Notes: generated by a model not told the origin, from the sequence alone. A stretch of DNA of 64,000 bases from Candidatus Poribacteria bacterium (GCA_026706025.1 JAPOZO010000052.1:174337-238336); one strand, 5' to 3'. Shown: positions 1 through 64,000, counted from the first letter of the stretch. A program made the numbers and translations.

Positions 1-716
1 GGGCAGGCGAACAGGTCATCGACCACGGTCCCAACAATTTTGATACCGAACTCAGTGAAGTTCCTCCGAAATCGGTGGCTGCCGAACATAACGACATCGC
101 AACAGCGATGGAATTTGATGGTAAGTCAAACTATGTCATGATTGACATGGCGGGGCAGGGGAAGGACATCGATTCGCATTTCGACGAGGGAAAGGGGATG
201 ACTATTTGCGCCTGGGTGAAAGTGTTAGACGTTGCAACCGATACGCATGGACAGACCCGTCAGCCCGTTGTCATGAAAGGTGGCGCCAATCAGTGGGAGT
301 TCGCGCTCTATGTCTACGACAACTTCGGAGCAGGGATGTCGGTTTGGACGTGTCCGGGTTCAGGGGTCTCGGAGCCGAGCACCGCTGACGCTGCGCCGCA
401 AGACAAATGGATTCACCAATGCGGCACGTTTAAGTTAAAAGAGGGCGTACGGGTCTACGTGGATGGGAACGAAGATCCCGTCGCACAGGCAGATGATAAC
501 GGCAACGGCCCCTGCGAAGAAGGCGATCGTCCTGTATTCATCGCACACCGTGAGGATGGGCAGTTTCTAAATGCCGTCATCGCTGAAGTTTATATCTGGG
601 AACGCGTCATTGATATTGATGAAATGAATCTTGCCATGAACACAATTGGCGGATTAACACCGGTTCAACCAGGCGGTAAACTCACAACCACCTGGGGCAA
701 CATCAAACGCCGCTAA
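1..716 (+). CDS. LamG-domain secreted protein, 5' end outside window
   Basis: The reading frame is open from base 3 through the left edge, and its first visible residues (AGEQVIDHG) align with residues about 31-39 of the next gene. The true start is therefore upstream of the window, and the internal GTG at 75 is not a real start. The visible part is a LamG/concanavalin-like jelly-roll domain: WVKVL, then a WEFALYVYDNFGAG strand, VYVDG and FIAHREDGQ. Such domains usually bind carbohydrate or protein outside the cell. The protein ends in GKLTTTWGNIKRR, a tail shared with the following gene and with the unrelated gene at 4849-5676. It is a close tandem paralogue of the next gene, 26 bp downstream. 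The domain call is firm; the ligand is unknown. Confidence 0.85.
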   Translation, partial: AGEQVIDHGPNNFDTELSEVPPKSVAAEHNDIATAMEFDGKSNYVMIDMAGQGKDIDSHFDEGKGMTICAWVKVLDVATDTHGQTRQPVVMKGGANQWEFALYVYDNFGAGMSVWTCPGSGVSEPSTADAAPQDKWIHQCGTFKLKEGVRVYVDGNEDPVAQADDNGNGPCEEGDRPVFIAHREDGQFLNAVIAEVYIWERVIDIDEMNLAMNTIGGLTPVQPGGKLTTTWGNIKRR

Positions 717-742
717 CCCAATTAACGTCAAAGGAGGAAAAA

Positions 743-1570
743 ATGCGTCAGATTATGTTTTGTATCGGGTTAATAACAGTGTTCTCCGTATCAACATTGC
801 TCGTGAATGCTGCGGATATTGAGGATGGGCTTTGGATGTATCTGCCTCTGAATGAGGGAGCAGGGAATAAGGTTAGTGATCATGGACCCCACAGTTTTGA
901 CACAGAACTCAGTAAAACTGCCCCGAAATGGGTCGATGCCAAACACGATGACATCCGAAAAGCGATGCAATTTGATGGTAAGTCAAACTATGTCATGATT
1001 GATATGGCGGGTCAGAAGAAAGACATCGATTCGCATTTCAACGAGAAGCAGGGAATGACTATTTGCGCGTGGGTAAAACCGCTAAAGGTTGGCACCGATG
1101 CCCACGGACAAACCCGTCAGCCCATCGTCATGAAAGGTGCCGCTAATCAGTGGGAGTTCGCGCTCTATATTTACGACAATTTCGGTGCAGGGATGTCGGT
1201 TTGGACGTGTCCCGGTTCCGGGGTCTCAGAACCAAGCACTGCTGGCACCGCCCCACAAGGCAAATGGATCCACCAATGCGGCACGTTTAAGTTGAAGGAA
1301 GGTGTGAAAGTTTACGTGGATGGGGACAAAGCTCCTGTGGCGGAAGCCGCTGATGGCGGTAATGGGCCTTGCGAAGAGGGTAATCGTCCTGTGTTCATCG
1401 CACACCGTGAAGATGGACAGTGGCTAAATGCCATCATCGCTGAGGTCTATATGTGGGACCGCGTGATTGATATTGATGAGATGAATCTTGCCATGAAAAC
1501 AATTGGTGGGTTGGCGGTGCAGCCGGGAGGTAAACTCACAACCACTTGGGGCAATGTGAAACGTCGCTGA
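743..1570 (+). CDS. LamG-domain secreted protein (tandem paralogue)
   Basis: A 275-residue protein starting at ATG 743, with the ribosome site AAAGGAGG just upstream. Residues 1-24 form a signal peptide (hydrophobic core FCIGLITVFSVSTLLV, then NAA), so it is exported. Residues about 28-250 form a LamG/concanavalin-like domain: LWMYLPLNEGAG, the MTICAWVKPL strand, FALYIYDNFGAG, VYVDGD and IIAEVYMWDRVI. Residues 250-275 are a linker and the tail GKLTTTWGNVKRR. It is nearly identical over most of its length to the preceding partial gene, so the pair arose by recent tandem duplication. Likely an extracellular or surface binding protein; the partner is not evident. Confidence 0.9.
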   Translation: MRQIMFCIGLITVFSVSTLLVNAADIEDGLWMYLPLNEGAGNKVSDHGPHSFDTELSKTAPKWVDAKHDDIRKAMQFDGKSNYVMIDMAGQKKDIDSHFNEKQGMTICAWVKPLKVGTDAHGQTRQPIVMKGAANQWEFALYIYDNFGAGMSVWTCPGSGVSEPSTAGTAPQGKWIHQCGTFKLKEGVKVYVDGDKAPVAEAADGGNGPCEEGNRPVFIAHREDGQWLNAIIAEVYMWDRVIDIDEMNLAMKTIGGLAVQPGGKLTTTWGNVKRR

Positions 1571-1590
1571 CCGTAGTCTTAATCAAGATA

Positions 1591-1628
1591 GGTGCGGTTC
1601 ACATGCAATCTGCATTCCTAACCGCACC
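1591..1628. terminator. Hairpin between convergent genes (possible bidirectional terminator)
   Basis: GGTGCGGTT (1591-1599) is exactly complementary to AACCGCACC (1620-1628), with a 20-nt loop. It lies 20 bp after the LamG gene stop and before the end of the convergent cohesin/dockerin gene. There is no clear U-tract, so it may instead belong to the local palindromic repeat families. Confidence 0.45.
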
Positions 1629-1666
1629 GGACCTCAAAGTAAGGCTAAAAGTTTCCCTATTATGTT

Positions 1667-1690
1667 GGGCGAGGCCTCTCTGCCTCGCCC
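1667..1690. repeat. GGGCGAGG-type palindrome
   Basis: GGGCGAGGC (1667-1675) pairs perfectly with GCCTCGCCC (1682-1690) around a 6-nt loop. The same core GGGCGAGG/CCTCGCCC occurs at 58064-58090, inside a gene, and at 62409-62435. Here it sits between convergent genes and could also stop transcription. Confidence 0.6.
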
Positions 1691-1712
1691 TAATTTGTTC
1701 ATGAGATGACTT

Positions 1713-3008
1713 CTATTCACCAAAATGGCTCGCAACCAGTGTTAAATCTAAGATATTCACAACGTTATCTCCATTGACATCAGCGGGTGTAGGTCCCGTC
1801 TGCCCAAAATTCGCTGCTACCAAAGTCAAATCCAGAATATTGATTACACCATCTTTGTTAACATCCCACGGCAGTGTTGGTGGCTCAACGATTTCACCAT
1901 CTTCGGTCGTTACAAGAAGCTCTGTTCCGATACGACTCGAAAGGATGGCCTCGCTTAATGAAAGCGTCGAGGCTTTTACAGCGACTACTTCAAACGTTAT
2001 CGTCAATAAGGTGCCTTGCGTGGCATCTGCTGCCGTGCGGGCTGTCGATGCAAGAGTTATCTCGTCTGTGCCAACAGTCGCAGGGAGGGAAAAGAGGGCA
2101 CCCGGAAGGTACGTTCCCTGTTCCCATGAGATATATTGAAGTGCCGCCGAGTCGAATTGAAGTGATAGCTGATAACCTGCTACATTTTGGGCGTTAGCAA
2201 TATCAACAGTGATACTGAACTGTTCACCAATACCAGGCGATTCAATCGAAGCAGGTACTATACTGACAACAATTAAGGGTGGTTCGACGCTGAGGAGTCT
2301 CGCAAGTTCATCAATTTCCGCAGGGTTCTGGAGTAACGTATGAACTTCCGGATCATTGATGAACGCCTTAACCTCCACGTCGTCCTTGAGGAGCATTATG
2401 AATCTATCCTCGATCTCTGGAGCGATTGTTTTCAGTAGGTCTGGATCCTCTGCTACCAGTTTGATCGTAGCAGGTTGCAATAGTGCTTGTGTATCTGGAT
2501 GCTTGAGTATTGTGAGAACGTCCGGCAGCAGCTCCCGAATATCCTCGCGTTCAAAAAGCATTTGATACCTGTCAAAAATCAGTGGTGCAAGTGTGAATGC
2601 TTCTATTTCAAGTAGACTGGCAAGTTCATCGATCGCTTCACTATCTTGGAGTAACGTTTGAACATCAGGATCCCTAAGCATCATTTGGATGTCAGTATCC
2701 TCTTTTAACAACGTTATAAATTCATCACTGATATCCGGTATAAGGGTCTTGAGGATGTCCGGATCATCCAGTACTGCGTTTATAGTCGCAGGCGTTAAAA
2801 GCGATTGGTTCTCCGATTTCTTGAGCTCAATAAGAACTGTTGGCAAGACTTCTTGAACATCTTCTCGTTGTAGAAGTTCTTGGTATTCTTGAAATACCTG
2901 TTCAGCGAGCGAAGTCGAAACCTCTTGACCGGAAACCTGAGTTGTGTAAACCAAGCACATGCTTAGTATGAAGAGGGTAGTGAACCGTTTAAAGAAAATA
3001 TGAGACAT
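1713..3008 (-). CDS. Secreted protein with duplicated helical domain, cohesin and dockerin
   Basis: A 431-residue protein with an N-terminal signal peptide (residues 1-28). Residues about 36-133 and 140-239 are two copies of a roughly 106-residue charged helical unit: compare REDVQEVLPTVL at 48 with REDIRELLPDVL at 154, and DELASLL with DELARLL. I do not recognise this unit. Residues about 247-365 look like a cohesin-type beta sandwich (SPGIGEQFSITVDIAN, NVAGYQLSLQFD, GTLLTITFEV). Residues about 380-431 hold two dockerin-like EF-hand repeats (DVNKDGVINILDL and DVNGDNVVNILDL) ending VASHFGE. Cohesin and dockerin are interaction modules, so the protein probably docks with other extracellular proteins. 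It stands alone and is convergent with the LamG gene. Confidence 0.85.
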   Translation of the reverse strand: MSHIFFKRFTTLFILSMCLVYTTQVSGQEVSTSLAEQVFQEYQELLQREDVQEVLPTVLIELKKSENQSLLTPATINAVLDDPDILKTLIPDISDEFITLLKEDTDIQMMLRDPDVQTLLQDSEAIDELASLLEIEAFTLAPLIFDRYQMLFEREDIRELLPDVLTILKHPDTQALLQPATIKLVAEDPDLLKTIAPEIEDRFIMLLKDDVEVKAFINDPEVHTLLQNPAEIDELARLLSVEPPLIVVSIVPASIESPGIGEQFSITVDIANAQNVAGYQLSLQFDSAALQYISWEQGTYLPGALFSLPATVGTDEITLASTARTAADATQGTLLTITFEVVAVKASTLSLSEAILSSRIGTELLVTTEDGEIVEPPTLPWDVNKDGVINILDLTLVAANFGQTGPTPADVNGDNVVNILDLTLVASHFGE

Positions 3009-3110
3009 TATGTTCCACTGGCGAAGCGGATTCCAACCGTGTAAAATAAAGAGAAGGATTTCAGCCTCGCCAGCACCTTTTTAATCCATAGAGTTGTGAA
3101 CTTGTTGCGC

Positions 3111-3893
3111 CTAAGCCATTACCTCGCCAGATGTTGGATTCAATTTGAACCCGCCTGCCATAATATTGTTGTAGGGCTCTTCTGGCGCACGTCCAACGGG
3201 ACGCATCTCTGGGGTGTGATACCCGAATCGAACCGCTTTCCGCCACTGATCTGTTCTATTGACTTCCGACCAGTGGATGAGGCAGTAACTGAAGAAAATC
3301 ACATCACCCGCTTTTGCAGGTATCGGGATTGAATCAATGAAATCTGGATGAAATTTATCAGTCGGCAGATGCGGGGCAGTACCTTCACCTGTAATGTGTT
3401 CGCGAGGTCCCTCTTTATGACTACCGGGAACAACCCGCAGCGCGCCACTTTCAAACGGGGCATCATCGAGATGGACGAGGCAATCAACGAAGTCGAGACC
3501 ATCGTGTGGATAGAACGGATAATCCTGATGCATCGGGAACGGTGTGCCTTTTTCCGGCGGCTTCGCATGGAGTACCGTATGATGCCACTGGATCGTATCA
3601 CCGATAAGTGAGCGCACAGCACCTGTCAGTCTTTCGTGAAAGATCACTCTACCCCATGTAGCCGAGTAGAAGTGTGGGTTGTGCATAAAGACAGCCTTCG
3701 TCGTCTGCTGATCCTCTTCTTTGAGATAGCGTGTCCGCCAAGGACCCGGCCAACCGATTGTCTCCTGTCCCCAGTTATTAATAATCTGCACCATTTCGGA
3801 TGCCAGTTCTTTCGTCTCCTCTGGTGCGAAAAGTTGGTCAACCTTGAGATAGCCGTTCTCATTGTAAAAGTCAACCTGTTCTTGCGTTAGCAT
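3111..3893 (-). CDS. Phytanoyl-CoA dioxygenase (PhyH) family oxygenase
   Basis: A 260-residue protein of typical length for the PhyH family of Fe(II)/2-oxoglutarate dioxygenases. The iron-binding facial triad is visible as H122-x-D124 (in MHQDYPFYPHDG) and H207 (in CLIHWSE). A basic stretch (R219, R222) after the second histidine could hold 2-oxoglutarate. These cytosolic enzymes hydroxylate small molecules, lipids or peptides; the substrate cannot be read from sequence. ATG 3893 is preceded by AAGGAGAT at suitable spacing, and a TTGACA/TAGAAT promoter lies upstream. No co-transcribed neighbour is present. The family call is firm, the substrate unknown. Confidence 0.9.
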   Translation of the reverse strand: MLTQEQVDFYNENGYLKVDQLFAPEETKELASEMVQIINNWGQETIGWPGPWRTRYLKEEDQQTTKAVFMHNPHFYSATWGRVIFHERLTGAVRSLIGDTIQWHHTVLHAKPPEKGTPFPMHQDYPFYPHDGLDFVDCLVHLDDAPFESGALRVVPGSHKEGPREHITGEGTAPHLPTDKFHPDFIDSIPIPAKAGDVIFFSYCLIHWSEVNRTDQWRKAVRFGYHTPEMRPVGRAPEEPYNNIMAGGFKLNPTSGEVMA

Positions 3894-3956
3894 GTCAATC
3901 TCCTTATTGCTATTGAATGTCTGCGCCTAAGTGCCAGAAAATGTCGGTTATTCTAA

Positions 3957-3986
3957 ATTCTACTTTAAAACCTCATATTTTGTCAA
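3957..3986 (-). promoter_or_regulatory. Sigma70-like promoter of the PhyH gene
   Basis: On the minus strand TTGACA (3986-3981) is followed after 18 bp by TAGAAT (3962-3957). The start codon of the dioxygenase gene lies about 64 bp downstream. The -35 is perfect; the -10 matches 5 of 6. Confidence 0.55.
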
Positions 3987-4052
3987 CTTTCTTTGTGTAA
4001 ACACTCAGACACCTGCTATTCTCTTGTGGAAGTGACATCCCGGAGTTCCCCA

Positions 4053-4204
4053 ATTATAGTAGATTTCGTAATTACTTATACACTCGTATCGTCGTGTGAA
4101 CTTTGAAGTTATATGCTACAGGAACAGTTTCCTATGCTACAAGGAAACCCAAACTAAAAGTTTAGGCTACAAGTGTAAAATTATTTTCGGATTTTACTAT
4201 AAAA
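4053..4204. repeat. MITE-like inverted-repeat element A
   Basis: The left end (ATTATAGTAGATTTCGTAATTA) and the reverse complement of the right end (TTTATAGTAAAATCCGAAAAT) match over roughly 30 bp with about 70% identity by eye, giving an element of about 150 bp with terminal inverted repeats and no coding capacity. Its right end coincides with the point where the ECF sigma gene loses homology. A second element with the same TATAGTRAA ends lies at 4686-4792. Confidence 0.5.
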
Positions 4205-4617
4205 TATGGCAGTTTGGACAAAAGTTTTTCGGCGATTGCATAACGATGCTCGGTGCCTTCTGCGTCGCGCTGTTCCGCGGCGTAATGGGTATAAGAAGAT
4301 TCTTCTATTTCTGCCATAGGCGTGTCCTCCAGCGACTGCATCGCAGGTTTGTGTCTTTGGATCCAATTAATGCAAAGTCGATTTGCGATGACGTAGAGCC
4401 ACCCCGCAAATTGATTCGGATTTTTGAGTGTCGAGAGTTTTTTGTATGCTTGAAGAAAGGTATCTTGTGTAATTTCTTCGGCATAGTGAAAATCGCTAAC
4501 CTTCCGCCATGCGAGCGCGTGAACACCCCTTTGGTGCCTTCGGACTAAAGTATCGAAAGCATCATCGTCGCCTGACAGAATTCTGCGAATCAGTTGAGCA
4601 TCGTTTTCCACCGTCAC
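4162..4617 (-). pseudogene. Truncated ECF sigma factor (region 2 only)
   Basis: Starts at ATG 4617 and encodes a clear sigma-70 region 2: DAFDTLVRRHQRGVHALAWRK, the -10 recognition part AEEITQDTFLQAYKKL, and FAGWLYVIANRLCINWIQRHK. It reaches the linker ALLSKLP-like motif (LLSKLP at about residue 136) and then stops resembling the family. The last 15 residues (YFIVKSENNFTLVA) are encoded by the MITE-like repeat. Region 4, which binds the -35 element, is missing, and no remnant of it was found leftward to 3960. ECF sigma factors normally have about 180-200 residues; this has 151. Probably non-functional, although an isolated region 2 could still bind core polymerase. Confidence 0.8.
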
Positions 4618-4685
4618 AATCCTCCATGATACACGAACAGATTTATTTCTACCCGCGTTCCCATCATAAGTTATCTCATAAATAA

Positions 4686-4792
4686 TTTATAGTGAAACCT
4701 AAAAATAAAGAGATACTTTCATCCGCGGGTAGGTTCGGTTTCCTAACCGAACCTACACAGAGTGTTCTATTAATTCTAAACTTTACTATAAT
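4686..4792. repeat. MITE-like inverted-repeat element B
   Basis: The ends TTTATAGTGAAACCT (from 4686) and, reversed, ATTATAGTAAAGTTT (from 4792) form imperfect terminal inverted repeats about 107 bp apart. The interior carries the hairpin at 4729-4756. The element lies just upstream of the truncated sigma gene and shares its end sequence with element A, which replaced the end of that gene. Confidence 0.5.
4729..4756. repeat. GTAGGTTCGGTT palindrome
   Basis: GTAGGTTCGGTT (4729-4740), loop TCCT, AACCGAACCTAC (4745-4756): a perfect 12-bp stem. It has the same GTAGG...CCTAC frame as the repeats at 10721-10953 and 14919-14945. It is nested inside element B. Confidence 0.6.
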
Positions 4793-4848
4793 CAACTTAA
4801 AAGTATCGTATAGCACATCATCAAGAAAGTCTGCTATTTTTCCATGTT

Positions 4849-5676
4849 CTATTTGCGTTTAATATCGCCCCAAGTTGTTGCTAATTTTCCAATAGGATCA
4901 ATAGCAAGGGCACCAGCAATTTCCTCAAAGAAACTTCTCTGATCTATTGCTTTGTCCGGATAGATGTCAACGGTGGCATGCGTTTTATCGTCGAAATGCA
5001 GGTTCATATATGCAGTACCAGATTTTTCACTACATCGGTAAAGGAGGACATTCCCACCTTTTTGCAATTCAATTTCGATGTTATAGTCAACTTCCCGCGC
5101 GCCCCCTGTCCAGTGAGAATTATTGTACCACTTTTCGCCGTTAATCCAAATCTGTGCGTGGTCGTCATGGGCAGGAGACATCACGGCTTTCATGTCCTCC
5201 GGAGCCTTAATAACAATAATACCGTAGGTATCAATGTGATTTATGGGGCCATCCCTGTTCATGTGGTGAGGGTCCGCAGGATTAATTTCAAAGACTTCCC
5301 AACGTCTGGTTCCACCATGCTCCCTATCCCATCGGACCAGAACATTTTGCGTCAGTTTTAAACCTTCAATAGTCGAAAGTTTGGGCTGCGTCAGTTTACC
5401 CTTGGTGCCTTCCTCAATAAAGTCTTTCCGGGCGGAGCCAAAGAATCCACTATTCTCGTAGTTCCCGTTAGGTCCGTAATACTTCCTGATCCAGTTTTTG
5501 TTCTTTGAGTGGTCTTCGTTCAACGCGTCTTCGGCTGGGCTTTTGAACCAATCCGCCTCTTTTAAAGGCCCCCCCTTTATGTTAACCTCCCCTTGCGTGA
5601 ATGCAAGATGGGAAACGTTCACAACCAGCGCGAACATAATCCCTATAACGAACGCGAACCGGTAAAACTTTTTCAT
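4849..5676 (-). CDS. Secreted protein of unknown function with TTWG tail
   Basis: A 275-residue protein with a clear signal peptide (MKKFYRFAFVIGIMFALVVNVSHLAFTQG) and RBS AAGGAA before ATG 5676. The body is rich in aromatic and beta-prone residues. The stretch around DDHAQIWINGEKWYNNSHW followed by VLLYRCSEKSG resembles PA14/lectin-like beta-sandwich modules in which a small moiety is placed near an Asp-Asp pair (DD at the start of this motif), but I cannot assign it securely. The C-terminus GKLATTWGDIKRK matches the tail of the two LamG proteins at 1-1570 although the bodies are unrelated. It is probably exported and handled by the same localisation route. Confidence 0.75.
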   Translation of the reverse strand: MKKFYRFAFVIGIMFALVVNVSHLAFTQGEVNIKGGPLKEADWFKSPAEDALNEDHSKNKNWIRKYYGPNGNYENSGFFGSARKDFIEEGTKGKLTQPKLSTIEGLKLTQNVLVRWDREHGGTRRWEVFEINPADPHHMNRDGPINHIDTYGIIVIKAPEDMKAVMSPAHDDHAQIWINGEKWYNNSHWTGGAREVDYNIEIELQKGGNVLLYRCSEKSGTAYMNLHFDDKTHATVDIYPDKAIDQRSFFEEIAGALAIDPIGKLATTWGDIKRK

Positions 5677-5701
5677 TGAAATTTCCTTCCTTATTATTTT
5701 C

Positions 5702-6370
5702 CTATAGTTTGGACAATTTTAGGAATTATAGTGCGAAAAAGCAGAAAAAGAGGTATCCTTTCATAAACACACAACTGTTTTGAAAGGAACGTAAAAAATG
5801 GACCTCCTTTTCTGCTTAGGAGATATTCTATCGGATTTTCGACATTTATTCAATCAACAAAACTTCGCACTTTTCAAAGCGTTTATCTTCGGATTCATCG
5901 CCAATATCGGTATTTCTGCGTCTTTACAACAGATTTGACGCTTGAGATACCCCAGATCGTTGAATACTATCGCCAAAGGTGGCATCTCGAAACTGCCTTT
6001 CGAGATGCCAAGCAGCATTTCGGATTTGATGCCTATCGCACCAAATCTCGGAAAAGCATCAATCGGTTCGTCCAACTCAGTTTTGTCGCAGCGAGTCTCA
6101 CAAAGTTGTTATTCACAACACCCAACGCTACGCAGAAAGCGATAAGTGTTGAGAAAGTCTGTCAACGTCTCGGCATTCATTGGTATCGTCCAAAGAAACT
6201 TACACAAGGCTTACGGGTGGCTTATCTACGCTCACAAATGGCGGTGGCTTCATTTTCTGCCAAGTTCAAAGAAAAAACAAACTCGCAGAATATTAAGATG
6301 AGTTTTCAAGACGATACACCCCTGCCTTTTGACAAGGCAGCATAAGTTTACAATAGTGTCCAAACTTTAG
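5702..6370 (+). mobile_element. IS4-like insertion sequence remnant, internally deleted
   Basis: The left end CTATAGTTTGGACA (5702) and the reverse complement of the right end CTAAAGTTTGGACA (6370) form terminal inverted repeats of about 14-17 bp with one or two mismatches. Between them are the start and the end of a transposase, but the catalytic middle is missing, so the element is about 670 bp instead of the roughly 1.3 kb usual for the family. It can move only if a related transposase acts in trans. Confidence 0.75.
5799..6345 (+). pseudogene. IS4-family transposase remnant
   Basis: An N-terminal segment begins at ATG 5799 (MDLLFCLGDILSDFRHLFNQ) and hits a stop at about 5937. Homology resumes at about 5935 in another frame, where YRQRWHLETAFRDAK shows the Y-2-R-3-E-6-K signature that carries the last catalytic glutamate of IS4-type DDE transposases. 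The two aspartates of the DDE triad are absent, which implies an internal deletion. The rest of the C-terminus runs to TAA 6345, just before the right terminal repeat. Confidence 0.8.
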
Positions 6371-6643
6371 TATAAAATAAATAATACGTGAGAATATGTC
6401 GGGTTTCCAAACTATACGTTTATGTCAAACTCATGTTAAAAATGAAATAAATTTGCATTTCTAAATTATATATGTTATCATAGATAATGTAAACTTAGAT
6501 ATGTAAATATAAATAAATTTAAATAGAATCAGTCGAACAGAGACACAAATTAGGCAATTGGTTATCTCGGTCTTTGGGTATCCGTTTTGGATTCTCAACG
6601 AAATACAACATGGCACGAAAATTTTAGAAAAGGAAGTAAGAAA

Positions 6644-7096
6644 ATGTTGATTTATACATGGCGCGGAGAAGAGTATCTGGTAACGCAAGATTGGTTGGTA
6701 GGCGACCTACACATGCCGATGAACACTGTCACAGAGGCAATCGTTCGAGCTGCCAACAATAGTTGGGATGCCCATCAGATTGAGGCATACATACGCGAGG
6801 CAGTGGCAGGACTTGGATTAACGCACGCGGAGGCAGCAGTTGTTCCACCTGCTGAAGAGATATCTTTAGAAAATGCCGAAAGTGGCGAACCGCTGGAACT
6901 CGTCATTAATGGCGAAACGTATCATTTCAAGACAGATCAATATGAGACGCTCAAAGACTTTGCTGTCTGGATAGCTGAGACCTTGAATCAGGCAGTGGAA
7001 CGCGTAACTGCGGCCTATGTTACCCAGTTAGAAACACATTTAGAGAACGCAGGATTCTCGAAAGGCGATATAACATTGAAAATCGAAAAGCGATGA
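6644..7096 (+). CDS. Hypothetical protein, 150 residues
   Basis: ATG 6644 is preferred over the upstream ATG 6587 because AAGGAAG lies 10 bp before it. The protein is acidic and mostly helical, without signal peptide or membrane segment. Two halves can be seen: residues 1-60 (MLIYTWRGEEYLVTQDWLVGD, then an amphipathic helix) and residues 75-150 (ELVINGETYHFKTDQYETL, then two helices). I do not recognise the family. It sits alone after an AT-rich spacer of about 270 bp (6371-6643) in which only weak promoter-like sequences (TTGCAT 6453, TATCAT 6476) are visible. Confidence 0.6.
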   Translation: MLIYTWRGEEYLVTQDWLVGDLHMPMNTVTEAIVRAANNSWDAHQIEAYIREAVAGLGLTHAEAAVVPPAEEISLENAESGEPLELVINGETYHFKTDQYETLKDFAVWIAETLNQAVERVTAAYVTQLETHLENAGFSKGDITLKIEKR

Positions 7097-7116
7097 ACTT
7101 ATAGAAGTCAAAAGTC

Positions 7117-7619
7117 CCGTAGGTGTTTTTGCTTGGTGTGTTTTTGCAATGTAATACAAGGAATGGATTTAGTCTATTCCCAGACTAAATCCGGTATTTC
7201 TGCGGATTTCCGTTAGGTTGAACGGATGCCACCAAAACCGTGAAAATCAGAGAAAACACAACCTTCTCCAGATACGCCACGTTCACCGAAGACCGAGTGA
7301 AACCCAACTTTACACTGTCAGGGTCTCGGAAACAGCAAAGCTATCCTTTTAGTGATTTTCGCTGTATTTCGTAATAGCATCTCTATAGATGCCGCCCCTC
7401 TGGGGCTAAGGTTTTGGGTTAATGCTTGTTTCTACACAGATGCTGAAGAAATACCCAAGCAAATAAACCCTACGGGATTCAAGAGGGTTTTGGGATATAC
7501 ACAGTTTGTGGATAGAACCCGGGGTGGTTAAGCAAGTTTGAATATTAAATTTGCACATTTCCCATCAATATCGGGCGGGGAAACCCTGGGGGAAACACCC
7601 AAGCAAAAACACCCTACGG
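7117..7619. repeat. Inverted-repeat pair with CCGTAGGTGTTTTTGCTTGG ends
   Basis: CCGTAGGTGTTTTTGCTTGG (7117-7136) is matched in inverted orientation by CCAAGCAAAAACACCCTACGG (7599-7619), with a further copy in the right-hand orientation at 7455-7475 (CCAAGCAAATAAACCCTACGG). The roughly 500-bp segment could be a non-autonomous mobile element or an array of one intergenic repeat. It encodes nothing recognisable. Confidence 0.55.
7165..7192. repeat. Stem-loop GGATTTAGTCT/AGACTAAATCC
   Basis: A perfect 11-bp stem with loop ATTCCC, located about 70 bp after the hypothetical gene and inside the inverted-repeat segment. It could act as a weak terminator or be part of the element. Confidence 0.5.
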
Positions 7620-7948
7620 GTTCGGGTCCTGCGGAAAAATCGAAAATTAATACTTTATTATTTAATATTGCTTAAGCAAGTTTCAATATTAAATTTACGT
7701 TTTTGATCTTCTGGTCAGTTGGAAGTATGGAAGTTGAGAAGATAGTGAACGTAGCGTTTCTTCCAGTCTTCCAGTTTTCCACCCTTCCTCAAAACATGAA
7801 ATTTGTTTCTTAATATGGCTTAAGACAAATAGGATGTTACATTTTCCGTGGTAATATTTTTTTTCAACGAAGGATCGCACAAAAAATGCCTCTCAATCCT
7901 TACAACGATTGGGTTTACGACCAAATTAAAAAAACACCAAAAAAACGA

Positions 7949-7974
7949 AAAAAGATACCATTTGGTATCTTTTT
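7949..7974. terminator. A/T-flanked hairpin, bidirectional terminator-like
   Basis: AAAAAGATACC (7949-7959), loop ATTT, GGTATCTTTTT (7964-7974): the stem ends in a T run on either strand, as in intrinsic terminators. A third half-copy (GGTATCTTTTTT) follows at 7985. It isolates the kinase operon from upstream transcription. Confidence 0.55.
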
Positions 7975-8107
7975 CCTCGGATTGGTATCTTTTTTCAGAC
8001 GGAAGCGCATCGGAATTTTGCTAAATATTTAGAGGTCTCATCCTAAAATTATTTACCTTGTGAATCCGAACCAGACCACCGACAATCAATAACGAAAAAA
8101 CCAAATC

Positions 8108-8136
8108 TTGAATTAATTTGCGACCTGTTGTATGAT
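8108..8136 (+). promoter_or_regulatory. Sigma70-like promoter of the sugar kinase operon
   Basis: TTGAAT (8108-8113), 17-bp spacer, TATGAT (8131-8136); the start codon at 8170 follows after 33 bp with AAGGAGAG between. It also shows that the in-frame TTG at 8128 cannot be the start. Confidence 0.5.
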
Positions 8137-8169
8137 AATCGCATCTTGTATCAAGGAGAGAACACAGAA

Positions 8170-9675
8170 ATGAGTCTTTTGGGGATTGATGTTGGCACGA
8201 CAGGGTGTAAAGTCATCGCATTTCGTGAGGACGGGACGCTGCTTGCACAAGCGTATGGGGAATATCCGTTGACCCATCCGCAACCCGGTTGGTCGGAACT
8301 CGACGCGAATGTCGTCTGGGAAAACATCGCGACCGGCATTCAGCAGGTTGCAACAGAAACGAAATCCGATCCTATTGAGGCAATCAGCGTCGCCTCACAG
8401 GGTGAAGCCGTAACACCAGTGTCTGCAGACGGACAGATTTTAGCGAACGCGATTACGACTTTCGATGCGCGCACAGCAGGCATCTGCGACGAACTAAAGC
8501 AACACATAACGCCTCTTGAGGTGATGCAAATCACCGGGATGCCGATAAGCGATATCCATACCCTCCCGAAACTGATCTGGATACAACGGAATCAACCTGA
8601 CATCTATCGGCAGGTATCAAAGTTCCTCGGTTTTGAAGATTTTGTCTACTTCAAACTCGGTATTCCGCCTATGGTGGACTATTCCCTCGCGGCACGCACG
8701 ATGGCTTTTGACATTATCGACAAATGCTGGTCAGAAAAAATGCTCGGCTTGGCGGATGTAGACGCGACGCTTTTCCCTGAGACCGCACCGTCAGGGACCG
8801 TCATCGGTGAGGTGAGTGCCAAGGTTGCTGACGAACTCGGTCTTCCGCAAGGTGTCGTCTGTGTTACAGGTGGACACGACCAACCCTGTGGTGCATTGGG
8901 CGCAGGGATCATTCGGAGTGGTGAGGTCATGGACGCAACCGGCACCGTTGAATGTATCGCACCCGCCTTCACAGAACCTGTCATTAATCAACAGATGATA
9001 GACGGGAACTTTGCCTGTTATCCGCATGTTGTTGATGGATTGTATGTCACACTCGGTTTCGTATCAAGCGGCGGCGTTGTGCTACGATGGTATAGAGATA
9101 CCCTCGCGCAAGCAGAACTCGCCCAAGCAGCCGCAGAAGGACGCGATGTCTATGACATACTGTTGGAAGATATTCCCGATTCCCCGGGGACAGTAATGGT
9201 ACTACCCCACTTTACCGGGTCAGGGACACCTTATCTTGACTTAGAATCGAAAGGCGCGATTGTCGGATTAACACTTTCGACAACCAAAGGTGAACTCGTC
9301 AAAGCGGTATTGGAAGGCATCAGTTACGAGATTAAACAAAATCTGGCTATGTTACAAGACGCAGGCGTTGTCATAAACGAGGTGCGTGCTATCGGTGGTG
9401 GTGCGAAATCTGAGAGGTGGCTGCAACTCAAAGCCGATATGTTTGGCAAAAAGGTCATCGCTCTGGATATATCAGAAGGTGTCTGTCTCGGCACTGCTAT
9501 CCTCTCAGGCACAGCGATAGGCAAGTACGATTCCGTTGAAACAGCCGTCGAACAGTTAGTCACACCCCGTGATGTATACTATCCGCGCGAGGCACTCGCG
9601 CAACAGTACGATGAAAAGTTGAAGGCATACGCACAGATTTATCCCGCACTTCGCAGCCTGAATTATGAATTGTAA
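8170..9675 (+). CDS. FGGY-family carbohydrate kinase (xylulokinase-like)
   Basis: A 501-residue protein, normal for FGGY kinases, starting at ATG 8170 after AAGGAGAG. The N-terminal actin-like domain opens with GIDVGTTGCKVIAF (phosphate-binding loop), followed by WSELDANVVWENI, typical of xylulokinase relatives. Around residue 235 GGHDQPCGALGAG carries the catalytic aspartate. Near the C-terminus the FGGY signature GGGAKSERWLQLKADMFG is present. It phosphorylates a sugar or sugar alcohol in the cytosol using ATP. A xylose-isomerase-like gene at 35002-36054 would fit D-xylulose as substrate, but it lies far away and GHDQ variants also act on other pentuloses, so no symbol is given. A ROK kinase follows 38 bp downstream. 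Confidence 0.88.
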   Translation: MSLLGIDVGTTGCKVIAFREDGTLLAQAYGEYPLTHPQPGWSELDANVVWENIATGIQQVATETKSDPIEAISVASQGEAVTPVSADGQILANAITTFDARTAGICDELKQHITPLEVMQITGMPISDIHTLPKLIWIQRNQPDIYRQVSKFLGFEDFVYFKLGIPPMVDYSLAARTMAFDIIDKCWSEKMLGLADVDATLFPETAPSGTVIGEVSAKVADELGLPQGVVCVTGGHDQPCGALGAGIIRSGEVMDATGTVECIAPAFTEPVINQQMIDGNFACYPHVVDGLYVTLGFVSSGGVVLRWYRDTLAQAELAQAAAEGRDVYDILLEDIPDSPGTVMVLPHFTGSGTPYLDLESKGAIVGLTLSTTKGELVKAVLEGISYEIKQNLAMLQDAGVVINEVRAIGGGAKSERWLQLKADMFGKKVIALDISEGVCLGTAILSGTAIGKYDSVETAVEQLVTPRDVYYPREALAQQYDEKLKAYAQIYPALRSLNYEL

Positions 9676-9713
9676 ACTCAGTTTGACATACATTGGATCG
9701 GAAAGAGAAACCG

Positions 9714-10685
9714 ATGGAAACACACGTTGTCGGAATTGACATCGGCGGTACTAAACTTGCCACTGTTGTCGCGGATAGCACTGGGCACATCCTTAGCAAA
9801 GTCCGCAAACCGACGCTCGCAGAAAAGGGACCGGAATACGCCCTTCAATTACTATTTCATATGGTGCGTGAAACAGTTGACTTGGCAGGTTTGACGCAGG
9901 AATCGGTTTCAGCAATAGGTGTGAGTTGTGGCGGTCCTTTGGATACGAAAACCGGGGTCGTTTATTCACCACCGAATTTGCCTGGCTGGGACGCGCTGCC
10001 CCTTAAAGCGCAGCTTGAATCCGAATTCCACATTCCAGTGACGATCGAAAACGATGCGAATGCAAGTGCACTCGCAGAATTCAGGTTCGGTGGTGGGCGC
10101 GGTTACAATGCCGTACTCTATATGACGATGAGTACGGGAATCGGCGGCGGTATTGTTATTGATGGACAGATTTATCACGGAGCCAACGATAGTGCAGGCG
10201 AGGTTGGACATCAGATATTGCTACCCGACGGACCACTTTGTGGGTGTGGTAAACGTGGCTGTCTTGAAGCACTCTGTTCGGGTCCTGCAATCGCACGTCG
10301 TGCCCAAGATGCGATACGAGAACAACTCGCAAATGGAAAGGCATCAGCGACAACCCTCTTAAATCTTGCCAACAACAGTATCGAAAATGTTAAGTCTGAG
10401 CATGTACTCCAAGCGGCGCGGATGGGGGATGTTCTGGCTTTGCAACTCGTTGACGAGACCGCATATTATATGGGATGGGGTATCGCGAATTTGGTAAACA
10501 TTTTGAATCCTGACATCGTTTTATTAGGAACTATTGCAATCGCTGCGGGTAACCTTTTACTTACTCCGATTCGGAAGACGGTTTCAGAATTTGCTATGGC
10601 ACGTCCCGCAGAAACTGTTAAAATTGCGCCAGCACAGTTAGGGGACGCATTAGGCGACCTCGCCGCTATCGCATTGGTCGTCTGA
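9714..10685 (+). CDS. ROK-family sugar kinase (glucokinase-like)
   Basis: ATG 9714 (METHVVGIDIGGTKLA) is preferred over a TTG 21 bp earlier, giving 323 residues, the usual ROK kinase length. Visible motifs are the ATP loop GIDIGGTKLATVVAD, the catalytic region IENDANASALAEFRFGGG, the TMSTGIGGG loop, and the zinc-binding consensus GEVGHQ...CGCGKRGCLEALCSG. No helix-turn-helix precedes it, so it is an enzyme rather than a ROK repressor. Likely reaction: ATP-dependent 6-phosphorylation of glucose, N-acetylmannosamine or another hexose. It is probably co-transcribed with the FGGY kinase (38-bp gap). Confidence 0.88.
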   Translation: METHVVGIDIGGTKLATVVADSTGHILSKVRKPTLAEKGPEYALQLLFHMVRETVDLAGLTQESVSAIGVSCGGPLDTKTGVVYSPPNLPGWDALPLKAQLESEFHIPVTIENDANASALAEFRFGGGRGYNAVLYMTMSTGIGGGIVIDGQIYHGANDSAGEVGHQILLPDGPLCGCGKRGCLEALCSGPAIARRAQDAIREQLANGKASATTLLNLANNSIENVKSEHVLQAARMGDVLALQLVDETAYYMGWGIANLVNILNPDIVLLGTIAIAAGNLLLTPIRKTVSEFAMARPAETVKIAPAQLGDALGDLAAIALVV

Positions 10686-10720
10686 AAATTACAACTGTCT
10701 ATAAAAATTGAAGTGTTTCC

Positions 10721-10953
10721 GTAGGTTGGGTAGAGTGGTGAATGACCAAAAATCTCCAGTCTATGAGAAAAATCCTGATTTTCAATGACACGTTCATGGA
10801 AATAACCATAGCGAAACCCCAACACCCCAAACGCTGATGGTGTGAGAATGCGTTGGGTTTCTCTCGTATCTCGGTGATTTCAGGTTTCTTGATGAACTCA
10901 AAAGTCATCTGCTCTATACGATTTTTAGTAGATCTCCGTTCAACCCAACCTAC
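10721..10953. repeat. Inverted-repeat element bounded by GTAGGTTGGGT
   Basis: GTAGGTTGGGT (10721-10731) pairs with ACCCAACCTAC (10943-10953), enclosing about 210 bp. A second, nested pair lies inside (GAAACCCCAAC at 10813 and GTTGGGTTTC at 10852). It fills most of the 324-bp gap between the ROK kinase and the SIS gene. The only short frame inside (about 31 codons from an ATG near 10741) has no ribosome site. It looks like a non-autonomous mobile repeat. Confidence 0.6.
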
Positions 10954-11009
10954 GAGATTCAAGATTTTTTATCAAACTCACGTTAAAGAAAGGAAACTAA
11001 GAAATCAAC

Positions 11010-11573
11010 ATGGAGAGAATTCAGAACTACATTTCGCATCTTCAGGGTGTTTTGGAACGACTTTCCTTGGAAGATGTCCAACGTTCCATAGATGTTATTA
11101 TGGACGCATATCACGCCGAAAAACAAATTTTTGTGATTGGCAATGGCGGAAGTGCCTCAACAGCGTCGCACCTCGCTTGTGATCTCGGAAAAGGCACGAG
11201 CGTCCCCGGGAAACCTCGCTTCCGAGTCATCAGCCTGACAGACAACGTCGCAACAATGAGCGCGTGGTCTAACGATGTATCCTATGAAGATGTCTTTGTC
11301 GAACAACTGAAAAATCTTGTGAACCCCGGAGATGTCGTTATCGGTATCAGTGCAAGTGGGAACTCTGAGAACGTAATCCGTGCAATGCAGCATGCCAGCG
11401 AGATTGGGTGCAAAACGATCGGATGGAGTGGATTCGGCGGCGGTACCTTAGCGACAATTTGTGATGTGAATGTTATTGTAGATAGCAATCACTATGGTCC
11501 CGTCGAGGATGTCCATTTAATTCTGAATCACGTCCTTCACGTCTGGGTCCGAGAAGAGTTGACATCAACCTAA
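11010..11573 (+). CDS. SIS-domain sugar isomerase (GmhA-like)
   Basis: A 187-residue protein of the size and layout of sedoheptulose-7-phosphate isomerase. The N-terminal helix is followed by the SIS fold: FVIGNGGSASTASHLACDLGKG (phosphate-binding serines), DNVATMSAWSNDVSYEDVF, and GDVVIGISASGNSENVI. The late motif GPVEDVHLILNHVLHVWVREEL has the catalytic Glu/His arrangement seen in GmhA. GmhA makes ADP-heptose precursors for lipopolysaccharide. No gmhB or hldE partner is nearby; the neighbours are sugar kinases, so a role in another phosphosugar conversion is possible. AAAGGAAACTAAGAA precedes the ATG. Confidence 0.85.
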   Translation: MERIQNYISHLQGVLERLSLEDVQRSIDVIMDAYHAEKQIFVIGNGGSASTASHLACDLGKGTSVPGKPRFRVISLTDNVATMSAWSNDVSYEDVFVEQLKNLVNPGDVVIGISASGNSENVIRAMQHASEIGCKTIGWSGFGGGTLATICDVNVIVDSNHYGPVEDVHLILNHVLHVWVREELTST

Positions 11574-11678
11574 AAGTAACAGAGGCAATCAGCGGTCAGC
11601 GGTCAGTCCCCAGCAAGATTTCTCTTTACTGATAACTGAATGCCGAAGGTCTCCGATAGCCAAAAATACAAATAGACC

Positions 11679-11708
11679 TTGACGCATGAGATTGCCTTAA
11701 GATATAAT
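11679..11708 (+). promoter_or_regulatory. Sigma70-like promoter of the NfeD/FloA operon
   Basis: TTGACG (11679-11684), 18-bp spacer, TATAAT (11703-11708). The -10 is perfect. It lies 97 bp before the nfeD-type start at 11805 and argues against any start upstream of it. Confidence 0.55.
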
Positions 11709-11804
11709 TCAATTAGTGATCAATCGTTAAATTGTTGCACAAAAAACACTTCGGGACTGAAAAGGACGGAACTTGCAATCCGAACAACGGATGAGGATAA
11801 TTCC

Positions 11805-13316
11805 ATGAGGCTCAAAACACATCTTCTGGGGTACGTGCTCCTTTTAATCGGATGTTTCTTCGTGAGTGGTGACCTGCTCGCGCAGGATACCGCGCTCGTT
11901 TACGTGATTGACATACGGAACGAGATCGGAAGTGGTCTCGGTACTTATATCAGTGACGGGATTCAGTTAGCCGAGGAAGCCGGGGCGGATGCGATTGTTT
12001 TTGATGTCGATACACCCGGTGGCAGAGTGGACTCCGCTGTGAATATTATTCGTTCAATTCAAAACACACAGATCCCGACGATCGCTTTTGTCAATCGGCA
12101 GGCGATCTCAGCGGGAGCAATGATCTCTATCGCTTGTAATCAGATTGTAATGACTTCCGGGGGCACCATCGGTGACTCCGCACCTGTTAATATTCAAGGA
12201 GACGAGGTCGGTGAAAAAGCAGTCTCCTATATCCAAGGGACGATTCGCGCAACCGCCGAACGCGAAAACCGGAATCCTGATATTGCCGAAGCCATGGTCG
12301 ACAAAGAACTTGTTCTCGTTAAGCTCCGAGATGGGCAAATTATCAAACTCCTTCCCGAAGAATACGCGGTGCGAGAAGAAGAAGGTGAGGAGATGGAAAT
12401 CCTCTGCGCACAAGGAAAATTGCTCACCTTGTCCACCCGGCAGGCACTTGAATATAGGTTCGTCGACGCGCAAGCAGAAACCCTCACTGAATTATTGACA
12501 CAGTACGAGATTGTTGAAGTTGCTGGAACTAAGATGCCTCTCACAGAGGAAGCGATCATGCAACGGCAGCGTGAATACGGTGTTTCGCAAGTCAACCGTC
12601 TGAAAACATTGGCGGATGCCCGTGTTACAAAAGTTAAAGCCACACTCGCCGATAAGATCGTATTTTTCATCACCAACCCGTTTATCAGTTCGCTCCTACT
12701 TTCGTTGGGGCTTCTCGGTATCTTTATAGAGATTCGTTCACCCGGTTTCGGCGTTCCCGGTTTTCTTGGTCTGCTCTGTGTGGGTCTCTTCTTCGGGGGG
12801 CACATGCTGACGCAGATCGGTGCTGGATGGGCATTCCTGCTTTTCTTGGTCGGACTTGGGTTAATCGCTTTGGAGGTCTTTGTGATCCCCGGCTTTGGTG
12901 TTGCTGGAATCTTGGGTATTGTATTGATGTTGGGGAGTATATTTTTTGTTTTCGACGAAGCACACGATTTTAGCACCGCAGTCCTATGGCTCTCAATCTC
13001 TGTGATTTTGACTTCTGCATTGGTTCTTTTCGCCGCGTTTTTCTTACCCGAAACACGGCTTTTCCAGCGGTTCGCGCTGTCAACAGTCATGGATACTGAG
13101 ATGGGATACCACTCCTCGAGTGCCGAAGATTTTCAGGCATATCTCGGACAATCGGGCACCGCCTTAACGCCGCTGCGGCCCTCTGGGACAGCACGAATCG
13201 GTAATAAAAGAGTGGATGTTGTTACCGTTGGCGATTTCATCGCACAAGATAGTAGTGTCAGAGTTGTCGAGGTTGAAGGTCCTAAAGTTTTCGTAGAGGC
13301 AGTTGAGGATGCATAA
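11805..13316 (+). CDS. NfeD-type membrane-bound serine protease (long form)
   Basis: ATG 11805 gives 503 residues beginning with a signal peptide (LLGYVLLLIGCFFVSGDLLAQ). An upstream in-frame ATG at about 11684 overlaps the promoter and is rejected. Residues about 28-230 are a ClpP-like protease domain: ADAIVFDVDTPGGRVDSA, then AISAGAMISIACNQIVM with the nucleophile serine in SAGAM, and SGGTIGDSAPV. Residues about 290-420 hold several membrane helices, and the C-terminus is a soluble NfeD OB-fold (GQSGTALTPLRPSGTARIGNKRVDVV). NfeD proteins act in the envelope with flotillins, and two flotillin genes follow. The gene is apparently intact. Confidence 0.9.
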   Translation: MRLKTHLLGYVLLLIGCFFVSGDLLAQDTALVYVIDIRNEIGSGLGTYISDGIQLAEEAGADAIVFDVDTPGGRVDSAVNIIRSIQNTQIPTIAFVNRQAISAGAMISIACNQIVMTSGGTIGDSAPVNIQGDEVGEKAVSYIQGTIRATAERENRNPDIAEAMVDKELVLVKLRDGQIIKLLPEEYAVREEEGEEMEILCAQGKLLTLSTRQALEYRFVDAQAETLTELLTQYEIVEVAGTKMPLTEEAIMQRQREYGVSQVNRLKTLADARVTKVKATLADKIVFFITNPFISSLLLSLGLLGIFIEIRSPGFGVPGFLGLLCVGLFFGGHMLTQIGAGWAFLLFLVGLGLIALEVFVIPGFGVAGILGIVLMLGSIFFVFDEAHDFSTAVLWLSISVILTSALVLFAAFFLPETRLFQRFALSTVMDTEMGYHSSSAEDFQAYLGQSGTALTPLRPSGTARIGNKRVDVVTVGDFIAQDSSVRVVEVEGPKVFVEAVEDA

Positions 13317-13354
13317 TTTTGTTGTGATTGCTTGATAGGTTTGGAGGGACAGTT

Positions 13355-13837
13355 ATGTGGTTTCTAATTTTCCTCATCAGTTTTGGAATTCTATTGGTAT
13401 TTATTGAACTCTTGATTCTTCCAGGATTTGGGGCGGCAGGCATACCCGGGTGTCTACTTATACTGATAGGTGTCAGCATGGCGTGGTGGAAATTTGGTTG
13501 GCAGACCGCACTAACTTCTACCGGGATAACATTGGTGCTGGTCATTCCGTTGGCGATAATCGGGTTATCGCTCCTGCGCAGAACACCCGTCATTCAAACA
13601 TTCATCTTGAATACAACTGAAAATAAGGAAGCTGGGTTCCAAGCACCACCTTCGGAATTGACAAACCTCGTCGGGAAATCTGGGAAGGCACTCACGCCTT
13701 TGCGCCCCGCAGGTGCGGCATTAATCAATGGACATCGCGTTGATATTGTCACACAAGGCGAATTTGTCGCTCCCGAAACAGATATCGAAGTAATTTTTGT
13801 GGAAGGAACCCGCGTCGTCGTTCGTAGCTTACAATAG
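13355..13837 (+). CDS. NfeD short-form membrane protein
   Basis: ATG 13355 with TTGGAGGGA upstream gives 160 residues. It starts with a hydrophobic hairpin (WFLIFLISFGILLVFIELLILPGFGAAGIPG, then a second pair around residues 60-75) and ends in the NfeD OB-fold (LVGKSGKALTPLRPAGAALINGHRVDIVTQGEFV). It corresponds to the C-terminal half of the preceding gene without the protease domain, so the two are a long/short NfeD pair. It is 38 bp after the first nfeD and probably in the same transcript. In known short forms this type of protein partners flotillin. Confidence 0.88.
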   Translation: MWFLIFLISFGILLVFIELLILPGFGAAGIPGCLLILIGVSMAWWKFGWQTALTSTGITLVLVIPLAIIGLSLLRRTPVIQTFILNTTENKEAGFQAPPSELTNLVGKSGKALTPLRPAGAALINGHRVDIVTQGEFVAPETDIEVIFVEGTRVVVRSLQ

Positions 13838-13970
13838 AAGAGTTATCACTTGTCAGTTAGGGGTTTGTGGTGTCAAAGTTTCCTATGGGGTCTACAACAA
13901 AACTGAACACCACAGCAAAGTTACTGAAAACTGATAACTGAAACTGACAACTATTCGTAGGAGGCAGATA

Positions 13971-14867
13971 ATGGATCTATTTACAGGGGGAATCGCCCTT
14001 GTTGTCCTAATTGTTATCATCACGTTCTTTTGGTTCGTTCCTGTTGGACTTTGGATCGCCGCTATCGCAGCCGGAGTTCCGCTCCGAATTTTTGACCTGA
14101 TCGGAATGCGCCTCAGACGAGTGAATCCAAATATTATTGTAAAGGGGTTAATCAGTGCACACAAAGCAGGTTTGAAGGTAATAACTTCCGAGTTAGAGGC
14201 ACATTACCTCGCTGGCGGAAACGTCCTCAACGTTGTCAGCGCACTCATCGCAGCAGATAAAGCGAGAATTGAACTTAATTTTCAACGCTCCGCCGCTATA
14301 GACTTGGCTGGACGTGATGTGTTTGAGGCGGTTCAGATCAGCGTTAATCCGCGGGTGATTACCACGGCGAGGATCAGTGCTCTCGCTTTAGATGGTGTTG
14401 AATTGATAACGACTGTACGGATCACTGTCCGGACGAATATCAATCGTCTTGTCGGGGGGGCAGGTGAGGAGACGATCATCGCGCGTGTCGGCGAAGGTAT
14501 TATCAGTGCAATTGGTGCCTCTGAAACCTACGAAGATGTCCTTGAAAACCCGGACATCATCTCTAAGACAGTATTAGATCGAGGCCTTGATGCCGGAACC
14601 GCTTTTGAAATCCTTTCTATTGATATTGCTGATGTCAATGTTGGCAAAAATATCGGTGCTGAACTTCAAGCGGAGCAAGCCGAAGCGGATCTTGTCGTCG
14701 CACAAGCGAAGGCGGAAGAACGGCGCGCCATGGCGGTCGCTCGGAAACAACAAATGACCGCGAACGTTCAAGAGATGCGTGCAAAGGTGGTTGAAGCTGA
14801 AGCGGAGGTCCCCCGCTCCCTCGCGAGTGCGTTCCGTGAAGGCAACTTAAATGTTACAGAGCAGTAA
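13971..14867 (+). CDS. floA: Flotillin-like protein FloA, C-terminally short
   Basis: A 298-residue FloA/YqfA-type protein: an N-terminal membrane hairpin ([30 protein letters not shown]), the conserved [20 protein letters not shown], then the SPFH-like domain with [17 protein letters not shown] and [21 protein letters not shown], and an Ala/Glu-rich coiled coil ([22 protein letters not shown]). FloA builds membrane microdomains at the inner face of the cytoplasmic membrane. The C-terminus ends soon after AEAEVP and lacks the segment [19 protein letters not shown] found in the next gene, so it is about 40 residues shorter than usual. GTAGGAGGC precedes the ATG. Confidence 0.92.
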
Positions 14868-14918
14868 TCCTGATACTATAGGCGCGGGCAAATTATCGCG
14901 CGACTCTATCTACCTTTT

Positions 14919-14945
14919 GTAGACGCGGTTTCAAACCGCGCCTAC
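14919..14945. repeat. GTAG-CGCGGTTT palindrome
   Basis: GTAGaCGCGGTTT (14919-14931) and AAACCGCGcCTAC (14933-14945) pair around a single C with one mismatch. It lies between the two floA genes and has the same GTAG...CTAC ends as the repeats at 4729 and 10721. Confidence 0.6.
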
Positions 14946-14976
14946 GGAAATATCACGTCAATGGAGAAAAATAAAT

Positions 14977-16011
14977 ATGACACCAACAATTGTTGCGATT
15001 ATCGCTGTTGTGATACTCCTATTTCTAATTACGCTTAGCTGGCTCGTCCCAATCGGGTTGTGGATTACTGCTATTGCGGCGGGTGTTAAGGTCGGAATTT
15101 TCGATCTCGTTGCGATGCGTTTGCGGCGTGTCCCACCCGCTGCGATTGTGGAACCACAGATTAACGCAACGAAGGCAGGGTTAAGCCTGTCTCTTGATGA
15201 TCTTGAAGCACATTTTCTCGCCGGGGGGCGTGTCGCAAGTGTTGTCGCCGCACTTATCGCAGCAGACAAAGCGAACATTGAACTCGGCTTCGCACAAGCC
15301 GCCGCAATTGACCTCGCAGGTAGGGATGTCTTGCAAGCCGTCCAGGTCAGTGTTACACCAGAGATTATTGATATTCCCAGTCAAGACGATGCCAGTACCG
15401 GCATCACTGCTGTTGCCCGGGACGGTATCCAGTTAATTGTGAAGGCACGCGTTACAGTCCGAGCAGATATCGACCGGCTCGTCGGCGGTGCTACCGAAGA
15501 TACCATCCGGGCAAGGGTCGGTGAAGGCATTATCACTACGATCGGCTCATCCGGAAGCCACAAGGAAGTTTTAGAAAACCCAGTCCGTATTTCAGAAACA
15601 GTTCTTGATAAAGGCTTAGCCGCCGGAACCGCATTTGAGATTCTGTCTATTGATATTGCAGATATAAATGTCGGCGAGAACGTGGGTGCAAAATTACAGA
15701 CCGATCAAGCGGAAGCGGAACTCAAAATTGCACGTGCAAAGGCTGAAGAGCAACGCGCTCGCGCACAAGCGGAAGAGGAAGAGAATAAGGCACTCGTTGA
15801 AGAAATGACAATTAAACTCATTGAGGCTGACGCTGAAGTGCCGCTCGCGATCGCTGACACGCTTACCTCCGAAAGAATGAGCGTCATGGATTATTACGAA
15901 CTCAGGAATATCCTCGCGGATACGGAGATGCGACAGTCCATCGCCTCGCCTGTTACTGAAGGACAAGAGATAGACACAACGCGTTCTTCGCACTCACTCG
16001 GACTTTCATAG
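14977..16011 (+). CDS. floA: Flotillin-like protein FloA (second, full-length copy)
   Basis: A 344-residue paralogue of the preceding gene, starting at ATG 14977. It has the same plan: membrane hairpin ([21 protein letters not shown]), [43 protein letters not shown], a short insert (PSQDDASTG), [21 protein letters not shown], a long charged coiled coil, and the full C-terminal FloA signature [20 protein letters not shown] followed by a polar tail. It probably co-assembles with the first FloA. The two copies share most of their length but the conserved tail is only here, which may make them functionally different. Both follow two nfeD genes. Confidence 0.92.
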
Positions 16012-16058
16012 CAGTCACTGAAGGGAAACTATAACACGGGTCCCTAAAGGAGAAATTG

Positions 16059-16523
16059 ATGGAGAATCTCATTCAGTTGATAATACCCCTCGCTATTGTG
16101 ATTCTTTCACTCGTTGTAAGCAATTCGCGGCGGCGGAAGGCACAACAACAGAACGCTGAGAGAAGAATCGAGGAGAACACGCTCTCTGAGAGGGACGGCG
16201 ACGCATCACCACCACCTTTCATGGAGGATTTTCCATTTGCAACAGAGTTAGAGCAGATGATGACGCAAGAGGACGAAGACGAAACGGAAGCGGTGCCAGC
16301 GGCTTCTGAAGAACCGGAACCGCCTGCACCACAAGAGCCAACTCAGCCCGTTGAGAAGCCACAGCCACAACCGCCGCGAGTACCTGTGGAATCCCCAGCC
16401 GGGATTCGATCTATCCCTGCTACGTCACTGCTGAATTTGTCGCCTCAAACATTCCGTCAAGGTATCATTCTCAAAGAAATCTTGGAGCGGCCCCGATCGC
16501 GACGAACGAGGCAGAACAGATAG
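16059..16523 (+). CDS. Small single-pass membrane protein with Pro/Glu-rich tail
   Basis: ATG 16059 with AAAGGAGAA gives 154 residues. Residues 4-22 (LIQLIIPLAIVILSLVVSN) are one membrane helix followed by RRRK, which predicts the tail in the cytoplasm. Residues about 55-110 are low-complexity Glu/Pro-rich. A short conserved-looking end (LLNLSPQTFRQGIILKEILERPRSRR) follows. I do not recognise the family; similar small proteins with a helix, an acidic linker and a short C-terminal motif occur in flotillin neighbourhoods. Position (45 bp after floA) suggests the same operon. Confidence 0.65.
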   Translation: MENLIQLIIPLAIVILSLVVSNSRRRKAQQQNAERRIEENTLSERDGDASPPPFMEDFPFATELEQMMTQEDEDETEAVPAASEEPEPPAPQEPTQPVEKPQPQPPRVPVESPAGIRSIPATSLLNLSPQTFRQGIILKEILERPRSRRTRQNR

Positions 16524-16632
16524 GTGCATTTACACGGTACTGACGCAATTGCTGTACACCTATGCCGAGGTGCGTTCTCTGTTCAAGTACATCTATTTCC
16601 CTAAGCCCTGAACAGGAAATATCGGATTTTAA

Positions 16633-18774
16633 ATGAAAACCCGCCTCTTTTACAAAATTGCCGTTATTATCCCAGTTTTTCTACTGTTCATAGGGTGTTC
16701 GCGCCGCCAAAAAATTACCGAGCCGCAGCCCCCTTTCTATACTGAGATCCCCTCTTATACCCGGCATCTCAAGGGATTCAAAATCTGTCTGGACCCAGGA
16801 CACGGCGGGCAAGCACACATCTCTGATTACAAACGCGGTCCGACAGGCGTTCGTGAGGCGGATGTCAACCTACAAGTCGCTCTTCATTTACGTAACATGC
16901 TACAGGAAGTCGGGGCTACTGTCGTCATGACGCGTGTTGATGATGCTTACGTGAGTTTGGCGGCGCGAAGTCAAATCGCCAACGAAAGTGGGGCTGATTT
17001 TTTTATTTCTCTTCACCATAACGGCATTGATAACCCTGAAACTAACTATACCTCTACATGGTATCACGGCGATGCGGACGACTCGCGCCAGAGCCTCGAC
17101 CTTGCTCGATATGTCCAACAAGGGGTTTCGGACGCGCTGCGATTACCGAGTTCGCCAGCAACAGGTCTCTTTTCGGATAAGTTGATGGCTGCTTCTGGCT
17201 TTGGCGTTTTGCGGCTAACGAAATGTCCAGCGGTCTTATGTGAAGCATCTTTCCTCTCAAACCCAGATGAAGAGGCGCGGTTGAAAAAGGACGACTACCT
17301 CAGAAACGAGGCTTACGGCTACTTTCTCGGTGTCGCCCGTTACGTTGCCGCAGGGTTTCCGAAGGGGGTTTTGATAGCACCACAACCTGAGACTATTATC
17401 CAGACCAGAACGCCACAACTTCAGATTCGAGTCATGGATGGACTCCACGAACGCGGCGCGTGGATGCTCAAACGCCAGCAGGTCTTCACGAACTCTATCC
17501 GAGTCAAACTTGATGACGTAAGTGTGCCATATCACTACGATCGCGATACGGATATAATCACGGTTGCTATTGAAAAACCGCTCGCAAACGGTGTCCATTC
17601 TGTCGAGACTGAATTGGTGAACTATTATGGTAATCACAGCCTACCTTCGCGGCAGTGGTTTAAAGTCGCACCCGCGGCGGTAGAACTTCGCCTTAATGCT
17701 TGGACGGATACGCTTCCGGTTGCGGGTAAAGGTTACGTCAGTATTTCTGTAACCGCGCTTGACGCTGAGGGAACACCCATTGCTGATGGTGAACCGATCT
17801 ACATGCAAACATCAAACGGGACATTGGCAGAGATCCATCAATTATCAAAGCGCGGTTTATCGAACTTCTATCTCTACGCCCCTGATTCACCCGGTACGGC
17901 AACTGTAGAAGCCGCTTATGGTGAAAAGCGGGCATCGTTAACGGTTAACTTTACAGACACGGATATTGCTATTGTGCAAGGGCAAGTTTCTGACGCGGAC
18001 TCTGGAGAACCGCTGCGAGATGTACAATTACAGGCTCATCCGGGGTTAACCGCAACCACAAATACTGACGGGCACTTCTTCATCACAACCGATCCCACGT
18101 CGAAGGCTCCAATCAAAACAACGCTACACATTTCCAAAATGGGTTACTATTCCCACAAACGCAAAATTGACCTTATCCCAAATCAGGCAACGGTTGTGCC
18201 TACTAAACTTCATCCTATTGCTGGCGGAGCGTTTGCATCAACAGTCATCATTCTCGACTCACGAAGTGATACACCTCCTACGGAAAAATTGATCGAAACC
18301 TTGAGCGAATTACTCGAACTTGCTGGCGCAAAGGTTTATAATATTCATACCCCCGGACAAAGGTTGACCATAGCAGAACGGATACGCCAGATTAACGCTA
18401 TTGAAGGGAGAGGGTATTATTTGCAAATTAACCATACACAGTGGCGCAAAGATGAACCGCCTTTGACCGCAGCACACTACCGCGGCAATCAAGGGACAGA
18501 AACATTTCTAAAACGGATACTCGAACAGTTCAACAAAACACTTTTTCAGACACCCATTGTCACGGTTCAAGATCGGACGACTCCTGAAATCCAGCAGACA
18601 AACAAAATGGCAATGACACTTGAAATCCGATCCTTAAATCAGCAAAATACTTCTGCCGTGGAGGAAGCACACGCCATTTTTTTTGGGGCATGGGCTTTCC
18701 TAAAATCAGATGGCAAGATTGATGCAGAAGAGCAAAAACGTTTTATAGCATACTTAAAAGAGATACGAAAGTAG
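16633..18774 (+). CDS. Lipoprotein N-acetylmuramoyl-L-alanine amidase with degenerate second amidase domain
   Basis: A 713-residue protein with a lipoprotein signal (VFLLFIGC, lipidated Cys at about 22). Residues about 49-240 are a complete Amidase_3 domain: LDPGHGG, READVNLQVALHL, FISLHHNG and the catalytic glutamate in LCEASFLSNPDEEARL, with His, Glu and His as zinc ligands. Residues about 445-525 form a CarboxypepD_reg-like sandwich (VQGQVSDADSGEPLRDVQL). Residues about 536-705 resemble a second Amidase_3 fold (VIILDSRSD, LLELAGAKVYNIH, TIAERIRQINA, YYLQINHTQW, MTLEIRSL) without the zinc histidines. It cleaves the bond between muramic acid and the peptide of peptidoglycan, probably at the outer membrane. 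An epimerase gene for murein dipeptides follows. Confidence 0.88.
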   Translation: MKTRLFYKIAVIIPVFLLFIGCSRRQKITEPQPPFYTEIPSYTRHLKGFKICLDPGHGGQAHISDYKRGPTGVREADVNLQVALHLRNMLQEVGATVVMTRVDDAYVSLAARSQIANESGADFFISLHHNGIDNPETNYTSTWYHGDADDSRQSLDLARYVQQGVSDALRLPSSPATGLFSDKLMAASGFGVLRLTKCPAVLCEASFLSNPDEEARLKKDDYLRNEAYGYFLGVARYVAAGFPKGVLIAPQPETIIQTRTPQLQIRVMDGLHERGAWMLKRQQVFTNSIRVKLDDVSVPYHYDRDTDIITVAIEKPLANGVHSVETELVNYYGNHSLPSRQWFKVAPAAVELRLNAWTDTLPVAGKGYVSISVTALDAEGTPIADGEPIYMQTSNGTLAEIHQLSKRGLSNFYLYAPDSPGTATVEAAYGEKRASLTVNFTDTDIAIVQGQVSDADSGEPLRDVQLQAHPGLTATTNTDGHFFITTDPTSKAPIKTTLHISKMGYYSHKRKIDLIPNQATVVPTKLHPIAGGAFASTVIILDSRSDTPPTEKLIETLSELLELAGAKVYNIHTPGQRLTIAERIRQINAIEGRGYYLQINHTQWRKDEPPLTAAHYRGNQGTETFLKRILEQFNKTLFQTPIVTVQDRTTPEIQQTNKMAMTLEIRSLNQQNTSAVEEAHAIFFGAWAFLKSDGKIDAEEQKRFIAYLKEIRK

Positions 18775-18834
18775 CCGTCACTGAAAAGAAAAGTAGTAGG
18801 CCCAGTCCCTGTGCCGTCACTGAGCAGAAATCGC

Positions 18835-19830
18835 ATGAATATAATTTCTCGAATCACAAAGCTACAACTCAAGCATCCGTTCAAAATTGCCCGCCGTGCA
18901 ACAGATGCATACCGACAGGTAATTTCGGTAGAGATTGATGGTGGCATCGGTGAAACAGCACCCGCCCGGTTTTATGGTGAAACCGTCGAGACAGTGAGTA
19001 TCGCATTAGAAGCTATTGCCCCCGCACTTCCTGACAATCTCGATGCGATCCATGATGTAATGGCGACTGTCGAAACGACGTTTGGTAGCAATTACGCCGC
19101 GAAATCTGCCATTGATATGGCACTACATGACCGACTCGGTAAAAAACTCGGCGTTCCGCTCTACCGATTCTGGGGTCTTAACCCGCAGAAAACGCCTTGC
19201 ACGTCGTTTACTATCGGACTTGATGAACCTGAAGTGATGGCAGAGAAAACTCGAAATGCTGAAGCGTATCCGATCCTAAAAGTCAAACTCGGTACACCTC
19301 ATGATATTGAGATAATTGAGACGCTCCGCGGTGTAACAGATAAACCCATCTACGTCGATGCGAATACGGCGTGGACACCGAAAGAGGCAGTCCGCAAGAT
19401 TCGTGAACTTGCCCAATATGGTGTTGAGCTAATTGAACAACCGACGAAACCTGATGATCTGGCAGGACTCAAATTTGTTCGCGAAAACTCAGAATTACCG
19501 ATCATTGCCGATGAAAGCGTCAAACGCGCGAGTGATATTCCGGCACTTGCTGAGTGCGTTGACGGCATTAATATCAAACTCGTCAAGTGTGGAGGACTAC
19601 TTGAAGCGCATCGGATGATACACATCGCTCGCGCACACGGCTTGCTTATTATGATCGGTTGTATGATAGAGAGTTCGCTCGGCATCACCGCCGCTGCACA
19701 CTTGACACCGCTCGTAGACTACGCCGATCTCGATGGCAATCTGCTCATCACAAACGACCCATATACGGGTGTAACTCTTGATAACGGTAAACTAATACTA
19801 CCAAAACACCCCGGCATCGGGGTTATGTGA
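18835..19830 (+). CDS. Enolase-superfamily dipeptide epimerase (L-Ala-D/L-Glu epimerase-like)
   Basis: ATG 18835 gives 331 residues; a GTG 24 bp earlier is less likely. It has the muconate-lactonising/AE-epimerase layout: an N-terminal capping domain (KLQLKHPFKIAR), AKSAIDMALHDRLGKKLGVPLY, the catalytic lysines in LKVKLG, then metal ligands D (YVDANTAW), E (LIEQPTKPDDL) and D (IIADES), and the opposite lysine in NIKLVKCGGL. The late ESSLGITAAAHL motif and the DPYTGV end match dipeptide epimerases. It converts L-Ala-D-Glu (from murein peptides) to L-Ala-L-Glu for catabolism. Following an amidase gene by 60 bp, this fits peptidoglycan turnover. Other dipeptides are possible. Confidence 0.82.
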   Translation: MNIISRITKLQLKHPFKIARRATDAYRQVISVEIDGGIGETAPARFYGETVETVSIALEAIAPALPDNLDAIHDVMATVETTFGSNYAAKSAIDMALHDRLGKKLGVPLYRFWGLNPQKTPCTSFTIGLDEPEVMAEKTRNAEAYPILKVKLGTPHDIEIIETLRGVTDKPIYVDANTAWTPKEAVRKIRELAQYGVELIEQPTKPDDLAGLKFVRENSELPIIADESVKRASDIPALAECVDGINIKLVKCGGLLEAHRMIHIARAHGLLIMIGCMIESSLGITAAAHLTPLVDYADLDGNLLITNDPYTGVTLDNGKLILPKHPGIGVM

Positions 19831-19893
19831 AGAATATTCGCAAAATATTAGAATATATGTGGTGATTAGGTGTAGTGATTGGATAGGTTAATC

Positions 19894-20079
19894 ATGGAAA
19901 TAGGATTAGAAATAATAGTTGCCATTCTTATTTTCGCTCCAATAACTGCTCTTGTTATTCTCATACATAACTTGGCGAAAACAATAGGAAAAAACAAAGA
20001 CGATAAAGAATACTTAGAATATGTTTATTTAATGATCATTCTAACGACATTATTAATAATCCTAAATTACATAGGCTGA
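19894..20079 (+). CDS. Small membrane protein, 61 residues
   Basis: ATG 19894 leads a short frame with two hydrophobic helices (IGLEIIVAILIFAPITALVILIHNL and YVYLMIILTTLLIILNYIG) joined by a charged loop (KTIGKNKDDKEYLEY). The ribosome site is weak (GATAGGTT). The helix-loop-helix pattern suggests a genuine membrane peptide, but AT-rich DNA easily produces such frames. No family recognised. Confidence 0.4.
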   Translation: MEIGLEIIVAILIFAPITALVILIHNLAKTIGKNKDDKEYLEYVYLMIILTTLLIILNYIG

Positions 20080-20255
20080 ACATAGACTAACCAAGTGTAA
20101 AAACTCTTCCATTCTGAATTATGGATATTATTCCATTTTAAGTCCAAAACGACTTATTGCGTTCTTTTTTCCACACAAACTCTAAAGTTGGTTGTTGCTA
20201 AAAAATTTACTTTCAGGATATATACAACCGCTAAACCAAATGGAGAAATTTAAAA

Positions 20256-20969
20256 ATGACAAAACAGAACCGAAACGTCCTCATCACCGGCGGCACCGGT
20301 ATATTAGGGAGTGCTGTTACTAAAGCCTACCTTGCCCAAGGCGATACTGTCGCAGTGACCTATCTGTTTGAAGAAGAGGTCGAACGCTTCAAACAATATA
20401 ACCCTGACCTCAACGAAGATGTCACCTTCCTCTTTGCGAACGTTACCGAGGAAACCGAAGTTCAGAAGACCATTGAAGCATTCGTATCCAAGTTTGGATC
20501 ATTGGATGTCTTGGTAAATATCGTAGGTGGATTTGTCGGGGGGATACCAACGGCAGAACTTGAAGAGGACAGATGGGATTTCATGATGAATCTCAACCTC
20601 AAATCGGTTTTCCTCTGCTGCAAGACCGTTATTCCGCACATGACAGCACAAAGTTATGGGAAGATCATCAACGTCTCCGCACGCGCAGGCTTAAAAGGCG
20701 AGGCGGGTTTGAGTGCCTATTGTGTTTCCAAGGGCGGTGTCCGCACCTTGACCGAGTCGCTGGCTGCTGAGGTAATGGATTCGGGTGTGAACGTTAATGC
20801 CATTATGCCGAGCGTTATGGACACCCCTGCTAACCGGGAATCCATGCCCGACGAAGAACACGATCGGTGGGTAGCCCCCGCCGATGTCGCCAAAGTGATC
20901 TGCTTCCTCACTTCCGACGATGCTACTATCATCAACGGTGCTGCGATCCCCGTTTACGGCAGAGCCTAA
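20256..20969 (+). CDS. Short-chain dehydrogenase/reductase (SDR)
   Basis: A 237-residue classical SDR. The Rossmann motif is TGGTGILG (near residue 10), the NNAG-like position reads VNIVGG, and the catalytic Tyr and Lys are in SAYCVSKGG with the serine in NVSARAG. The end (FLTSDDATIINGAAIPVYG) is typical. It uses NAD(P) to oxidise or reduce an alcohol or ketone; the substrate is unknown, although proteins of this sort are often 3-oxoacyl reductase or sugar dehydrogenase. AATGGAGAAA precedes the start. It stands alone after a hairpin-free spacer of 176 bp. Confidence 0.88.
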   Translation: MTKQNRNVLITGGTGILGSAVTKAYLAQGDTVAVTYLFEEEVERFKQYNPDLNEDVTFLFANVTEETEVQKTIEAFVSKFGSLDVLVNIVGGFVGGIPTAELEEDRWDFMMNLNLKSVFLCCKTVIPHMTAQSYGKIINVSARAGLKGEAGLSAYCVSKGGVRTLTESLAAEVMDSGVNVNAIMPSVMDTPANRESMPDEEHDRWVAPADVAKVICFLTSDDATIINGAAIPVYGRA

Positions 20970-21289
20970 TCTACTGACCTCTTTGCCCGGGCGGACTGTA
21001 ATGTCCGCCCACTTCGTAAAACGATAAAAGAGAATACATTTTCTGCCTTACCTGTTTTCAATTTCCTATAGAAACAGAAAATTGCTAAAATAAAAAGCAT
21101 CACTTTAAACCTGCCATAAAATCCAACGTCTTATTAAATGTATAGACGTTAAAAAACGCGCCTTTTCATTAGCCTTCACGCGTTCGCGTTACAGGCACAA
21201 GTATAAATAGACTTGCCTGAACGACTTTACCTTTCACTCTACCAATCAAGTAAACCCAAAATTGAAAATAATAAAAAAGGAGATATTCC
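20970..21289. other. Intergenic spacer with palindromes
   Basis: A 320-bp gap without a plausible gene. It holds the GGGCGGAC palindrome at 20989-21010, an AACGTC/GACGTT inverted pair at about 21123-21148, and CAGGCACAAGT/ACTTGCCTG at 21192-21219 forming a bulged stem. A ribosome site (AAAAAGGAGAT) for the following gene ends it. No clear promoter was identified. Confidence 0.5.
20989..21010. repeat. GGGCGGAC palindrome after the SDR gene
   Basis: GGGCGGAC (20989-20996), loop TGTAAT, GTCCGCCC (21003-21010), 20 bp after the SDR stop: a perfect 8-bp GC-rich stem. It could terminate the SDR transcript, though no T run follows directly. Confidence 0.5.
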
Positions 21290-23535
21290 ATGAACCACTT
21301 GGAATTCTACACACTCGCGAGAAGTCTTTTTGTCCCTTCAGAGACCCAGGCATCTCACTTTCAAAAACTGATGGTTGAGCGTTATCACGTGAACGTCTCC
21401 ATTGATGATAATCGGTTAGCAACAACAGAAGTAGATCTCGTTTTCAGCAATCCAAATAACGTTCCTATCGGTGGTCTTTTTCTTTTTCCACTACCGGCTG
21501 GCGCGAAACAAAAAAATACCGAGATTCGCATTAGTGGCAATCTCACGGAACCACAGTTGCTGAGACAACAGAAATTAACCGAGTTCTACAAACGCATTCT
21601 TCAAGCGCAAGACTTGCAAATGCTACAGACAATCGGCACTTCCGCGTTGCAAGTAGAGATCCCACCGATTCCTGATAATAGTGAATGTCGCGTTCAGATT
21701 AGATATTCTGAACTTGTTAAGAAAACCGACGAAAGTTTAGTGTACACGCATCACTTGCGAACCAATCAGCTTGTCGAAAGTTTCTTGATGTCGATAGACA
21801 TTGAAGGTGAGGACGCACTTGGCGGCATTGAGTCCCCATCGCACGACGTTACGGTTACGCAAAACTATGCCAGCGCGAACATGGCTTACTACGCTTCCAA
21901 TGTCGCATTAGATTCGGATTTCGTCTGTCGATATGCGCTTACCGATGACTTTTTCAATGAAGAAAGGCTGGTTTTCCATGACGTGTCTATGGATAACGCA
22001 CCGCCATTAACGCTTCACAGCCCTACTTTCAAGCGGAAGCAGCCCGCGCGAGTCATGGAATCCCTTGCGTACAGTGCAATTGTTCCGACATCAGCACAAT
22101 TAAACCCGCCCAACGGGACTGCTTATCGCGATGTCTTCTTCAAAGGACACGGCACGAACCCCTTTATTGATCCTGAAGACGACAACCAATCAACTTTTGG
22201 TATGGATGCCGATAGCGCGTCCTATTCCGTAGTGCGCCGTTATCTCCGAGATGGCTATCTGCCACCGATAGAAGCCGTACGGGTCGAGGAGTTCGTCAAC
22301 GCTTTTGACTATGACTATACACCGCCAACAGACGACACTTTCGCACTGCATCTTGAGGGCGCACCTTCAAAATTTGGTGAAGGCAAGCGACTCCAGTTGC
22401 TACGCATTGGCATCCAAGGACGTGTTGTTCCTGATGTTGATCGCAAGGATGCTATACTCACCTTTGTGATTGATGTCTCTGGTTCAATGAGCTATGAAAA
22501 TCGGTTGGGGTTGGTGAAAAAGGCATTGCGACTTTTGGTCAAACAACTCCGTCCCGCCGACAAGATTGGCATTGTCGTTTACGGAACAAACGCTCGGGTC
22601 ATCCTACCGCATACCAGCGTTGTGAATCGTGAACACATCTTGAAAAGCATTGATTCTCTGTGTCCAGAAGGTGTGACAAATGTCGAGGACGGAATTCACA
22701 AAGGGTATGAACTCGCTCGCAGGAATTCAGACAGCGATTGCATCAACCGCGTGATTCTCTGTTCAGACGGCGTTGCGAACGAGGGTGTAACATCCGCAGA
22801 AGCACTACTCAAGCAAATCCGTAACTATGTTGATGAAGATGGCATCTTCTTAACCACAGTCGGCTTCGGCATGGAGAATTACAACGATGTCCTGATGGAA
22901 AACTCGCGAAGAAAGGCAACGGAAATTACGCCTATGTGGATACCCTTAGCGAGGCGCGTCGTATCTTCGTCGAGAATCTCACCGGTACCTTGCAGATTAT
23001 CGCGAAAGACGCAAAGGTACAGGTCAAGTTCAATCCAGACACCGTGCGATCCTTCCGGCTGATTGGTTATGAAAATCGCCAGATGAAACATGAGGATTTC
23101 CGAAACGATGCGGCGGATGCTGGAGAGATCGGATCCGGACACAGCGTCACTGCACTCTATGAAGTTAAACGCAATAAAGGTGTTGATACAGGTAGACTCG
23201 CTAAAGTCTCTATACGGTATGAAGACCCCGATACACAGAAAGTAACGGAAGTCAGCGAGAAATTCCGTGTTGAAGACCTTAAAAACCAGTTTGAGGGCAC
23301 TTCACTCGGATTTCAGTTTGCCGCCACTGTCGCGCAATTTGCTGAAATTCTACGAGAGAGCGTCTGGGCGAAAAATGGTTGTTTGAAGACCGTCCATCAG
23401 ACGCTTAAAGGCATCTTGCAACAGCATCCAAAGGTTGCCGCAAAAGATGAAACGCAAGCCGAGAAACGCGGGGATGAATTGTTAGCACTCGTGCGGAACG
23501 CAAGGTGCATTAAAGAACAGGAACAAGCAAGTTAG
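21290..23535 (+). pseudogene. VIT/VWA-domain protein with single-base frameshift
   Basis: The gene starts at ATG 21290 after AAAAGGAG. Residues about 25-160 resemble a VIT domain (VDLVFSNPNNVPIGGLFLFPLPAGA). Residues about 305-370 match the N-terminal region of YfbK-type proteins (DSASYSVVRRYLRDGYLPP, RVEEFVNAFDYDY). A VWA domain follows with the MIDAS motif DVSGSMS and later CSDGVANEG. At the A run 22899-22902 the frame breaks; adding one A restores LAKKGNGNYAYVDTLSEARR and the C-terminal domain through 23535 (TLQIIAKDAKVQVKFNP). The break is one base, so sequencing error, recent mutation or slippage are all possible. The family is implicated in protein interaction at the envelope; the role is unknown. 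Confidence 0.85.
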
Positions 23536-23556
23536 GGCATCCGGTGCATGTTCCTA

Positions 23557-24939
23557 TCATTGACGAAACGGTTTTCTCAGTTGCGTCTGCATAAGTCGCT
23601 CTAAAATTTGCAGGCGCAACGCCGTTTCAACAGCTGCAACTTCAGGTTTTCCAGCGAGATTATTTGTCTCATTCGGATCGTTTTTCACATCAAACAACAG
23701 ATAAACTTCGCCATCTTTGTTGAGCGCAGCCTTCCATTCCTGATTTAGCAGCATAATCTCGCCCTCTATCTCAGCAATTGCGAAATCACGGTGCGTCACT
23801 TCGGAGTTCGTTAGCACTGGACACAACGATTGCCCGAACTGACGATGCTCCAGTTCACCACCTGCCATTTCAACAAGCGTTGGACCGATATCAATCCATT
23901 CCACAGGACTATCACAAATACTACCAGTGTTTGTGCTATCGGGGGTACGAACGAGTAGCGGGATTCGAACTGCGCCGTTGAGGAAGTTGCTTTTATAAAT
24001 GAGTCCATAGTCTCCGTTCATCTCACCGTGATCGGAGGTATGGACAATGACTGTGTTTTCAAGTTCGCCGCGTGCTGCAATTGTATCAAGGATTTCACCA
24101 ATTTGTGCATCAATAAGTGTGACATTGCCTGCATAATTCGCACGGAGCCTACCGATTTCACCGGGTTCAAACGCTGGATTCATCCGCTGCATAACCCTAT
24201 CCAAATGTCCTTGCGGACGTTCTCCGGCAGGTGGACGCGGGACCGCTGGCGGCATCTCCTTCGGATCATACATGCTGGCGTAAGGTTCTGGTGTATCCCA
24301 AGGCTCATGTGGTCCGCCGAAGCTCACCCAACAGCACCAAGGTTCCTCTCGATTGTAGTTCTGGAGGTATTGCTTCGCCTGTTGTCCGACGTAGACATCG
24401 GCGTAGTCTTCAAGTCCTAACGTTGATGGGCGCACGAGATACGGTTTCGTGCTAAACCGTTCACGATAGTCAGCGCGGTAGCCATCCCAAAGTCCTTTCG
24501 CCTCCCATTCCGCTGTCATGTGTGACAGGACGTTCGCGCTTGCCCGCGGCCCACCGATTTCATTCACATCATCTAACCCATAGGCATTCATTAACCCCTC
24601 GCGCTCACGCAAGTCCCCACCGTGTGGATGTAGATGCGTTTTGCCGAAAAGACTCGTCCGGTAACCCGCGTCTCGCACCGCTTGCATCCATGTCGGCGTT
24701 TCAGCAGGCATCTGATGCTGCATATTGTTCCAAACGCCGGTGTTATGCGGATATAAACCTGTCGCTAAGCTCAACCGTGTCGGAATGCAAACCGGCGAGG
24801 TTGTAACACAATTCGTAAATTGAACACCTTCGCTTGCAATACGATCCAAATTCGGAGTCTGCACCCAATCACCACTGCAACCCATCGCGTCCCACCGCTG
24901 CTGGTCTGTCATGACTAAAAGAATATTCGGACTTCCCAT
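23557..24939 (-). CDS. Type I formylglycine-dependent sulfatase
   Basis: A 460-residue sulfatase. The N-terminal NILLVMTDQQRWDAMGC supplies the metal-binding aspartate pattern. The activating motif C51-I-P-T-R (in SPVCIPTRLSLATG) would be converted to formylglycine by a separate enzyme not in this window. LFGKTHLHPHGG, HTSDHGEMNGDYG and the rest of the alkaline-phosphatase-like fold follow. No signal peptide is visible, so it seems cytosolic. Its start codon lies 2 bp from the stop of the sugar isomerase gene, so the pair is one operon and probably desulfates and then rearranges a sugar or related compound. The substrate is unknown. Confidence 0.9.
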   Translation of the reverse strand: MGSPNILLVMTDQQRWDAMGCSGDWVQTPNLDRIASEGVQFTNCVTTSPVCIPTRLSLATGLYPHNTGVWNNMQHQMPAETPTWMQAVRDAGYRTSLFGKTHLHPHGGDLREREGLMNAYGLDDVNEIGGPRASANVLSHMTAEWEAKGLWDGYRADYRERFSTKPYLVRPSTLGLEDYADVYVGQQAKQYLQNYNREEPWCCWVSFGGPHEPWDTPEPYASMYDPKEMPPAVPRPPAGERPQGHLDRVMQRMNPAFEPGEIGRLRANYAGNVTLIDAQIGEILDTIAARGELENTVIVHTSDHGEMNGDYGLIYKSNFLNGAVRIPLLVRTPDSTNTGSICDSPVEWIDIGPTLVEMAGGELEHRQFGQSLCPVLTNSEVTHRDFAIAEIEGEIMLLNQEWKAALNKDGEVYLLFDVKNDPNETNNLAGKPEVAAVETALRLQILERLMQTQLRKPFRQ

Positions 24940-24941
24940 CT

Positions 24942-25784
24942 TTAACCTCGTTCGATTCCTGCTTCCGTAAAGGCGTTTGATAATGTCTCGTAAGAGAGTG
25001 TCGCAGCAGCGAGCGGATCGTAGTCTTCGCGTGCTTGCACCATGAAACTCACCTCAGCGGTGATGAACCCCTCATAACCGTGTGCTTGCATCTTCTTGAG
25101 GTAGTCAACATAATCAAAAGTGCCTTCGCCGGGGATGAGGAACTCAAAGTCCGGGGCAATACCGCGCTGATCCTTGACATGCGTGTGCGCTGAAACCGCT
25201 GCCAGTGCCGACACCGTTTCTTCTGTCGGCATACCGACAATATCAAAATGGCTGATGTCGAAGTTAACCTTGAGATATGGCGAATTGACGATTTCCAAGA
25301 GTTCAAGCACTTTCGCTGGTGTGTCAATGATTGCCCCGATGTGCGGTTCCATAGCGATCGTAACGCCGCGCAATGCCCCGTAATCGACAAGTGCTCCTAT
25401 CCGTTCCGCGAGGAAATCTTTGTTTCTGTCCCAATCGTCCGGTTTCCCGCCGGGGGTCGTGTTAACTGCAGGCAGTTCATCCCCTTGTGCGAGTTCGACA
25501 GCAAGATCAACGCCACCTTTCAGCCGCCACATATTCTTCGCATGTGCATCAGGGTCTGTTTCGAGTAAACTGGAATGTGCTGCGATTGCTGGCAATGCTA
25601 AGTTATGCTGCTTTAACAGAGACGCAATTCGTTTCCGTTCCGCAGCATCAAGCGTGCTGAGTTCAGTCGTAAACCGAGGAATGATGGTAAGTTCAACGCC
25701 ATCGTATCCAAGGTTCGATAAATGGGAGATGGCGGTATCAATAGGGACAGTAGGCATTCCCCATGTACTATATCCAAGTTTCAT
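24942..25784 (-). CDS. TIM-barrel sugar phosphate isomerase/epimerase
   Basis: A 280-residue protein of the AP-endonuclease-2 (xylose-isomerase-like) fold. Typical strands are MKLGYSTWGMPT at the start, GYDGVELTI, VTIAMEPHIGAII with the metal-binding Glu, LKVNFDISHFDIVG, and AHTHVKDQRG with HxK near the metal site, ending in GYEGFITAEVSF. These enzymes isomerise or epimerise ketoses, or handle inositol derivatives. ATG 25784 is preceded by AAGGAAAAAT. The downstream sulfatase starts 2 bp after it, so both likely process the same sulfated carbohydrate. Confidence 0.85.
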   Translation of the reverse strand: MKLGYSTWGMPTVPIDTAISHLSNLGYDGVELTIIPRFTTELSTLDAAERKRIASLLKQHNLALPAIAAHSSLLETDPDAHAKNMWRLKGGVDLAVELAQGDELPAVNTTPGGKPDDWDRNKDFLAERIGALVDYGALRGVTIAMEPHIGAIIDTPAKVLELLEIVNSPYLKVNFDISHFDIVGMPTEETVSALAAVSAHTHVKDQRGIAPDFEFLIPGEGTFDYVDYLKKMQAHGYEGFITAEVSFMVQAREDYDPLAAATLSYETLSNAFTEAGIERG

Positions 25785-25971
25785 TTTTTAATTTTTCCTT
25801 GCGGTTAAATAGTGTGGATTTGAACTTTAGCACCCTTTTCTTAAGTCCGCCCTCCACTACGTTACGGGCTACAGGTTTTGTACGATGAAGAGGGTTTCAT
25901 GATGGTTTCTGGTGAAATTCACGTCCGACGCTAAGTGGTACGTCCGATCCACCAAAAATCTGTGCGAAATG

Positions 25972-25997
25972 AAATTATGCCTTAAATGGCATAATTT
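25972..25997 (-). terminator. Hairpin downstream of the four-gene membrane operon
   Basis: AAATTATGCC (25972-25981), loop TTAAAT, GGCATAATTT (25988-25997), a perfect 10-bp stem located 53 bp after the stop of the last operon gene (26050). On the minus strand it is followed by TTTCATTTCG, a weak T-rich stretch. Probably a terminator. Confidence 0.5.
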
Positions 25998-26049
25998 GTC
26001 TTTGCTTTACATTTGGAGCACAGTGCAGAAACTTAATAGTTAGAGGATG

Positions 26050-26724
26050 TCAAAAGATTGAACCGATCCAATCGTTTATTAGGAAATCGACCCGTTGAAT
26101 GAGCAAAGCGACACGTCCCATAACCGTGTTACCGAACGCTGAACCGAACCCTATCATGAGGAAGGCGATGCCGACCTTTGAAATCCATTTGAGGGGACCT
26201 CTGTGTTCTACGGAAAAGAAGAAATAAGTGAGAGTACAAATGACACCAATAACCATAAGAACTGCCTCAAAAATGCCCCAGCCAGAGAGAGTACCCGCAT
26301 GAACTGCTGCAAATGGTTCAACTGTTCCGCGCGTCTGCTCGAAAATACTAGCTCTCAACACATTCGGTATTGAAAGACCTGCTCCAAACCCGATCAAGAT
26401 AGCAGTTGGGTATCGAATCAACCAAGTGTGGCGGGGAGACACCCCACTGAAGAATAGCAAACCGACTCCAATCGGAATCAGTTTCCACAATCCACTCCAG
26501 CCTGCTTCTCGAGGCACGCCTGGCCAAAACGGTTTCACTGCTGCCCAGAACGGCTCCCAAGCGAAAGGAATAAACCCTTGGTGAACGGATAGAACGATAC
26601 CGTAACCAACAGACATACCTACAAAGAGGTGTTCTGCAAAACGATAAAACGGGTTATCCTTATATAGGAAACTGTAGATACAAAGCGTCAGTAACGCTGC
26701 GATCCAGATACCAAAAATTTCCAT
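26050..26724 (-). CDS. Polytopic membrane protein of unknown function (operon gene 4)
   Basis: ATG 26724 with GGGAGGG upstream gives 224 residues; an earlier in-frame ATG at 26763 lies inside the preceding gene and is rejected. About six hydrophobic segments are visible (IFGIWIAALLTLCIYSFLY, LFVGMSVGYGIVLSV, LWKLIPIGVGLLFFSGV, TAILIGFGAGLSI, GIFEAVLMVIGVICTLTYFFF, ISKVGIAFLMIGFGSAFGNTVMGRVALL). A conserved-looking loop DNPFYRFAEHLFVG follows helix 1. I do not recognise a named family. It is the last of four tightly spaced genes and starts 4 bp after the upstream stop, so it is probably part of one membrane complex. Confidence 0.75.
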   Translation of the reverse strand: MEIFGIWIAALLTLCIYSFLYKDNPFYRFAEHLFVGMSVGYGIVLSVHQGFIPFAWEPFWAAVKPFWPGVPREAGWSGLWKLIPIGVGLLFFSGVSPRHTWLIRYPTAILIGFGAGLSIPNVLRASIFEQTRGTVEPFAAVHAGTLSGWGIFEAVLMVIGVICTLTYFFFSVEHRGPLKWISKVGIAFLMIGFGSAFGNTVMGRVALLIQRVDFLINDWIGSIF

Positions 26725-26728
26725 TAAT

Positions 26729-27544
26729 TTATCCCTCCCGTCGGCGTTGAATGAAGAATACAATGTTGCCGATAATGACTAATCCCAGAATTAATACATG
26801 CACTGGAGAAGCATTGTTTATCCCTTGTGTTCCCTTTTCTGGTACACCGATAAGTTTCTCATATTCGGAGGCTCCCAAATAGCCAGGCATTAATCCGACT
26901 AACTGATTGGTTTGAAGGTAAGGGTACATATTGGAAACAATAACGCCAGTAACCCCAGCGGCAATCTGTTGATTATATTTCACATTGACATAAGTGATCC
27001 AGAGATCAGTCGTACTACCAGACGCGAGGTCCAAGATGAGGTCAATTTGGTCATAATTGGTGATATCTTTCATCATTGAGATCTCTGTAAGGGGTGTGTT
27101 TGTATAATCTTTCTCAAAGACACTTCCAATGCTGATTCCCATCCGAAGCATAACCTGTTCGCCTCCAGGGCGAAATCCGAGGAAGACATAATCGTCGCCG
27201 TTGACTGCACCTGTCTCTTCTGCAACCTCCGTTATCAATGTATCGGCGAGGGTTGGCGCAAACGGATAAAGGGTCATCCCAATGACACGGACATTTTTAT
27301 CAAAGCAATGTCTTAGAACAGCTTTTGCCATAGGATTGAGTTCCGGTAAAGAGGAGGGACCATAATCGAAAGCAATCATGATAGTCGACCCAGCGGGAAG
27401 CGCGTCAATGTAATCGTAGATTTTCTGTGTCGGTTCGGAAACGTTGATTGGCAAATTGAGTGGTAAAAGCGTTGGAATGATAACCGCCAGTGCAACAAAA
27501 ATAAAAATAAGTCGTCGGTCGAGATTCATCAATTTACTGAGCAT
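26729..27544 (-). CDS. Membrane-anchored protein with Rossmann-like domain (operon gene 3)
   Basis: ATG 27544 has GGGGGAGAT 8 bp upstream, and it starts just 4 bp after the previous gene. The 271 residues begin with an anchor (LIFIFVALAVIIPTLLPL), continue with an alpha/beta domain of about 200 residues (GSTIMIAFDYGPSSLPELNPMAKAVLRH, VRVIGMTLYPF, YDQIDLILDLASGSTTDLWITYV, GVTGVIVSNMYPYL), and end in one membrane helix (PVHVLILGLVIIGNIVFF) with RRRE behind it. The anchor orientation suggests the domain lies outside the cytoplasm. I recognise no family; the alternating strands and helices resemble a substrate-binding or Rossmann-type fold but no ligand motif is visible. Confidence 0.75.
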   Translation of the reverse strand: MLSKLMNLDRRLIFIFVALAVIIPTLLPLNLPINVSEPTQKIYDYIDALPAGSTIMIAFDYGPSSLPELNPMAKAVLRHCFDKNVRVIGMTLYPFAPTLADTLITEVAEETGAVNGDDYVFLGFRPGGEQVMLRMGISIGSVFEKDYTNTPLTEISMMKDITNYDQIDLILDLASGSTTDLWITYVNVKYNQQIAAGVTGVIVSNMYPYLQTNQLVGLMPGYLGASEYEKLIGVPEKGTQGINNASPVHVLILGLVIIGNIVFFIQRRREG

Positions 27545-27548
27545 TCTC

Positions 27549-28199
27549 TTAATCTCCCCCGCCTATGTAAGAGCGTTCGATCCCGAGTATAAGCCGAATA
27601 GCTTGTGAAATCACCCCTAAACTGACACCGAGGATAATCCCTCGCCTGGCAGAAAGATTCGGGTTTCCCAAAATCCATTGCCGAGCTTCTGAAGCACCGT
27701 TGTCCCATGGCAACCAGGATAGAACTGTATTCCAAATCAGATCACCAACAGGGACATTTCCGATTAACACAATCATTGCAGAAATTAAGAGTAATGAGGC
27801 TTCAAACGTCCGGGCGCGGAAGGCACGGAATGCTGCAGAAGCAATTAAAAAGGCAAGGAGCGAGAACATTGTCGCATCCAGAGGGACTTGAACGTTGTTG
27901 AATAACCACGCAAATGCTGGATGCTGCGGTCCAAATGGAAGCCCTATAACTACCATTGTCAGAAGTCCCGCAAAGACAACAAAACTGTATTGCCAATGCT
28001 CTGTGCGGCGGCGAATACGTATCACATGGGTTTGGACGAGCGTTATTGTTCCTACGGCAAGCGCAAAAGGCGACATAATTAGTGCCCAATAAACGACCTC
28101 ATCGTAAATCGATTGAGAGAACGAATGTGGGCTGAACTGCGTAAAACACATCACAACGCCGAAAAGAAAACAGAGCACTAAGGGGACTTGTCGTTTCAT
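27549..28199 (-). CDS. Polytopic membrane protein of unknown function (operon gene 2)
   Basis: ATG 28199 is chosen over ATG 28205 because GAGGAG lies 6 bp before it (the earlier ATG has no room). About six hydrophobic stretches are visible (VPLVLCFLFGVVMCFTQF, VYWALIMSPFALAVGTITLVQ, YSFVVFAGLLTMVVIGLPFG, DATMFSLLAFLIASAAFRAF, SLLLISAMIVLIGNVPVG and a last one near ARRGIILGVSLGVISQAIRLIL). It has no recognised family or enzymatic motif. It ends 4 bp before the next gene and is preceded by an FN3-domain membrane protein, so all four are one transcript. Confidence 0.72.
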   Translation of the reverse strand: MKRQVPLVLCFLFGVVMCFTQFSPHSFSQSIYDEVVYWALIMSPFALAVGTITLVQTHVIRIRRRTEHWQYSFVVFAGLLTMVVIGLPFGPQHPAFAWLFNNVQVPLDATMFSLLAFLIASAAFRAFRARTFEASLLLISAMIVLIGNVPVGDLIWNTVLSWLPWDNGASEARQWILGNPNLSARRGIILGVSLGVISQAIRLILGIERSYIGGGD

Positions 28200-28266
28200 A
28201 AACATCTCCTCAGTGTTACAGGCTTGAAGATTGCATATAGATGATGTTGAGCCTTCATGGTACCTC

Positions 28267-29415
28267 CTAATTGACTCGCTGTAAGAGCGTTGTTATCCAA
28301 GTAATACCGGATAGTTCAAGGATTACGCCGAGGGCGATAGCACCGAAGATGAGTACCTTTCCCCAATCTTGTCCTCGAAGACTTCCAAGGAGCATCGGTT
28401 CTTTCGAGAGGTAAGCACTTGCTGCGTAGAGTTCTTCACCAATTAGGGTGTAATCACAGGCAGCAATGAAGAAAGGAAGTTGGTGCTCAGAGTCTGTTCC
28501 CGCAATCTGTATAGCACCGATAGAATTTCCAGTTTCGGCGAGGATAAGCGATTCGGCAGCGAAAGAGCCTTGTAAAAATACTGTCGCTGGTTTCTCACGA
28601 ACCATGATACCATCAACACCCGCAGCATAAGCGAACTGGTCTTCCGTGAGAAAAAAGATATTCTCCTCGTTGTAAGCATCTGGATGGCCTTCCTCAAGGT
28701 ACGCAGTTTTCACCATCTCTCGCACAACGTTCATCACAATCGGGTCATTGCATGGCACACGTAGCGGGGTCTCATAGTCAGCAGTTCGCCGCGCGACTTG
28801 CGCTAAAATCGTCATACTGGCAACAGTCGCCACGCCACTGACACCACCTAATCCCAATACATACAGAATTGAACGCCCCATCTCCGTGGCTCTCCCGATG
28901 GCTTCATCTACTGCCTCAAGTCCAGGAATGCGACGGACAAATACCTCTTTGCCGCTTCGCGCATTATAGATATTCCAAACAATCGCTGCAGAAAAAAGAA
29001 GCATGGCGATAAACAGCGGGGTCTTTTCGGTATGAAACCATTCCCCTGTCCCTTTAACCGGGGCAGTCTGTTCAGAATCTACAGTCGCCTCTGTTTCGGA
29101 AATAACACGCACAATGTAGGTGTAAATGTTTCCTTTTTCAATAGCGGAATCGACATAAGTCGTTGTTCCAGCAGGCAACAGTTCACCGATTTCTTCAAGC
29201 TCGCCATCTGCTATCTGCCGTAGGATTTGATAGCCGCTGATGCCGGTATCCTCAGCTGCTGCATCCCACTTAATAGTAATGCTGGAGCCATCGTCGTTCG
29301 GCGTATCCACCGCCGTGACATTTGACGGTACGATAGGTTCCCCTTGGCTGAACGCAGTCTCGATGCTTAGGCATAAAACCAAGCAGATGGCTATCCATTG
29401 AATTGTTTTTATCAT
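28267..29415 (-). CDS. FN3-domain membrane protein, possible DUF6754-type (operon gene 1)
   Basis: A 382-residue protein with a signal peptide (residues 1-23, WIAICLVLCLSIETAFSQG) and a fibronectin type III domain at about 27-115 (PSNVTAVDTPNDDGSSITIKW, ISGYQILR, GNIYTYIVRVIS). A membrane helix follows (LFIAMLLFSAAIVWNIYNA), then a domain of about 200 residues (VFVRRIPGLEAVDEAIGRATEMGRSI, LRVPCNDPIVMNVVREMV, DQFAYAAGVDGIMV, ATVFLQGSFAAESLILAE) and a last helix (VLIFGAIALGVILELSG). It resembles proteins annotated as DUF6754, but I recall this only from memory. It leads the four-gene operon, with RBS GAGGAATATA. Confidence 0.75.
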   Translation of the reverse strand: MIKTIQWIAICLVLCLSIETAFSQGEPIVPSNVTAVDTPNDDGSSITIKWDAAAEDTGISGYQILRQIADGELEEIGELLPAGTTTYVDSAIEKGNIYTYIVRVISETEATVDSEQTAPVKGTGEWFHTEKTPLFIAMLLFSAAIVWNIYNARSGKEVFVRRIPGLEAVDEAIGRATEMGRSILYVLGLGGVSGVATVASMTILAQVARRTADYETPLRVPCNDPIVMNVVREMVKTAYLEEGHPDAYNEENIFFLTEDQFAYAAGVDGIMVREKPATVFLQGSFAAESLILAETGNSIGAIQIAGTDSEHQLPFFIAACDYTLIGEELYAASAYLSKEPMLLGSLRGQDWGKVLIFGAIALGVILELSGITWITTLLQRVN

Positions 29416-29565
29416 AAATGTTATATTCCTCGAGAGTGGTTATCAGTTTACTTCGCGGTGAGAATACGCTGCGCTTTCAGTTATCAGTTAAAGAATGCCT
29501 CGCAATGTGCTAACTGAGTACTGAAAGATTTTTCGCAGAAAAATCGTACTGAAAACTGACAACTA

Positions 29566-30654
29566 TTAAAAACATTGTGATATGGCTTCTAAAACGTGCT
29601 GATCGTCTACATCGTTTCGGATGACTACCTCCCCAATACGCGTCGGTAGAATGAGGCGGAGTTTACCACCGAGCGTCTTTTTGTCTAAATACATAGCATC
29701 ACATATTGCTTCTGGGGTCAGGTCGGGCGGGAACGTAAGCGGCAATTTCGCACGGTTTAAGAGCGTGCGTTGCCGTTGAAAATCGGTTTCAGAGAACATC
29801 CGCAAATTAACCGCCAATTGCGCAGCACAATTCATACCGATAGAGACGGCTTCGCCGTGACGGTATCTGTTGTAGTGCGTCAGTGTTTCAAGCGCGTGGC
29901 CAAACGTATGTCCATAGTTAAGCACCATCCGCAACCCGCTCTCTTTCTCATCTTTCGCGACGACTTCCGCTTTGTTGACGCACGCGCTTGCGATCATCTC
30001 AATAAGCGTTGTGTCTTCTAAATTTAGGATAGCGTCGAGTTTTTCCTCAACCATTTCAAACAACGGTTCATCGCGGATGACCCCCATTTTGATAACTTCA
30101 ATAAGTCCTGAACGAATATCGCGTTGTGGTAAGGTTCTGAGCGTATCTACGTCAATGAGTACCAATTTCGGTTGATGAAACGCGCCGATGAGGTTCTTGC
30201 CCTTCGGATGATTAATCGCTGTCTTGCCACCAACACTCGCATCAACTTGTGCCTGTAGCGTTGTTGGGATCTGAACGTAAGAGATACCACGCATATATAC
30301 CGCCGCTGCAAAACCGCCCAAATCACCGATGACACCGCCACCGAGCGCAATAAGTGTTGAACCACGGTCGAGTTGGTGTGCAATCAAACTATCCTGTATC
30401 CGAGAGAACTGTGCCAACGATTTGCTTTCTTCACCAGCAGGTGCCTCTATTGTGCTTACATCAAATCCCGCATTTTTAAGGCTTTGGTGAACAGCAGGCA
30501 TATATTGTGATTTAACAAATGAATCCGAAACGATAAGCACCTTTTGGGATTTGGTATGTGACGTAAGCAGTTCGCCAACCCGATTAAGAAGCGCGCCTCC
30601 GATAATGATCGGATAGCTATTATCCCCGAGTTCTACGCGTAAAGTTTTCGTCAT
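29566..30654 (-). CDS. aroB: 3-dehydroquinate synthase
   Basis: A 362-residue AroB of normal length. The NAD-binding motif GGGVIGDLGGFAAAVYMRG is present, followed by VDASVGGKTAINHPKGKNLIGAFHQP and the metal-binding residues in SGLIEVIKMGVI (Glu) and NYGHTFGHALET (His). The C-terminus is complete. It converts DAHP to 3-dehydroquinate in the shikimate pathway. Its start overlaps the aroK stop by 4 bases (ATGA), so the two are translationally coupled. Confidence 0.95.
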   Translation of the reverse strand: MTKTLRVELGDNSYPIIIGGALLNRVGELLTSHTKSQKVLIVSDSFVKSQYMPAVHQSLKNAGFDVSTIEAPAGEESKSLAQFSRIQDSLIAHQLDRGSTLIALGGGVIGDLGGFAAAVYMRGISYVQIPTTLQAQVDASVGGKTAINHPKGKNLIGAFHQPKLVLIDVDTLRTLPQRDIRSGLIEVIKMGVIRDEPLFEMVEEKLDAILNLEDTTLIEMIASACVNKAEVVAKDEKESGLRMVLNYGHTFGHALETLTHYNRYRHGEAVSIGMNCAAQLAVNLRMFSETDFQRQRTLLNRAKLPLTFPPDLTPEAICDAMYLDKKTLGGKLRLILPTRIGEVVIRNDVDDQHVLEAISQCF

Positions 30655-31193
30655 TTTGAGGTCCTGACACTTTGTGCAAATACCCGTTTGATATATCCCA
30701 TAATTTCTCCGAAGGAGCGGCCTGTTGTTTCCACCATATAATCGGCTGTTGCATAATAGGGGTGCCGTTCTTCGAGCATAGTTCTAATCTTCGTGAGCGC
30801 ATCGGGAGTTTGAAGCAGCGGCCGGTGTGACTGATGTCGAACCCGTTGATAGATTTCCTCTGCTGTCGCATTTAGACAGAAGACGATACCGTTACGTTTA
30901 AGTGCTACCATATTCGCTTCTTTTAGAACCACACCGCCGCCCGTAGAGATGACGTAACTATACAGATTTGACACTTTACGGACGGCTTCGCTTTCCAATT
31001 CTCGAAAAGCCGGTTCGCCATCTTCCGCGAAGATGTCACTGATACGTCGCCCACTATCGCGTTCAATGACATCGTCAGTATCCACATAGCGCATCCGGAG
31101 TTGCATGGAAAGCCGTCTACCTATAGAGGTTTTCCCGGTCCCCATAAAACCGACAAGCACAATGTTGGGTTTCCTTTTTTCCTGACGTTTCAC
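30651..31193 (-). CDS. aroK: Shikimate kinase
   Basis: GTG 31193, with GGTGGAG five bases upstream, gives 180 residues, the usual size; an upstream ATG at 31259 would add 22 unusual residues. Motifs: Walker A (GFMGTGKTSIG), DTDDVIERDSGRRISDIF for shikimate binding, STGGGVVL, and the lid region RPLLQ. It phosphorylates shikimate at position 3. The stop overlaps the aroB start, so this is an aroK-aroB operon typical of many bacteria. Confidence 0.93.
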   Translation of the reverse strand: MKRQEKRKPNIVLVGFMGTGKTSIGRRLSMQLRMRYVDTDDVIERDSGRRISDIFAEDGEPAFRELESEAVRKVSNLYSYVISTGGGVVLKEANMVALKRNGIVFCLNATAEEIYQRVRHQSHRPLLQTPDALTKIRTMLEERHPYYATADYMVETTGRSFGEIMGYIKRVFAQSVRTSK

Positions 31194-31330
31194 CGGTTCT
31201 CCACCTTTATTGCGACTGTTACCGTAACTCTGTTGGGGCGATTTAAAATCGGGTCCCATCCGTTACTGGGAAAGGATTTACTGACAACTGAAAACTATTA
31301 TACCGCTTTTAAAAAATATTGTAAAGGGTT

Positions 31331-31359
31331 TTGCATGAATTTTTGAGGTATGGTATAAT
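31331..31359 (+). promoter_or_regulatory. Sigma70-like promoter of the GNAT operon
   Basis: TTGCAT (31331-31336), 17-bp spacer, TATAAT (31354-31359); the -10 is perfect and the -35 matches in 4 of 6 positions. The start of the first GNAT gene follows 45 bp later, with AAAGGAG at about 31390. Confidence 0.6.
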
Positions 31360-31403
31360 TACGGCTAACTGGGAAGCCGATCACATCTAAAAGGAGAAAG
31401 CAG

Positions 31404-32000
31404 ATGCCACGACAACTTAGGATGGTACGTCCCAATTTGGAAGATTTACCGGCGTTAGAACTTCCGACAGACTACGGTATGCGCACTTATCAGAAAGGCG
31501 ATGAGGCACACTGGGCACGTATTATCAGTGATTCGTTTGGTGGCAGGGAGCGTACTGCACAGGACACGGAGAACGAGATTACGGGCAGAGATGTTTTTAT
31601 CCCCGAAGGTTTCTACTTCGCAACCCATCGAGGGGTTCCTGTCGGAACTGCTTGTGCCTGGCGGCAATCTGTAGATGAAAAAGATGTCGGATACGTACAC
31701 ATGGTAGGCGTTGTCGGTGAACACACCGGACACAAACTCGGAAAATGGGTTTCACTTGCTGTTCTCTCCTACTTTCGGGACAACGGGTTCAAATGTTCTA
31801 TGCTTGACACCGACGATTTTCGTATCCCTGCCATTAAAACCTATCTGAATTTAGGGTTCATACCCGTTTATGTTGAAAAAGGGCAACCAGAGCGATGGTC
31901 GGATATCTTTGAGAAATTGGGACTTCCGTCAATGTCAGCACAGATCCTAAACGCCAAAGAAACACTCCCTACAGAACTATGGACGAAGGTCTCACGGTAA
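31404..32000 (+). CDS. GNAT-family N-acetyltransferase (first of a pair)
   Basis: A 198-residue protein. An N-terminal extension of about 30 residues precedes the GNAT fold: YGMRTYQKGDEAHWARII, VGTACAWRQS, then the acetyl-CoA-binding stretch GEHTGHKLGKWVSLAVLSYF and SMLDTDDFRIPAIKTYLNLGFIPVY. The pattern fits acetylation of an amine or peptide, substrate unknown. AAAGGAG lies upstream, and a promoter is readable. The next gene is a paralogue 8 bp downstream, and a membrane glycosyltransferase follows. Confidence 0.88.
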   Translation: MPRQLRMVRPNLEDLPALELPTDYGMRTYQKGDEAHWARIISDSFGGRERTAQDTENEITGRDVFIPEGFYFATHRGVPVGTACAWRQSVDEKDVGYVHMVGVVGEHTGHKLGKWVSLAVLSYFRDNGFKCSMLDTDDFRIPAIKTYLNLGFIPVYVEKGQPERWSDIFEKLGLPSMSAQILNAKETLPTELWTKVSR

Positions 32001-32007
32001 AAATACA

Positions 32008-32541
32008 GTGGAAGATCAACTCAGAATGGTCCTGCACAGTTTAGAAAAACTACCGAGACTCCAGTGTCCTGATGGCTATTACATCCGAACCTATAAAAAA
32101 GGGGACGAAGCATATTGGGCACACATAATGGACAGGTCGTTTGTAGACCAAGGCAGAACTACCGAAGATACGTATGCTAATGTTATCAACCAACCTAACT
32201 TTGATCCGAACGGTCTCTGCTTTGTTATCCACAAGGACACACCTATCGGCACAGCATGCGCTTGGAATAGGCACCTCCGTGGTAAACCGATCGGTTACAT
32301 TGATATGCTCGCTGTGCTGCCAGAACACACTGGACATAAGCTCGGAAAGTGGCTAACAGTGTTTCTCCTTCACTATTTTAAAGCGCAGCACGTGTCGTCC
32401 GTGATGTTGGACACCGACGATTTTCGCCTACCCGCAATCAAAAATTATCTCAATCTCGGTTTTGTTCCAGTTTATGTCCGTGAAAACCATGTACTGCGTT
32501 GGCGGAATGTCTTTGAAAAACTGGAGTTTCTCCAAGCATGA
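32008..32541 (+). CDS. GNAT-family N-acetyltransferase (second of a pair)
   Basis: GTG 32008 gives 177 residues that align with the previous gene throughout (YIRTYKKGDEAYWAHIM, IGTACAWNRHL, EHTGHKLGKWLTVFLLHYF, VMLDTDDFRLPAIKNYLNLGFVPVY), so the two arose by duplication. The ribosome site is weak, suggesting coupling to the upstream gene 7 bp before. Its stop overlaps the following gene by 4 bases (ATGA), so all three form one operon. Confidence 0.85.
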   Translation: MEDQLRMVLHSLEKLPRLQCPDGYYIRTYKKGDEAYWAHIMDRSFVDQGRTTEDTYANVINQPNFDPNGLCFVIHKDTPIGTACAWNRHLRGKPIGYIDMLAVLPEHTGHKLGKWLTVFLLHYFKAQHVSSVMLDTDDFRLPAIKNYLNLGFVPVYVRENHVLRWRNVFEKLEFLQA

Positions 32542-34217
32542 GATGGCTTCTCGCGGTAAAAAACTGTTTTAGTTCACCCGACAACTTTGTTATAGCCGCG
32601 ATCCTCATCAGCGGTTTCGGTTTGCGGATCGTCGGTCTAAACGTTGGATTACCCGATACACCCGATCCACGTGAGGTGATTATTGCACAAGATGTGCTGA
32701 ACCTCATTCACTTCACAGCACCACCACAAACCTACAACTGGCCCGGAACGGCGTGGTTTTATATCGTTGCTGCGGTAGGCAAATTGCTCTCAATCGGCGG
32801 TTGGCATCTAACGGAAGCCCGCGTCATCCTATTGGCGCGCTGTATCAATACCCTCTTATCCGCTGCCACACTCTGGTTCACCTATTCTATTGGAAAACAC
32901 GCGGAGAACAGACGCGTGGGACAAATTGCCGCAGGGCTGCTTGCAGTCTCTATGTTGCATGCCACTAACGAATTGCGTTTCGCACTTGTTGACATTCCCG
33001 CAACCTTCTGCGTGACGCTTTTTCTCTGGCGTGTCGTGCGTGCGCGCGTTTCTTCAGCGATATTCACATTCCCGACGGCAGTGTGGCTCGGTATCATTGC
33101 TGGAGTCGGTTGCGCAGTCAAATTTACGACCATTTTCGCCTGTCTTTCCCTGTTTATTTTTATCCGGAGTGAGCATTTTTACAGAAGACTCGCAACAGTC
33201 ATTGGTATTTCAATCTTAACCTTTACGTTCCTCTGTCCTTATTGGCTCATCGATCTGATTTCGCCAACGTGGAATCTCTTCTTTGAGGATTTCTGGTATG
33301 AAACTACGCACTACCACCGAGGGCACTTCGGTCTCATTTCCACAGCAGAAGCGGGGTTGTTACAACGGTTTGTCTATCTATGGGTACTTTTGAAATGGGG
33401 GATGGGGTTGCCACTCGCACTCCTCGTCGCTTTTGGGACACTGCGTGCAATTATTTCGCTTAAGGGCAAAACTGGCGGTGCTCCTATATTGGAAACACTT
33501 CTACTTGCTTTTGTTATTCCGTATCTACTATTTATTGGGATACACAAGGTCAAGTTCATTCGTCATCTACTGATACTTTATCCTGCACTCATGGTCCTTG
33601 CTGCTATCGCAGTCGCACGCGTCCCGAGTGTTGTAGAGCGTCTTTCCAAGTTCGCATACAGCGGTTCGCCGCATCTTGTAGAAGAAAGACCCAGGAGGCA
33701 CAATATATTTGGAAAATGGGGATATGGTGTCGTGGTTGGTATCGTTGTGGCTTATTCGTTCGTTTATACTGCCGCTTTTGCCGCTGTGATGCTTGCACAA
33801 CCGACCCGAATTGCAGCATCCGAATGGATATCCGCGCATATTCCACCGGAGGAAGTTATTGTGAGTGCACCAGTAACCATATTCAACTGGCTTTTACCCG
33901 ATTTAGATTTAGAGGTGGTAGATCAAGAAGCAGAATGGGTACTTATCGTCATGCCGGACCTTGAGGTGTTCCAAAAATATCAACTGCATCCTCAAGGCTA
34001 TCAAGATGAAGATTGGTACCCGATTGGCGAGATTGAATTGGAAGAGACAGTGGCGTTCTATACGCGAATCTTGGCGGAAGACAGCCCGTATGAATTGCGC
34101 AAAACCTTCCGGTGTACACCAGAATTCCTTGGCATCCGAATATCCGATACCGGTGCCCCGTTCCCGATGCGTGCCCTCGCGCATCCTGAAATCTTGCTTT
34201 ATCGCCGTCGCCACTAA
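32538..34217 (+). CDS. GT39/ArnT-like polytopic glycosyltransferase
   Basis: A 559-residue membrane protein. The first helix is followed by GLNVGLPDTPDPREVIIAQDVL, resembling the acidic loop near the catalytic site of GT-C enzymes (GT39/ArnT). About ten hydrophobic segments are visible, followed by a soluble domain of about 130 residues (EWISAHIPPEEVIVSAP, then LRKTFRCTPEFLG). GT-C proteins move sugars from lipid-linked donors to proteins or lipids on the periplasmic side. It overlaps the GNAT gene by ATGA. The pairing of acetyltransferases with a glycosyltransferase suggests a surface-glycan modification. Confidence 0.78.
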   Translation: MRWLLAVKNCFSSPDNFVIAAILISGFGLRIVGLNVGLPDTPDPREVIIAQDVLNLIHFTAPPQTYNWPGTAWFYIVAAVGKLLSIGGWHLTEARVILLARCINTLLSAATLWFTYSIGKHAENRRVGQIAAGLLAVSMLHATNELRFALVDIPATFCVTLFLWRVVRARVSSAIFTFPTAVWLGIIAGVGCAVKFTTIFACLSLFIFIRSEHFYRRLATVIGISILTFTFLCPYWLIDLISPTWNLFFEDFWYETTHYHRGHFGLISTAEAGLLQRFVYLWVLLKWGMGLPLALLVAFGTLRAIISLKGKTGGAPILETLLLAFVIPYLLFIGIHKVKFIRHLLILYPALMVLAAIAVARVPSVVERLSKFAYSGSPHLVEERPRRHNIFGKWGYGVVVGIVVAYSFVYTAAFAAVMLAQPTRIAASEWISAHIPPEEVIVSAPVTIFNWLLPDLDLEVVDQEAEWVLIVMPDLEVFQKYQLHPQGYQDEDWYPIGEIELEETVAFYTRILAEDSPYELRKTFRCTPEFLGIRISDTGAPFPMRALAHPEILLYRRRH

Positions 34218-34264
34218 AGTGTAAGATTTCCAGTCCGAAAACTTTGATGTAATCTGTGCGACAT

Positions 34265-34915
34265 TTACATCAACGGTGGTTTGAAATATTTCTTCTGAAT
34301 AGGTACGATTGTTGATAGAATCTGATGAAGCACATCCGCTGCGACGTTATCAGCATCAATAATCCGAATGAGTTCTTGCGGATAGTGGTCAATCAGTGGT
34401 TCAGTTTCCCATTTGTATAGATCCCAGCGGTATCGAACGACGACTTCCTCGGAATCGTCAATCCGGTTTTCCTTCAGTGAGCGCCCGCGAATCCGCTTAA
34501 ACATCACCTCTCGGTCTTCGCAGACCATAAAGATGACTTTAAAGATCGTGGTATACGGTTTTATTAATGCAGCTTGTGTGATGTTCCGTGGAATGCCGTC
34601 GAGGATGAGCAGATCGCGTTCTGGCGTGTAAAGTCCATCACGCACCTTCGTCTCCATGTAGTCCTGCCAAATTTTGATTGTAATGTCGTCTGGGACTAAC
34701 TTACCGATGCCAGCGCATTGCTGGAAAATCTGCCCACATTTGGAATTGGTATCAAGTTCTCGGAACATATCCCCGCTGGAAACATGGAAGATACCCGGAA
34801 TTTGTGCCAGCATCTTGCCTTGTGTTCCCTTACCAACACCGGGGGGACCGACAAGCATCACTGCTTGATAGCGAAGTCCATCCGCCTCGTGTAGAGGGCT
34901 CTTATCCGTTGTCAT
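34265..34915 (-). CDS. Adenylate kinase-family nucleotide kinase
   Basis: ATG 34915 (MTTDKSPLHEADG) with AGAGGA upstream gives 216 residues; the in-frame ATG at 34981 lacks a site. Walker A is GPPGVGKGTQG, the NMP-binding part is FHVSSGDMFRELD, then LILDGIPRNITQA with the LID around RIRGRSLKENRIDD and the ending typical of AMP kinases. The LID has no zinc cysteines. It may be adenylate kinase proper, but the sequence LDGIPRN (instead of LDGFPR) marks it as a divergent member. It lies convergent with the glycosyltransferase gene. Confidence 0.82.
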   Translation of the reverse strand: MTTDKSPLHEADGLRYQAVMLVGPPGVGKGTQGKMLAQIPGIFHVSSGDMFRELDTNSKCGQIFQQCAGIGKLVPDDITIKIWQDYMETKVRDGLYTPERDLLILDGIPRNITQAALIKPYTTIFKVIFMVCEDREVMFKRIRGRSLKENRIDDSEEVVVRYRWDLYKWETEPLIDHYPQELIRIIDADNVAADVLHQILSTIVPIQKKYFKPPLM

Positions 34916-35001
34916 GTCTGTTTTTGTCCTCTGCCGCCTTATGACTCTCCGTTGAGTTGACGCGCTGTGCATACGTCGCAACGGCGCGTCTACAATAGAT
35001 A

Positions 35002-36054
35002 CTACACACCGATCAGGTGTTCAAGAATATAGAAATCCAAGCCTTCATAGTCTCGCGCTGCGATAAACTCCTGTTCAACTTTTTTATCATACGTCCGTAC
35101 TTTCTCAAGTAGGTTAAGGAAGGTTCTTCGGCTGCTCAATAGATGTTTGGTTGAGATGTCGCGCGGTTGTGTTCGCATGACTTTCACATCCAATCCAATG
35201 AATTCACCGTTTCTGCCGTATCCGTTCTCTTCAAGGACCCGGACTTGATTAAATGCCCGTCGCAAATTGACAGACCCGAACGCCTTATCCTGGTCGAATT
35301 TAAGTCCGTTCTGGTCGTTAAGGTGTACGCTCCAAAGTTTCTTATGATGCAGCGCGTATCCCATTTCGTCAGATGGTTCTAACCCTGCCAGAATAGCATG
35401 TGCGCTTTCAATTAATCCACCAACCCGTTCCGGCACATCGCTCGCATACGCCAACCCGATGGCGTGTCCAATCGTCGGAATATAGGCAATGTCCATCGGT
35501 TCATTCGGTTTCGGTTCAATCAGAATGCGGATTTCCGCGTCGTATTCAAGTAACGCGTTGATGGCATCCAGAATCTGGCCAACCGCGTCCGCAGACGATT
35601 TTGTTTCTCGGATATAGGTGCCTTCGCGGGCAAGCCACAACACAAGGTTTTTACACCCAATTTCATTGGCAATATCCACACACCGTTTTGAACGTTCCAG
35701 CGCGTACTTTCGCTCTTTGGCAGAATTCGACGTGTAAGCCCCGTCAATTGTCTGGGGCGATTCCCACAGACGCGGGGCAACCACTTCCGGTGTTAAACCG
35801 TGATCGTCCAATTGTTTTTTAACGGTTTTTGTCTGTGCTATTAATTGGGCATGGGTCTTTTCATCAATATCAGGTACAATGTCATCATCATGAAATTGAA
35901 TGCCAACGAAACCGAGATCGCGATAGAAACTAACCTTCTCATCAAAACTAAACGATTCCCGAACAGGGGGACCAAAAGGGTCTGTTCCCTCGTGTATGTT
36001 CCATGGACCGAAAGAGAAACAGTATTCTGTCACTCCTTCAAATGATTCGCGCAT
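35002..36054 (-). CDS. Xylose-isomerase-like sugar isomerase
   Basis: A 350-residue protein of the XylA-type TIM barrel. Signatures: FGPWNIHEGTDPFGPPVR at the start, VGIQFHDDDIVPD, LVLWLAREG, ILIEPKPNEPMDIAY (metal Glu and the lysine, as in the EPKPxEP motif of class I xylose isomerases), VHLNDQNGLKFDQDKAFGSVNLRRAF (Asp ligands) and FIGLDVKVMRTQPRD (last Asp). It is somewhat shorter than the usual 385-390 residues of XylA. The reaction is probably aldose-ketose isomerisation of xylose or glucose; a kinase for xylulose is encoded at 8170-9675. A divergent member, so substrate is not certain. Confidence 0.82.
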   Translation of the reverse strand: MRESFEGVTEYCFSFGPWNIHEGTDPFGPPVRESFSFDEKVSFYRDLGFVGIQFHDDDIVPDIDEKTHAQLIAQTKTVKKQLDDHGLTPEVVAPRLWESPQTIDGAYTSNSAKERKYALERSKRCVDIANEIGCKNLVLWLAREGTYIRETKSSADAVGQILDAINALLEYDAEIRILIEPKPNEPMDIAYIPTIGHAIGLAYASDVPERVGGLIESAHAILAGLEPSDEMGYALHHKKLWSVHLNDQNGLKFDQDKAFGSVNLRRAFNQVRVLEENGYGRNGEFIGLDVKVMRTQPRDISTKHLLSSRRTFLNLLEKVRTYDKKVEQEFIAARDYEGLDFYILEHLIGV

Positions 36055-36157
36055 CTACTTTCTCCTATACGCAGCATTCGCTCTACCTTTTCATTTTATG
36101 GTAATCACTTTGAATAATAAAACGCTCCTATAAGGGTAAAGGGTACGAAAAAACTGC

Positions 36158-36187
36158 TTGACTTTTCTAATAAGTATAAAGTATTAT
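36158..36187 (+). promoter_or_regulatory. Sigma70-like promoter of the DUF4097-CBM9-barrel gene
   Basis: TTGACT (36158-36163), 18-bp spacer, TATTAT (36182-36187). The start at 36286 is about 100 bp further on. The -10 matches 5 of 6 in an AT-rich region, so confidence is moderate. Confidence 0.45.
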
Positions 36188-36285
36188 TTAAAATATGTCA
36201 AGCAATTCCGTAGATATAGTCTTCAATCCGATGTTGCAATGCCACGCATTCCGAATTAAAACGAATTTTCCTGAAAATATTACCC

Positions 36286-39200
36286 ATGTATCGTACAATC
36301 CTATCGCCTTTATATCTATTTTTTTGTTTTATGTGCGTCCTGAACTTATTTGTCTTACCCGCAGGCGCGGGGGATCCCGAAAAGGCATCCGATGAATCTA
36401 TTCCGACGCAAGAACAAACTTCAATATTAGCGGCAACGTCTGTAGAAAACTTCAGTTTTGAAGATATTTACCAAATAGAACTCAATTTAGACATACCAGC
36501 GGACATTGAAATGATTGCCGCGGAGGGCGAAGGCATCAGCGTCACCCTTGAAAAACAGACACAAGCCACAAAAACAGCACATGATGTGCTAATTCGGAAC
36601 TATTTGGAGAACATCTCCTTAATAGGAACACAGAACAGCGGTATACTGCAGTTGCAGATAAAGTTGCCAGAAATGGATACGACTGACGAAAAACCTAACC
36701 CGTTTCCCAGTATCAGGGATCTGCACACCACGCTCCAAGGACAACTCCAGTTGAAATGTACGATTAAAACGCCTGCAGATGTTTCTGTTAAAGTCCAAGC
36801 AAAGACAGGAGATATACACCTCAAACATATCCGAGGCAAGATAAAAATTGCGGCAGAAACAGGGAACGTCCAGTTAGATGAGACCTTGGGTACCTACAAT
36901 GTCACGCTAAAAAAGGGACGCATTGATGGGAAAATTTTGCTAACGCAAGGGCAGAATAAACTGGAGACACAAGACGGCTCAATCGTTTTGACTATACTTG
37001 ACCCTGTTGCGGCACCGATGGATGTGACTGCCCAAGGGGGCAATATCCGATTAGATTTACCTAAAAATTATGCTGTTGATGTTGAACTTGAGAGCGAAAA
37101 GCAGCAGATTGTTATCAACCTTCCTGCCCAAATTGATGATGAGACATCGCTAACGCTTATCAACGGTGGGGGGCCCCTATTTCGTTTAAAAGCGACCCAT
37201 GCAATTTCGCTGCTATCAAGTTCACCGAATGACGAAGATACACCCGTGGATACTGTGTCGGATCCGTTTGAAGACTCTACCCAACCTGTACCGGAGATAG
37301 CACAACCCCCCGTCGTTGATGGCAATTTATTTGAGACAGTGTGGCAGAAGGCAGCGGCACTTTCACCGTTTCAGAACGCAGATGGTGCTGGTGAACCACA
37401 GAATCCTACTGAAACGCTTCTGATGTGGGACGCTGAGAATCTATATATCGGCGTAAAAGCCTACGTCGCTGAATCGCAGCTTCCGCATATCTCACAGACA
37501 CAGCTTGATTCGCCTATTTGGGAAGACGAGTGTATTGAAATCTTGATTGATTCCAACCTTCAAACCGACATTTACTACCACTTTGTTATCAACCCGATTG
37601 GCGCGTTCTTTGATCAGAAAGTTAACGTCCCAGGTGCCCCTAATTTCCAATTTGCCCCCCACGATGTCCAACTTACTTTGGATCGGAAGACTTTGCAGAC
37701 AGCGTTTGATGCCGATAGCAAATGGAATTCAGATGCAAAAGTCGCCACCCAAATTAACACCACCTTTTGGAGCATTGAAGTTGCGCTCCCGCGTGAAATA
37801 TTGGAAAAACCTTCTAAATCAGACTTGAAAAACAAACCTGCCTTTGAAAACAGATGGTTTTTTAACATCCACCGTAAAGCATACAGCAACGCCGGAAATA
37901 TGGAAGACCTTGTACCTACCACACAGAGAGAATATAGCTATTGGCTACCAACTTATGATAGCGAACATCCCTGGTGGTCCCACGCACCGCATCAGTATAT
38001 GGGCATACTTTCTGAACGCTCTGCACCAGCGATGGGTGTATTGGACTTTGTAAAGGCACCACTGACTTCCTTAGAAACCTTCGCATCCGAGGAGAAATTT
38101 CGGATTACAGCAATCGAAATTGAAGGTAATACTTCAATTCCAACTGCGATTATCCAGCATCATCTTCCTATTCAGCCTGAGGATATTATCACAGGTTCGC
38201 AGCTTTCATGGCTAATAGCGGAATTGCGAGATCATGACTGGTTTCAGGACGCACGTTTGGAGACAAGACAAGCGCATCTCACACCTGGAGAACCCGGGGT
38301 TTTTCCAGCTGTCAGTGTGCATATCCAAGTTACAGAAGCCCCTGTAGGACTTGCCCGATTGGTTAGGATTGACGGAAATAGAAGTTTTCCGACCCATTTC
38401 ATCCAGGAATGGTTTCAGTTGAAACCCGGCTACGTTGCTGTCGAAGCCGCGAGACGCAAACAGCAGCTAATCGCCGATTTCTATTCAAACCGTGGATATG
38501 AATTCGCAACCGTTACACATCAATTAGCTAACGATGCCCTTGAATTCACTATTAACGAAGGCACGTTACACGAAATTCGTTTCACCGGAAACGCTCGTAT
38601 CTCGCGGGCAGAACTGCTGTCGGCTCTTAACCTAAAGACTGAAGACATTGGTGAAAAACAAAGTTCACAAACACCCGATATTTACCGCCATACCCTTGCC
38701 CAGTCAAAGATTAACCGCATGGTCAAGGAACTCCGCGAAAACAGTGAGCACTTTAAATCTGTCCGAGATTGGCGTGTCCAACGCGAGGGTGGCAAAAATA
38801 TCATGATTATTGAGATTGAAGAACAACCCTTCGCTCAACCCGGAGGCTTTCCAATTCTTCAATTCAATCGTGTTCACGGGCTGATGCTCGGAGCAGGTGG
38901 AACACTCGCAACTCGCCTGACAGGCAAAGAGCAGGTCTTCGGGTCAGTCAGTTATGGATTTTCAAGCAAAATATGGAACTATCACGCCGGTATCGAAAAA
39001 GGGTTCTTCAAGAGACAACCCCTTAAATTTGGCGCGAGTTTCTATAAACTCACTGATGTCAGTTCTAATACCTACTTAAATCAGGGTGATGCTACCTTGG
39101 GCGCCGCCTATTACGGTCTCGCCTTTCAAGATTATTATGAACGTTGGGGAACCCAAGGATGGATAATCTACGCGCCCACTGAATGGAGTTTTCTTAGGCT

Positions 39201-39963
39201 GGAATTCACAGGAGAAAAACACGATAACCTCTCCAAATCAACGGATTGGAGCTACTTAAACCGGAACCAAATCAAGCGTGGTAATTCTCGGATTGATCGT
39301 GGACAATTGAGAAACCTCTCTCTCGTTTTTGCATTTGATACCCGGGACCATAGATCAGCAGTCACACGAGATTTCCACACGCTGTTTTTTGCCAATGAAC
39401 GAACTCGGCGCGGGTGGCGTGCACAGTTCGCGGTCGAAATGACAGGGCAACGTTTCGGCGGTGATTACAACTTCAATTTCTACCGATTTGAAATAGCACG
39501 CTATACACCGCTGATCGGTCCACATAACCTGAACGTTCGGATTGCGGGTGATTTTTCCGATGACCCCTTGCCCAGGCAACGCCTTCTTCACCTTGGAGGC
39601 GGTTCCACCCTGCGTGGTTATCATTTCAACAGGTACGCTGGAGATAATCGCCTTCTGCTGAATCTTGAGTATAGATTCATCAAAGAGACAATCCGTAGAG
39701 ATCCTGATGTCACACTTGGATGGACACTCAGCTGCTTCTTGGACGCAGGCAGCATTTGGTGGCACAATGACGCACCTTTTTCCAATTTTGAGACTTTCAC
39801 AGAACGGATTAAAACCGCAATTGGTGTTGGATGTTCCGTTTTCATAGACCCGTTTGGCACCATGGCACCGTGGAGCGTCGCTATTGAAGTTGCAGAACCA
39901 CTCGATTCGTCTTTTTCGTTAAGAAATCCGGGAGTTATTTTACGCTTGGACCGTATCTTTTAG
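36286..39963 (+). CDS. Outer-membrane fusion: DUF4097, CBM9-like, POTRA and Omp85 barrel
   Basis: A 1225-residue protein with a signal peptide (residues about 8-30). Residues 45-320 resemble DUF4097 (KTGDIHLKHIRGKIKIAAETG, later INGGGPLFRLKATHAISLL), the same family as the genes at 50306 and 51437. Residues about 338-545 look like a CBM9/DOMON sandwich (PVVDGNLFETVWQKAA, NLYIGVKAYV, WEDECIEILIDS). Residues 604-850 contain about three POTRA units (ITAIEIEGNTSIPT, LVRIDGNRSFPTHFIQ, EIRFTGNARISRAELL). The remainder to VILRLDRIF is an Omp85/BamA barrel ending in phenylalanine. It sits in the outer membrane and may combine glycan binding with protein insertion or export. I know of no usual BamA with this front end. 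Confidence 0.85.
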   Translation: MYRTILSPLYLFFCFMCVLNLFVLPAGAGDPEKASDESIPTQEQTSILAATSVENFSFEDIYQIELNLDIPADIEMIAAEGEGISVTLEKQTQATKTAHDVLIRNYLENISLIGTQNSGILQLQIKLPEMDTTDEKPNPFPSIRDLHTTLQGQLQLKCTIKTPADVSVKVQAKTGDIHLKHIRGKIKIAAETGNVQLDETLGTYNVTLKKGRIDGKILLTQGQNKLETQDGSIVLTILDPVAAPMDVTAQGGNIRLDLPKNYAVDVELESEKQQIVINLPAQIDDETSLTLINGGGPLFRLKATHAISLLSSSPNDEDTPVDTVSDPFEDSTQPVPEIAQPPVVDGNLFETVWQKAAALSPFQNADGAGEPQNPTETLLMWDAENLYIGVKAYVAESQLPHISQTQLDSPIWEDECIEILIDSNLQTDIYYHFVINPIGAFFDQKVNVPGAPNFQFAPHDVQLTLDRKTLQTAFDADSKWNSDAKVATQINTTFWSIEVALPREILEKPSKSDLKNKPAFENRWFFNIHRKAYSNAGNMEDLVPTTQREYSYWLPTYDSEHPWWSHAPHQYMGILSERSAPAMGVLDFVKAPLTSLETFASEEKFRITAIEIEGNTSIPTAIIQHHLPIQPEDIITGSQLSWLIAELRDHDWFQDARLETRQAHLTPGEPGVFPAVSVHIQVTEAPVGLARLVRIDGNRSFPTHFIQEWFQLKPGYVAVEAARRKQQLIADFYSNRGYEFATVTHQLANDALEFTINEGTLHEIRFTGNARISRAELLSALNLKTEDIGEKQSSQTPDIYRHTLAQSKINRMVKELRENSEHFKSVRDWRVQREGGKNIMIIEIEEQPFAQPGGFPILQFNRVHGLMLGAGGTLATRLTGKEQVFGSVSYGFSSKIWNYHAGIEKGFFKRQPLKFGASFYKLTDVSSNTYLNQGDATLGAAYYGLAFQDYYERWGTQGWIIYAPTEWSFLRLEFTGEKHDNLSKSTDWSYLNRNQIKRGNSRIDRGQLRNLSLVFAFDTRDHRSAVTRDFHTLFFANERTRRGWRAQFAVEMTGQRFGGDYNFNFYRFEIARYTPLIGPHNLNVRIAGDFSDDPLPRQRLLHLGGGSTLRGYHFNRYAGDNRLLLNLEYRFIKETIRRDPDVTLGWTLSCFLDAGSIWWHNDAPFSNFETFTERIKTAIGVGCSVFIDPFGTMAPWSVAIEVAEPLDSSFSLRNPGVILRLDRIF

Positions 39964-40010
39964 GAGAATAGTTGTCGGTTACCGGTTATCAGTAAAGAAG
40001 TTGCCAGTGT

Positions 40011-40064
40011 CCAGTTACCAGTTGCCAGAAAGGACACATCTGGTAACTGGCAACTGGTAACTGG
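40011..40064. repeat. Long perfect hairpin of CAGTTACC-type repeats
   Basis: CCAGTTACCAGTTGCCAG (40011-40028) pairs perfectly with CTGGCAACTGGTAACTGG (40047-40064): an 18-bp stem with an 18-nt loop. The flanks carry further GTTATCAGT-like units (39972-39993 and 40065-40080). It lies in the 146-bp gap between the barrel gene and ygfZ. Confidence 0.65.
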
Positions 40065-40109
40065 TAACCACTGAAAACCGTACTCTCACTGCGAGGCAAA
40101 CTGATATCT

Positions 40110-41222
40110 ATGAAAACAACATCACTTTATTACATTCATGAGCAGCTCGGCGCGACTTTTGCAGAAAAGCATCAAGGTTGGAATATTGCTGTCCAGTTCA
40201 CCGATGCTGTTTCCGAACATCACGCCGTACGAAATAGTGTCGGTATTGTTGATCTATCTTACCGAAACAGGCATCAATTAACTGGTGATGATCGCGCTAA
40301 ATTTCTACACCGCATCATCTCCAATGATATTGAAGGGCTTTCAGCAGGACAAGGCACATACGCCACGCTCTTAACCCACCGCGGCAAAATCATCGCCGAT
40401 TTAAATATCTATGTCCTTGAAGACGCAATCATTATTGACACCGCCCCTGAGACCGCAGAAAATCTCTTCGGTGAATTAGACAAGTACATCATCGCTGATG
40501 ATGTTGAACTCTCTGATTTAACCGCTGAAACTGGCGCGATTGCTGTCCACGGTCCTAAATCGTCCGAACTTGTGCAATCTGTCCTGGGCGTGAGCGATGT
40601 CGCTGCTTTGCCAGAACGCCACAACTGTGTTCGTGAAGTAGATGAACGTTTTAAACACCCGATCATCAGTGTAAGGACAGATACTACTGGCGAAGTCGGC
40701 TACATGCTTCATACCACTGCCGAGGCGTTGGCATCACTTTGGGAAGCGTTGATGACTGAAGGATCACAATTTAACGTGCAACCTATCGGCTGGAATGCGC
40801 TTGAGTCACTGCGAATTGAGGCGGGTATCCCCAGATATGGAACAGAATTAACCGATGCTGTTATCCCTCTCGAAGCGGAATTAGAACACGCCATCGACTT
40901 TGAGAAGGGATGTTATATCGGACAAGAGATTGTCGCACGGATGAAATATCGGGGACATCCGAATCGCCTGCTACGTGGTATTGAAATCGACGACAACCCA
41001 ATAGCCGAAGATGGCTGCGAACTTCGCCCAGGGGCGCGGGTCTTCAACAGCGAAAAAGAGGTCGGTTGGATTACGAGTACGACTTTCGCGCCAACACTCG
41101 GAAAACAAATCGCCTTGGGGTACGTTCGGATCGCGGTTACGGAAGCAGGCAGTCGTGTTCAGATTGAGACATCAAATGGGCAAGTTGATGCTACAGTCGT
41201 ACAACTGCCCTTCTCGGCATAA
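40110..41222 (+). CDS. ygfZ: YgfZ/GcvT-family aminomethyltransferase-like protein
   Basis: A 370-residue protein with the GcvT fold. RNSVGIVDLSYRNRHQLTGDDRAKFLHRIISNDI is typical. The YgfZ signature K-G-C-Y-x-G-Q-E is present in FEKGCYIGQEIVARMKYRG. YgfZ is a folate-dependent protein that helps maintain iron-sulfur enzymes; GcvT is its glycine-cleavage relative. No gcvH or gcvP is near, which supports YgfZ. It precedes a gap with a CRP-like palindrome. Confidence 0.88.
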   Translation: MKTTSLYYIHEQLGATFAEKHQGWNIAVQFTDAVSEHHAVRNSVGIVDLSYRNRHQLTGDDRAKFLHRIISNDIEGLSAGQGTYATLLTHRGKIIADLNIYVLEDAIIIDTAPETAENLFGELDKYIIADDVELSDLTAETGAIAVHGPKSSELVQSVLGVSDVAALPERHNCVREVDERFKHPIISVRTDTTGEVGYMLHTTAEALASLWEALMTEGSQFNVQPIGWNALESLRIEAGIPRYGTELTDAVIPLEAELEHAIDFEKGCYIGQEIVARMKYRGHPNRLLRGIEIDDNPIAEDGCELRPGARVFNSEKEVGWITSTTFAPTLGKQIALGYVRIAVTEAGSRVQIETSNGQVDATVVQLPFSA

Positions 41223-41240
41223 CACGCAAGCCGAAAAAAT

Positions 41241-41262
41241 TATTGTGTAACGTATCACAATA
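41241..41262 (+). promoter_or_regulatory. CRP/FNR-like palindromic operator
   Basis: TATTGTG (41241-41247), 8-bp spacer TAACGTAT, CACAATA (41256-41262): perfect 7-bp arms. Within it TGTGT-N6-TCACA matches the CRP consensus TGTGA-N6-TCACA in 9 of 10 bases. Its centre (41251.5) lies about 42 bp upstream of the start site expected for the -10 at 41282, the class II activator position. No good -35 is present. Confidence 0.55.
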
Positions 41263-41281
41263 AAGTTCTATCAGCGCGCTG

Positions 41282-41287
41282 TATAAT
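41282..41287 (+). promoter_or_regulatory. -10 element of the TRAP-gene promoter
   Basis: TATAAT lies in GTATAATGTC with no -35 at 16-18 bp upstream, as expected for an activator-dependent promoter. The predicted transcript would begin near 41293, about 55 nt before the leader ORF. Confidence 0.5.
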
Positions 41288-41348
41288 GTCAATTTTCAGG
41301 TTTTGCTCTATAAGCGCGCAGGCAAAACTGTGGAGGAGGAATTTTATA

Positions 41349-41444
41349 ATGGAACATTCCACTTTTCCTTTACCATTAAACCAAAAGTTGTGGATAAATG
41401 CCACTCACAACTCAACCATAAGGGATATTCATCATGATACATAA
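41349..41444 (+). CDS. Short leader ORF upstream of TatT (31 residues)
   Basis: ATG 41349 follows the strong ribosome site GGAGGAGGAATT. It encodes 31 residues starting MEHSTFPLPLNQKLW and ends at TAA 41442-41444, overlapping the start codon of the TatT gene (41434). The overlap suggests translational coupling or a regulatory leader peptide. It is short and has no recognisable domain, so it might be a chance frame, although the strong Shine-Dalgarno sequence is notable because the TatT start itself has no comparable site. Confidence 0.5.
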   Translation: MEHSTFPLPLNQKLWINATHNSTIRDIHHDT

Positions 41445-42342
41445 ATATTTTAGAATCCAAACGTTGTTGTTGCTGCTCTTACCCATATTTTTAGGTGGCT
41501 GTGGTCTTGCCAAGCTATCCAGGATTCAAAAAGAGGGCAATTTAGTTGTCGTAGAATCCACTCTCGCCAAAAATCTCGGAACCCTTGAGCGTTTGGCTAA
41601 GACTGGGAATACCGGACTCATTGTCAAGACCGCACGCGCACATTCATCTTACAGCGGTTTTTTGGAAGATAAGATGGAAGAAGCAGAAATCGCTGGAGAT
41701 TCCGAAACAGCAGCTGAAATGCGTTCACAAGCAATTGCACACTATGTCCGGGCTGAAGAATACGCCTTTAAGGCACTCTCGAAATCCGATAAAACCTTTG
41801 AGCAACCCAGAACTGTTGAAATCCCCGTATTTGAAAAGGCACTCCAGAAACTGAAGGAAAAACAGGTTGAACCCCTCTTTTGGGCTGCTTACGCTATGGG
41901 ACGTGGGATCAGCCTACAGAAAGATGACCCGATGCAAGTTATTGACCTTGTTCGCGTCGAGTTAATGATGCGTCGTGTGCTTGAATTGGACGAAACCTTC
42001 TACTTCGGGAGTGCCCACCTTTTCTATGCTGTCTATTACGGTGACCGATCACCATCAATCGGCGGTGATCCAGAGAAAGCGAAGGAACACATTGAGCATG
42101 TCGATAAACTTAATGACGGCAAGTTCCTGATGAGCAAATTCTATCTCGCACGATACTATGCCTATCCTAAACAGGACGTGAAACTCTACAAGCAAGCGTT
42201 ACAAGAGGTCATTGATGCCCCGCAAGATATTTATCCGGGGGAAGAGGCTGCCACATCGCTCGCAAAATCGCGCGCCAAACGCTGGCTTGATCAAGCTGAT
42301 ATGCTTTTCGATCCAGACATAGAGGAAGGAGACTCTGAATGA
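41434..42342 (+). CDS. TRAP-associated lipoprotein TatT
   Basis: A 302-residue protein with lipoprotein signal (LLLLLLPIFLGGC, Cys at 23). It is helical and resembles TatT, the TPR-like partner of TRAP periplasmic binding proteins (SKSDKTFEQPRTVEIPVFEKAL, EPLFWAAYAMGRGI, VELMMRRVLELDETFYFGSAHLFYAVYYGDRSP, EHIEHVDKLNDGKFLMSKFYLARYYAYP). Trimeric TatT is known to bind the DctP-type protein in the periplasm. The stop overlaps the next gene start (ATGA). The ribosome site is weak, so translation may depend on the leader ORF. Confidence 0.85.
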   Translation: MIHKYFRIQTLLLLLLPIFLGGCGLAKLSRIQKEGNLVVVESTLAKNLGTLERLAKTGNTGLIVKTARAHSSYSGFLEDKMEEAEIAGDSETAAEMRSQAIAHYVRAEEYAFKALSKSDKTFEQPRTVEIPVFEKALQKLKEKQVEPLFWAAYAMGRGISLQKDDPMQVIDLVRVELMMRRVLELDETFYFGSAHLFYAVYYGDRSPSIGGDPEKAKEHIEHVDKLNDGKFLMSKFYLARYYAYPKQDVKLYKQALQEVIDAPQDIYPGEEAATSLAKSRAKRWLDQADMLFDPDIEEGDSE

Positions 42343-43385
42343 TGATAAAAATGAAGTCCACTTATAAAGCAAACACTGCTAAATTCGCATGCGTGTTTCT
42401 ATTGATTTTAGGAATGTTATGTTTACCAATAACGCATCTTGCAGCGGAATCCGTTAAGTTCGCGACGCTCGCACCGAAAGGTTCAACATGGATGAATAAT
42501 TTTGAGGCGATGGGAAAAGAAATTCGCTCCAAAACAGGTGGTGAACTCCAACTCCGTATCTATCCAAACGGTGTCCAAGGAGACGAACTTGATGTTATCC
42601 GTAAGATGCGAGCCGGGCTGCTTCACGCAGGTGCTATGACTGCCACTGGACTCGGTGAGATACAAGAAGAGGTCTTAATCTTTCAACTGCCTCGGCTGTT
42701 CAAAACCTACGAGGAGCTTGATTACGTTCGGGACTACCTCCGAGAAGATCTTGACAAGGCTTTTATGGATGCCGGGTATATCCTGCTCGGTATGGGGGAC
42801 ATCGGATACTATTATCTATTCAGCAATCAACCCATCCGCACTATCGCCGATCTTCAGTCCCCAAGCGTCAAGATGTGGGCGCGTCCGACGGACAAAATTG
42901 CCCTCACATTCTACAAAAACGCCGAGATCGCAACTGTACCGAGAGAAGTAACACAGGTCTTATCTTCGCTCTACTCGGGGCAGCTCAACACCTTAGCGGC
43001 GTCTCCTTATGTCACTGTCGCACTCCAATGGTATGATAAGTTCAAATACATGACGGACCTTCCTGTCAATGTTGGGGTTGGGGCAACAGTTATAACGAAG
43101 GAGAAATTTGATCAGCTGACCGCGGAACAGCAGCAGGTTTTACGTGAAACCGCCGACGCGTATCAGAGTGATCTCATTCAGAATATTCGCAAAGACAATG
43201 ACAGGGCACTTGAGGCACTCCAAAAGAAGGCGGGCATTCAGGTGGTTGAATTTGAGGGAGACTCGCGAGAAGCGTGGGACACCATCGCAGCGGAAACCCA
43301 CAACGCCCTCGTTGGTGAGATTTACTCCCAGGAATTCCTTGATAAGATTAACGCCCTCTTGGAAGCGTACCGAAAAAGCAAATAG
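42339..43385 (+). CDS. TRAP transporter substrate-binding protein (DctP family)
   Basis: A 348-residue DctP-family protein with a signal peptide (FACVFLLILGMLCLPITHLAAES). The mature part begins VKFATLAPKGSTWMNNFEAMGKEI, continues with LRIYPNGVQGDELDVIRKMRAGLLHAGAMT and the conserved KMWARPT region holding the ligand-binding arginine, and the C-terminal helix. It captures an organic acid, or a similar anion, in the periplasm. It is coupled to TatT by a 4-base overlap. No dctQ or dctM gene follows, so the membrane part must be encoded elsewhere. Confidence 0.9.
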   Translation: MMIKMKSTYKANTAKFACVFLLILGMLCLPITHLAAESVKFATLAPKGSTWMNNFEAMGKEIRSKTGGELQLRIYPNGVQGDELDVIRKMRAGLLHAGAMTATGLGEIQEEVLIFQLPRLFKTYEELDYVRDYLREDLDKAFMDAGYILLGMGDIGYYYLFSNQPIRTIADLQSPSVKMWARPTDKIALTFYKNAEIATVPREVTQVLSSLYSGQLNTLAASPYVTVALQWYDKFKYMTDLPVNVGVGATVITKEKFDQLTAEQQQVLRETADAYQSDLIQNIRKDNDRALEALQKKAGIQVVEFEGDSREAWDTIAAETHNALVGEIYSQEFLDKINALLEAYRKSK

Positions 43386-43423
43386 ATAGCACTGACGCAA
43401 TGCGTTAGCAACCTTTCTCAGAT

Positions 43424-43444
43424 GGCGCGCTCCCAAAGCGCGCC
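43424..43444. repeat. GGCGCGC palindrome after the TRAP genes
   Basis: GGCGCGC (43424-43430), loop TCCCAAA, GCGCGCC (43438-43444), 39 bp after the dctP stop. It may terminate the operon; a related CGCGGTTT palindrome lies at 14919. Confidence 0.5.
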
Positions 43445-43518
43445 TACCAAATTTGTCTAAGTCCTGTGATAATTCGATAACTGACAACGGAATGCCTCTG
43501 GTTGGACGTGAAATTCAT

Positions 43519-43547
43519 TTGTCTTTTTTCCGAGTGTGTGGTATTAT
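43519..43547 (+). promoter_or_regulatory. Sigma70-like promoter of the corrinoid module
   Basis: TTGTCT (43519-43524), 17-bp spacer, TATTAT (43542-43547), ahead of the GTG start at 43582. The -10 and the spacing are good; the -35 matches 4 of 6. Confidence 0.55.
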
Positions 43548-43581
43548 ATCCCTTTGAAGATTGAGGAGGGATTCAAAATTC

Positions 43582-44340
43582 GTGGCATCTATTAATGACA
43601 TCGCAAATGAATTTATCCGAGAAGAAATTGAAGAATTCTTGGAAGAACCAGATGAAATAGCCCTTGCCATTGACACGTTCGCGCAAGCGACCCCTGCTAT
43701 GCAAAACATCGCTGCTGCACTGATTGACGGCGACCATCACACTGTCGATGAATTGACCGAAGCAGCTCTGGAAGATGGCACAGAAGCGTTAGAAATTATG
43801 GATGATGGACTCATCGCTGGGATGGGCATCGTCGGCATCAAATTCAGAGAGAACTTCATCTTTGTGCCAGAAGTCCTTGCATGCGCGCGCGCAATGAAAG
43901 CAGGGATGGCATATATTGAACCGATCCTCTCCGAATCAGGCATTGAACCGATCGGCACAGTGATTATGGGAACCGTCAAAGGCGACCTGCACGACATCGG
44001 CAAGAATCTTTGCATTATGATGTTACGCGGCGCAGGTTTCGTGGTACATGATTTGGGTGTCGATACTTCTGAAGATGAATTCATTGAAGCCGTTGAGGAA
44101 TATGAGGCACCAATTTTGGGGATGTCAGCACTCCTGACGACAACAATGCCGAACATGGGAAAAACAATTGATGCCTTCATTGACGAGGACCTGCGGGAAG
44201 AGGTAAAAATTATGGTAGGTGGCGCGCCAGTCACGCAGACATTCGCAGACGACATGGGGGCTGATGGATACGGGAAAGATGCCCTCGCCTGTGTCGCCTT
44301 AGCCAAACAGTTTCTTCTTGAAGAACCTGAGGAGTGGTAA
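43582..44340 (+). CDS. Corrinoid (B12-binding) methyltransfer protein
   Basis: GTG 43582 with AGGAGGG upstream gives 252 residues. A short N-terminal region is followed by the B12-binding helical cap (residues about 45-115: AALIDGDHHTVDELTEAALEDG) and the Rossmann B12-binding domain with the histidine of D-x-H-x-x-G in VKGDLHDIGKNLCIMML, then a serine/threonine loop GMSALLTTTMPNM and GGAPVT. This is the shuttle that carries a methyl group on cobalamin, as in MtmC/MtbC-type systems. It is the first of a three-gene module with its activator and a Hcy-type methyltransferase. Confidence 0.92.
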   Translation: MASINDIANEFIREEIEEFLEEPDEIALAIDTFAQATPAMQNIAAALIDGDHHTVDELTEAALEDGTEALEIMDDGLIAGMGIVGIKFRENFIFVPEVLACARAMKAGMAYIEPILSESGIEPIGTVIMGTVKGDLHDIGKNLCIMMLRGAGFVVHDLGVDTSEDEFIEAVEEYEAPILGMSALLTTTMPNMGKTIDAFIDEDLREEVKIMVGGAPVTQTFADDMGADGYGKDALACVALAKQFLLEEPEEW

Positions 44341-44446
44341 GGGGAACGGTTATCGGTTTTAAGGGTTGTCGAATTAAAAAGGTTTTGGTTAAACCGTACC
44401 TTTCTTTAACTGAAGACCGAAAACTGATAACTGATAACCAATAAAC

Positions 44447-46327
44447 ATGAAAAAAATAGATAAAGCGGAGTATGAGAAACGCCTCAATAAAATTACACAG
44501 ATCTTTGAAGGGTTGGTTGTTCACGCCGATGAACAGGCAACTTATCGGTGCCCGTACAAAAACCGATTTGACCACTGCACGGCGAAGTTCGGCTGCCGAA
44601 ACCAGCGGAAAATTGATGAAGGGACAGGTCTTCTCTGTGTCGGAGATGATAAATTAGATTATCGCAGTGCTTGGGAAACTGACGCCCCTGATGGGACATC
44701 GGAATCACAAGGCACGATCACATGCGACGGAAAGGTTTATCAACTCACTCCCGGAAAAACCGTTTTTGACTATGCTGATGATTTAACCGTCCAAGTACCG
44801 ACCTCTTGCTTCCGAACCGGGCAGTGCCACGAATGCATCGTTGAGATTAAACGCGGAATGGACAGTCTCCAACCCCCTAATGAAGCCGAAGCCTTCCTTC
44901 GAGACAACTACCGCCTCGCCTGCCAAGCGGTCGTTCTTGATGTTGATGAAGACATTGAGTTTACGCCGCTCCGGCGCACACCGAAGATCCTAACACATAC
45001 GGTTACAAATGACGATGCAGCACTGGAACTCAGCCCGCGAGTTACGCATCAAGACGGAACTGTTTACTATAACAAGGAACCTGTTGATCGTTACCGAGGA
45101 CATCTCTACGGGTTAGCCATAGACATCGGGACAACAACGGTAGTAGCGAATTTGGTGGATTTAGAGAACGGAGAGACGGTTTCTGTCAGTTCCTTTGAAA
45201 ACCCACAGCGTTTCGGGGGCAGCGATATCATGAACCGCATCAGTTATGACGGCGAATTTCAGGGTGAACTGCGCCGCTCGCTTATCGCCGCACTAAACAG
45301 TGAGATCATGGAGATGTGTGAGCGACACAACTTCGTCCGACAGGAAATTTATGAAATCGTCGTTGTCGGGAACACAACAATGCGCGATATTTTCTTCAAG
45401 CAGGATGTCCAGAGCATCGGACAAAAACCGTATAAATCCCTGATTGAGCATGAATATCGGGACGGCATCCGTTCAACCACTTCGCTTACGGAAAAGACGC
45501 GCCGCTTAGGCATTCGTGCGAATCCGAAAGCGATGGTGTACAGCCTACCGTTGATTGCCAGCCATGTCGGTGCAGATGTCGCCGCGGATTTAATCGCAGT
45601 TGACATCGCCTCACAGGATGAAGTCATCATGTTGGTTGATGTCGGGACTAATACAGAGGTGGTCGTCGGAAATGCAAATCGGATGGTAGCTGCATCGTGT
45701 CCTGCTGGCCCCGCATTTGAAGGCGGCGGTATTGAATACGGGATGCCTGCTTACCCAGGGGCGATTGAGTCTGTGAGATGGAATGGCAGCGAATTCAGTT
45801 ATAAGACGATTGATGCAGAGACACCGCAAGGCTTATGCGGTTCTGGACTGATTTCACTCCTTGCGGAGTTGCGACGGAACGACCAGATGAGTCCGAAAGG
45901 CGTTTTTGCAGAAAGGAAGCAACGTATTATACCGCTTTTGCCGGAACACGGTATTACCTTCTCACGCGAGGATGCAAGTAATCTTGCGCAAGCAAAGGCA
46001 GCCAATTACTGCGGACAGTATATTGTCCTGCGACATTTCGGTTGCGCGCCTGAAAACATCACAAAACTCTTTTTGGCAGGCGGTTTTGCCAATTATGTTA
46101 ACTTACAGGATGCAATTGAAATCGGATTCCTCGCACCTGTTCCAGAAGAAAATGTAGTCAAAATCGGCAACGCAGCAGTAGCAGGCGCGACGGCTGTCCT
46201 CCTCTCCGAAAAAAAACGCGTAAGTGTTGAAGCATTTGTCAGCAATATTGAACACATTGAATTGGAAACCACACCCGATTTCTTTGATATATTCGTGGAA
46301 GGTTGTCAATTTAAACCGATGGTATAG
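44447..46327 (+). CDS. RamA-like corrinoid-activation protein (ferredoxin-ASKHA)
   Basis: A 626-residue protein starting at ATG 44447. The N-terminal part has four cysteines (C35, C44, C50, C64) of unusual spacing that could bind another metal cluster. A [2Fe-2S] ferredoxin domain follows with C121-x5-C127-x2-C130 and C159. The remainder is an ATP-binding ASKHA (DUF4445) domain (YGLAIDIGTTTVVANLVDL, VGNTTMRDIFF, LVDVGTNTEVVVGN, AGPAFEGGGIEYGMPA, LAGGFANYVNLQDAI). Proteins of this type reduce inactive Co(II) corrinoid back to Co(I), using ATP. It lies 106 bp after the corrinoid-protein gene. Confidence 0.9.
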   Translation: MKKIDKAEYEKRLNKITQIFEGLVVHADEQATYRCPYKNRFDHCTAKFGCRNQRKIDEGTGLLCVGDDKLDYRSAWETDAPDGTSESQGTITCDGKVYQLTPGKTVFDYADDLTVQVPTSCFRTGQCHECIVEIKRGMDSLQPPNEAEAFLRDNYRLACQAVVLDVDEDIEFTPLRRTPKILTHTVTNDDAALELSPRVTHQDGTVYYNKEPVDRYRGHLYGLAIDIGTTTVVANLVDLENGETVSVSSFENPQRFGGSDIMNRISYDGEFQGELRRSLIAALNSEIMEMCERHNFVRQEIYEIVVVGNTTMRDIFFKQDVQSIGQKPYKSLIEHEYRDGIRSTTSLTEKTRRLGIRANPKAMVYSLPLIASHVGADVAADLIAVDIASQDEVIMLVDVGTNTEVVVGNANRMVAASCPAGPAFEGGGIEYGMPAYPGAIESVRWNGSEFSYKTIDAETPQGLCGSGLISLLAELRRNDQMSPKGVFAERKQRIIPLLPEHGITFSREDASNLAQAKAANYCGQYIVLRHFGCAPENITKLFLAGGFANYVNLQDAIEIGFLAPVPEENVVKIGNAAVAGATAVLLSEKKRVSVEAFVSNIEHIELETTPDFFDIFVEGCQFKPMV

Positions 46328-46340
46328 TGGTTATCGGTTC

Positions 46341-46359
46341 GGATTTTCTACGAAAATCC
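46341..46359. repeat. Hairpin GGATTTTC/GAAAATCC
   Basis: GGATTTTC (46341-46348), loop TAC, GAAAATCC (46352-46359), 14 bp after the activator stop: a perfect 8-bp stem. The gap to the methyltransferase also holds GTTACTG/CAGTAAC and GTTATCAGT-type units. Confidence 0.5.
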
Positions 46360-46512
46360 TTTCAGTGGTCAGTTGTCAGTTACTGTCTTGTGGCAGTAAC
46401 AAGGTTTGTACCCGATACAACAGGTTTCCGAACTGATAACTGACGACTCTAAATCTGACAACTGAAAGCGAAGCGAACTGACAACTGGCAACCATTGAGA
46501 CGAAGGAAAAAA

Positions 46513-47532
46513 ATGCGCGAAAACCCAATAGTTAAAAATTTTCAAGAACGCTTAAAAGTTGATGAACCGATTTTATACGATGGCGGGTTCGGTTCGCAGA
46601 TGTTTGCTCGCGGTATAGAACTCGCGAACAGCGCACTCGCCAATGAATTGCATCCTGCTACGGTTGTTGACATCCATTCAGATTACATCAACGCAGGTGC
46701 TGAGGCGATTGGAACAAATACGTTTGTCGCATCACCACTTCACTTAGAAATGGCGGGGCAAGACACAGCGGGTGCGCAACGTCTGACACGCCTTGCTGTC
46801 CAACACGCAAAAATGGCTGTAGAGCAGAGCGGAAAAAATGTATATATCGCAGGTTCCGTCGGCCCCTCTCCCGGTGCGATTGAAGCCGATAGCGGGGATA
46901 CAACTTTCGGGATTCCAAATGATGACGCGAGAGAGGCACATAAATTGGTGATCCATACACTCGTAGAAGAGGGTGTGGATTTTCTCTGTCTTGAGACGAT
47001 GTTTTCCGCAAAAGAGGCAGCAATGGCTGTAGATGTCGCACGTGAGACAGGAATCCCTGTTGCGGTGAATTTGACGTACAAATGGACGAAGGAACGGCGG
47101 ACAGGTAATGTTATTTATCGGACAGATTGGGGAAATTCCCCTGCGGATCTGCTTGAGATTCTCATAAACAACGGACTTTCAGACGGCGGTTCACTGTTAG
47201 ATGCTGTGAGTATCATTGGTGTAAACTGTGGTGCTGAATCCAGACGCGATGAACATACAGGGATGCCTTATGCGATTGCGGGTATCCAGCAAATCAATAC
47301 GGCACTCGCTGAAACGGGAGTCAACGGGAAATGGATGATGGCATATCCAAATGCCGGCATGCCGAAGCTCGACGAAAATCATAACACTGTCTATACACAA
47401 ACACCAGCGGAGATGGCAAGCCACGTTCCCGCACTCATTGAAGCCGGAGCGTACCTGATAGGTGGCTGTTGTGGCACAACACCGAAGCATATTAAAGCCT
47501 TCCGTGAAGCAATTGTGGCACATCAGTCCTAA
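46513..47532 (+). CDS. Homocysteine S-methyltransferase family protein
   Basis: ATG 46513 (MRENPIVKNF) with GACGAAGGA upstream gives 339 residues. It shows the TIM-barrel Hcy-methyltransferase fold: ILYDGGFGSQMFARGIEL, GTNTFVAS, ETMFSAKEAAMAV, GVNCGAES and GGCCGTTPKHIKAF, where three cysteines bind zinc. In the corrinoid setting it probably donates a methyl group to, or takes it from, the corrinoid protein; it might make methionine or use another thiol. It is the third gene of the module and probably shares its transcript through a 185-bp gap. Confidence 0.88.
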   Translation: MRENPIVKNFQERLKVDEPILYDGGFGSQMFARGIELANSALANELHPATVVDIHSDYINAGAEAIGTNTFVASPLHLEMAGQDTAGAQRLTRLAVQHAKMAVEQSGKNVYIAGSVGPSPGAIEADSGDTTFGIPNDDAREAHKLVIHTLVEEGVDFLCLETMFSAKEAAMAVDVARETGIPVAVNLTYKWTKERRTGNVIYRTDWGNSPADLLEILINNGLSDGGSLLDAVSIIGVNCGAESRRDEHTGMPYAIAGIQQINTALAETGVNGKWMMAYPNAGMPKLDENHNTVYTQTPAEMASHVPALIEAGAYLIGGCCGTTPKHIKAFREAIVAHQS

Positions 47533-47633
47533 ATTAAAAAGCGCGCAGCTTGGAATGAAATGGAAAGCGGGTATACGGAGAGAAAGTTTCAAACTCCAAT
47601 CCACCTGATCGAACCGCAAGGAAAGTTAGAGAA

Positions 47634-48188
47634 ATGGAAACTGTAACACTCACCTATAAAAGACCCCCGGACCGGGTGAATCACTTCCAACAGGAATTGC
47701 TTTATCTCGACGACGATGTGGTTGTCACGTCTCAACGGGTTAAACCGTCCTCACCGATAATTCAAAACGGCGAGACAGTTTTAGGGGATGACTTTGCTGC
47801 AATCTGGTTTGTGTTTACAGGGCTTTGGTATGATGTCGGCAAAGTTTATAATCTGGATAATGAGTGGACAGGCTATTATTGTGATGTTCTGAAACCCGTC
47901 AAGCGGCGCGTAAATGCGGCAGGAAAACTTGAGTGTTTTGAAATAACCGATCTGTTTTTGGATCTCTGGGTAAATCCAGACGGCACTTATGAAATTCAGG
48001 ATGAGGACGAATTTGCGGAAGCCATTCAAAATGGCGCAATTGACACTGAATTAGAAAGAAAAGCGCGAGAGGTCCTGAACACATTAATCGCTAAAGTAGA
48101 ATCAGGGGCTTTAGCGCGTCAGGTACAAGATGTAATTAATAGGGCGAAGTTCACAGATTTACGGGATTATGTAGAGAAATTACCTTAG
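47634..48188 (+). CDS. DUF402-family protein
   Basis: A 184-residue protein of the DUF402 family (FVFTGLWYDVGKVYNLDNEWTGYYCDVLKPVKRR, ITDLFLDLWVNPDGTYEIQDEDEFAEA). Members are small beta-barrel nucleotide-binding or phosphatase-like proteins; some are nucleoside phosphatases. The Asp-rich loop is consistent with metal binding. A start at ATG 47634 has GAAAGTTAGAGAA ahead of it, a weak site. It lies between the methyltransferase and the aminotransferase. Confidence 0.78.
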   Translation: METVTLTYKRPPDRVNHFQQELLYLDDDVVVTSQRVKPSSPIIQNGETVLGDDFAAIWFVFTGLWYDVGKVYNLDNEWTGYYCDVLKPVKRRVNAAGKLECFEITDLFLDLWVNPDGTYEIQDEDEFAEAIQNGAIDTELERKAREVLNTLIAKVESGALARQVQDVINRAKFTDLRDYVEKLP

Positions 48189-48209
48189 AAGTCAAAGGGG
48201 GATGAGAAG

Positions 48210-49424
48210 ATGGCAACTTTGGCAATAAACGGCGGCGAACCTGTCCGAACTGACGGTTTTCCGGCGTGGCCCACACTCGACGCGGCGGATCTTGAAGCAT
48301 TTGAAACTATCTATAACAGTAAGCAATGGGGTGTTGGTGGACCGAAAGTTCCAGGATTTGCGCAACAGTTCGCTGAATTCCAAGGTGCGAACTACGGCGT
48401 TTGCGTCAATAGCGGCACCTCGGCACTCTATATCGCCCTGAAAGCGGCGGGCGTTTGTCCCGGCGACGAAGTTATCACGACCTCCTATACCTTTCAAGCA
48501 ACAGTCGTTGCGATTCTGATGACGCATGCCGTGCCTGTCTTTGTCGATACTGCACCGGATAGTTTTCTATTGGATGTTTCCAAGGTAGAAGCCGCGATCA
48601 CTGAAAAGACGAAAGTCATTTTGCCGGTCCATATCGCAGGATATCCCGCAGATTTAGACGCACTTGTTGACCTTGCGAACCGCCATAATCTCAAGATTGT
48701 GGAGGATTGCGCGCAGGCCCACGGTGCGGAGTGGCGCGGACGCGGTGTTGGTAGTTGGGGGCATTTCGGGTGCTTCAGTTTCCAGTCCTCGAAAAACCTT
48801 TGCGCTGGCGAGGGTGGCATTGTCTTGATGAACGATCGGGAACTCTATGAACGGGCTTATGCACTGCATAACTGTGGTCGCACGCTGCCTGATGCTGAAT
48901 TCGGAGACGCAGAACCCTTCGGTGGCAACTTCCGTATGACAGAATGGCAAGCCGGTCTCCTCCTCTCTCGTTTAACCCGACTTGAGGCTGAAACCAATCA
49001 CCGACACAAGAACATGCGCTGGTTAGACGGTTGGCTTGGCGAGGTTCCGGGTATTAAAGTCACGCCATTGGATCCGCGCGCGACGCGTGGTGGATGCCAC
49101 GGCTACAAGGCGATCTTTGATTCCGAAGAGTTTGAAGGCATCTCACGCGAGACTTTCCTCCGTGCGATGCGTGCAGAGGGCATACCTATGGGATATTGGT
49201 ATTCCACCCCTATGTATCGCGCCAACTTCCTCGCCTCTAATCTTTTCGGTCAGAATCTCAATTTTGATGATGTGCAGTGTCCTGAGACTGAAAAAATATG
49301 TCAAACAGGTCTTTCTCTAAGCCAAAACGTCCTTATGGCGAGCGAAGAGGCTATGGAGGACATTATTAAGGCAGTTATCAAGATCCGCCGGAACGTCGCC
49401 GAACTGAAGTCGGAAACGGCTTGA
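48210..49424 (+). CDS. DegT/DnrJ/EryC1/StrS-family PLP aminotransferase
   Basis: A 404-residue sugar aminotransferase of this family. PLP-binding lysine K195 lies in CFSFQSSKNLCAGEGG; GTSALYIALKAAGVCPGDEVITTSYTFQATVVAIL and EDCAQAHGAEWRGRGVG are further signatures. It transfers an amino group from glutamate to a keto sugar, usually a nucleotide sugar, for surface polysaccharide or secondary metabolites. It follows the DUF402 gene by 21 bp, so they may be co-transcribed. No sugar dehydratase gene is near. Confidence 0.9.
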   Translation: MATLAINGGEPVRTDGFPAWPTLDAADLEAFETIYNSKQWGVGGPKVPGFAQQFAEFQGANYGVCVNSGTSALYIALKAAGVCPGDEVITTSYTFQATVVAILMTHAVPVFVDTAPDSFLLDVSKVEAAITEKTKVILPVHIAGYPADLDALVDLANRHNLKIVEDCAQAHGAEWRGRGVGSWGHFGCFSFQSSKNLCAGEGGIVLMNDRELYERAYALHNCGRTLPDAEFGDAEPFGGNFRMTEWQAGLLLSRLTRLEAETNHRHKNMRWLDGWLGEVPGIKVTPLDPRATRGGCHGYKAIFDSEEFEGISRETFLRAMRAEGIPMGYWYSTPMYRANFLASNLFGQNLNFDDVQCPETEKICQTGLSLSQNVLMASEEAMEDIIKAVIKIRRNVAELKSETA

Positions 49425-49466
49425 TGTCTCGGTCCCAGCGGTTAGCAAGCCTAATTATTTTTTTCT

Positions 49467-49630
49467 ACTATCCTTTCAGTCGGAGATGACTCTATATAGA
49501 CGAACCCGATAGGCAAATCTGGGCGTTTCTGTTCACTTTTATTCTCTGCGTATTTGAAACGAAAATAGGGCAGTTTGAATTTTTAACTATCCTTTTCAGC
49601 CTTGAGGGTCTCTATATAAGCAAATCGACC
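49467..49630. repeat. Direct repeat of about 40 bp (two copies)
   Basis: ACTATCCTTTCAG...CTCTATATAGACGAACC (from 49467) recurs at 49586 as ACTATCCTTTTCAG...TCTATATAAGCAAATCGACC, 119 bp apart in the same orientation. The second copy ends just before the ribosome site of the next gene, so it may carry its promoter. Confidence 0.5.
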
Positions 49631-49646
49631 TAAAAAGGAGACAATC

Positions 49647-50204
49647 ATGTCTAACGAACATGAATCCCAAAAAGAAATTCGCCGAATCCTACGGCTGTTG
49701 GAAACCACAGCACGTATTGTTGAAACTTCAGTAATTTCTTCAGAGCACCTTTTTGACGGTGAGGAGCGGTGCGCACGACAATTCAACAACGCTCTGACCC
49801 TTCTAATGGATCTTGAAGCTGTACCCGATGGGCTCTTTGAACCCCTCAAAACAGATGCCACTTTTGGCGACATCTGTTTCGCATGCCACCAAGTCGCAGC
49901 GTACGTTAAAGAAGGATGCGTTGACGATTTTGACTTCGATCACATGAAAAAAACCATTGGTGACGAACTAAAAGATGTCAGCGAGGTTGTCCGGCAATCC
50001 ATGCCCTCCTTTCTCAAAGATATGTGGAGTGGGCAAACAGAAGCAGATAATGTTGATACCGCCGAGACCGTTGAGGTTACCTCGGACGAAGATGCGGACG
50101 CGGCATCTGTCGAACAGCGTATTGGCAAACTTGAAGGACAAATGGAGACTGTTGTCGAGATACTCCAAGAAATCCGAACACAACAGCAAAATAATGGGAC
50201 ATAA
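49647..50204 (+). CDS. Hypothetical acidic coiled-coil protein, 185 residues
   Basis: Starts at ATG 49647 with AAAAAGGAGAC. No signal peptide or membrane helix. It is acidic, predicted mostly helical, with cysteines at C85 and C87 region (DICFACHQVAAYVKEGC) and a heptad-like C-terminus (VEQRIGKLEGQMETVVEILQEIRTQQQ). I do not recognise the family. The C-terminal coiled coil suggests oligomerisation. Confidence 0.7.
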   Translation: MSNEHESQKEIRRILRLLETTARIVETSVISSEHLFDGEERCARQFNNALTLLMDLEAVPDGLFEPLKTDATFGDICFACHQVAAYVKEGCVDDFDFDHMKKTIGDELKDVSEVVRQSMPSFLKDMWSGQTEADNVDTAETVEVTSDEDADAASVEQRIGKLEGQMETVVEILQEIRTQQQNNGT

Positions 50205-50305
50205 ATTAAGGTGTGCCTGTCTGGGATAGCGTTTAGAACTTCCAGGCAGGTCGCGCCTTCCCTTTAACGCCATAACAAAATCCGAGAAGTTGTAGGAGGA
50301 ATTCA

Positions 50306-51430
50306 ATGGCGAGGTTCATGAAATTAAAGTCCCTCGCGGTGCTGATAATTTTTTGTAGCAGTGCTTGGGCTTTTAATGCCAACGCGCAAGTTGCGTCCGA
50401 CGTCACATTAACCCCGGATGGCAATATCCTGAAAAAAATTGAGAAAACATATAATGTCAAGGCTGGCGGAAATCTAACAGTTGCATCGGAATTCGGTGCA
50501 ATTGACATTCAAACCGCTGAACAGGAGAAGGTTGAGGCTGCTATCATCTTCAGTCCCGCTGGTTCAGGTGTGGTTAATATTGTCGGTAATAATGTCGTCA
50601 ATAATAATGTCGTCATCCAGAGTAACAGTAATAGAGGCAATGTTGTCATAATAAACGGTAAGGTTCAAAACGGATCAAAATTCAAGTTGGATCCGCGGGT
50701 AAAAGAGGCTGTTGAGGATTTTGAAGTAACTTTTGAACACAAGGGTTCCGATGTTCGTATTGACGGGAAATTTAAAAAAGGACGTAAACATTGGCGGAAA
50801 GAACTGCGTCAGTTGACAATTCTTTTTCAGGTGACAGTGCCTCAGCAGTACAACATCGACTTGGATACCTCAAACGGTAGTATTTCGGTAGCAGACCTTG
50901 ATGGTGATGTCCGTGCAAAGACCTCGGCTGGGAGTTTGCGGCTTGGTAGGATCAAAGGTCCTGTGTGGGGACGCACCTCGGCTGGAAGTGTCAAGCTGAC
51001 CTCCTGTGATAGCACTGTTGATGTGAAAACGTCGTCTGGCAGTATTGAAATTGGTGATGTTGCCGGTGATGTTCAAGCACAAACTTCGTCGGGCAGCATC
51101 AAGTTGGAAAGCCTCGCCGGAACTGTAAACGCGAGAACCTCAAGCGGTTCTATCCGAGCTTCTCTAACAGACCAACCTAAGCGTGAATGTAATTTACGCA
51201 CATCGGCGGGCAGTATCACTGTTACCCTCATACCGGATATCGCTATTAACTTAGATGCAGAAACCAGTGCAGGACGCGTTTCAACACAATTTCCAGTGAC
51301 TTCGGTCATACACGGAAAAGTGCCTAAAAATAGGTTAAAGGGTAGTATAAACGGCGGTGGTCCCTTGCTAAAATTGCGCACTTCTGCCGGAAGCATCCGT
51401 TTGCAAAAGGCAGAAAAGGCAGCAAACTAA
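50306..51430 (+). CDS. DUF4097-type secreted beta-helix protein
   Basis: A 374-residue protein with a strong ribosome site (GTAGGAGGAATT) and a signal peptide (LKSLAVLIIFCSSAWAFNANA). Residues about 50-90 (GGNLTVASEFGAIDIQTAEQEKVEA) begin a right-handed beta-helix-like array of repeated strands (GSISVADLDGDVRAKTSAGSL, GSIEIGDVAGDVQAQTSSG, GTVNARTSSGSIRA), ending at GSINGGGPLLKLRTSAGSI. DUF4097 proteins are surface or periplasmic proteins of unknown role. It is followed 6 bp later by a paralogue without a signal peptide. Confidence 0.88.
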   Translation: MARFMKLKSLAVLIIFCSSAWAFNANAQVASDVTLTPDGNILKKIEKTYNVKAGGNLTVASEFGAIDIQTAEQEKVEAAIIFSPAGSGVVNIVGNNVVNNNVVIQSNSNRGNVVIINGKVQNGSKFKLDPRVKEAVEDFEVTFEHKGSDVRIDGKFKKGRKHWRKELRQLTILFQVTVPQQYNIDLDTSNGSISVADLDGDVRAKTSAGSLRLGRIKGPVWGRTSAGSVKLTSCDSTVDVKTSSGSIEIGDVAGDVQAQTSSGSIKLESLAGTVNARTSSGSIRASLTDQPKRECNLRTSAGSITVTLIPDIAINLDAETSAGRVSTQFPVTSVIHGKVPKNRLKGSINGGGPLLKLRTSAGSIRLQKAEKAAN

Positions 51431-51436
51431 GTCCTT

Positions 51437-52411
51437 TTGAGCATTAAAAGTAACACTTACGCTATAGCAGTGGAGGAACCTATTTTGGAAAAGATTGAAA
51501 AAACGTATGGTGTCAAGAGCGGCGGGAGTTTAACTGTTTTATCGGAGTTCGGGGCAATTGAAATCCAAACCGCTGAACACGAGAACGTTGAAGTCGTAAT
51601 CACGAAAGAATCAAAATCCAAATCGGTTGAGGCTGTTGAAAAAATGCTCGCAGATTTTGAACTGGCGTTTGAACAAGAGGGTTCCGATGTCCATATTCGA
51701 GGTGATTTCAAACACGATCGGGAGCATTGGCGGAAACAGTTTAATCTTGCGAAAATTCATTTTCTGATAACGGTCCCACAACAGTATAATGTTGATTTGA
51801 ATACCCTAAACAGTGACATTTCCGTGGTCAATCTTACTGGTGCTGTCCGTGTAAAGACCTCGGGGGGTAGTTTGCACTTTCAGAGCATTACAGGTACAGT
51901 GTCGGGGCATACATCCGGTGGTAGTATTGAGGCAGTTGATGTCACAGGCGATGTTCAGGTGCGAACTTCAGGCGGCAGCCTCCGCTTTGGTGCAATTCAG
52001 GGTTTTATTTCAGGTAGGACTTCAGGGGGCAGCATCAAGGTCGTGGACTGTAAGGGCGGAACAGATGTCCGAACTTCCGGAGGTGGTATCTGGTTAGGAG
52101 GCATCGGCAGGAATGTGACAGCGCGAACTTCAGGCGGCTCTATCCAAGCCGCTCTGGCAACACAACCGCAGAGTGAATGTAGTTTGCGCACATCGGGCGG
52201 TGCGATAACCTGCACACTTATGCCAGATGTTGCAGTTGACTTAGAAGCAAAAACCAGCGGTGGACGCGTCTCAACGGATTTTGCAATGGAATCGGTTATT
52301 CAAGGGAAGGCTCCGAAAAATAGGTTGGAAGGTAGTATAAATGGCGGCGGTCCCTTGCTGAAACTGCGCACCTCTGGTGGAAACATTCATTTACAGAAGG
52401 CATCGAATTAA
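51437..52411 (+). CDS. DUF4097 paralogue without visible signal peptide
   Basis: A TTG at 51437 is used as the start; a GTG at 51470 is an alternative. The 324 residues align with the preceding gene from residue about 15 (EPILEKIEKTYGVKSGGSLTVLSEFGAIEIQTAEHENVEV) to its end (GSINGGGPLLKLRTSGGNI) and share the beta-helix repeats (VKTSGGSLHFQSITGTVSGHTSGGSI). The N-terminal signal peptide of its neighbour is absent. The ribosome site is weak. It may be cytosolic, may be translated by read-through coupling (6-bp gap) or may be a decayed copy. Confidence 0.75.
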   Translation: MSIKSNTYAIAVEEPILEKIEKTYGVKSGGSLTVLSEFGAIEIQTAEHENVEVVITKESKSKSVEAVEKMLADFELAFEQEGSDVHIRGDFKHDREHWRKQFNLAKIHFLITVPQQYNVDLNTLNSDISVVNLTGAVRVKTSGGSLHFQSITGTVSGHTSGGSIEAVDVTGDVQVRTSGGSLRFGAIQGFISGRTSGGSIKVVDCKGGTDVRTSGGGIWLGGIGRNVTARTSGGSIQAALATQPQSECSLRTSGGAITCTLMPDVAVDLEAKTSGGRVSTDFAMESVIQGKAPKNRLEGSINGGGPLLKLRTSGGNIHLQKASN

Positions 52412-52462
52412 ACACTTTTTTCAAACTGACAACTCTCACTGCGAGGCAAACTGATAACCATT

Positions 52463-54370
52463 TTACCAGTGTTTGAACGAATACATCCGCTGTCCGAGAA
52501 ATAGTCCTAAAATCGCCCAAATACTTCCCATCACAAATTCGCCGAGCATTGTCCCGAAAAAGAGGGGCAGCGTTCGGCGATACGCGCCAATCCCACCGTG
52601 CCGAATCAGTATAGACTTTATCAACCATGCCAAAAAGACTGGAAACCAGAGCCTGCCGAAGTTCCAATTCCCCGCAAGCGGATAGGCGAGTGGATGCAGC
52701 TGCCACCAGATAAATCGCAAACGCATAAAGAGCGTCGTAAGCGTCAGCGAGATACCGAACCCGAAGAATCCGAGGCGGCTCCAGTCTGTATCGTTAGGGA
52801 GCGTCAACCAACGTTGCAAGTCGCTGAAAGCCTCTTGTCCGCGCCATGTTCCCAAACTTCCATGCAGGTAACCCGCATGTAGAAACGCGATAAACCCGAT
52901 AAGGAGTCCGATAACCGTCGCGCCCCACATGACCCAAAGGAGTTGACGTGTATTAATACGCCCTTTATCCGCAAGTTTAAACCCCTCCAATTGATTCGGC
53001 ATCGGTTGCGAGCGGTAGTTACGGGTGAACCCATAGAGGAAGGCGAACCCTGTCAATGTCGGTGCTCCAATTTTTCTGGATCCCAAAATTGAAGTGAGGA
53101 AAAGCCCAGGACCGGCACGGTAGAAATCCATCGTCGGTGTGCCAAGTTCAGCGCGCATCCGCGTGAACGCTAAAACGAGTATGAAATGGATACTGAAGAA
53201 CCCAAGCACCCCCCACCACGACATCCCCGCCTTCAGACAAAACCCAAAAACGACTGCAATACTCAGCAGTAGTCCAACAACTGCGCCGCGATACCCAATC
53301 GGTTCGTTTACCGTTTCAAGATTTGTTTTCAAACCTAAGATATTACGAATAACCTGCCATAAATGTTTGTGTGTAATCCAGAGCGCGAAAAAACAGAGTC
53401 CAAAATACGCACCCAGCGATTGCATGTCAATATGCGGGTATCCGGGTGTCTGGTTCATTCCAGTCATTGCCCCGAAAACCAGTTGTGCCTTCCAGAAAAG
53501 ATAGAACAGCCAGCAGGAGAGTGATAGGTCTAACGGCATCAAGAAACCGATACCGATAGCGTAAGGGTTTAGGTGAATAGGTGTTGATCCGATGGCACTC
53601 AGCGGTTTTTCAGTGAACATCAACCCGATGTCGTAGCGGATAGGGATGCTCGGTACAAATGGATAGAGGAAACTGATACCGTTGAGTAGGTCGAGTCCAC
53701 ATCCGACCGCGAAGCCTATCCAGAGGAGCCGATTTCGATAGAAACTCGCCCCTTTCGTCATTTCAAAAGGGAGTAGGATAATCGGATAACTCAGTTTTTC
53801 GTGTTCAATCCACTGTTTACGGAGGATGACACTGAGCATTATCATGGAAAACGCGAGCGCGGAGAAGAAAACCAGCCATGCCATTACAGGGGTAGCCCAT
53901 GCGCGGATATGCTCGATTTCAAAGAGGTTTGAGGTGCCTTCATAATAGCCGGTTAAGGCACGCCGATTCAGAACAGCGATCCAGTCCGGGATATATCGGA
54001 AAAAGAGGGACTGCCACTCGTTTTCTGGTGTTGCAAACCATGCTGCGTGCCCCAAGACGCACATCGTCGCCTGTAAAAGATCGTGTCCGCACACGACGCA
54101 TGCCAGGGTTACCATGAGGTATATCGTCAACATTTCTGCTTGCGTGAGTTGCCATTTTGGGAGGTAGCGTGTTAGGGGTAGGTTGATGATTGTGACAAGG
54201 AAAAGCGTAAAAACGGCGTTGAAGAGAATCGCCATTGTGGTGGGATATTGTGTTGTCCATACTGTTTCTGTCTGAACGACAAGGTAGATATTGAGCGGTA
54301 GCGACAGGAGTCCTATCAGGATCGCTCGCCATGTGATGCTTTCAAGTGAAGTGCGTGGCGGTGTGTCCAT
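52463..54370 (-). CDS. Large polytopic membrane protein (DUF6785/6784-like)
   Basis: A 635-residue protein with more than ten hydrophobic helices (AILIGLLSLPLNIYLVV, LFLVTIINLPLTRYL, WLVFFSALAFSMIMLSVIL and more) and a long middle loop with AHIDMQSLGAYFGLCFFALW. It resembles proteins annotated DUF6785/DUF6784, found in Poribacteria-type and Planctomycete genomes; I recall this without a search. Some are distantly related to oligopeptide transporters (OPT). The function is unknown. ATG 54370 lies 47 bp after the stop of the Omp85-like gene. Confidence 0.72.
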   Translation of the reverse strand: MDTPPRTSLESITWRAILIGLLSLPLNIYLVVQTETVWTTQYPTTMAILFNAVFTLFLVTIINLPLTRYLPKWQLTQAEMLTIYLMVTLACVVCGHDLLQATMCVLGHAAWFATPENEWQSLFFRYIPDWIAVLNRRALTGYYEGTSNLFEIEHIRAWATPVMAWLVFFSALAFSMIMLSVILRKQWIEHEKLSYPIILLPFEMTKGASFYRNRLLWIGFAVGCGLDLLNGISFLYPFVPSIPIRYDIGLMFTEKPLSAIGSTPIHLNPYAIGIGFLMPLDLSLSCWLFYLFWKAQLVFGAMTGMNQTPGYPHIDMQSLGAYFGLCFFALWITHKHLWQVIRNILGLKTNLETVNEPIGYRGAVVGLLLSIAVVFGFCLKAGMSWWGVLGFFSIHFILVLAFTRMRAELGTPTMDFYRAGPGLFLTSILGSRKIGAPTLTGFAFLYGFTRNYRSQPMPNQLEGFKLADKGRINTRQLLWVMWGATVIGLLIGFIAFLHAGYLHGSLGTWRGQEAFSDLQRWLTLPNDTDWSRLGFFGFGISLTLTTLFMRLRFIWWQLHPLAYPLAGNWNFGRLWFPVFLAWLIKSILIRHGGIGAYRRTLPLFFGTMLGEFVMGSIWAILGLFLGQRMYSFKHW

Positions 54371-54416
54371 ATTTATGTCTGTGAACGCTTAACGGAATCC
54401 TAATACATTTGGTAGA

Positions 54417-56408
54417 TTAGAATGTGGACTCAATACCCCAAAAAAGCATCTGTTTGATCGATGGAGAAGATGGAGCATCAAGCGGAAACGCAAATTCAAA
54501 CCGAAATATCCCTGCATTGCTAACCTTGGCAAACCCACCCCGTAGCCCGAACCCAATGCTTCGTTTTGGGTCCATTAGGTTAAATGTCCGTTTCCCATTC
54601 CAGATATAACCGATATCGGTAAAGCCAGTCGCACTTAAGATGAGCCCAAGGTTGACGGAACGTTTGATAAATGGCTTCGCGATGAAAGTGGCAACGGCTT
54701 CAATTCCTTCATCAAGTTTCCTGAAGAGCGTCCCACCACAAACAGTTCGGCTTTCAAGGCGCAGCACCATCATTTTTTCACCGCTAAATTGCCGATAATC
54801 GTAACCCCGCAATCCGTTGAAAGCCCCAAGGAGGACCTGGCTTTCACCATGCCAACCAAACTCCAATCTCGTTTTGAATTCTGCTACAAACGTTTGATAA
54901 AAATCAAAGAAACCGTTCTTACGAAATCCCTTATCAACTGTATAAATATCGCCTGTATTAAATACGTCGGTGTAGTACCACGAAGTTCGCGCCTGAAACG
55001 TGGAATTCTCAATGTGTGTTGTGAAGTATGAACTGATATCTATAAGGGTTGTGCCTAATACCCGATTCCCGCGCGTCCACCCTGATCTCCCTATAAGGTT
55101 TGCGTAGCCCTCTGATCTATCTGAACCGTATAAAGGGGAAGCGTGTCCTACTGAGAAAGCGTATTCAGATCCTACTAAAAAAACTTCCTCGCGCCCCATT
55201 CTTCTGATAAACTGCGTCTTGTGATAAGTGACACGTTTTCGTCCGACAGTAATACCAACCAGTTTGATGTCGCGATTTGATAGATCCGCCGTGGAAGGAA
55301 ATTCTTTTTCCATTGGCACATACTTTGAACGGCGTGAAGCCGCCCAAAGCCCAATATAGTTTTGACGCTCTCGGTTCCCAAAATATCGCCGGATCCTACC
55401 AGACACGCCTTGTAAATTGACCTCAAATCTATCTGTTCGCTTTAATTTCTGCGAAAACGGATCCATTTCAAACCATGAAAAATCACCTATTGATTCTGAC
55501 AAGGTAAACCTTGCACTCCAGCGGCTCTTCAATGTGTATTGTGGACGTTCTAATATGATCGCCCATGAATCTCCTTGACGTTTCTGAATGTAAGCACCAT
55601 CAAAGTTCCAATGTGAGCTGACAACACGGGGCATTTTATACTTCCATGTCAAAAGACTCTTTGTTTTTTCACCGATCTCACTGATCCGTTGATAACGGAC
55701 CTCAGTGTCGTGGCCGGAACCAAATACGTTGGATTCCCGCAACCCTAAAAGAAACGTACCCCCTTGGCTGTTCAATGCCGGGTCAATTGAAGGAAGCGGA
55801 GGCGACCAGAGTTCTGTGACATTCACCTGAATCGCTACCGCATTGGAACTCGCATCCCACAACGGAACAATTTTTGCTGCTCCGATATAAGTCTTATCAC
55901 GGAGTATTTGCTCACTTTCTTCCTTGTCTGCTTCTATGTAAACATCACCAACTTCAAACAAGAGCTCACGGAGAATAACGTCTTTCTTGGTCTTCTCGTT
56001 ACCAGATAAATTGATTTCCCCGATAACGCCTTCGTCAATCTCAATACCGAGATAAACGCCATCAGTGAATTTCTTCACAGAGGTATGTTCTTTGTCCATG
56101 CGCGCGAAGTGATAACCATTCTCCTTATAAAAACTTATGATCGCTTCAAAATCTGATGCCAAAGCAGTTTCATCATATACACTCCAGACATCTGTCCGCA
56201 TCAGGGCACGAATTTGCTGTTCGGGAAATGAATCATTGCCTTTGATAACAAGGCTCCGTACAGTATTTGATTCATTTCCTAAACCCGTTGTTCCGTTCTG
56301 CGAAGCAGGTGCTGTTTCTGATGAAACTTCAACGTGTATACTGATGCTGAGCAGCGCAATCAAGCACAGAGTTCCAAGTGGGCGCGTAGCGAAGCTAAAA
56401 TCTACCAT
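54417..56408 (-). CDS. Omp85/BamA-family outer membrane protein
   Basis: A 663-residue protein with a signal peptide (LGTLCLIALLSISIHVEVSSETA). Residues about 48-210 hold two POTRA units (VRSLVIKGNDSFPEQQIRALM, GEINLSGNEKTKKDVILRELLFEVGDVY). Residues about 215-663 form a beta barrel ending in phenylalanine (MLFWGIESTF). It contains LRESNVFGSGHDTEVRYQR, GLRGYDYRQFSGE and the late FGLRGGFAK typical of the superfamily. It probably inserts or exports proteins across the outer membrane. Its ATG shares one base with the stop of the BatA-like gene, so the two are coupled. Confidence 0.85.
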   Translation of the reverse strand: MVDFSFATRPLGTLCLIALLSISIHVEVSSETAPASQNGTTGLGNESNTVRSLVIKGNDSFPEQQIRALMRTDVWSVYDETALASDFEAIISFYKENGYHFARMDKEHTSVKKFTDGVYLGIEIDEGVIGEINLSGNEKTKKDVILRELLFEVGDVYIEADKEESEQILRDKTYIGAAKIVPLWDASSNAVAIQVNVTELWSPPLPSIDPALNSQGGTFLLGLRESNVFGSGHDTEVRYQRISEIGEKTKSLLTWKYKMPRVVSSHWNFDGAYIQKRQGDSWAIILERPQYTLKSRWSARFTLSESIGDFSWFEMDPFSQKLKRTDRFEVNLQGVSGRIRRYFGNRERQNYIGLWAASRRSKYVPMEKEFPSTADLSNRDIKLVGITVGRKRVTYHKTQFIRRMGREEVFLVGSEYAFSVGHASPLYGSDRSEGYANLIGRSGWTRGNRVLGTTLIDISSYFTTHIENSTFQARTSWYYTDVFNTGDIYTVDKGFRKNGFFDFYQTFVAEFKTRLEFGWHGESQVLLGAFNGLRGYDYRQFSGEKMMVLRLESRTVCGGTLFRKLDEGIEAVATFIAKPFIKRSVNLGLILSATGFTDIGYIWNGKRTFNLMDPKRSIGFGLRGGFAKVSNAGIFRFEFAFPLDAPSSPSIKQMLFWGIESTF

Positions 56409-58708
56409 TATGTTTCACCGACGATCAAGGCCCCATCGTGCCCCGGATTGTCGCCTCTTCCCTGGAACGAGTGGGTTCCGCGATTTGAGAGGAAACTTTC
56501 AAGGAGTATAAAGCAGACAGCCAAAAGAAGCAACTCACCCCATATTTCCCTGCCGTGTCTTTTAACGTTGTAAGCATCAGCTGCCCCCGCTGTCCCATCA
56601 ATTTCCACACCTGCTACCGTTTGCGCGCCGAGGCGCGCAGCTGCTTGTTGAAGCGGAATCCGTGCTAAGTCAGCTTCAGTCGCGTCAACATTCACCGCGA
56701 AAAAATCTCGTTGGAGTCTACCTTGTGTTCGTACCTCAACCTGATAGATGCCGGGACGTTCTGTCCCCTGAAATTGCAGCGTGCCATCTTCAGCAATCGG
56801 GACCACGGTACTATTATCAGTACCGGAGCCATCGTTATCTGGCGTATTGACAGTCGTTTTCAAGCGAATAGACGCTTTTCCGCCAGCACTGCGCGGATAA
56901 CGCGCCGTATAGGTGTCTCCGACATGACCGCCCCATGTTAAAAGATTACGATTCGCTATGGCAGTGTAAAGCACACTCTGTTGGAGCATCGGGAGGAAAT
57001 ACGGGTTAACGAGCAGATCGTTTGTAACGGCTGTAGCGCGAGAGGGTCCGGCATTTGCCGTGGATGTGTTCCGCTGTTGTCTGAGGAGTCCACAGTTATA
57101 GAGCAATACGGTGCTTGTTCCCTGATTTCGCTCAACAAGAAACGGCGTTTCATCATCGAAATGTGCGATTACCTCCGATTCAGAGGTAGGACGTAGTACC
57201 ACACCGCTGTGAAATTGTGGGGCGTATTGCGCAGAAAAACCTTCGTTCGGAAAGATATCAAAAATAGGATGTGCCGCTTGATACGCACGCACCTGCTGCG
57301 GTGGTGTCCACGTGAGCCGACTACCGAGTTGCGCAGGCAACCAAGCATCGCTAAGTGCGTTGTAACTATCTGCATCGCTGGAACTGCTCACAAAGGCTAT
57401 AACACTTTTACCGTGCCGGATGAACTCTTGCAGCTGCGCATTGATCTGTCGGGTGATCTGCGGCACATCTGCCAGGATGATAACGTCGTAATCTTCAAGC
57501 GGAAAGGTTTCAAATGCAGTAGGCGTACATTGCGTCGGTAAAATCATTGTATCGGTTGTTAGCAGTCGGTTGTCGGCTGTCGGTGGGGCGTTAAGAAAAT
57601 CTCTTTGCTGATTGCTGACGGAAACCGATTGCTGACGGCTATTTTTATCTGGGTTAAGTGCCAATGTAAGGTATTCCGTATCTTCTCCGACACAAAGGAC
57701 CCGCACTTCACCAACGACATCCAGAGTGAAATAGTGCTGGTTGTCAACGTTGAGGCGATCCTCTGTGAGTGTAAGGGAACCGATATGCGTGCCGGGTGTA
57801 GAAAAGTTGTATGTTAAAGTCGTATTCAGCGATTCGTTAGCTGCTGCAGAAAAACTCACAGTTTTTTGTTTCTCGCCGTCAATAGACAGCGTTAGCATAT
57901 TTCGCGCCAACGGTGCTACCGAATGGTTCGCGGTCGTCACATTCAATTGGAGCGGTAGATTTACACCTATTAGTTGATTGGAGGGACGGACTTCTTCAAT
58001 ATTTGTGTTATGTGCTTCTCCTTCGGCAACCGGAATCAGAGAAACACGCGCACCAGAACGATTGTAGGGGCGAGGTAACCTCGCCCCTACGTTCTCCCAT
58101 CCGTTCCGGGTGAAGTCTGAAATGAGATAGAGTTCTTTGTTCAATTGTTCTGATTCGGCAAGGATTTCGTGCGCAAGTTCAAGGCTCGTCTGAACGTTCG
58201 TGGCGCGATAAGAGACTGCAGCATCGTTAATCGCCGCTGTAACGTTCCGAAGGTCAGGCGTGAGTTGCCGAAAAATAGGATTCGGAACATCCGACATCAA
58301 AATAAGTGCGGCACTGTCTCCGTGCCGCAGCGTATCCAGAATATCAATCGCCAAAACTTTCGCTTTTTCAAACCTGATGCCATCAACATCTTGGTACGCC
58401 ATGCTGTAGGAATTATCCAAAACGATAACGACATCGGTTTTCGCGCGGACGGACGCGACCGGCAGTCCAAGCGTCAGGAACGGACGTGCCAAAGCAAGCG
58501 CGATCAGTGCGACGATTGCCATCCGCAAAAGCAAAATCAGCAGCTGCCTGAGTTGAAATCGCCGGGCATTTTCACGATGCGCCGCCATCAGAAACATCAG
58601 GCTGCTAAAATCGACCGTCACGACACGACGACGGTTCCAAAGATGGATAATCAGTGGGATACCAGCGGCGAGGAGTCCAAAAAGAAATAGTGGGTTGAGA
58701 AATGCCAT
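56408..58708 (-). CDS. BatA-like VWA membrane protein
   Basis: A 766-residue protein. The N-terminus is a BatA aerotolerance domain with two membrane helices (FLNPLFLFGLLAAGIPLIIHLWNRR and LLILLLRMAIVALIALALARP). A VWA domain follows with the MIDAS motif DNSYSM and the region RFEKAKVLAIDILDTLRHGDSAALILMSD. A long periplasmic part and a C-terminal helix (WGELLLLAVCFILLESFL) complete it. The repeat at 58064-58090 is inside the coding frame, adding VGARLPRPY at about residue 208. Such proteins are often encoded with MoxR ATPases and envelope proteins; here the partner is an Omp85-like protein. Confidence 0.87.
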   Translation of the reverse strand: MAFLNPLFLFGLLAAGIPLIIHLWNRRRVVTVDFSSLMFLMAAHRENARRFQLRQLLILLLRMAIVALIALALARPFLTLGLPVASVRAKTDVVIVLDNSYSMAYQDVDGIRFEKAKVLAIDILDTLRHGDSAALILMSDVPNPIFRQLTPDLRNVTAAINDAAVSYRATNVQTSLELAHEILAESEQLNKELYLISDFTRNGWENVGARLPRPYNRSGARVSLIPVAEGEAHNTNIEEVRPSNQLIGVNLPLQLNVTTANHSVAPLARNMLTLSIDGEKQKTVSFSAAANESLNTTLTYNFSTPGTHIGSLTLTEDRLNVDNQHYFTLDVVGEVRVLCVGEDTEYLTLALNPDKNSRQQSVSVSNQQRDFLNAPPTADNRLLTTDTMILPTQCTPTAFETFPLEDYDVIILADVPQITRQINAQLQEFIRHGKSVIAFVSSSSDADSYNALSDAWLPAQLGSRLTWTPPQQVRAYQAAHPIFDIFPNEGFSAQYAPQFHSGVVLRPTSESEVIAHFDDETPFLVERNQGTSTVLLYNCGLLRQQRNTSTANAGPSRATAVTNDLLVNPYFLPMLQQSVLYTAIANRNLLTWGGHVGDTYTARYPRSAGGKASIRLKTTVNTPDNDGSGTDNSTVVPIAEDGTLQFQGTERPGIYQVEVRTQGRLQRDFFAVNVDATEADLARIPLQQAAARLGAQTVAGVEIDGTAGAADAYNVKRHGREIWGELLLLAVCFILLESFLSNRGTHSFQGRGDNPGHDGALIVGET
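58064..58090 (-). repeat. GTAGGGGCGAGG palindrome inside the BatA-like gene
   Basis: GTAGGGGCGAGG (58064-58075), loop TAA, CCTCGCCCCTAC (58079-58090): a perfect 12-bp stem of 27 bases. It encodes nine in-frame residues (VGARLPRPY) of the VWA protein. An almost identical copy overlaps the stop at 62432 and a shorter one lies at 1667. Confidence 0.75.
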
Positions 58709-58819
58709 CAGTAGTTATCAGTTTGCCTCGCAGTGAGAACAGTTAAGAGAGTCGTCAGAGGAATAGTTTTCGGTCATCAGTTTTGGTTTTGATAAATGTA
58801 CACCTTCTTTTAACATGTT

Positions 58820-58854
58820 ATCATCTCTGAAATGCTAATGGTTTCAGAGATGAT
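58820..58854 (-). terminator. Hairpin between the transglutaminase and BatA-like genes
   Basis: ATCATCTCTGAAA (58820-58832), 9-nt loop, TTTCAGAGATGAT (58842-58854): a perfect 13-bp stem 40 bp downstream of the transglutaminase stop. No clear T run follows on the minus strand, so it might be a factor-independent stop or a processing site. Confidence 0.45.
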
Positions 58855-58893
58855 TTGGGTTTATTAGGAACCTCTTTAACTGATGACTGATGA

Positions 58894-60684
58894 CTATTCA
58901 ACGATGGCAATTTCAAGTTGATTGAGTGTTCGGAAAACACCTTCGGCGAATTCCATGAGGTTATCGGATTCCACAGTGCTTCCGCCAAGCTGAATATGAT
59001 TCGCATCGGCGATGGTCTGTCCCAATGTCGGATCCATCTGGACCCATCTGCCGACGTAGACTTCAGGCCAGAAGTGGTAGTAAAAGGCATCCTTTGCAAA
59101 TGTGATACCGGAACAGATTCTTGCAGGAATGCCAGCGGCACGTGCCAAAGCAATGAAAAGCACAGTGTGTTCCGTACAATCCCCCGAGAGCGATTCCAAG
59201 GCAGTTAATGATGAACCGAAACCACCACTCATTTTTTTCTCGGCAATGGCTGTATGGACCCATTCGCATAATTTTTCTGCCGCACGCCATGAATTGACTT
59301 CCCCATCTAATATCTCCTCGGTTTTCGCACGAATCGCTGGCGCGTCGGTTTGAATATACGCACTCGCCCCCAGGAACTCACCTTCTGCGTCCCGAATCGG
59401 TAAATTAGGGCAGTCTTCCGCTGCAACCGTTGGCACCTGAATCGAAAGTTTACCTGCGTTTTCACTGTTTACTTCCAGTTTTTGGTGGGAATTAGACATG
59501 ATTGCATCAGCAATGTTGCCTGTTGGAAGTTTCACCTCTGCTTCAAAGTTTTTTGCTCTCGGTGTGGGACGTTTACCGGAGGGAAGGATACGCGTTTTTA
59601 AGACGACATCAACTTCTTGAGTGTCGCCAAGCGCAGTCTCCTTATCCGTCTTCGTAGTTACCATGGAAAGCCCCATCATGGGTATTTCTGTTCGATAGTT
59701 CACCCCATCAGAGTCAAGCCATACTTTCGCAGTGATCCCATTCATCATATCCAAGGTCTGGCGTAAAACATAAACCTGCTTTTCCTCTGACTGGTAGGTT
59801 AAAGTATCTTGCCTTTCAACCTCGAGATCTGTTTTCACCGGCTTCAACAGATCGAAACTGAATATGTGAAAGTTCCGTTTCTCACCTATTTTAAGACCCT
59901 GTCTGAACAGCGATTCTACACCCACATGTTCGGAGATTGTATCCGGTGGTACCGGAACTTCTGATTCAGTGGTTTCACCGTTAAGCGTTGTCTTAATGTA
60001 AGCGACACCGTCTACAATCCGTCCCTCCACCTGTTTTAAACCGGATTCATTAGAAGTCGAGAGAAAGTGGCGCGGCATTAAATCAGACCCTGTATACTCA
60101 ACGCGAGTGATTTCTAATGTTACATCGGTCCCGAGTGCCTTAAAATTCATAAGCATATCAATTTTGTGTCGATCCACCTCCTCCTCTTGATACTCGGTTT
60201 TGTCTGTTGACATATGCATATAACCGATCTTGATATTCGACAAGGTGAGATTGTACCAGTGTTCTTGCGGATTTTGTGACATGTTCTCGGGGGTACGCTG
60301 TTTTTGGAATTTTTCGAGGAAGGTGGCAATGTTCGATTTCTTGGTCATTTTAAGTGGGACATAATGGTCGCCCCCATCAACAACTGTAACCGGTTTTCCG
60401 AGCCGATCGCCATATCCTTCTTTATAGATGCTGATGAGGTAACGCCCCGCGGGCAGACCTGTTCGTGTGTACTCGCCGTTAGCCTTAGTTGTTGCTGCGA
60501 ATTGTGCGCCGTTTACATCGACAATTTTGACTTCAACGCCTTCAATCGGATTCTGTGCGTTGCTTGTATCCGTAATTTTACCGCGAACGGTTCCACCATT
60601 TACAACCTCCTCTTGCGCGAAGACAATACTAACGGACATTCCAGCACAAGCCATTAACATTAACATGAAACTTAAACGAGTCAT
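58894..60684 (-). CDS. Secreted transglutaminase-like protein with CarboxypepD_reg domain
   Basis: A 596-residue protein with a signal peptide (FMLMLMACAGMSVSIVFAQEE). Residues 30-115 form a carboxypeptidase-regulatory-like sandwich (VRGKITDTSNAQNPIEGVEVKIVD, AGRYLISIYKEGYG). The middle is beta-rich without recognised domain. The C-terminal third is a transglutaminase core: catalytic cysteine in SGDCTEHTVLFIALARAAGIPAR, histidine in YYHFWPEVYVG and aspartate in WVQMDPTLGQ. It probably acts on proteins or peptidoglycan in the periplasm. A perfect promoter precedes it. Confidence 0.88.
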   Translation of the reverse strand: MTRLSFMLMLMACAGMSVSIVFAQEEVVNGGTVRGKITDTSNAQNPIEGVEVKIVDVNGAQFAATTKANGEYTRTGLPAGRYLISIYKEGYGDRLGKPVTVVDGGDHYVPLKMTKKSNIATFLEKFQKQRTPENMSQNPQEHWYNLTLSNIKIGYMHMSTDKTEYQEEEVDRHKIDMLMNFKALGTDVTLEITRVEYTGSDLMPRHFLSTSNESGLKQVEGRIVDGVAYIKTTLNGETTESEVPVPPDTISEHVGVESLFRQGLKIGEKRNFHIFSFDLLKPVKTDLEVERQDTLTYQSEEKQVYVLRQTLDMMNGITAKVWLDSDGVNYRTEIPMMGLSMVTTKTDKETALGDTQEVDVVLKTRILPSGKRPTPRAKNFEAEVKLPTGNIADAIMSNSHQKLEVNSENAGKLSIQVPTVAAEDCPNLPIRDAEGEFLGASAYIQTDAPAIRAKTEEILDGEVNSWRAAEKLCEWVHTAIAEKKMSGGFGSSLTALESLSGDCTEHTVLFIALARAAGIPARICSGITFAKDAFYYHFWPEVYVGRWVQMDPTLGQTIADANHIQLGGSTVESDNLMEFAEGVFRTLNQLEIAIVE

Positions 60685-60759
60685 CTGTTATGTTCTCCTT
60701 TGCGGTCTTTTTTAGCTGGGGAAAAGTGTTTTGATTGTTTGTTGTATCTATAATATTAT

Positions 60760-60788
60760 ATTATACCTAACCGCTGTGCCTATGTCAA
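60760..60788 (-). promoter_or_regulatory. Consensus sigma70 promoter of the transglutaminase gene
   Basis: On the minus strand TTGACA (60788-60783), 17-bp spacer, TATAAT (60765-60760): both hexamers match the sigma70 consensus perfectly. The transcript should begin near 60753 and leave a leader of about 70 nt with AAGGAGAAC before ATG 60684. Confidence 0.8.
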
Positions 60789-60860
60789 ATCATTCTCAAA
60801 GCGTTCCAGTCCGTACCAGCTTTGTAAGCACACAATTCTTCAAGCAAAGGTAAAAAAACG

Positions 60861-61436
60861 CTACACTCGCGTCGCCATCGCAACTGTATGCGTGTTACGC
60901 TGTTTTACCTTCCGATAATTTCCAAAAACCGCCTTAAAATTGCGCTTAATAAATTCTCGGAGCCCCGAAATTGTGACGACGTAGAGTCGTCCGTTCGGTT
61001 TGAGATAGTGTTTGGCATCCGCCAGAAAAATCTGTAGAAGCTCTTTACCAACATTGGCAGGTAGGTTAGAGACGATAAGATCGAATTCGATGTCAGGCAG
61101 GTGGCTGAATCCGTTGCTCAGGCGGACATGGCAATTCTTGAGTTGGTTCTGTTCCACATTTTTGCGGGTGTAATCAACCGCTACAAAGTCCTTGTCGACC
61201 ATATAGACGGTTGATGTTTGGACGCATTTCGCAAGCGTGACACCGATGGCACCGTATCCGCATCCAAGATCAAGGCAGATGTTCCCCTCTTGGATATCCA
61301 GATGTTCAAGCAGTAGACGTGTCCCGGCATCAATGCCCTTTGGTGAGAAGAGCCCCCATGTTGTAGAAAAATCGAGGGATGCGCCGCGCAATTCTGCCCG
61401 AAACACAATTTCTCGGGACGGAACATCTACTGCCAT
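60861..61436 (-). CDS. Class I SAM-dependent methyltransferase (RsmC/YbxB-like)
   Basis: A 191-residue protein with the small-methyltransferase (MTS) layout: FSPKGIDAGTRLLLEHL, SAM loop CLDLGCGYGAIGVTLA, the acidic VYMVDKDFVAVDYTRKN and the catalytic-type motif SNLPAN (in place of the usual NPP). Members of this group methylate rRNA guanines at N2. The first bases overlap the end of the dehydrogenase gene by 10, so they are probably co-translated. The substrate is a guess. Confidence 0.8.
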   Translation of the reverse strand: MAVDVPSREIVFRAELRGASLDFSTTWGLFSPKGIDAGTRLLLEHLDIQEGNICLDLGCGYGAIGVTLAKCVQTSTVYMVDKDFVAVDYTRKNVEQNQLKNCHVRLSNGFSHLPDIEFDLIVSNLPANVGKELLQIFLADAKHYLKPNGRLYVVTISGLREFIKRNFKAVFGNYRKVKQRNTHTVAMATRV

Positions 61437-62389
61437 TTTATCAGCACTCCAAGCGTATCACCCGGGGAATTCCAGAGGAGGTCAAATGCGGCTTTCGCCT
61501 CGGTGTAGTGAAAGCGGTGCGTAATCATGTCAGCGGTGCGAATCTCGCCGTTCTGTATCTTTTTTAGGGCGCGTGCAGCAATCTGTGAACGGGGTTCATC
61601 TGTCAAGATACCAGCGACGAGACGCTTGCTCATCATCTTTGAAGAGTGTAGCGGGAGCGGTGCCTGCTGATAGAGCGCGATGAGTTGAATAATGCCGAAC
61701 TGACGGGTCATATCCTGTGCCTGCTCAAAAGATTTTACGCCAGCGTACCCACCGACGCAATCTATGACCAAGTCCGCGCCTTTTCCATCGGCAAGACGAC
61801 GTACTTCGTCAACCGGATCTATCTCATTAGCGTTGATAGAAACATCCGCCCCAAGCTGCGTTGATAATTCACAGCGAAGCGGCAGCGCGTCCACAGTGAT
61901 AATCCGCGCAGGGTTATAGCCACGTAGCACCTGCATCATCAGACTTCCCACCAATCCTTGTCCCAAGACAACGACTGTATCTCCTGCTTTCACACCGGAT
62001 GAGTCTGACCAAGCGACAGCACTCGTTGCAAGCGGAAGGAAAGTTCCCGCTTCAAAACTAACATCGTCAAAAAGCCGTACAATGCGTCCATCCGATGCGT
62101 TAGGCTCAGCGACAACATATTGCGCGTGCGGTGCGACGACCATGACGCGTTGTCCAATCCGATAATCTGTTACCTCTGCACCAACGGCATCCACAACGCC
62201 TGTAAGAGAGTAACCCATAATTGACGGAGGGACTGCGTCTTCCATGATATAGCGTCGAAATAGTTCGGAGCCACGGCTAATTAACGTCGTATCTGTCTCC
62301 ACTCGAATCTGTCGAGCATTTATCTCCGGCATCGGCACCTCTTCGAGTTGGATATTGCCGAAACCTTCTGGTTTGGTTACCTGAAGCAT
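61427..62389 (-). CDS. Zinc-type medium-chain dehydrogenase
   Basis: A 320-residue MDR protein: LISRGSELFRRYI and the GroES-like start, GYSLTGVVDAVGAEVTDYRIGQRVMVVAPHAQYV, the Rossmann motif GQGLVGSLMMQVL, DLVIDCVGG and HRFHYTEAKAAFDLL. The structural-zinc cysteines seen in classical alcohol dehydrogenases are not obvious, so it may be a zinc-poor or quinone-type member. It oxidises or reduces an alcohol or sugar with NAD(P). It overlaps the methyltransferase gene by 10 bases. Confidence 0.83.
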   Translation of the reverse strand: MLQVTKPEGFGNIQLEEVPMPEINARQIRVETDTTLISRGSELFRRYIMEDAVPPSIMGYSLTGVVDAVGAEVTDYRIGQRVMVVAPHAQYVVAEPNASDGRIVRLFDDVSFEAGTFLPLATSAVAWSDSSGVKAGDTVVVLGQGLVGSLMMQVLRGYNPARIITVDALPLRCELSTQLGADVSINANEIDPVDEVRRLADGKGADLVIDCVGGYAGVKSFEQAQDMTRQFGIIQLIALYQQAPLPLHSSKMMSKRLVAGILTDEPRSQIAARALKKIQNGEIRTADMITHRFHYTEAKAAFDLLWNSPGDTLGVLIKWQ

Positions 62390-62408
62390 GTCTGTTTTAC
62401 CTCCAAGC

Positions 62409-62435
62409 GTAAGGGCGAGGTAGCCTCGCCCCTAC
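62409..62435 (-). repeat. GTAAGGGCGAGG palindrome overlapping a stop codon
   Basis: GTAAGGGCGAGG (62409-62420), loop TAG, CCTCGCCCCTAC (62424-62435) differs from the copy at 58064 by one arm base plus the loop. Its outer TAG on the minus strand (62434-62432) is the stop codon of the TPR/propeller gene. Confidence 0.7.
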
Positions 62436-63796
62436 TGCAAACGTTGAACTAAATCCTCACGCGTAACAGGTTCGTCAAAAGCCATCAGATAGATATGGAA
62501 AGTATCGCTTCTGTCGGAAACAAACACGAGGTGTCGCCCATCAGGTGAGAAAGCCGGTTGGATGGATCTACCGATGTCGTTGGTGATTCGCCGTTCATTT
62601 TTGCCGTCTGCATCAATGAGGTAAATTTCCCAGTCGCCATCTCTCGCAGAGACATACGCAATCGTTTTTCCATCAGGCGATACAGTCGGGTTGTAACAAT
62701 CGTAGCGATTCGGGTTGAAATGTGTCTCATTTTGTCCATCAATATCTATCGTATAGAGTTGATTCACCTCATTGCGTGAGGAGACAAACAAGATGCGTTT
62801 GCCATCCGGGAAAAATGTGGGACTGCCATCGTCGGTTTCGTTGAAAGTGATACGTTTGTGTTTGATACTTTCTGGGGTCAGTTGTGCCAGATTGACACCT
62901 TCTAAATCAAGGCGGTATAATTCCAGGTTGCCGTCTGCGTTGGATTCATAGACAACCTGATCGCTTGCAGGCGACGTGCGTGGCACACGCGCACCGAAAC
63001 TCACCGGTAGGACGGCACGCGTAATTTTGCTGTGGATGTGCGTCAGGTTGAACCCGGCGTAGATCGGTGTTGAACCACTACTTTGGATAACGACTTTAAC
63101 TTCGCGGGAGGATTTTGGTTCACTACTATAAAAAAGGTAATTCGGAGTCGTAAGAAATGTGGGTGAACTGTCATTGAAATCGGTTGTGAAAGTTACGCGG
63201 CGTCGGATCCGTCCATTGAGATCCATTAAATAGATTTCACCGTTGTCAGTTCGGAAAGACGCAAAGGCGATCTGTATGCCATCTGGTGAAAAGGTCGGTG
63301 AATAGTTATCCGAATCGCCGGCCGTGAGTTGCTTCGTCTGGTAGCTATCTCCGACAAGTCCAATGATTTTGCGGAGTGTTTCGGGGTCCGAAGTACTCCG
63401 TTGAACGAGTTTGAGCACACGAAACGCTGAAGTTCTGTCCCCGAATTTAAGATAGGTACGTGCCAATTCCAGACGCGCTGCGATGCGTTCTTCAGGTTGC
63501 GCTGCATAGAGTTGTGAGGCTTTTCGTAACTGCTCGACTGCGTCGTTATGCCGTCCTAATTCGTTGTAGACTTTCCCCAGTAAGAGGCGTGCCTTCGGTT
63601 CCTCCGGTGCCGTTTCAATAAAAGCCTCTAACCCCTCAACTGCCGCTTGCGGGGTCCCAGCCTCCAAGTGTTTTTCGCTCTCTTTCAAGATAGCCTTGTT
63701 ATCTTGACATCCGATCACCAAAGCAATGAGGAGCGTACTACAGAGCAGAAATCTGAGAACTTTTAACGAAGTCGCCAAACTTAAATTTACTATCAT
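62432..63796 (-). CDS. Lipoprotein with TPR and TolB-like beta-propeller repeats
   Basis: A 454-residue protein with a lipoprotein signal (LLCSTLLIALVIGC, Cys at 29). Residues about 35-130 form TPR-like helices (LEAGTPQAAVEGLEAFIETAPEEPKARLLLGKVYNELGRHNDAVEQL). The rest is a WD40/PD40-type propeller of TolB-like blades (SPTFSPDGIQIAFASFR, GSPTFFPDGKRILFVSS, YNPTVSPDGKTIAYVSA, IQPAFSPDGRHLVFVSD). It probably sits at an inner or outer membrane leaflet and binds a partner. It precedes the dehydrogenase, in the same orientation. Confidence 0.85.
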   Translation of the reverse strand: MIVNLSLATSLKVLRFLLCSTLLIALVIGCQDNKAILKESEKHLEAGTPQAAVEGLEAFIETAPEEPKARLLLGKVYNELGRHNDAVEQLRKASQLYAAQPEERIAARLELARTYLKFGDRTSAFRVLKLVQRSTSDPETLRKIIGLVGDSYQTKQLTAGDSDNYSPTFSPDGIQIAFASFRTDNGEIYLMDLNGRIRRRVTFTTDFNDSSPTFLTTPNYLFYSSEPKSSREVKVVIQSSGSTPIYAGFNLTHIHSKITRAVLPVSFGARVPRTSPASDQVVYESNADGNLELYRLDLEGVNLAQLTPESIKHKRITFNETDDGSPTFFPDGKRILFVSSRNEVNQLYTIDIDGQNETHFNPNRYDCYNPTVSPDGKTIAYVSARDGDWEIYLIDADGKNERRITNDIGRSIQPAFSPDGRHLVFVSDRSDTFHIYLMAFDEPVTREDLVQRLQ

Positions 63797-63808
63797 AAAA
63801 ACCTGTCA

Positions 63809-64000
63809 TTAACGTTGGTGCCTTCTACGTCTGCCGCGCCAACCATCGCCAATCGCATAGAGCCAACATAAAATTCCTTGGATTGAACCGCTGATCTTCA
63901 GTTTCCAAGACGGTCGGTACATCAACTTCTCTCCATCGTCAAATGTCCAGATATGAATAGCGTATCCGGGGGACTTTTCTGAGTCTTCTGTATTGTCCGT
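63809..64000 (-). CDS. C-terminal end of an unidentified protein (partial)
   Basis: The minus strand is open from the right edge to a TAA at 63811-63809, giving 63 residues without a start. Sequence: TDNTEDSEKSPG, then AIHIWTFDDGEKLMYRPSW and a basic end (GWRGRRRRHQR). No family is recognised. The reading frame ends 12 bp before the start of the TPR/propeller gene, suggesting an operon upstream. Confidence 0.5.
   Translation of the reverse strand, partial: TDNTEDSEKSPGYAIHIWTFDDGEKLMYRPSWKLKISGSIQGILCWLYAIGDGWRGRRRRHQR

Follow-up and report, generated by a model that had tools for sequence, protein, structure and literature searches.

Four genes for membrane proteins in this poribacterial DNA, referred to as A, B, C and D, very probably encode a single inner-membrane complex, and they belong to a larger module, g-F-E-A-B-C-D, whose seven genes make up one operon in several phyla as well as in deep Poribacteria (L035, L047). 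The explanation proposed for the whole module, an inner-membrane A-D complex cycled by an ATPase module of F, E and g, is given a little less than an even chance of being right. It is supported by the gene order, the co-duplication of the four genes, the co-occurrence of A and E, the ATPase motifs of F, and the folds of A and C.

An ORF check of the window (the whole 64-kb stretch of DNA that was analysed) placed all four genes on the minus strand, with spacings of 67 bp between A and B, 4 bp between B and C, and 4 bp between C and D, which agrees to the base with an earlier note on this sequence (Table 1). Relatives agree with the start of B at 28199 (MKRQ..), 6 bp inside an alternative ORF, and with that of D at 26724 (MEIFG..), for which an alternative TTG ORF opens at 26763. 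The upstream genes aroB and aroK adjoin A in close relatives only and were therefore left out of the module and rejected as functional partners. Promoter-like sites were no more numerous than in shuffled sequences. A mobile-element origin was rejected, as A had no match in plasmids and C none in phages; anti-phage defence was rejected in turn because A-D, F, E, g and a further gene, H, gave no PADLOC-DB match at E<=0.01. Elsewhere in the window, a VWA-type protein on the plus strand (21290-23535) is read in one frame at 21290-23062 and continues in another at 22936-23535, the frameshift near 22900 being either an assembly error or real, and two similar plus-strand ORFs at 31404-32000 and 32008-32541 (together 31404-32541) resemble tandem GNAT-type acetyltransferases.

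Table 1. Positions of the cassette genes, their domains and motifs, and the adjoining genes in the window.
Feature	Position	Strand	Description
Gene A	28267..29415	-	Signal peptide/helix, FN3, TM helix, DUF6754 Rossmann-like domain, TM helix; 382 aa
FN3 domain of A	29092..29328	-	Residues 30-108, predicted periplasmic
DUF6754 match of A	28285..29046	-	Residues 124-377; soluble part predicted cytoplasmic
Densest invariant cluster of A	28432..28569	-	Residues 283-328, alignment of 89 sequences
Gene B	27549..28199	-	Polytopic membrane protein, 216 aa; R125, R186, E208-R209 conserved
Gene C	26729..27544	-	Rossmann-like domain flanked by two TM helices, predicted periplasmic; 271 aa; H249, N260 conserved
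Gene D	26050..26724	-	Polytopic membrane protein, 224 aa; N24, E31, Q130, R204, R211 conserved
DNPFYRFAEHLF motif of D	26623..26658	-	Between TM1 and TM2; singled out in the earlier note
aroB + aroK	29566..31259	-	Upstream of A, same strand

Gene A had been described as an FN3 protein with a DUF6754-like part, and profile searches bear this out, with a match to DUF6754 (PF20539) of 402.5 bits against a cut-off of 27 (E=8e-121, profile positions 3-256 of 257) and an FN3 domain for which the HMM signal is weak (E=0.012, below cut-off) and the structural one clear. The AlphaFold model (mean pLDDT 92.5, 67 sequences) runs from an N-terminal hydrophobic helix through FN3, a second helix and a Rossmann-like domain to a last helix. 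Foldseek matches to the whole model were FN3 domains, which crowded out the DUF6754 part, and a PDB sequence search with A found no credible relative. The FN3 domain is absent from some Poribacteria copies of A and from most Armatimonadota relatives, and it appears dispensable because some Poribacteria copies match only beyond about residue 104-125. In two Armatimonadota-type loci (L184, L185), A alone is doubled in tandem, giving g-A-A-B-C-D, and lacks FN3.

Conservation in A is concentrated in its alpha/beta domain, which the charge distribution, taken by itself, suggests to be cytoplasmic; this predicted-cytoplasmic domain, and not the predicted-periplasmic domain of C, is the most conserved part of the cassette. 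Alignment of 89 sequences revealed about 20 near-invariant polar or Gly residues, with R161, G174, R175, E178, Q260, E288, E294, Q303, Q312, C320, D321, E328, D350 and K353 invariant or essentially so, and the densest cluster comprises G283, E288, E294, G300, Q303, Q312, P314, C320, D321 and E328. Judged from the alignment, these residues look like a putative binding or active site. The earlier statement that the operon holds no enzyme motif stands in so far as A-D match no enzyme family or cofactor motif, but it has to be qualified for this near-invariant set in A, with Cys320, Asp321 and Glu328.

The partners of A are more anonymous, since B, C and D gave no match above the curated cut-offs of Pfam and NCBIfam. 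Hydropathy shows B and D to be polytopic, and C carries its alpha/beta domain between two hydrophobic helices, much as the earlier note had described them, and its remark that no known transport signature is present likewise held, none of A-D matching a Pfam or NCBIfam transporter or secretion family. The AlphaFold model of C (mean pLDDT 95.6, 75 sequences) gave generic Rossmann-like Foldseek matches only, with no specific PDB match, and a PDB sequence search with C returned no credible relative. Its charge distribution alone suggests a periplasmic domain, so that the Rossmann-like domains of A and C are predicted to lie on opposite sides of the membrane. Homology between the two is not claimed: they share the same helix-strand order by eye, and a profile comparison was empty. 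Comparison of B with D likewise gave no support for their being paralogues.

In alignments of B, C and D, conserved polar residues sit in or near the membrane segments, H249 and N260 of C, for example, lying at or in its second helix. The loop of D that had been put forward for checking proved strongly conserved, with N24 at 1.00, Y27 at 0.92 and E31 at 0.99 in 73 sequences. Together with the residues of A, this pattern would fit a binding site in A, and in the membrane part either a path or a set of conserved polar contacts. Some Poribacteria lineages (L045-L048) carry large soluble insertions of about 100-150 residues in one loop of B, and L048 has an insertion of this size in D too.

The order of the four genes shows that their grouping is not chance. 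DUF6754 was found in 82 of 85 Poribacteria genomes, and A-B-C-D is complete in 18 of the 20 longer Poribacteria loci, L042 and L051 ending at a contig edge; the same order is kept in second copies that have diverged, L049 and L050 for instance. Beyond Poribacteria, the best 80 of 537 relatives from a scan of species genomes came from Armatimonadota, Zixiibacteriota, WOR-3/Stahlbacteria, Cloacimonadota, Latescibacterota, Eisenbacteria, Fermentibacteria/Aegiribacteria, Edwardsbacteria, CSSED10-310, Coatesbacteria, Planctomycetota and others, and the order is found in a dozen or more phylum-level groups. A six-frame profile search revealed contiguous ABCD in 70 of these best 80 loci, and most of the other ten are contig ends or ORF-ordering artefacts; homologues thus do not normally occur singly in this sample, which is what the gene-order search proposed in the earlier note was to decide.

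Duplication points in the same direction. Two or more complete cassettes are present in 14 of the same best 80 loci, tandem arrays having two to three copies. In three loci with three cassettes each (L113, L118, L129), copy 2 groups with copy 2 and copy 3 with copy 3 in all four gene trees, and copy 1 is nearest to copy 1 by identity, copy 1 of L113 being less clear in the A tree. The four genes are thus copied and kept together, the behaviour to be expected if their products are subunits of one complex. Conserved order and co-duplication together support the earlier note's proposal of one complex, and from them we infer a physical association.

There are departures from the cassette. Four planctomycete loci (L204, L206, L212, L218) carry E-A or F-E-A without adjoining B-D, and B-D are likewise missing next to A in two WOR-3/Stahlbacteria loci (L068, L112); where B-D are not adjacent, A is the subunit that accompanies E. 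Two further neighbourhoods were observed. In the planctomycete loci L206 and L218, E-A is immediately preceded by a gene that by eye resembles FtsY, the signal recognition particle receptor. In two WOR-3-type loci (L076:6792-12282, L120:9364-14492) the genes downstream of D encode, in order, a DUF4388 protein, a pair of proteins that by eye are roadblock/LC7-like (no Pfam match), two small membrane proteins, ExbB, two ExbD-like proteins and a TonB-like protein.

The earlier note had treated the four genes as the complete unit; their conserved order stands, but the unit is larger, because clustering of neighbours revealed three recurrent genes upstream of A, namely g, F and E, one of which encodes a putative ATPase. 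F (about 600 aa) matches PF13941 'MutL' along its whole length (E=1e-124) and keeps the motifs DCGSTTTK, DIGGATTD and GSGG in an alignment of 32 sequences; with phosphate-1, phosphate-2 and adenosine motifs all conserved, it is predicted to be an actin/Hsp70-fold (ASKHA) ATPase. E (about 375 aa) gives weak, sub-cut-off barrel-sandwich matches, and g (about 110-130 aa) carries the motif LExxKPLSF. In many Armatimonadota a membrane protein of about 150 aa, H, is encoded upstream of g. Most Poribacteria have g, F and E unlinked from A-D, and the genome of the window is among them: E shares the contig with A-D at a distance of about 95 kb (G000:C52:106282-107409), F lies on contig C88 and g on contig C72.

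The link between the two parts of the module is nevertheless evident from co-occurrence. Among 148 sampled Planctomycetota genomes, 35 have both A and E, 108 neither, 4 only A and 1 only E; for 61 Armatimonadota genomes the corresponding figures are 54, 5, 0 and 2. Fisher tests gave p values of 2.6e-28 and 3.5e-6, respectively, which treat genomes as independent and are both made too strong by kinship; despite that kinship, the pattern is clear. E remains single copy in genomes carrying two to three copies of A, which would fit a single ATPase module shared by several membrane complexes.

In the proposed explanation, B and D would form the membrane core, the Rossmann-like domain of C and the FN3 domain of A would face the periplasm, and the highly conserved Rossmann-like domain of A (DUF6754) would face the cytoplasm. 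A soluble module of F and E, with g, would act on this cytoplasmic domain of A, a step for which the chances are judged to be balanced. Within it, F would be an ATPase with an actin/Hsp70 fold that belongs to the GlmL/MutL branch, E would serve as a barrel-sandwich adaptor and g would be a small accompanying protein; by binding and hydrolysing ATP, F would cause the A-D complex to be opened, reset or reloaded. Such ATP-driven cycling is something we infer by analogy with GlmL and the diol-dehydratase reactivases. That the output would be a small molecule or an ion moved across the inner membrane is a guess, and a weakly held one. Against the explanation, the other known relatives of GlmL are reactivases that act on soluble enzymes, g, F and E are unlinked from A-D in most Poribacteria, and some loci have no adjoining B-D.

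The relationship to reactivases can also be read more literally, with A-D as a membrane-bound enzyme whose active site would lie in DUF6754, and F/E as its reactivase, a chaperone that would clear away a spent cofactor or reverse an inactivated state. The invariance of C320, D321, E328, E288, E294, Q303 and R273 in the Rossmann-like domain of A fits such an enzyme, as does the membership of F in the wider GlmL family, MutL/GlmL having been described as a chaperone that reactivates glutamate mutase (PMC4682846). However, no cofactor-binding motif or enzyme family match was found in A-D, and B, C and D have more conserved polar residues in their membrane parts than a membrane anchor would need; this reading is considered unlikely. 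The predicted periplasmic position of FN3 and of the C domain, in turn, would suit a trans-envelope machine energised by ExbB/ExbD-type proton channels, in which F would serve as an assembly platform like PilM/GspL of pilus and secretion systems. Three clades (four Fermentibacteria-type, two WOR-3 and three planctomycete loci) do have ExbB and ExbD genes no more than about 10 kb from the cassette, but these are only 9 loci out of a set of 103 longer ones and L076, and neither a secretin nor a pilin nor an outer-membrane partner is a recurrent neighbour; ExbBD was rejected as a fixed partner, being confined to three clades, and the machine as a whole is considered improbable.

Domains predicted on either side of the membrane could also belong to a sensor or signalling complex, in which periplasmic FN3 and C would bind a ligand and the A domain would signal to F/E. 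Several ABCD copies with one E would then represent several receptors with a shared output, and the DUF4388 protein lies directly downstream in WOR-3. Yet no kinase, cyclase or receiver domain recurs among the neighbours, FN3 is dispensable, and it is the cytoplasmic A domain rather than the periplasmic C domain that is most conserved; such a role is considered quite improbable. Least credit is given to the view that A-D belong to a known transporter or secretion family but have diverged too far for profile searches to recognise them: B and D are indeed small polytopic proteins, but Pfam and NCBIfam held no such family above cut-off and PADLOC none, A and C have no credible PDB sequence relative, and the matches of C are generic Rossmann-like ones only.

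The seven-gene module is widespread in candidate phyla, Planctomycetota and Armatimonadota. It is present in nearly all sampled Poribacteria, most sampled Armatimonadota and about a quarter of sampled Planctomycetota genomes, and because it is kept so widely it probably does something important for these cells. Its description also supplies a context for GlmL-like ATPases in genomes without glutamate mutase, where annotation may otherwise call them mutase accessory proteins. The module is further found in single-contig planctomycete genomes, some of them perhaps from cultured strains, which would make ordinary gene deletion feasible.

Several parts of the module can be compared with known systems. 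Gene A passes the gathering score of DUF6754 as a full-length member, but the Pfam entry gives neither function nor partners, whereas here the family gains a fixed set of partners in B, C and D and in E, F and g. F shares with GlmL/MutL (PF13941, TIGR01319, NF040745, NF040744) a full-length PF13941 match and the ATPase motifs, but is about 600 aa long against about 450-460 aa for the NCBIfam models, and it falls below their cut-offs (223.6 against 475, 205 against 600 and 171 against 204 bits). For NF040745 (cut-off 475) the F proteins of L085 and of the window's genome score 223.6 and 229, and for TIGR01319 (cut-off 204) the F scores are 171.3 and 175.9. The glutamate mutase E chain (PF06368) was above cut-off in none of 83 Poribacteria genomes, and glutamate mutase was accordingly rejected as the partner of F. 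Given the failed cut-offs and the missing mutase, F counts as a relative of GlmL only broadly and should not be named a glutamate mutase accessory protein; it is possible that it works like a reactivase or an Hsp70-type reset ATPase.

E resembles the barrel-sandwich domains of RnfC/NqrA, and biotin/lipoyl-like domains, through its weak sub-cut-off matches to RnfC_N (best E=3e-4, below cut-off where shown), NQRA_N and Biotin_lipoyl, but no Rnf/Nqr redox subunits accompany it, none match A-D, and the remainder of E is dissimilar. PilM, GspL and FtsA are actin-fold proteins of envelope machines, and the pairing of a predicted actin-fold ATPase, F, with inner-membrane proteins having putative periplasmic domains would resemble them; F, however, belongs to the GlmL branch, and genes for pili, secretins or division do not recur in the neighbourhood. 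The open-access literature searched contained no mention of DUF6754, PF20539 or PF13941 and nothing on the gene cluster, and as the system is also absent from NCBIfam, PADLOC and the PDB, the earlier note's view of it as undescribed is upheld, though it may go by another name. A further suggestion, made with clear reserve, is that g-F-E-A-B-C-D may represent a new class of ATP-driven inner-membrane machine, its four-subunit membrane complex being powered or reset by an actin/Hsp70-fold ATPase of the GlmL branch instead of an ABC, AAA+ or P-type motor.
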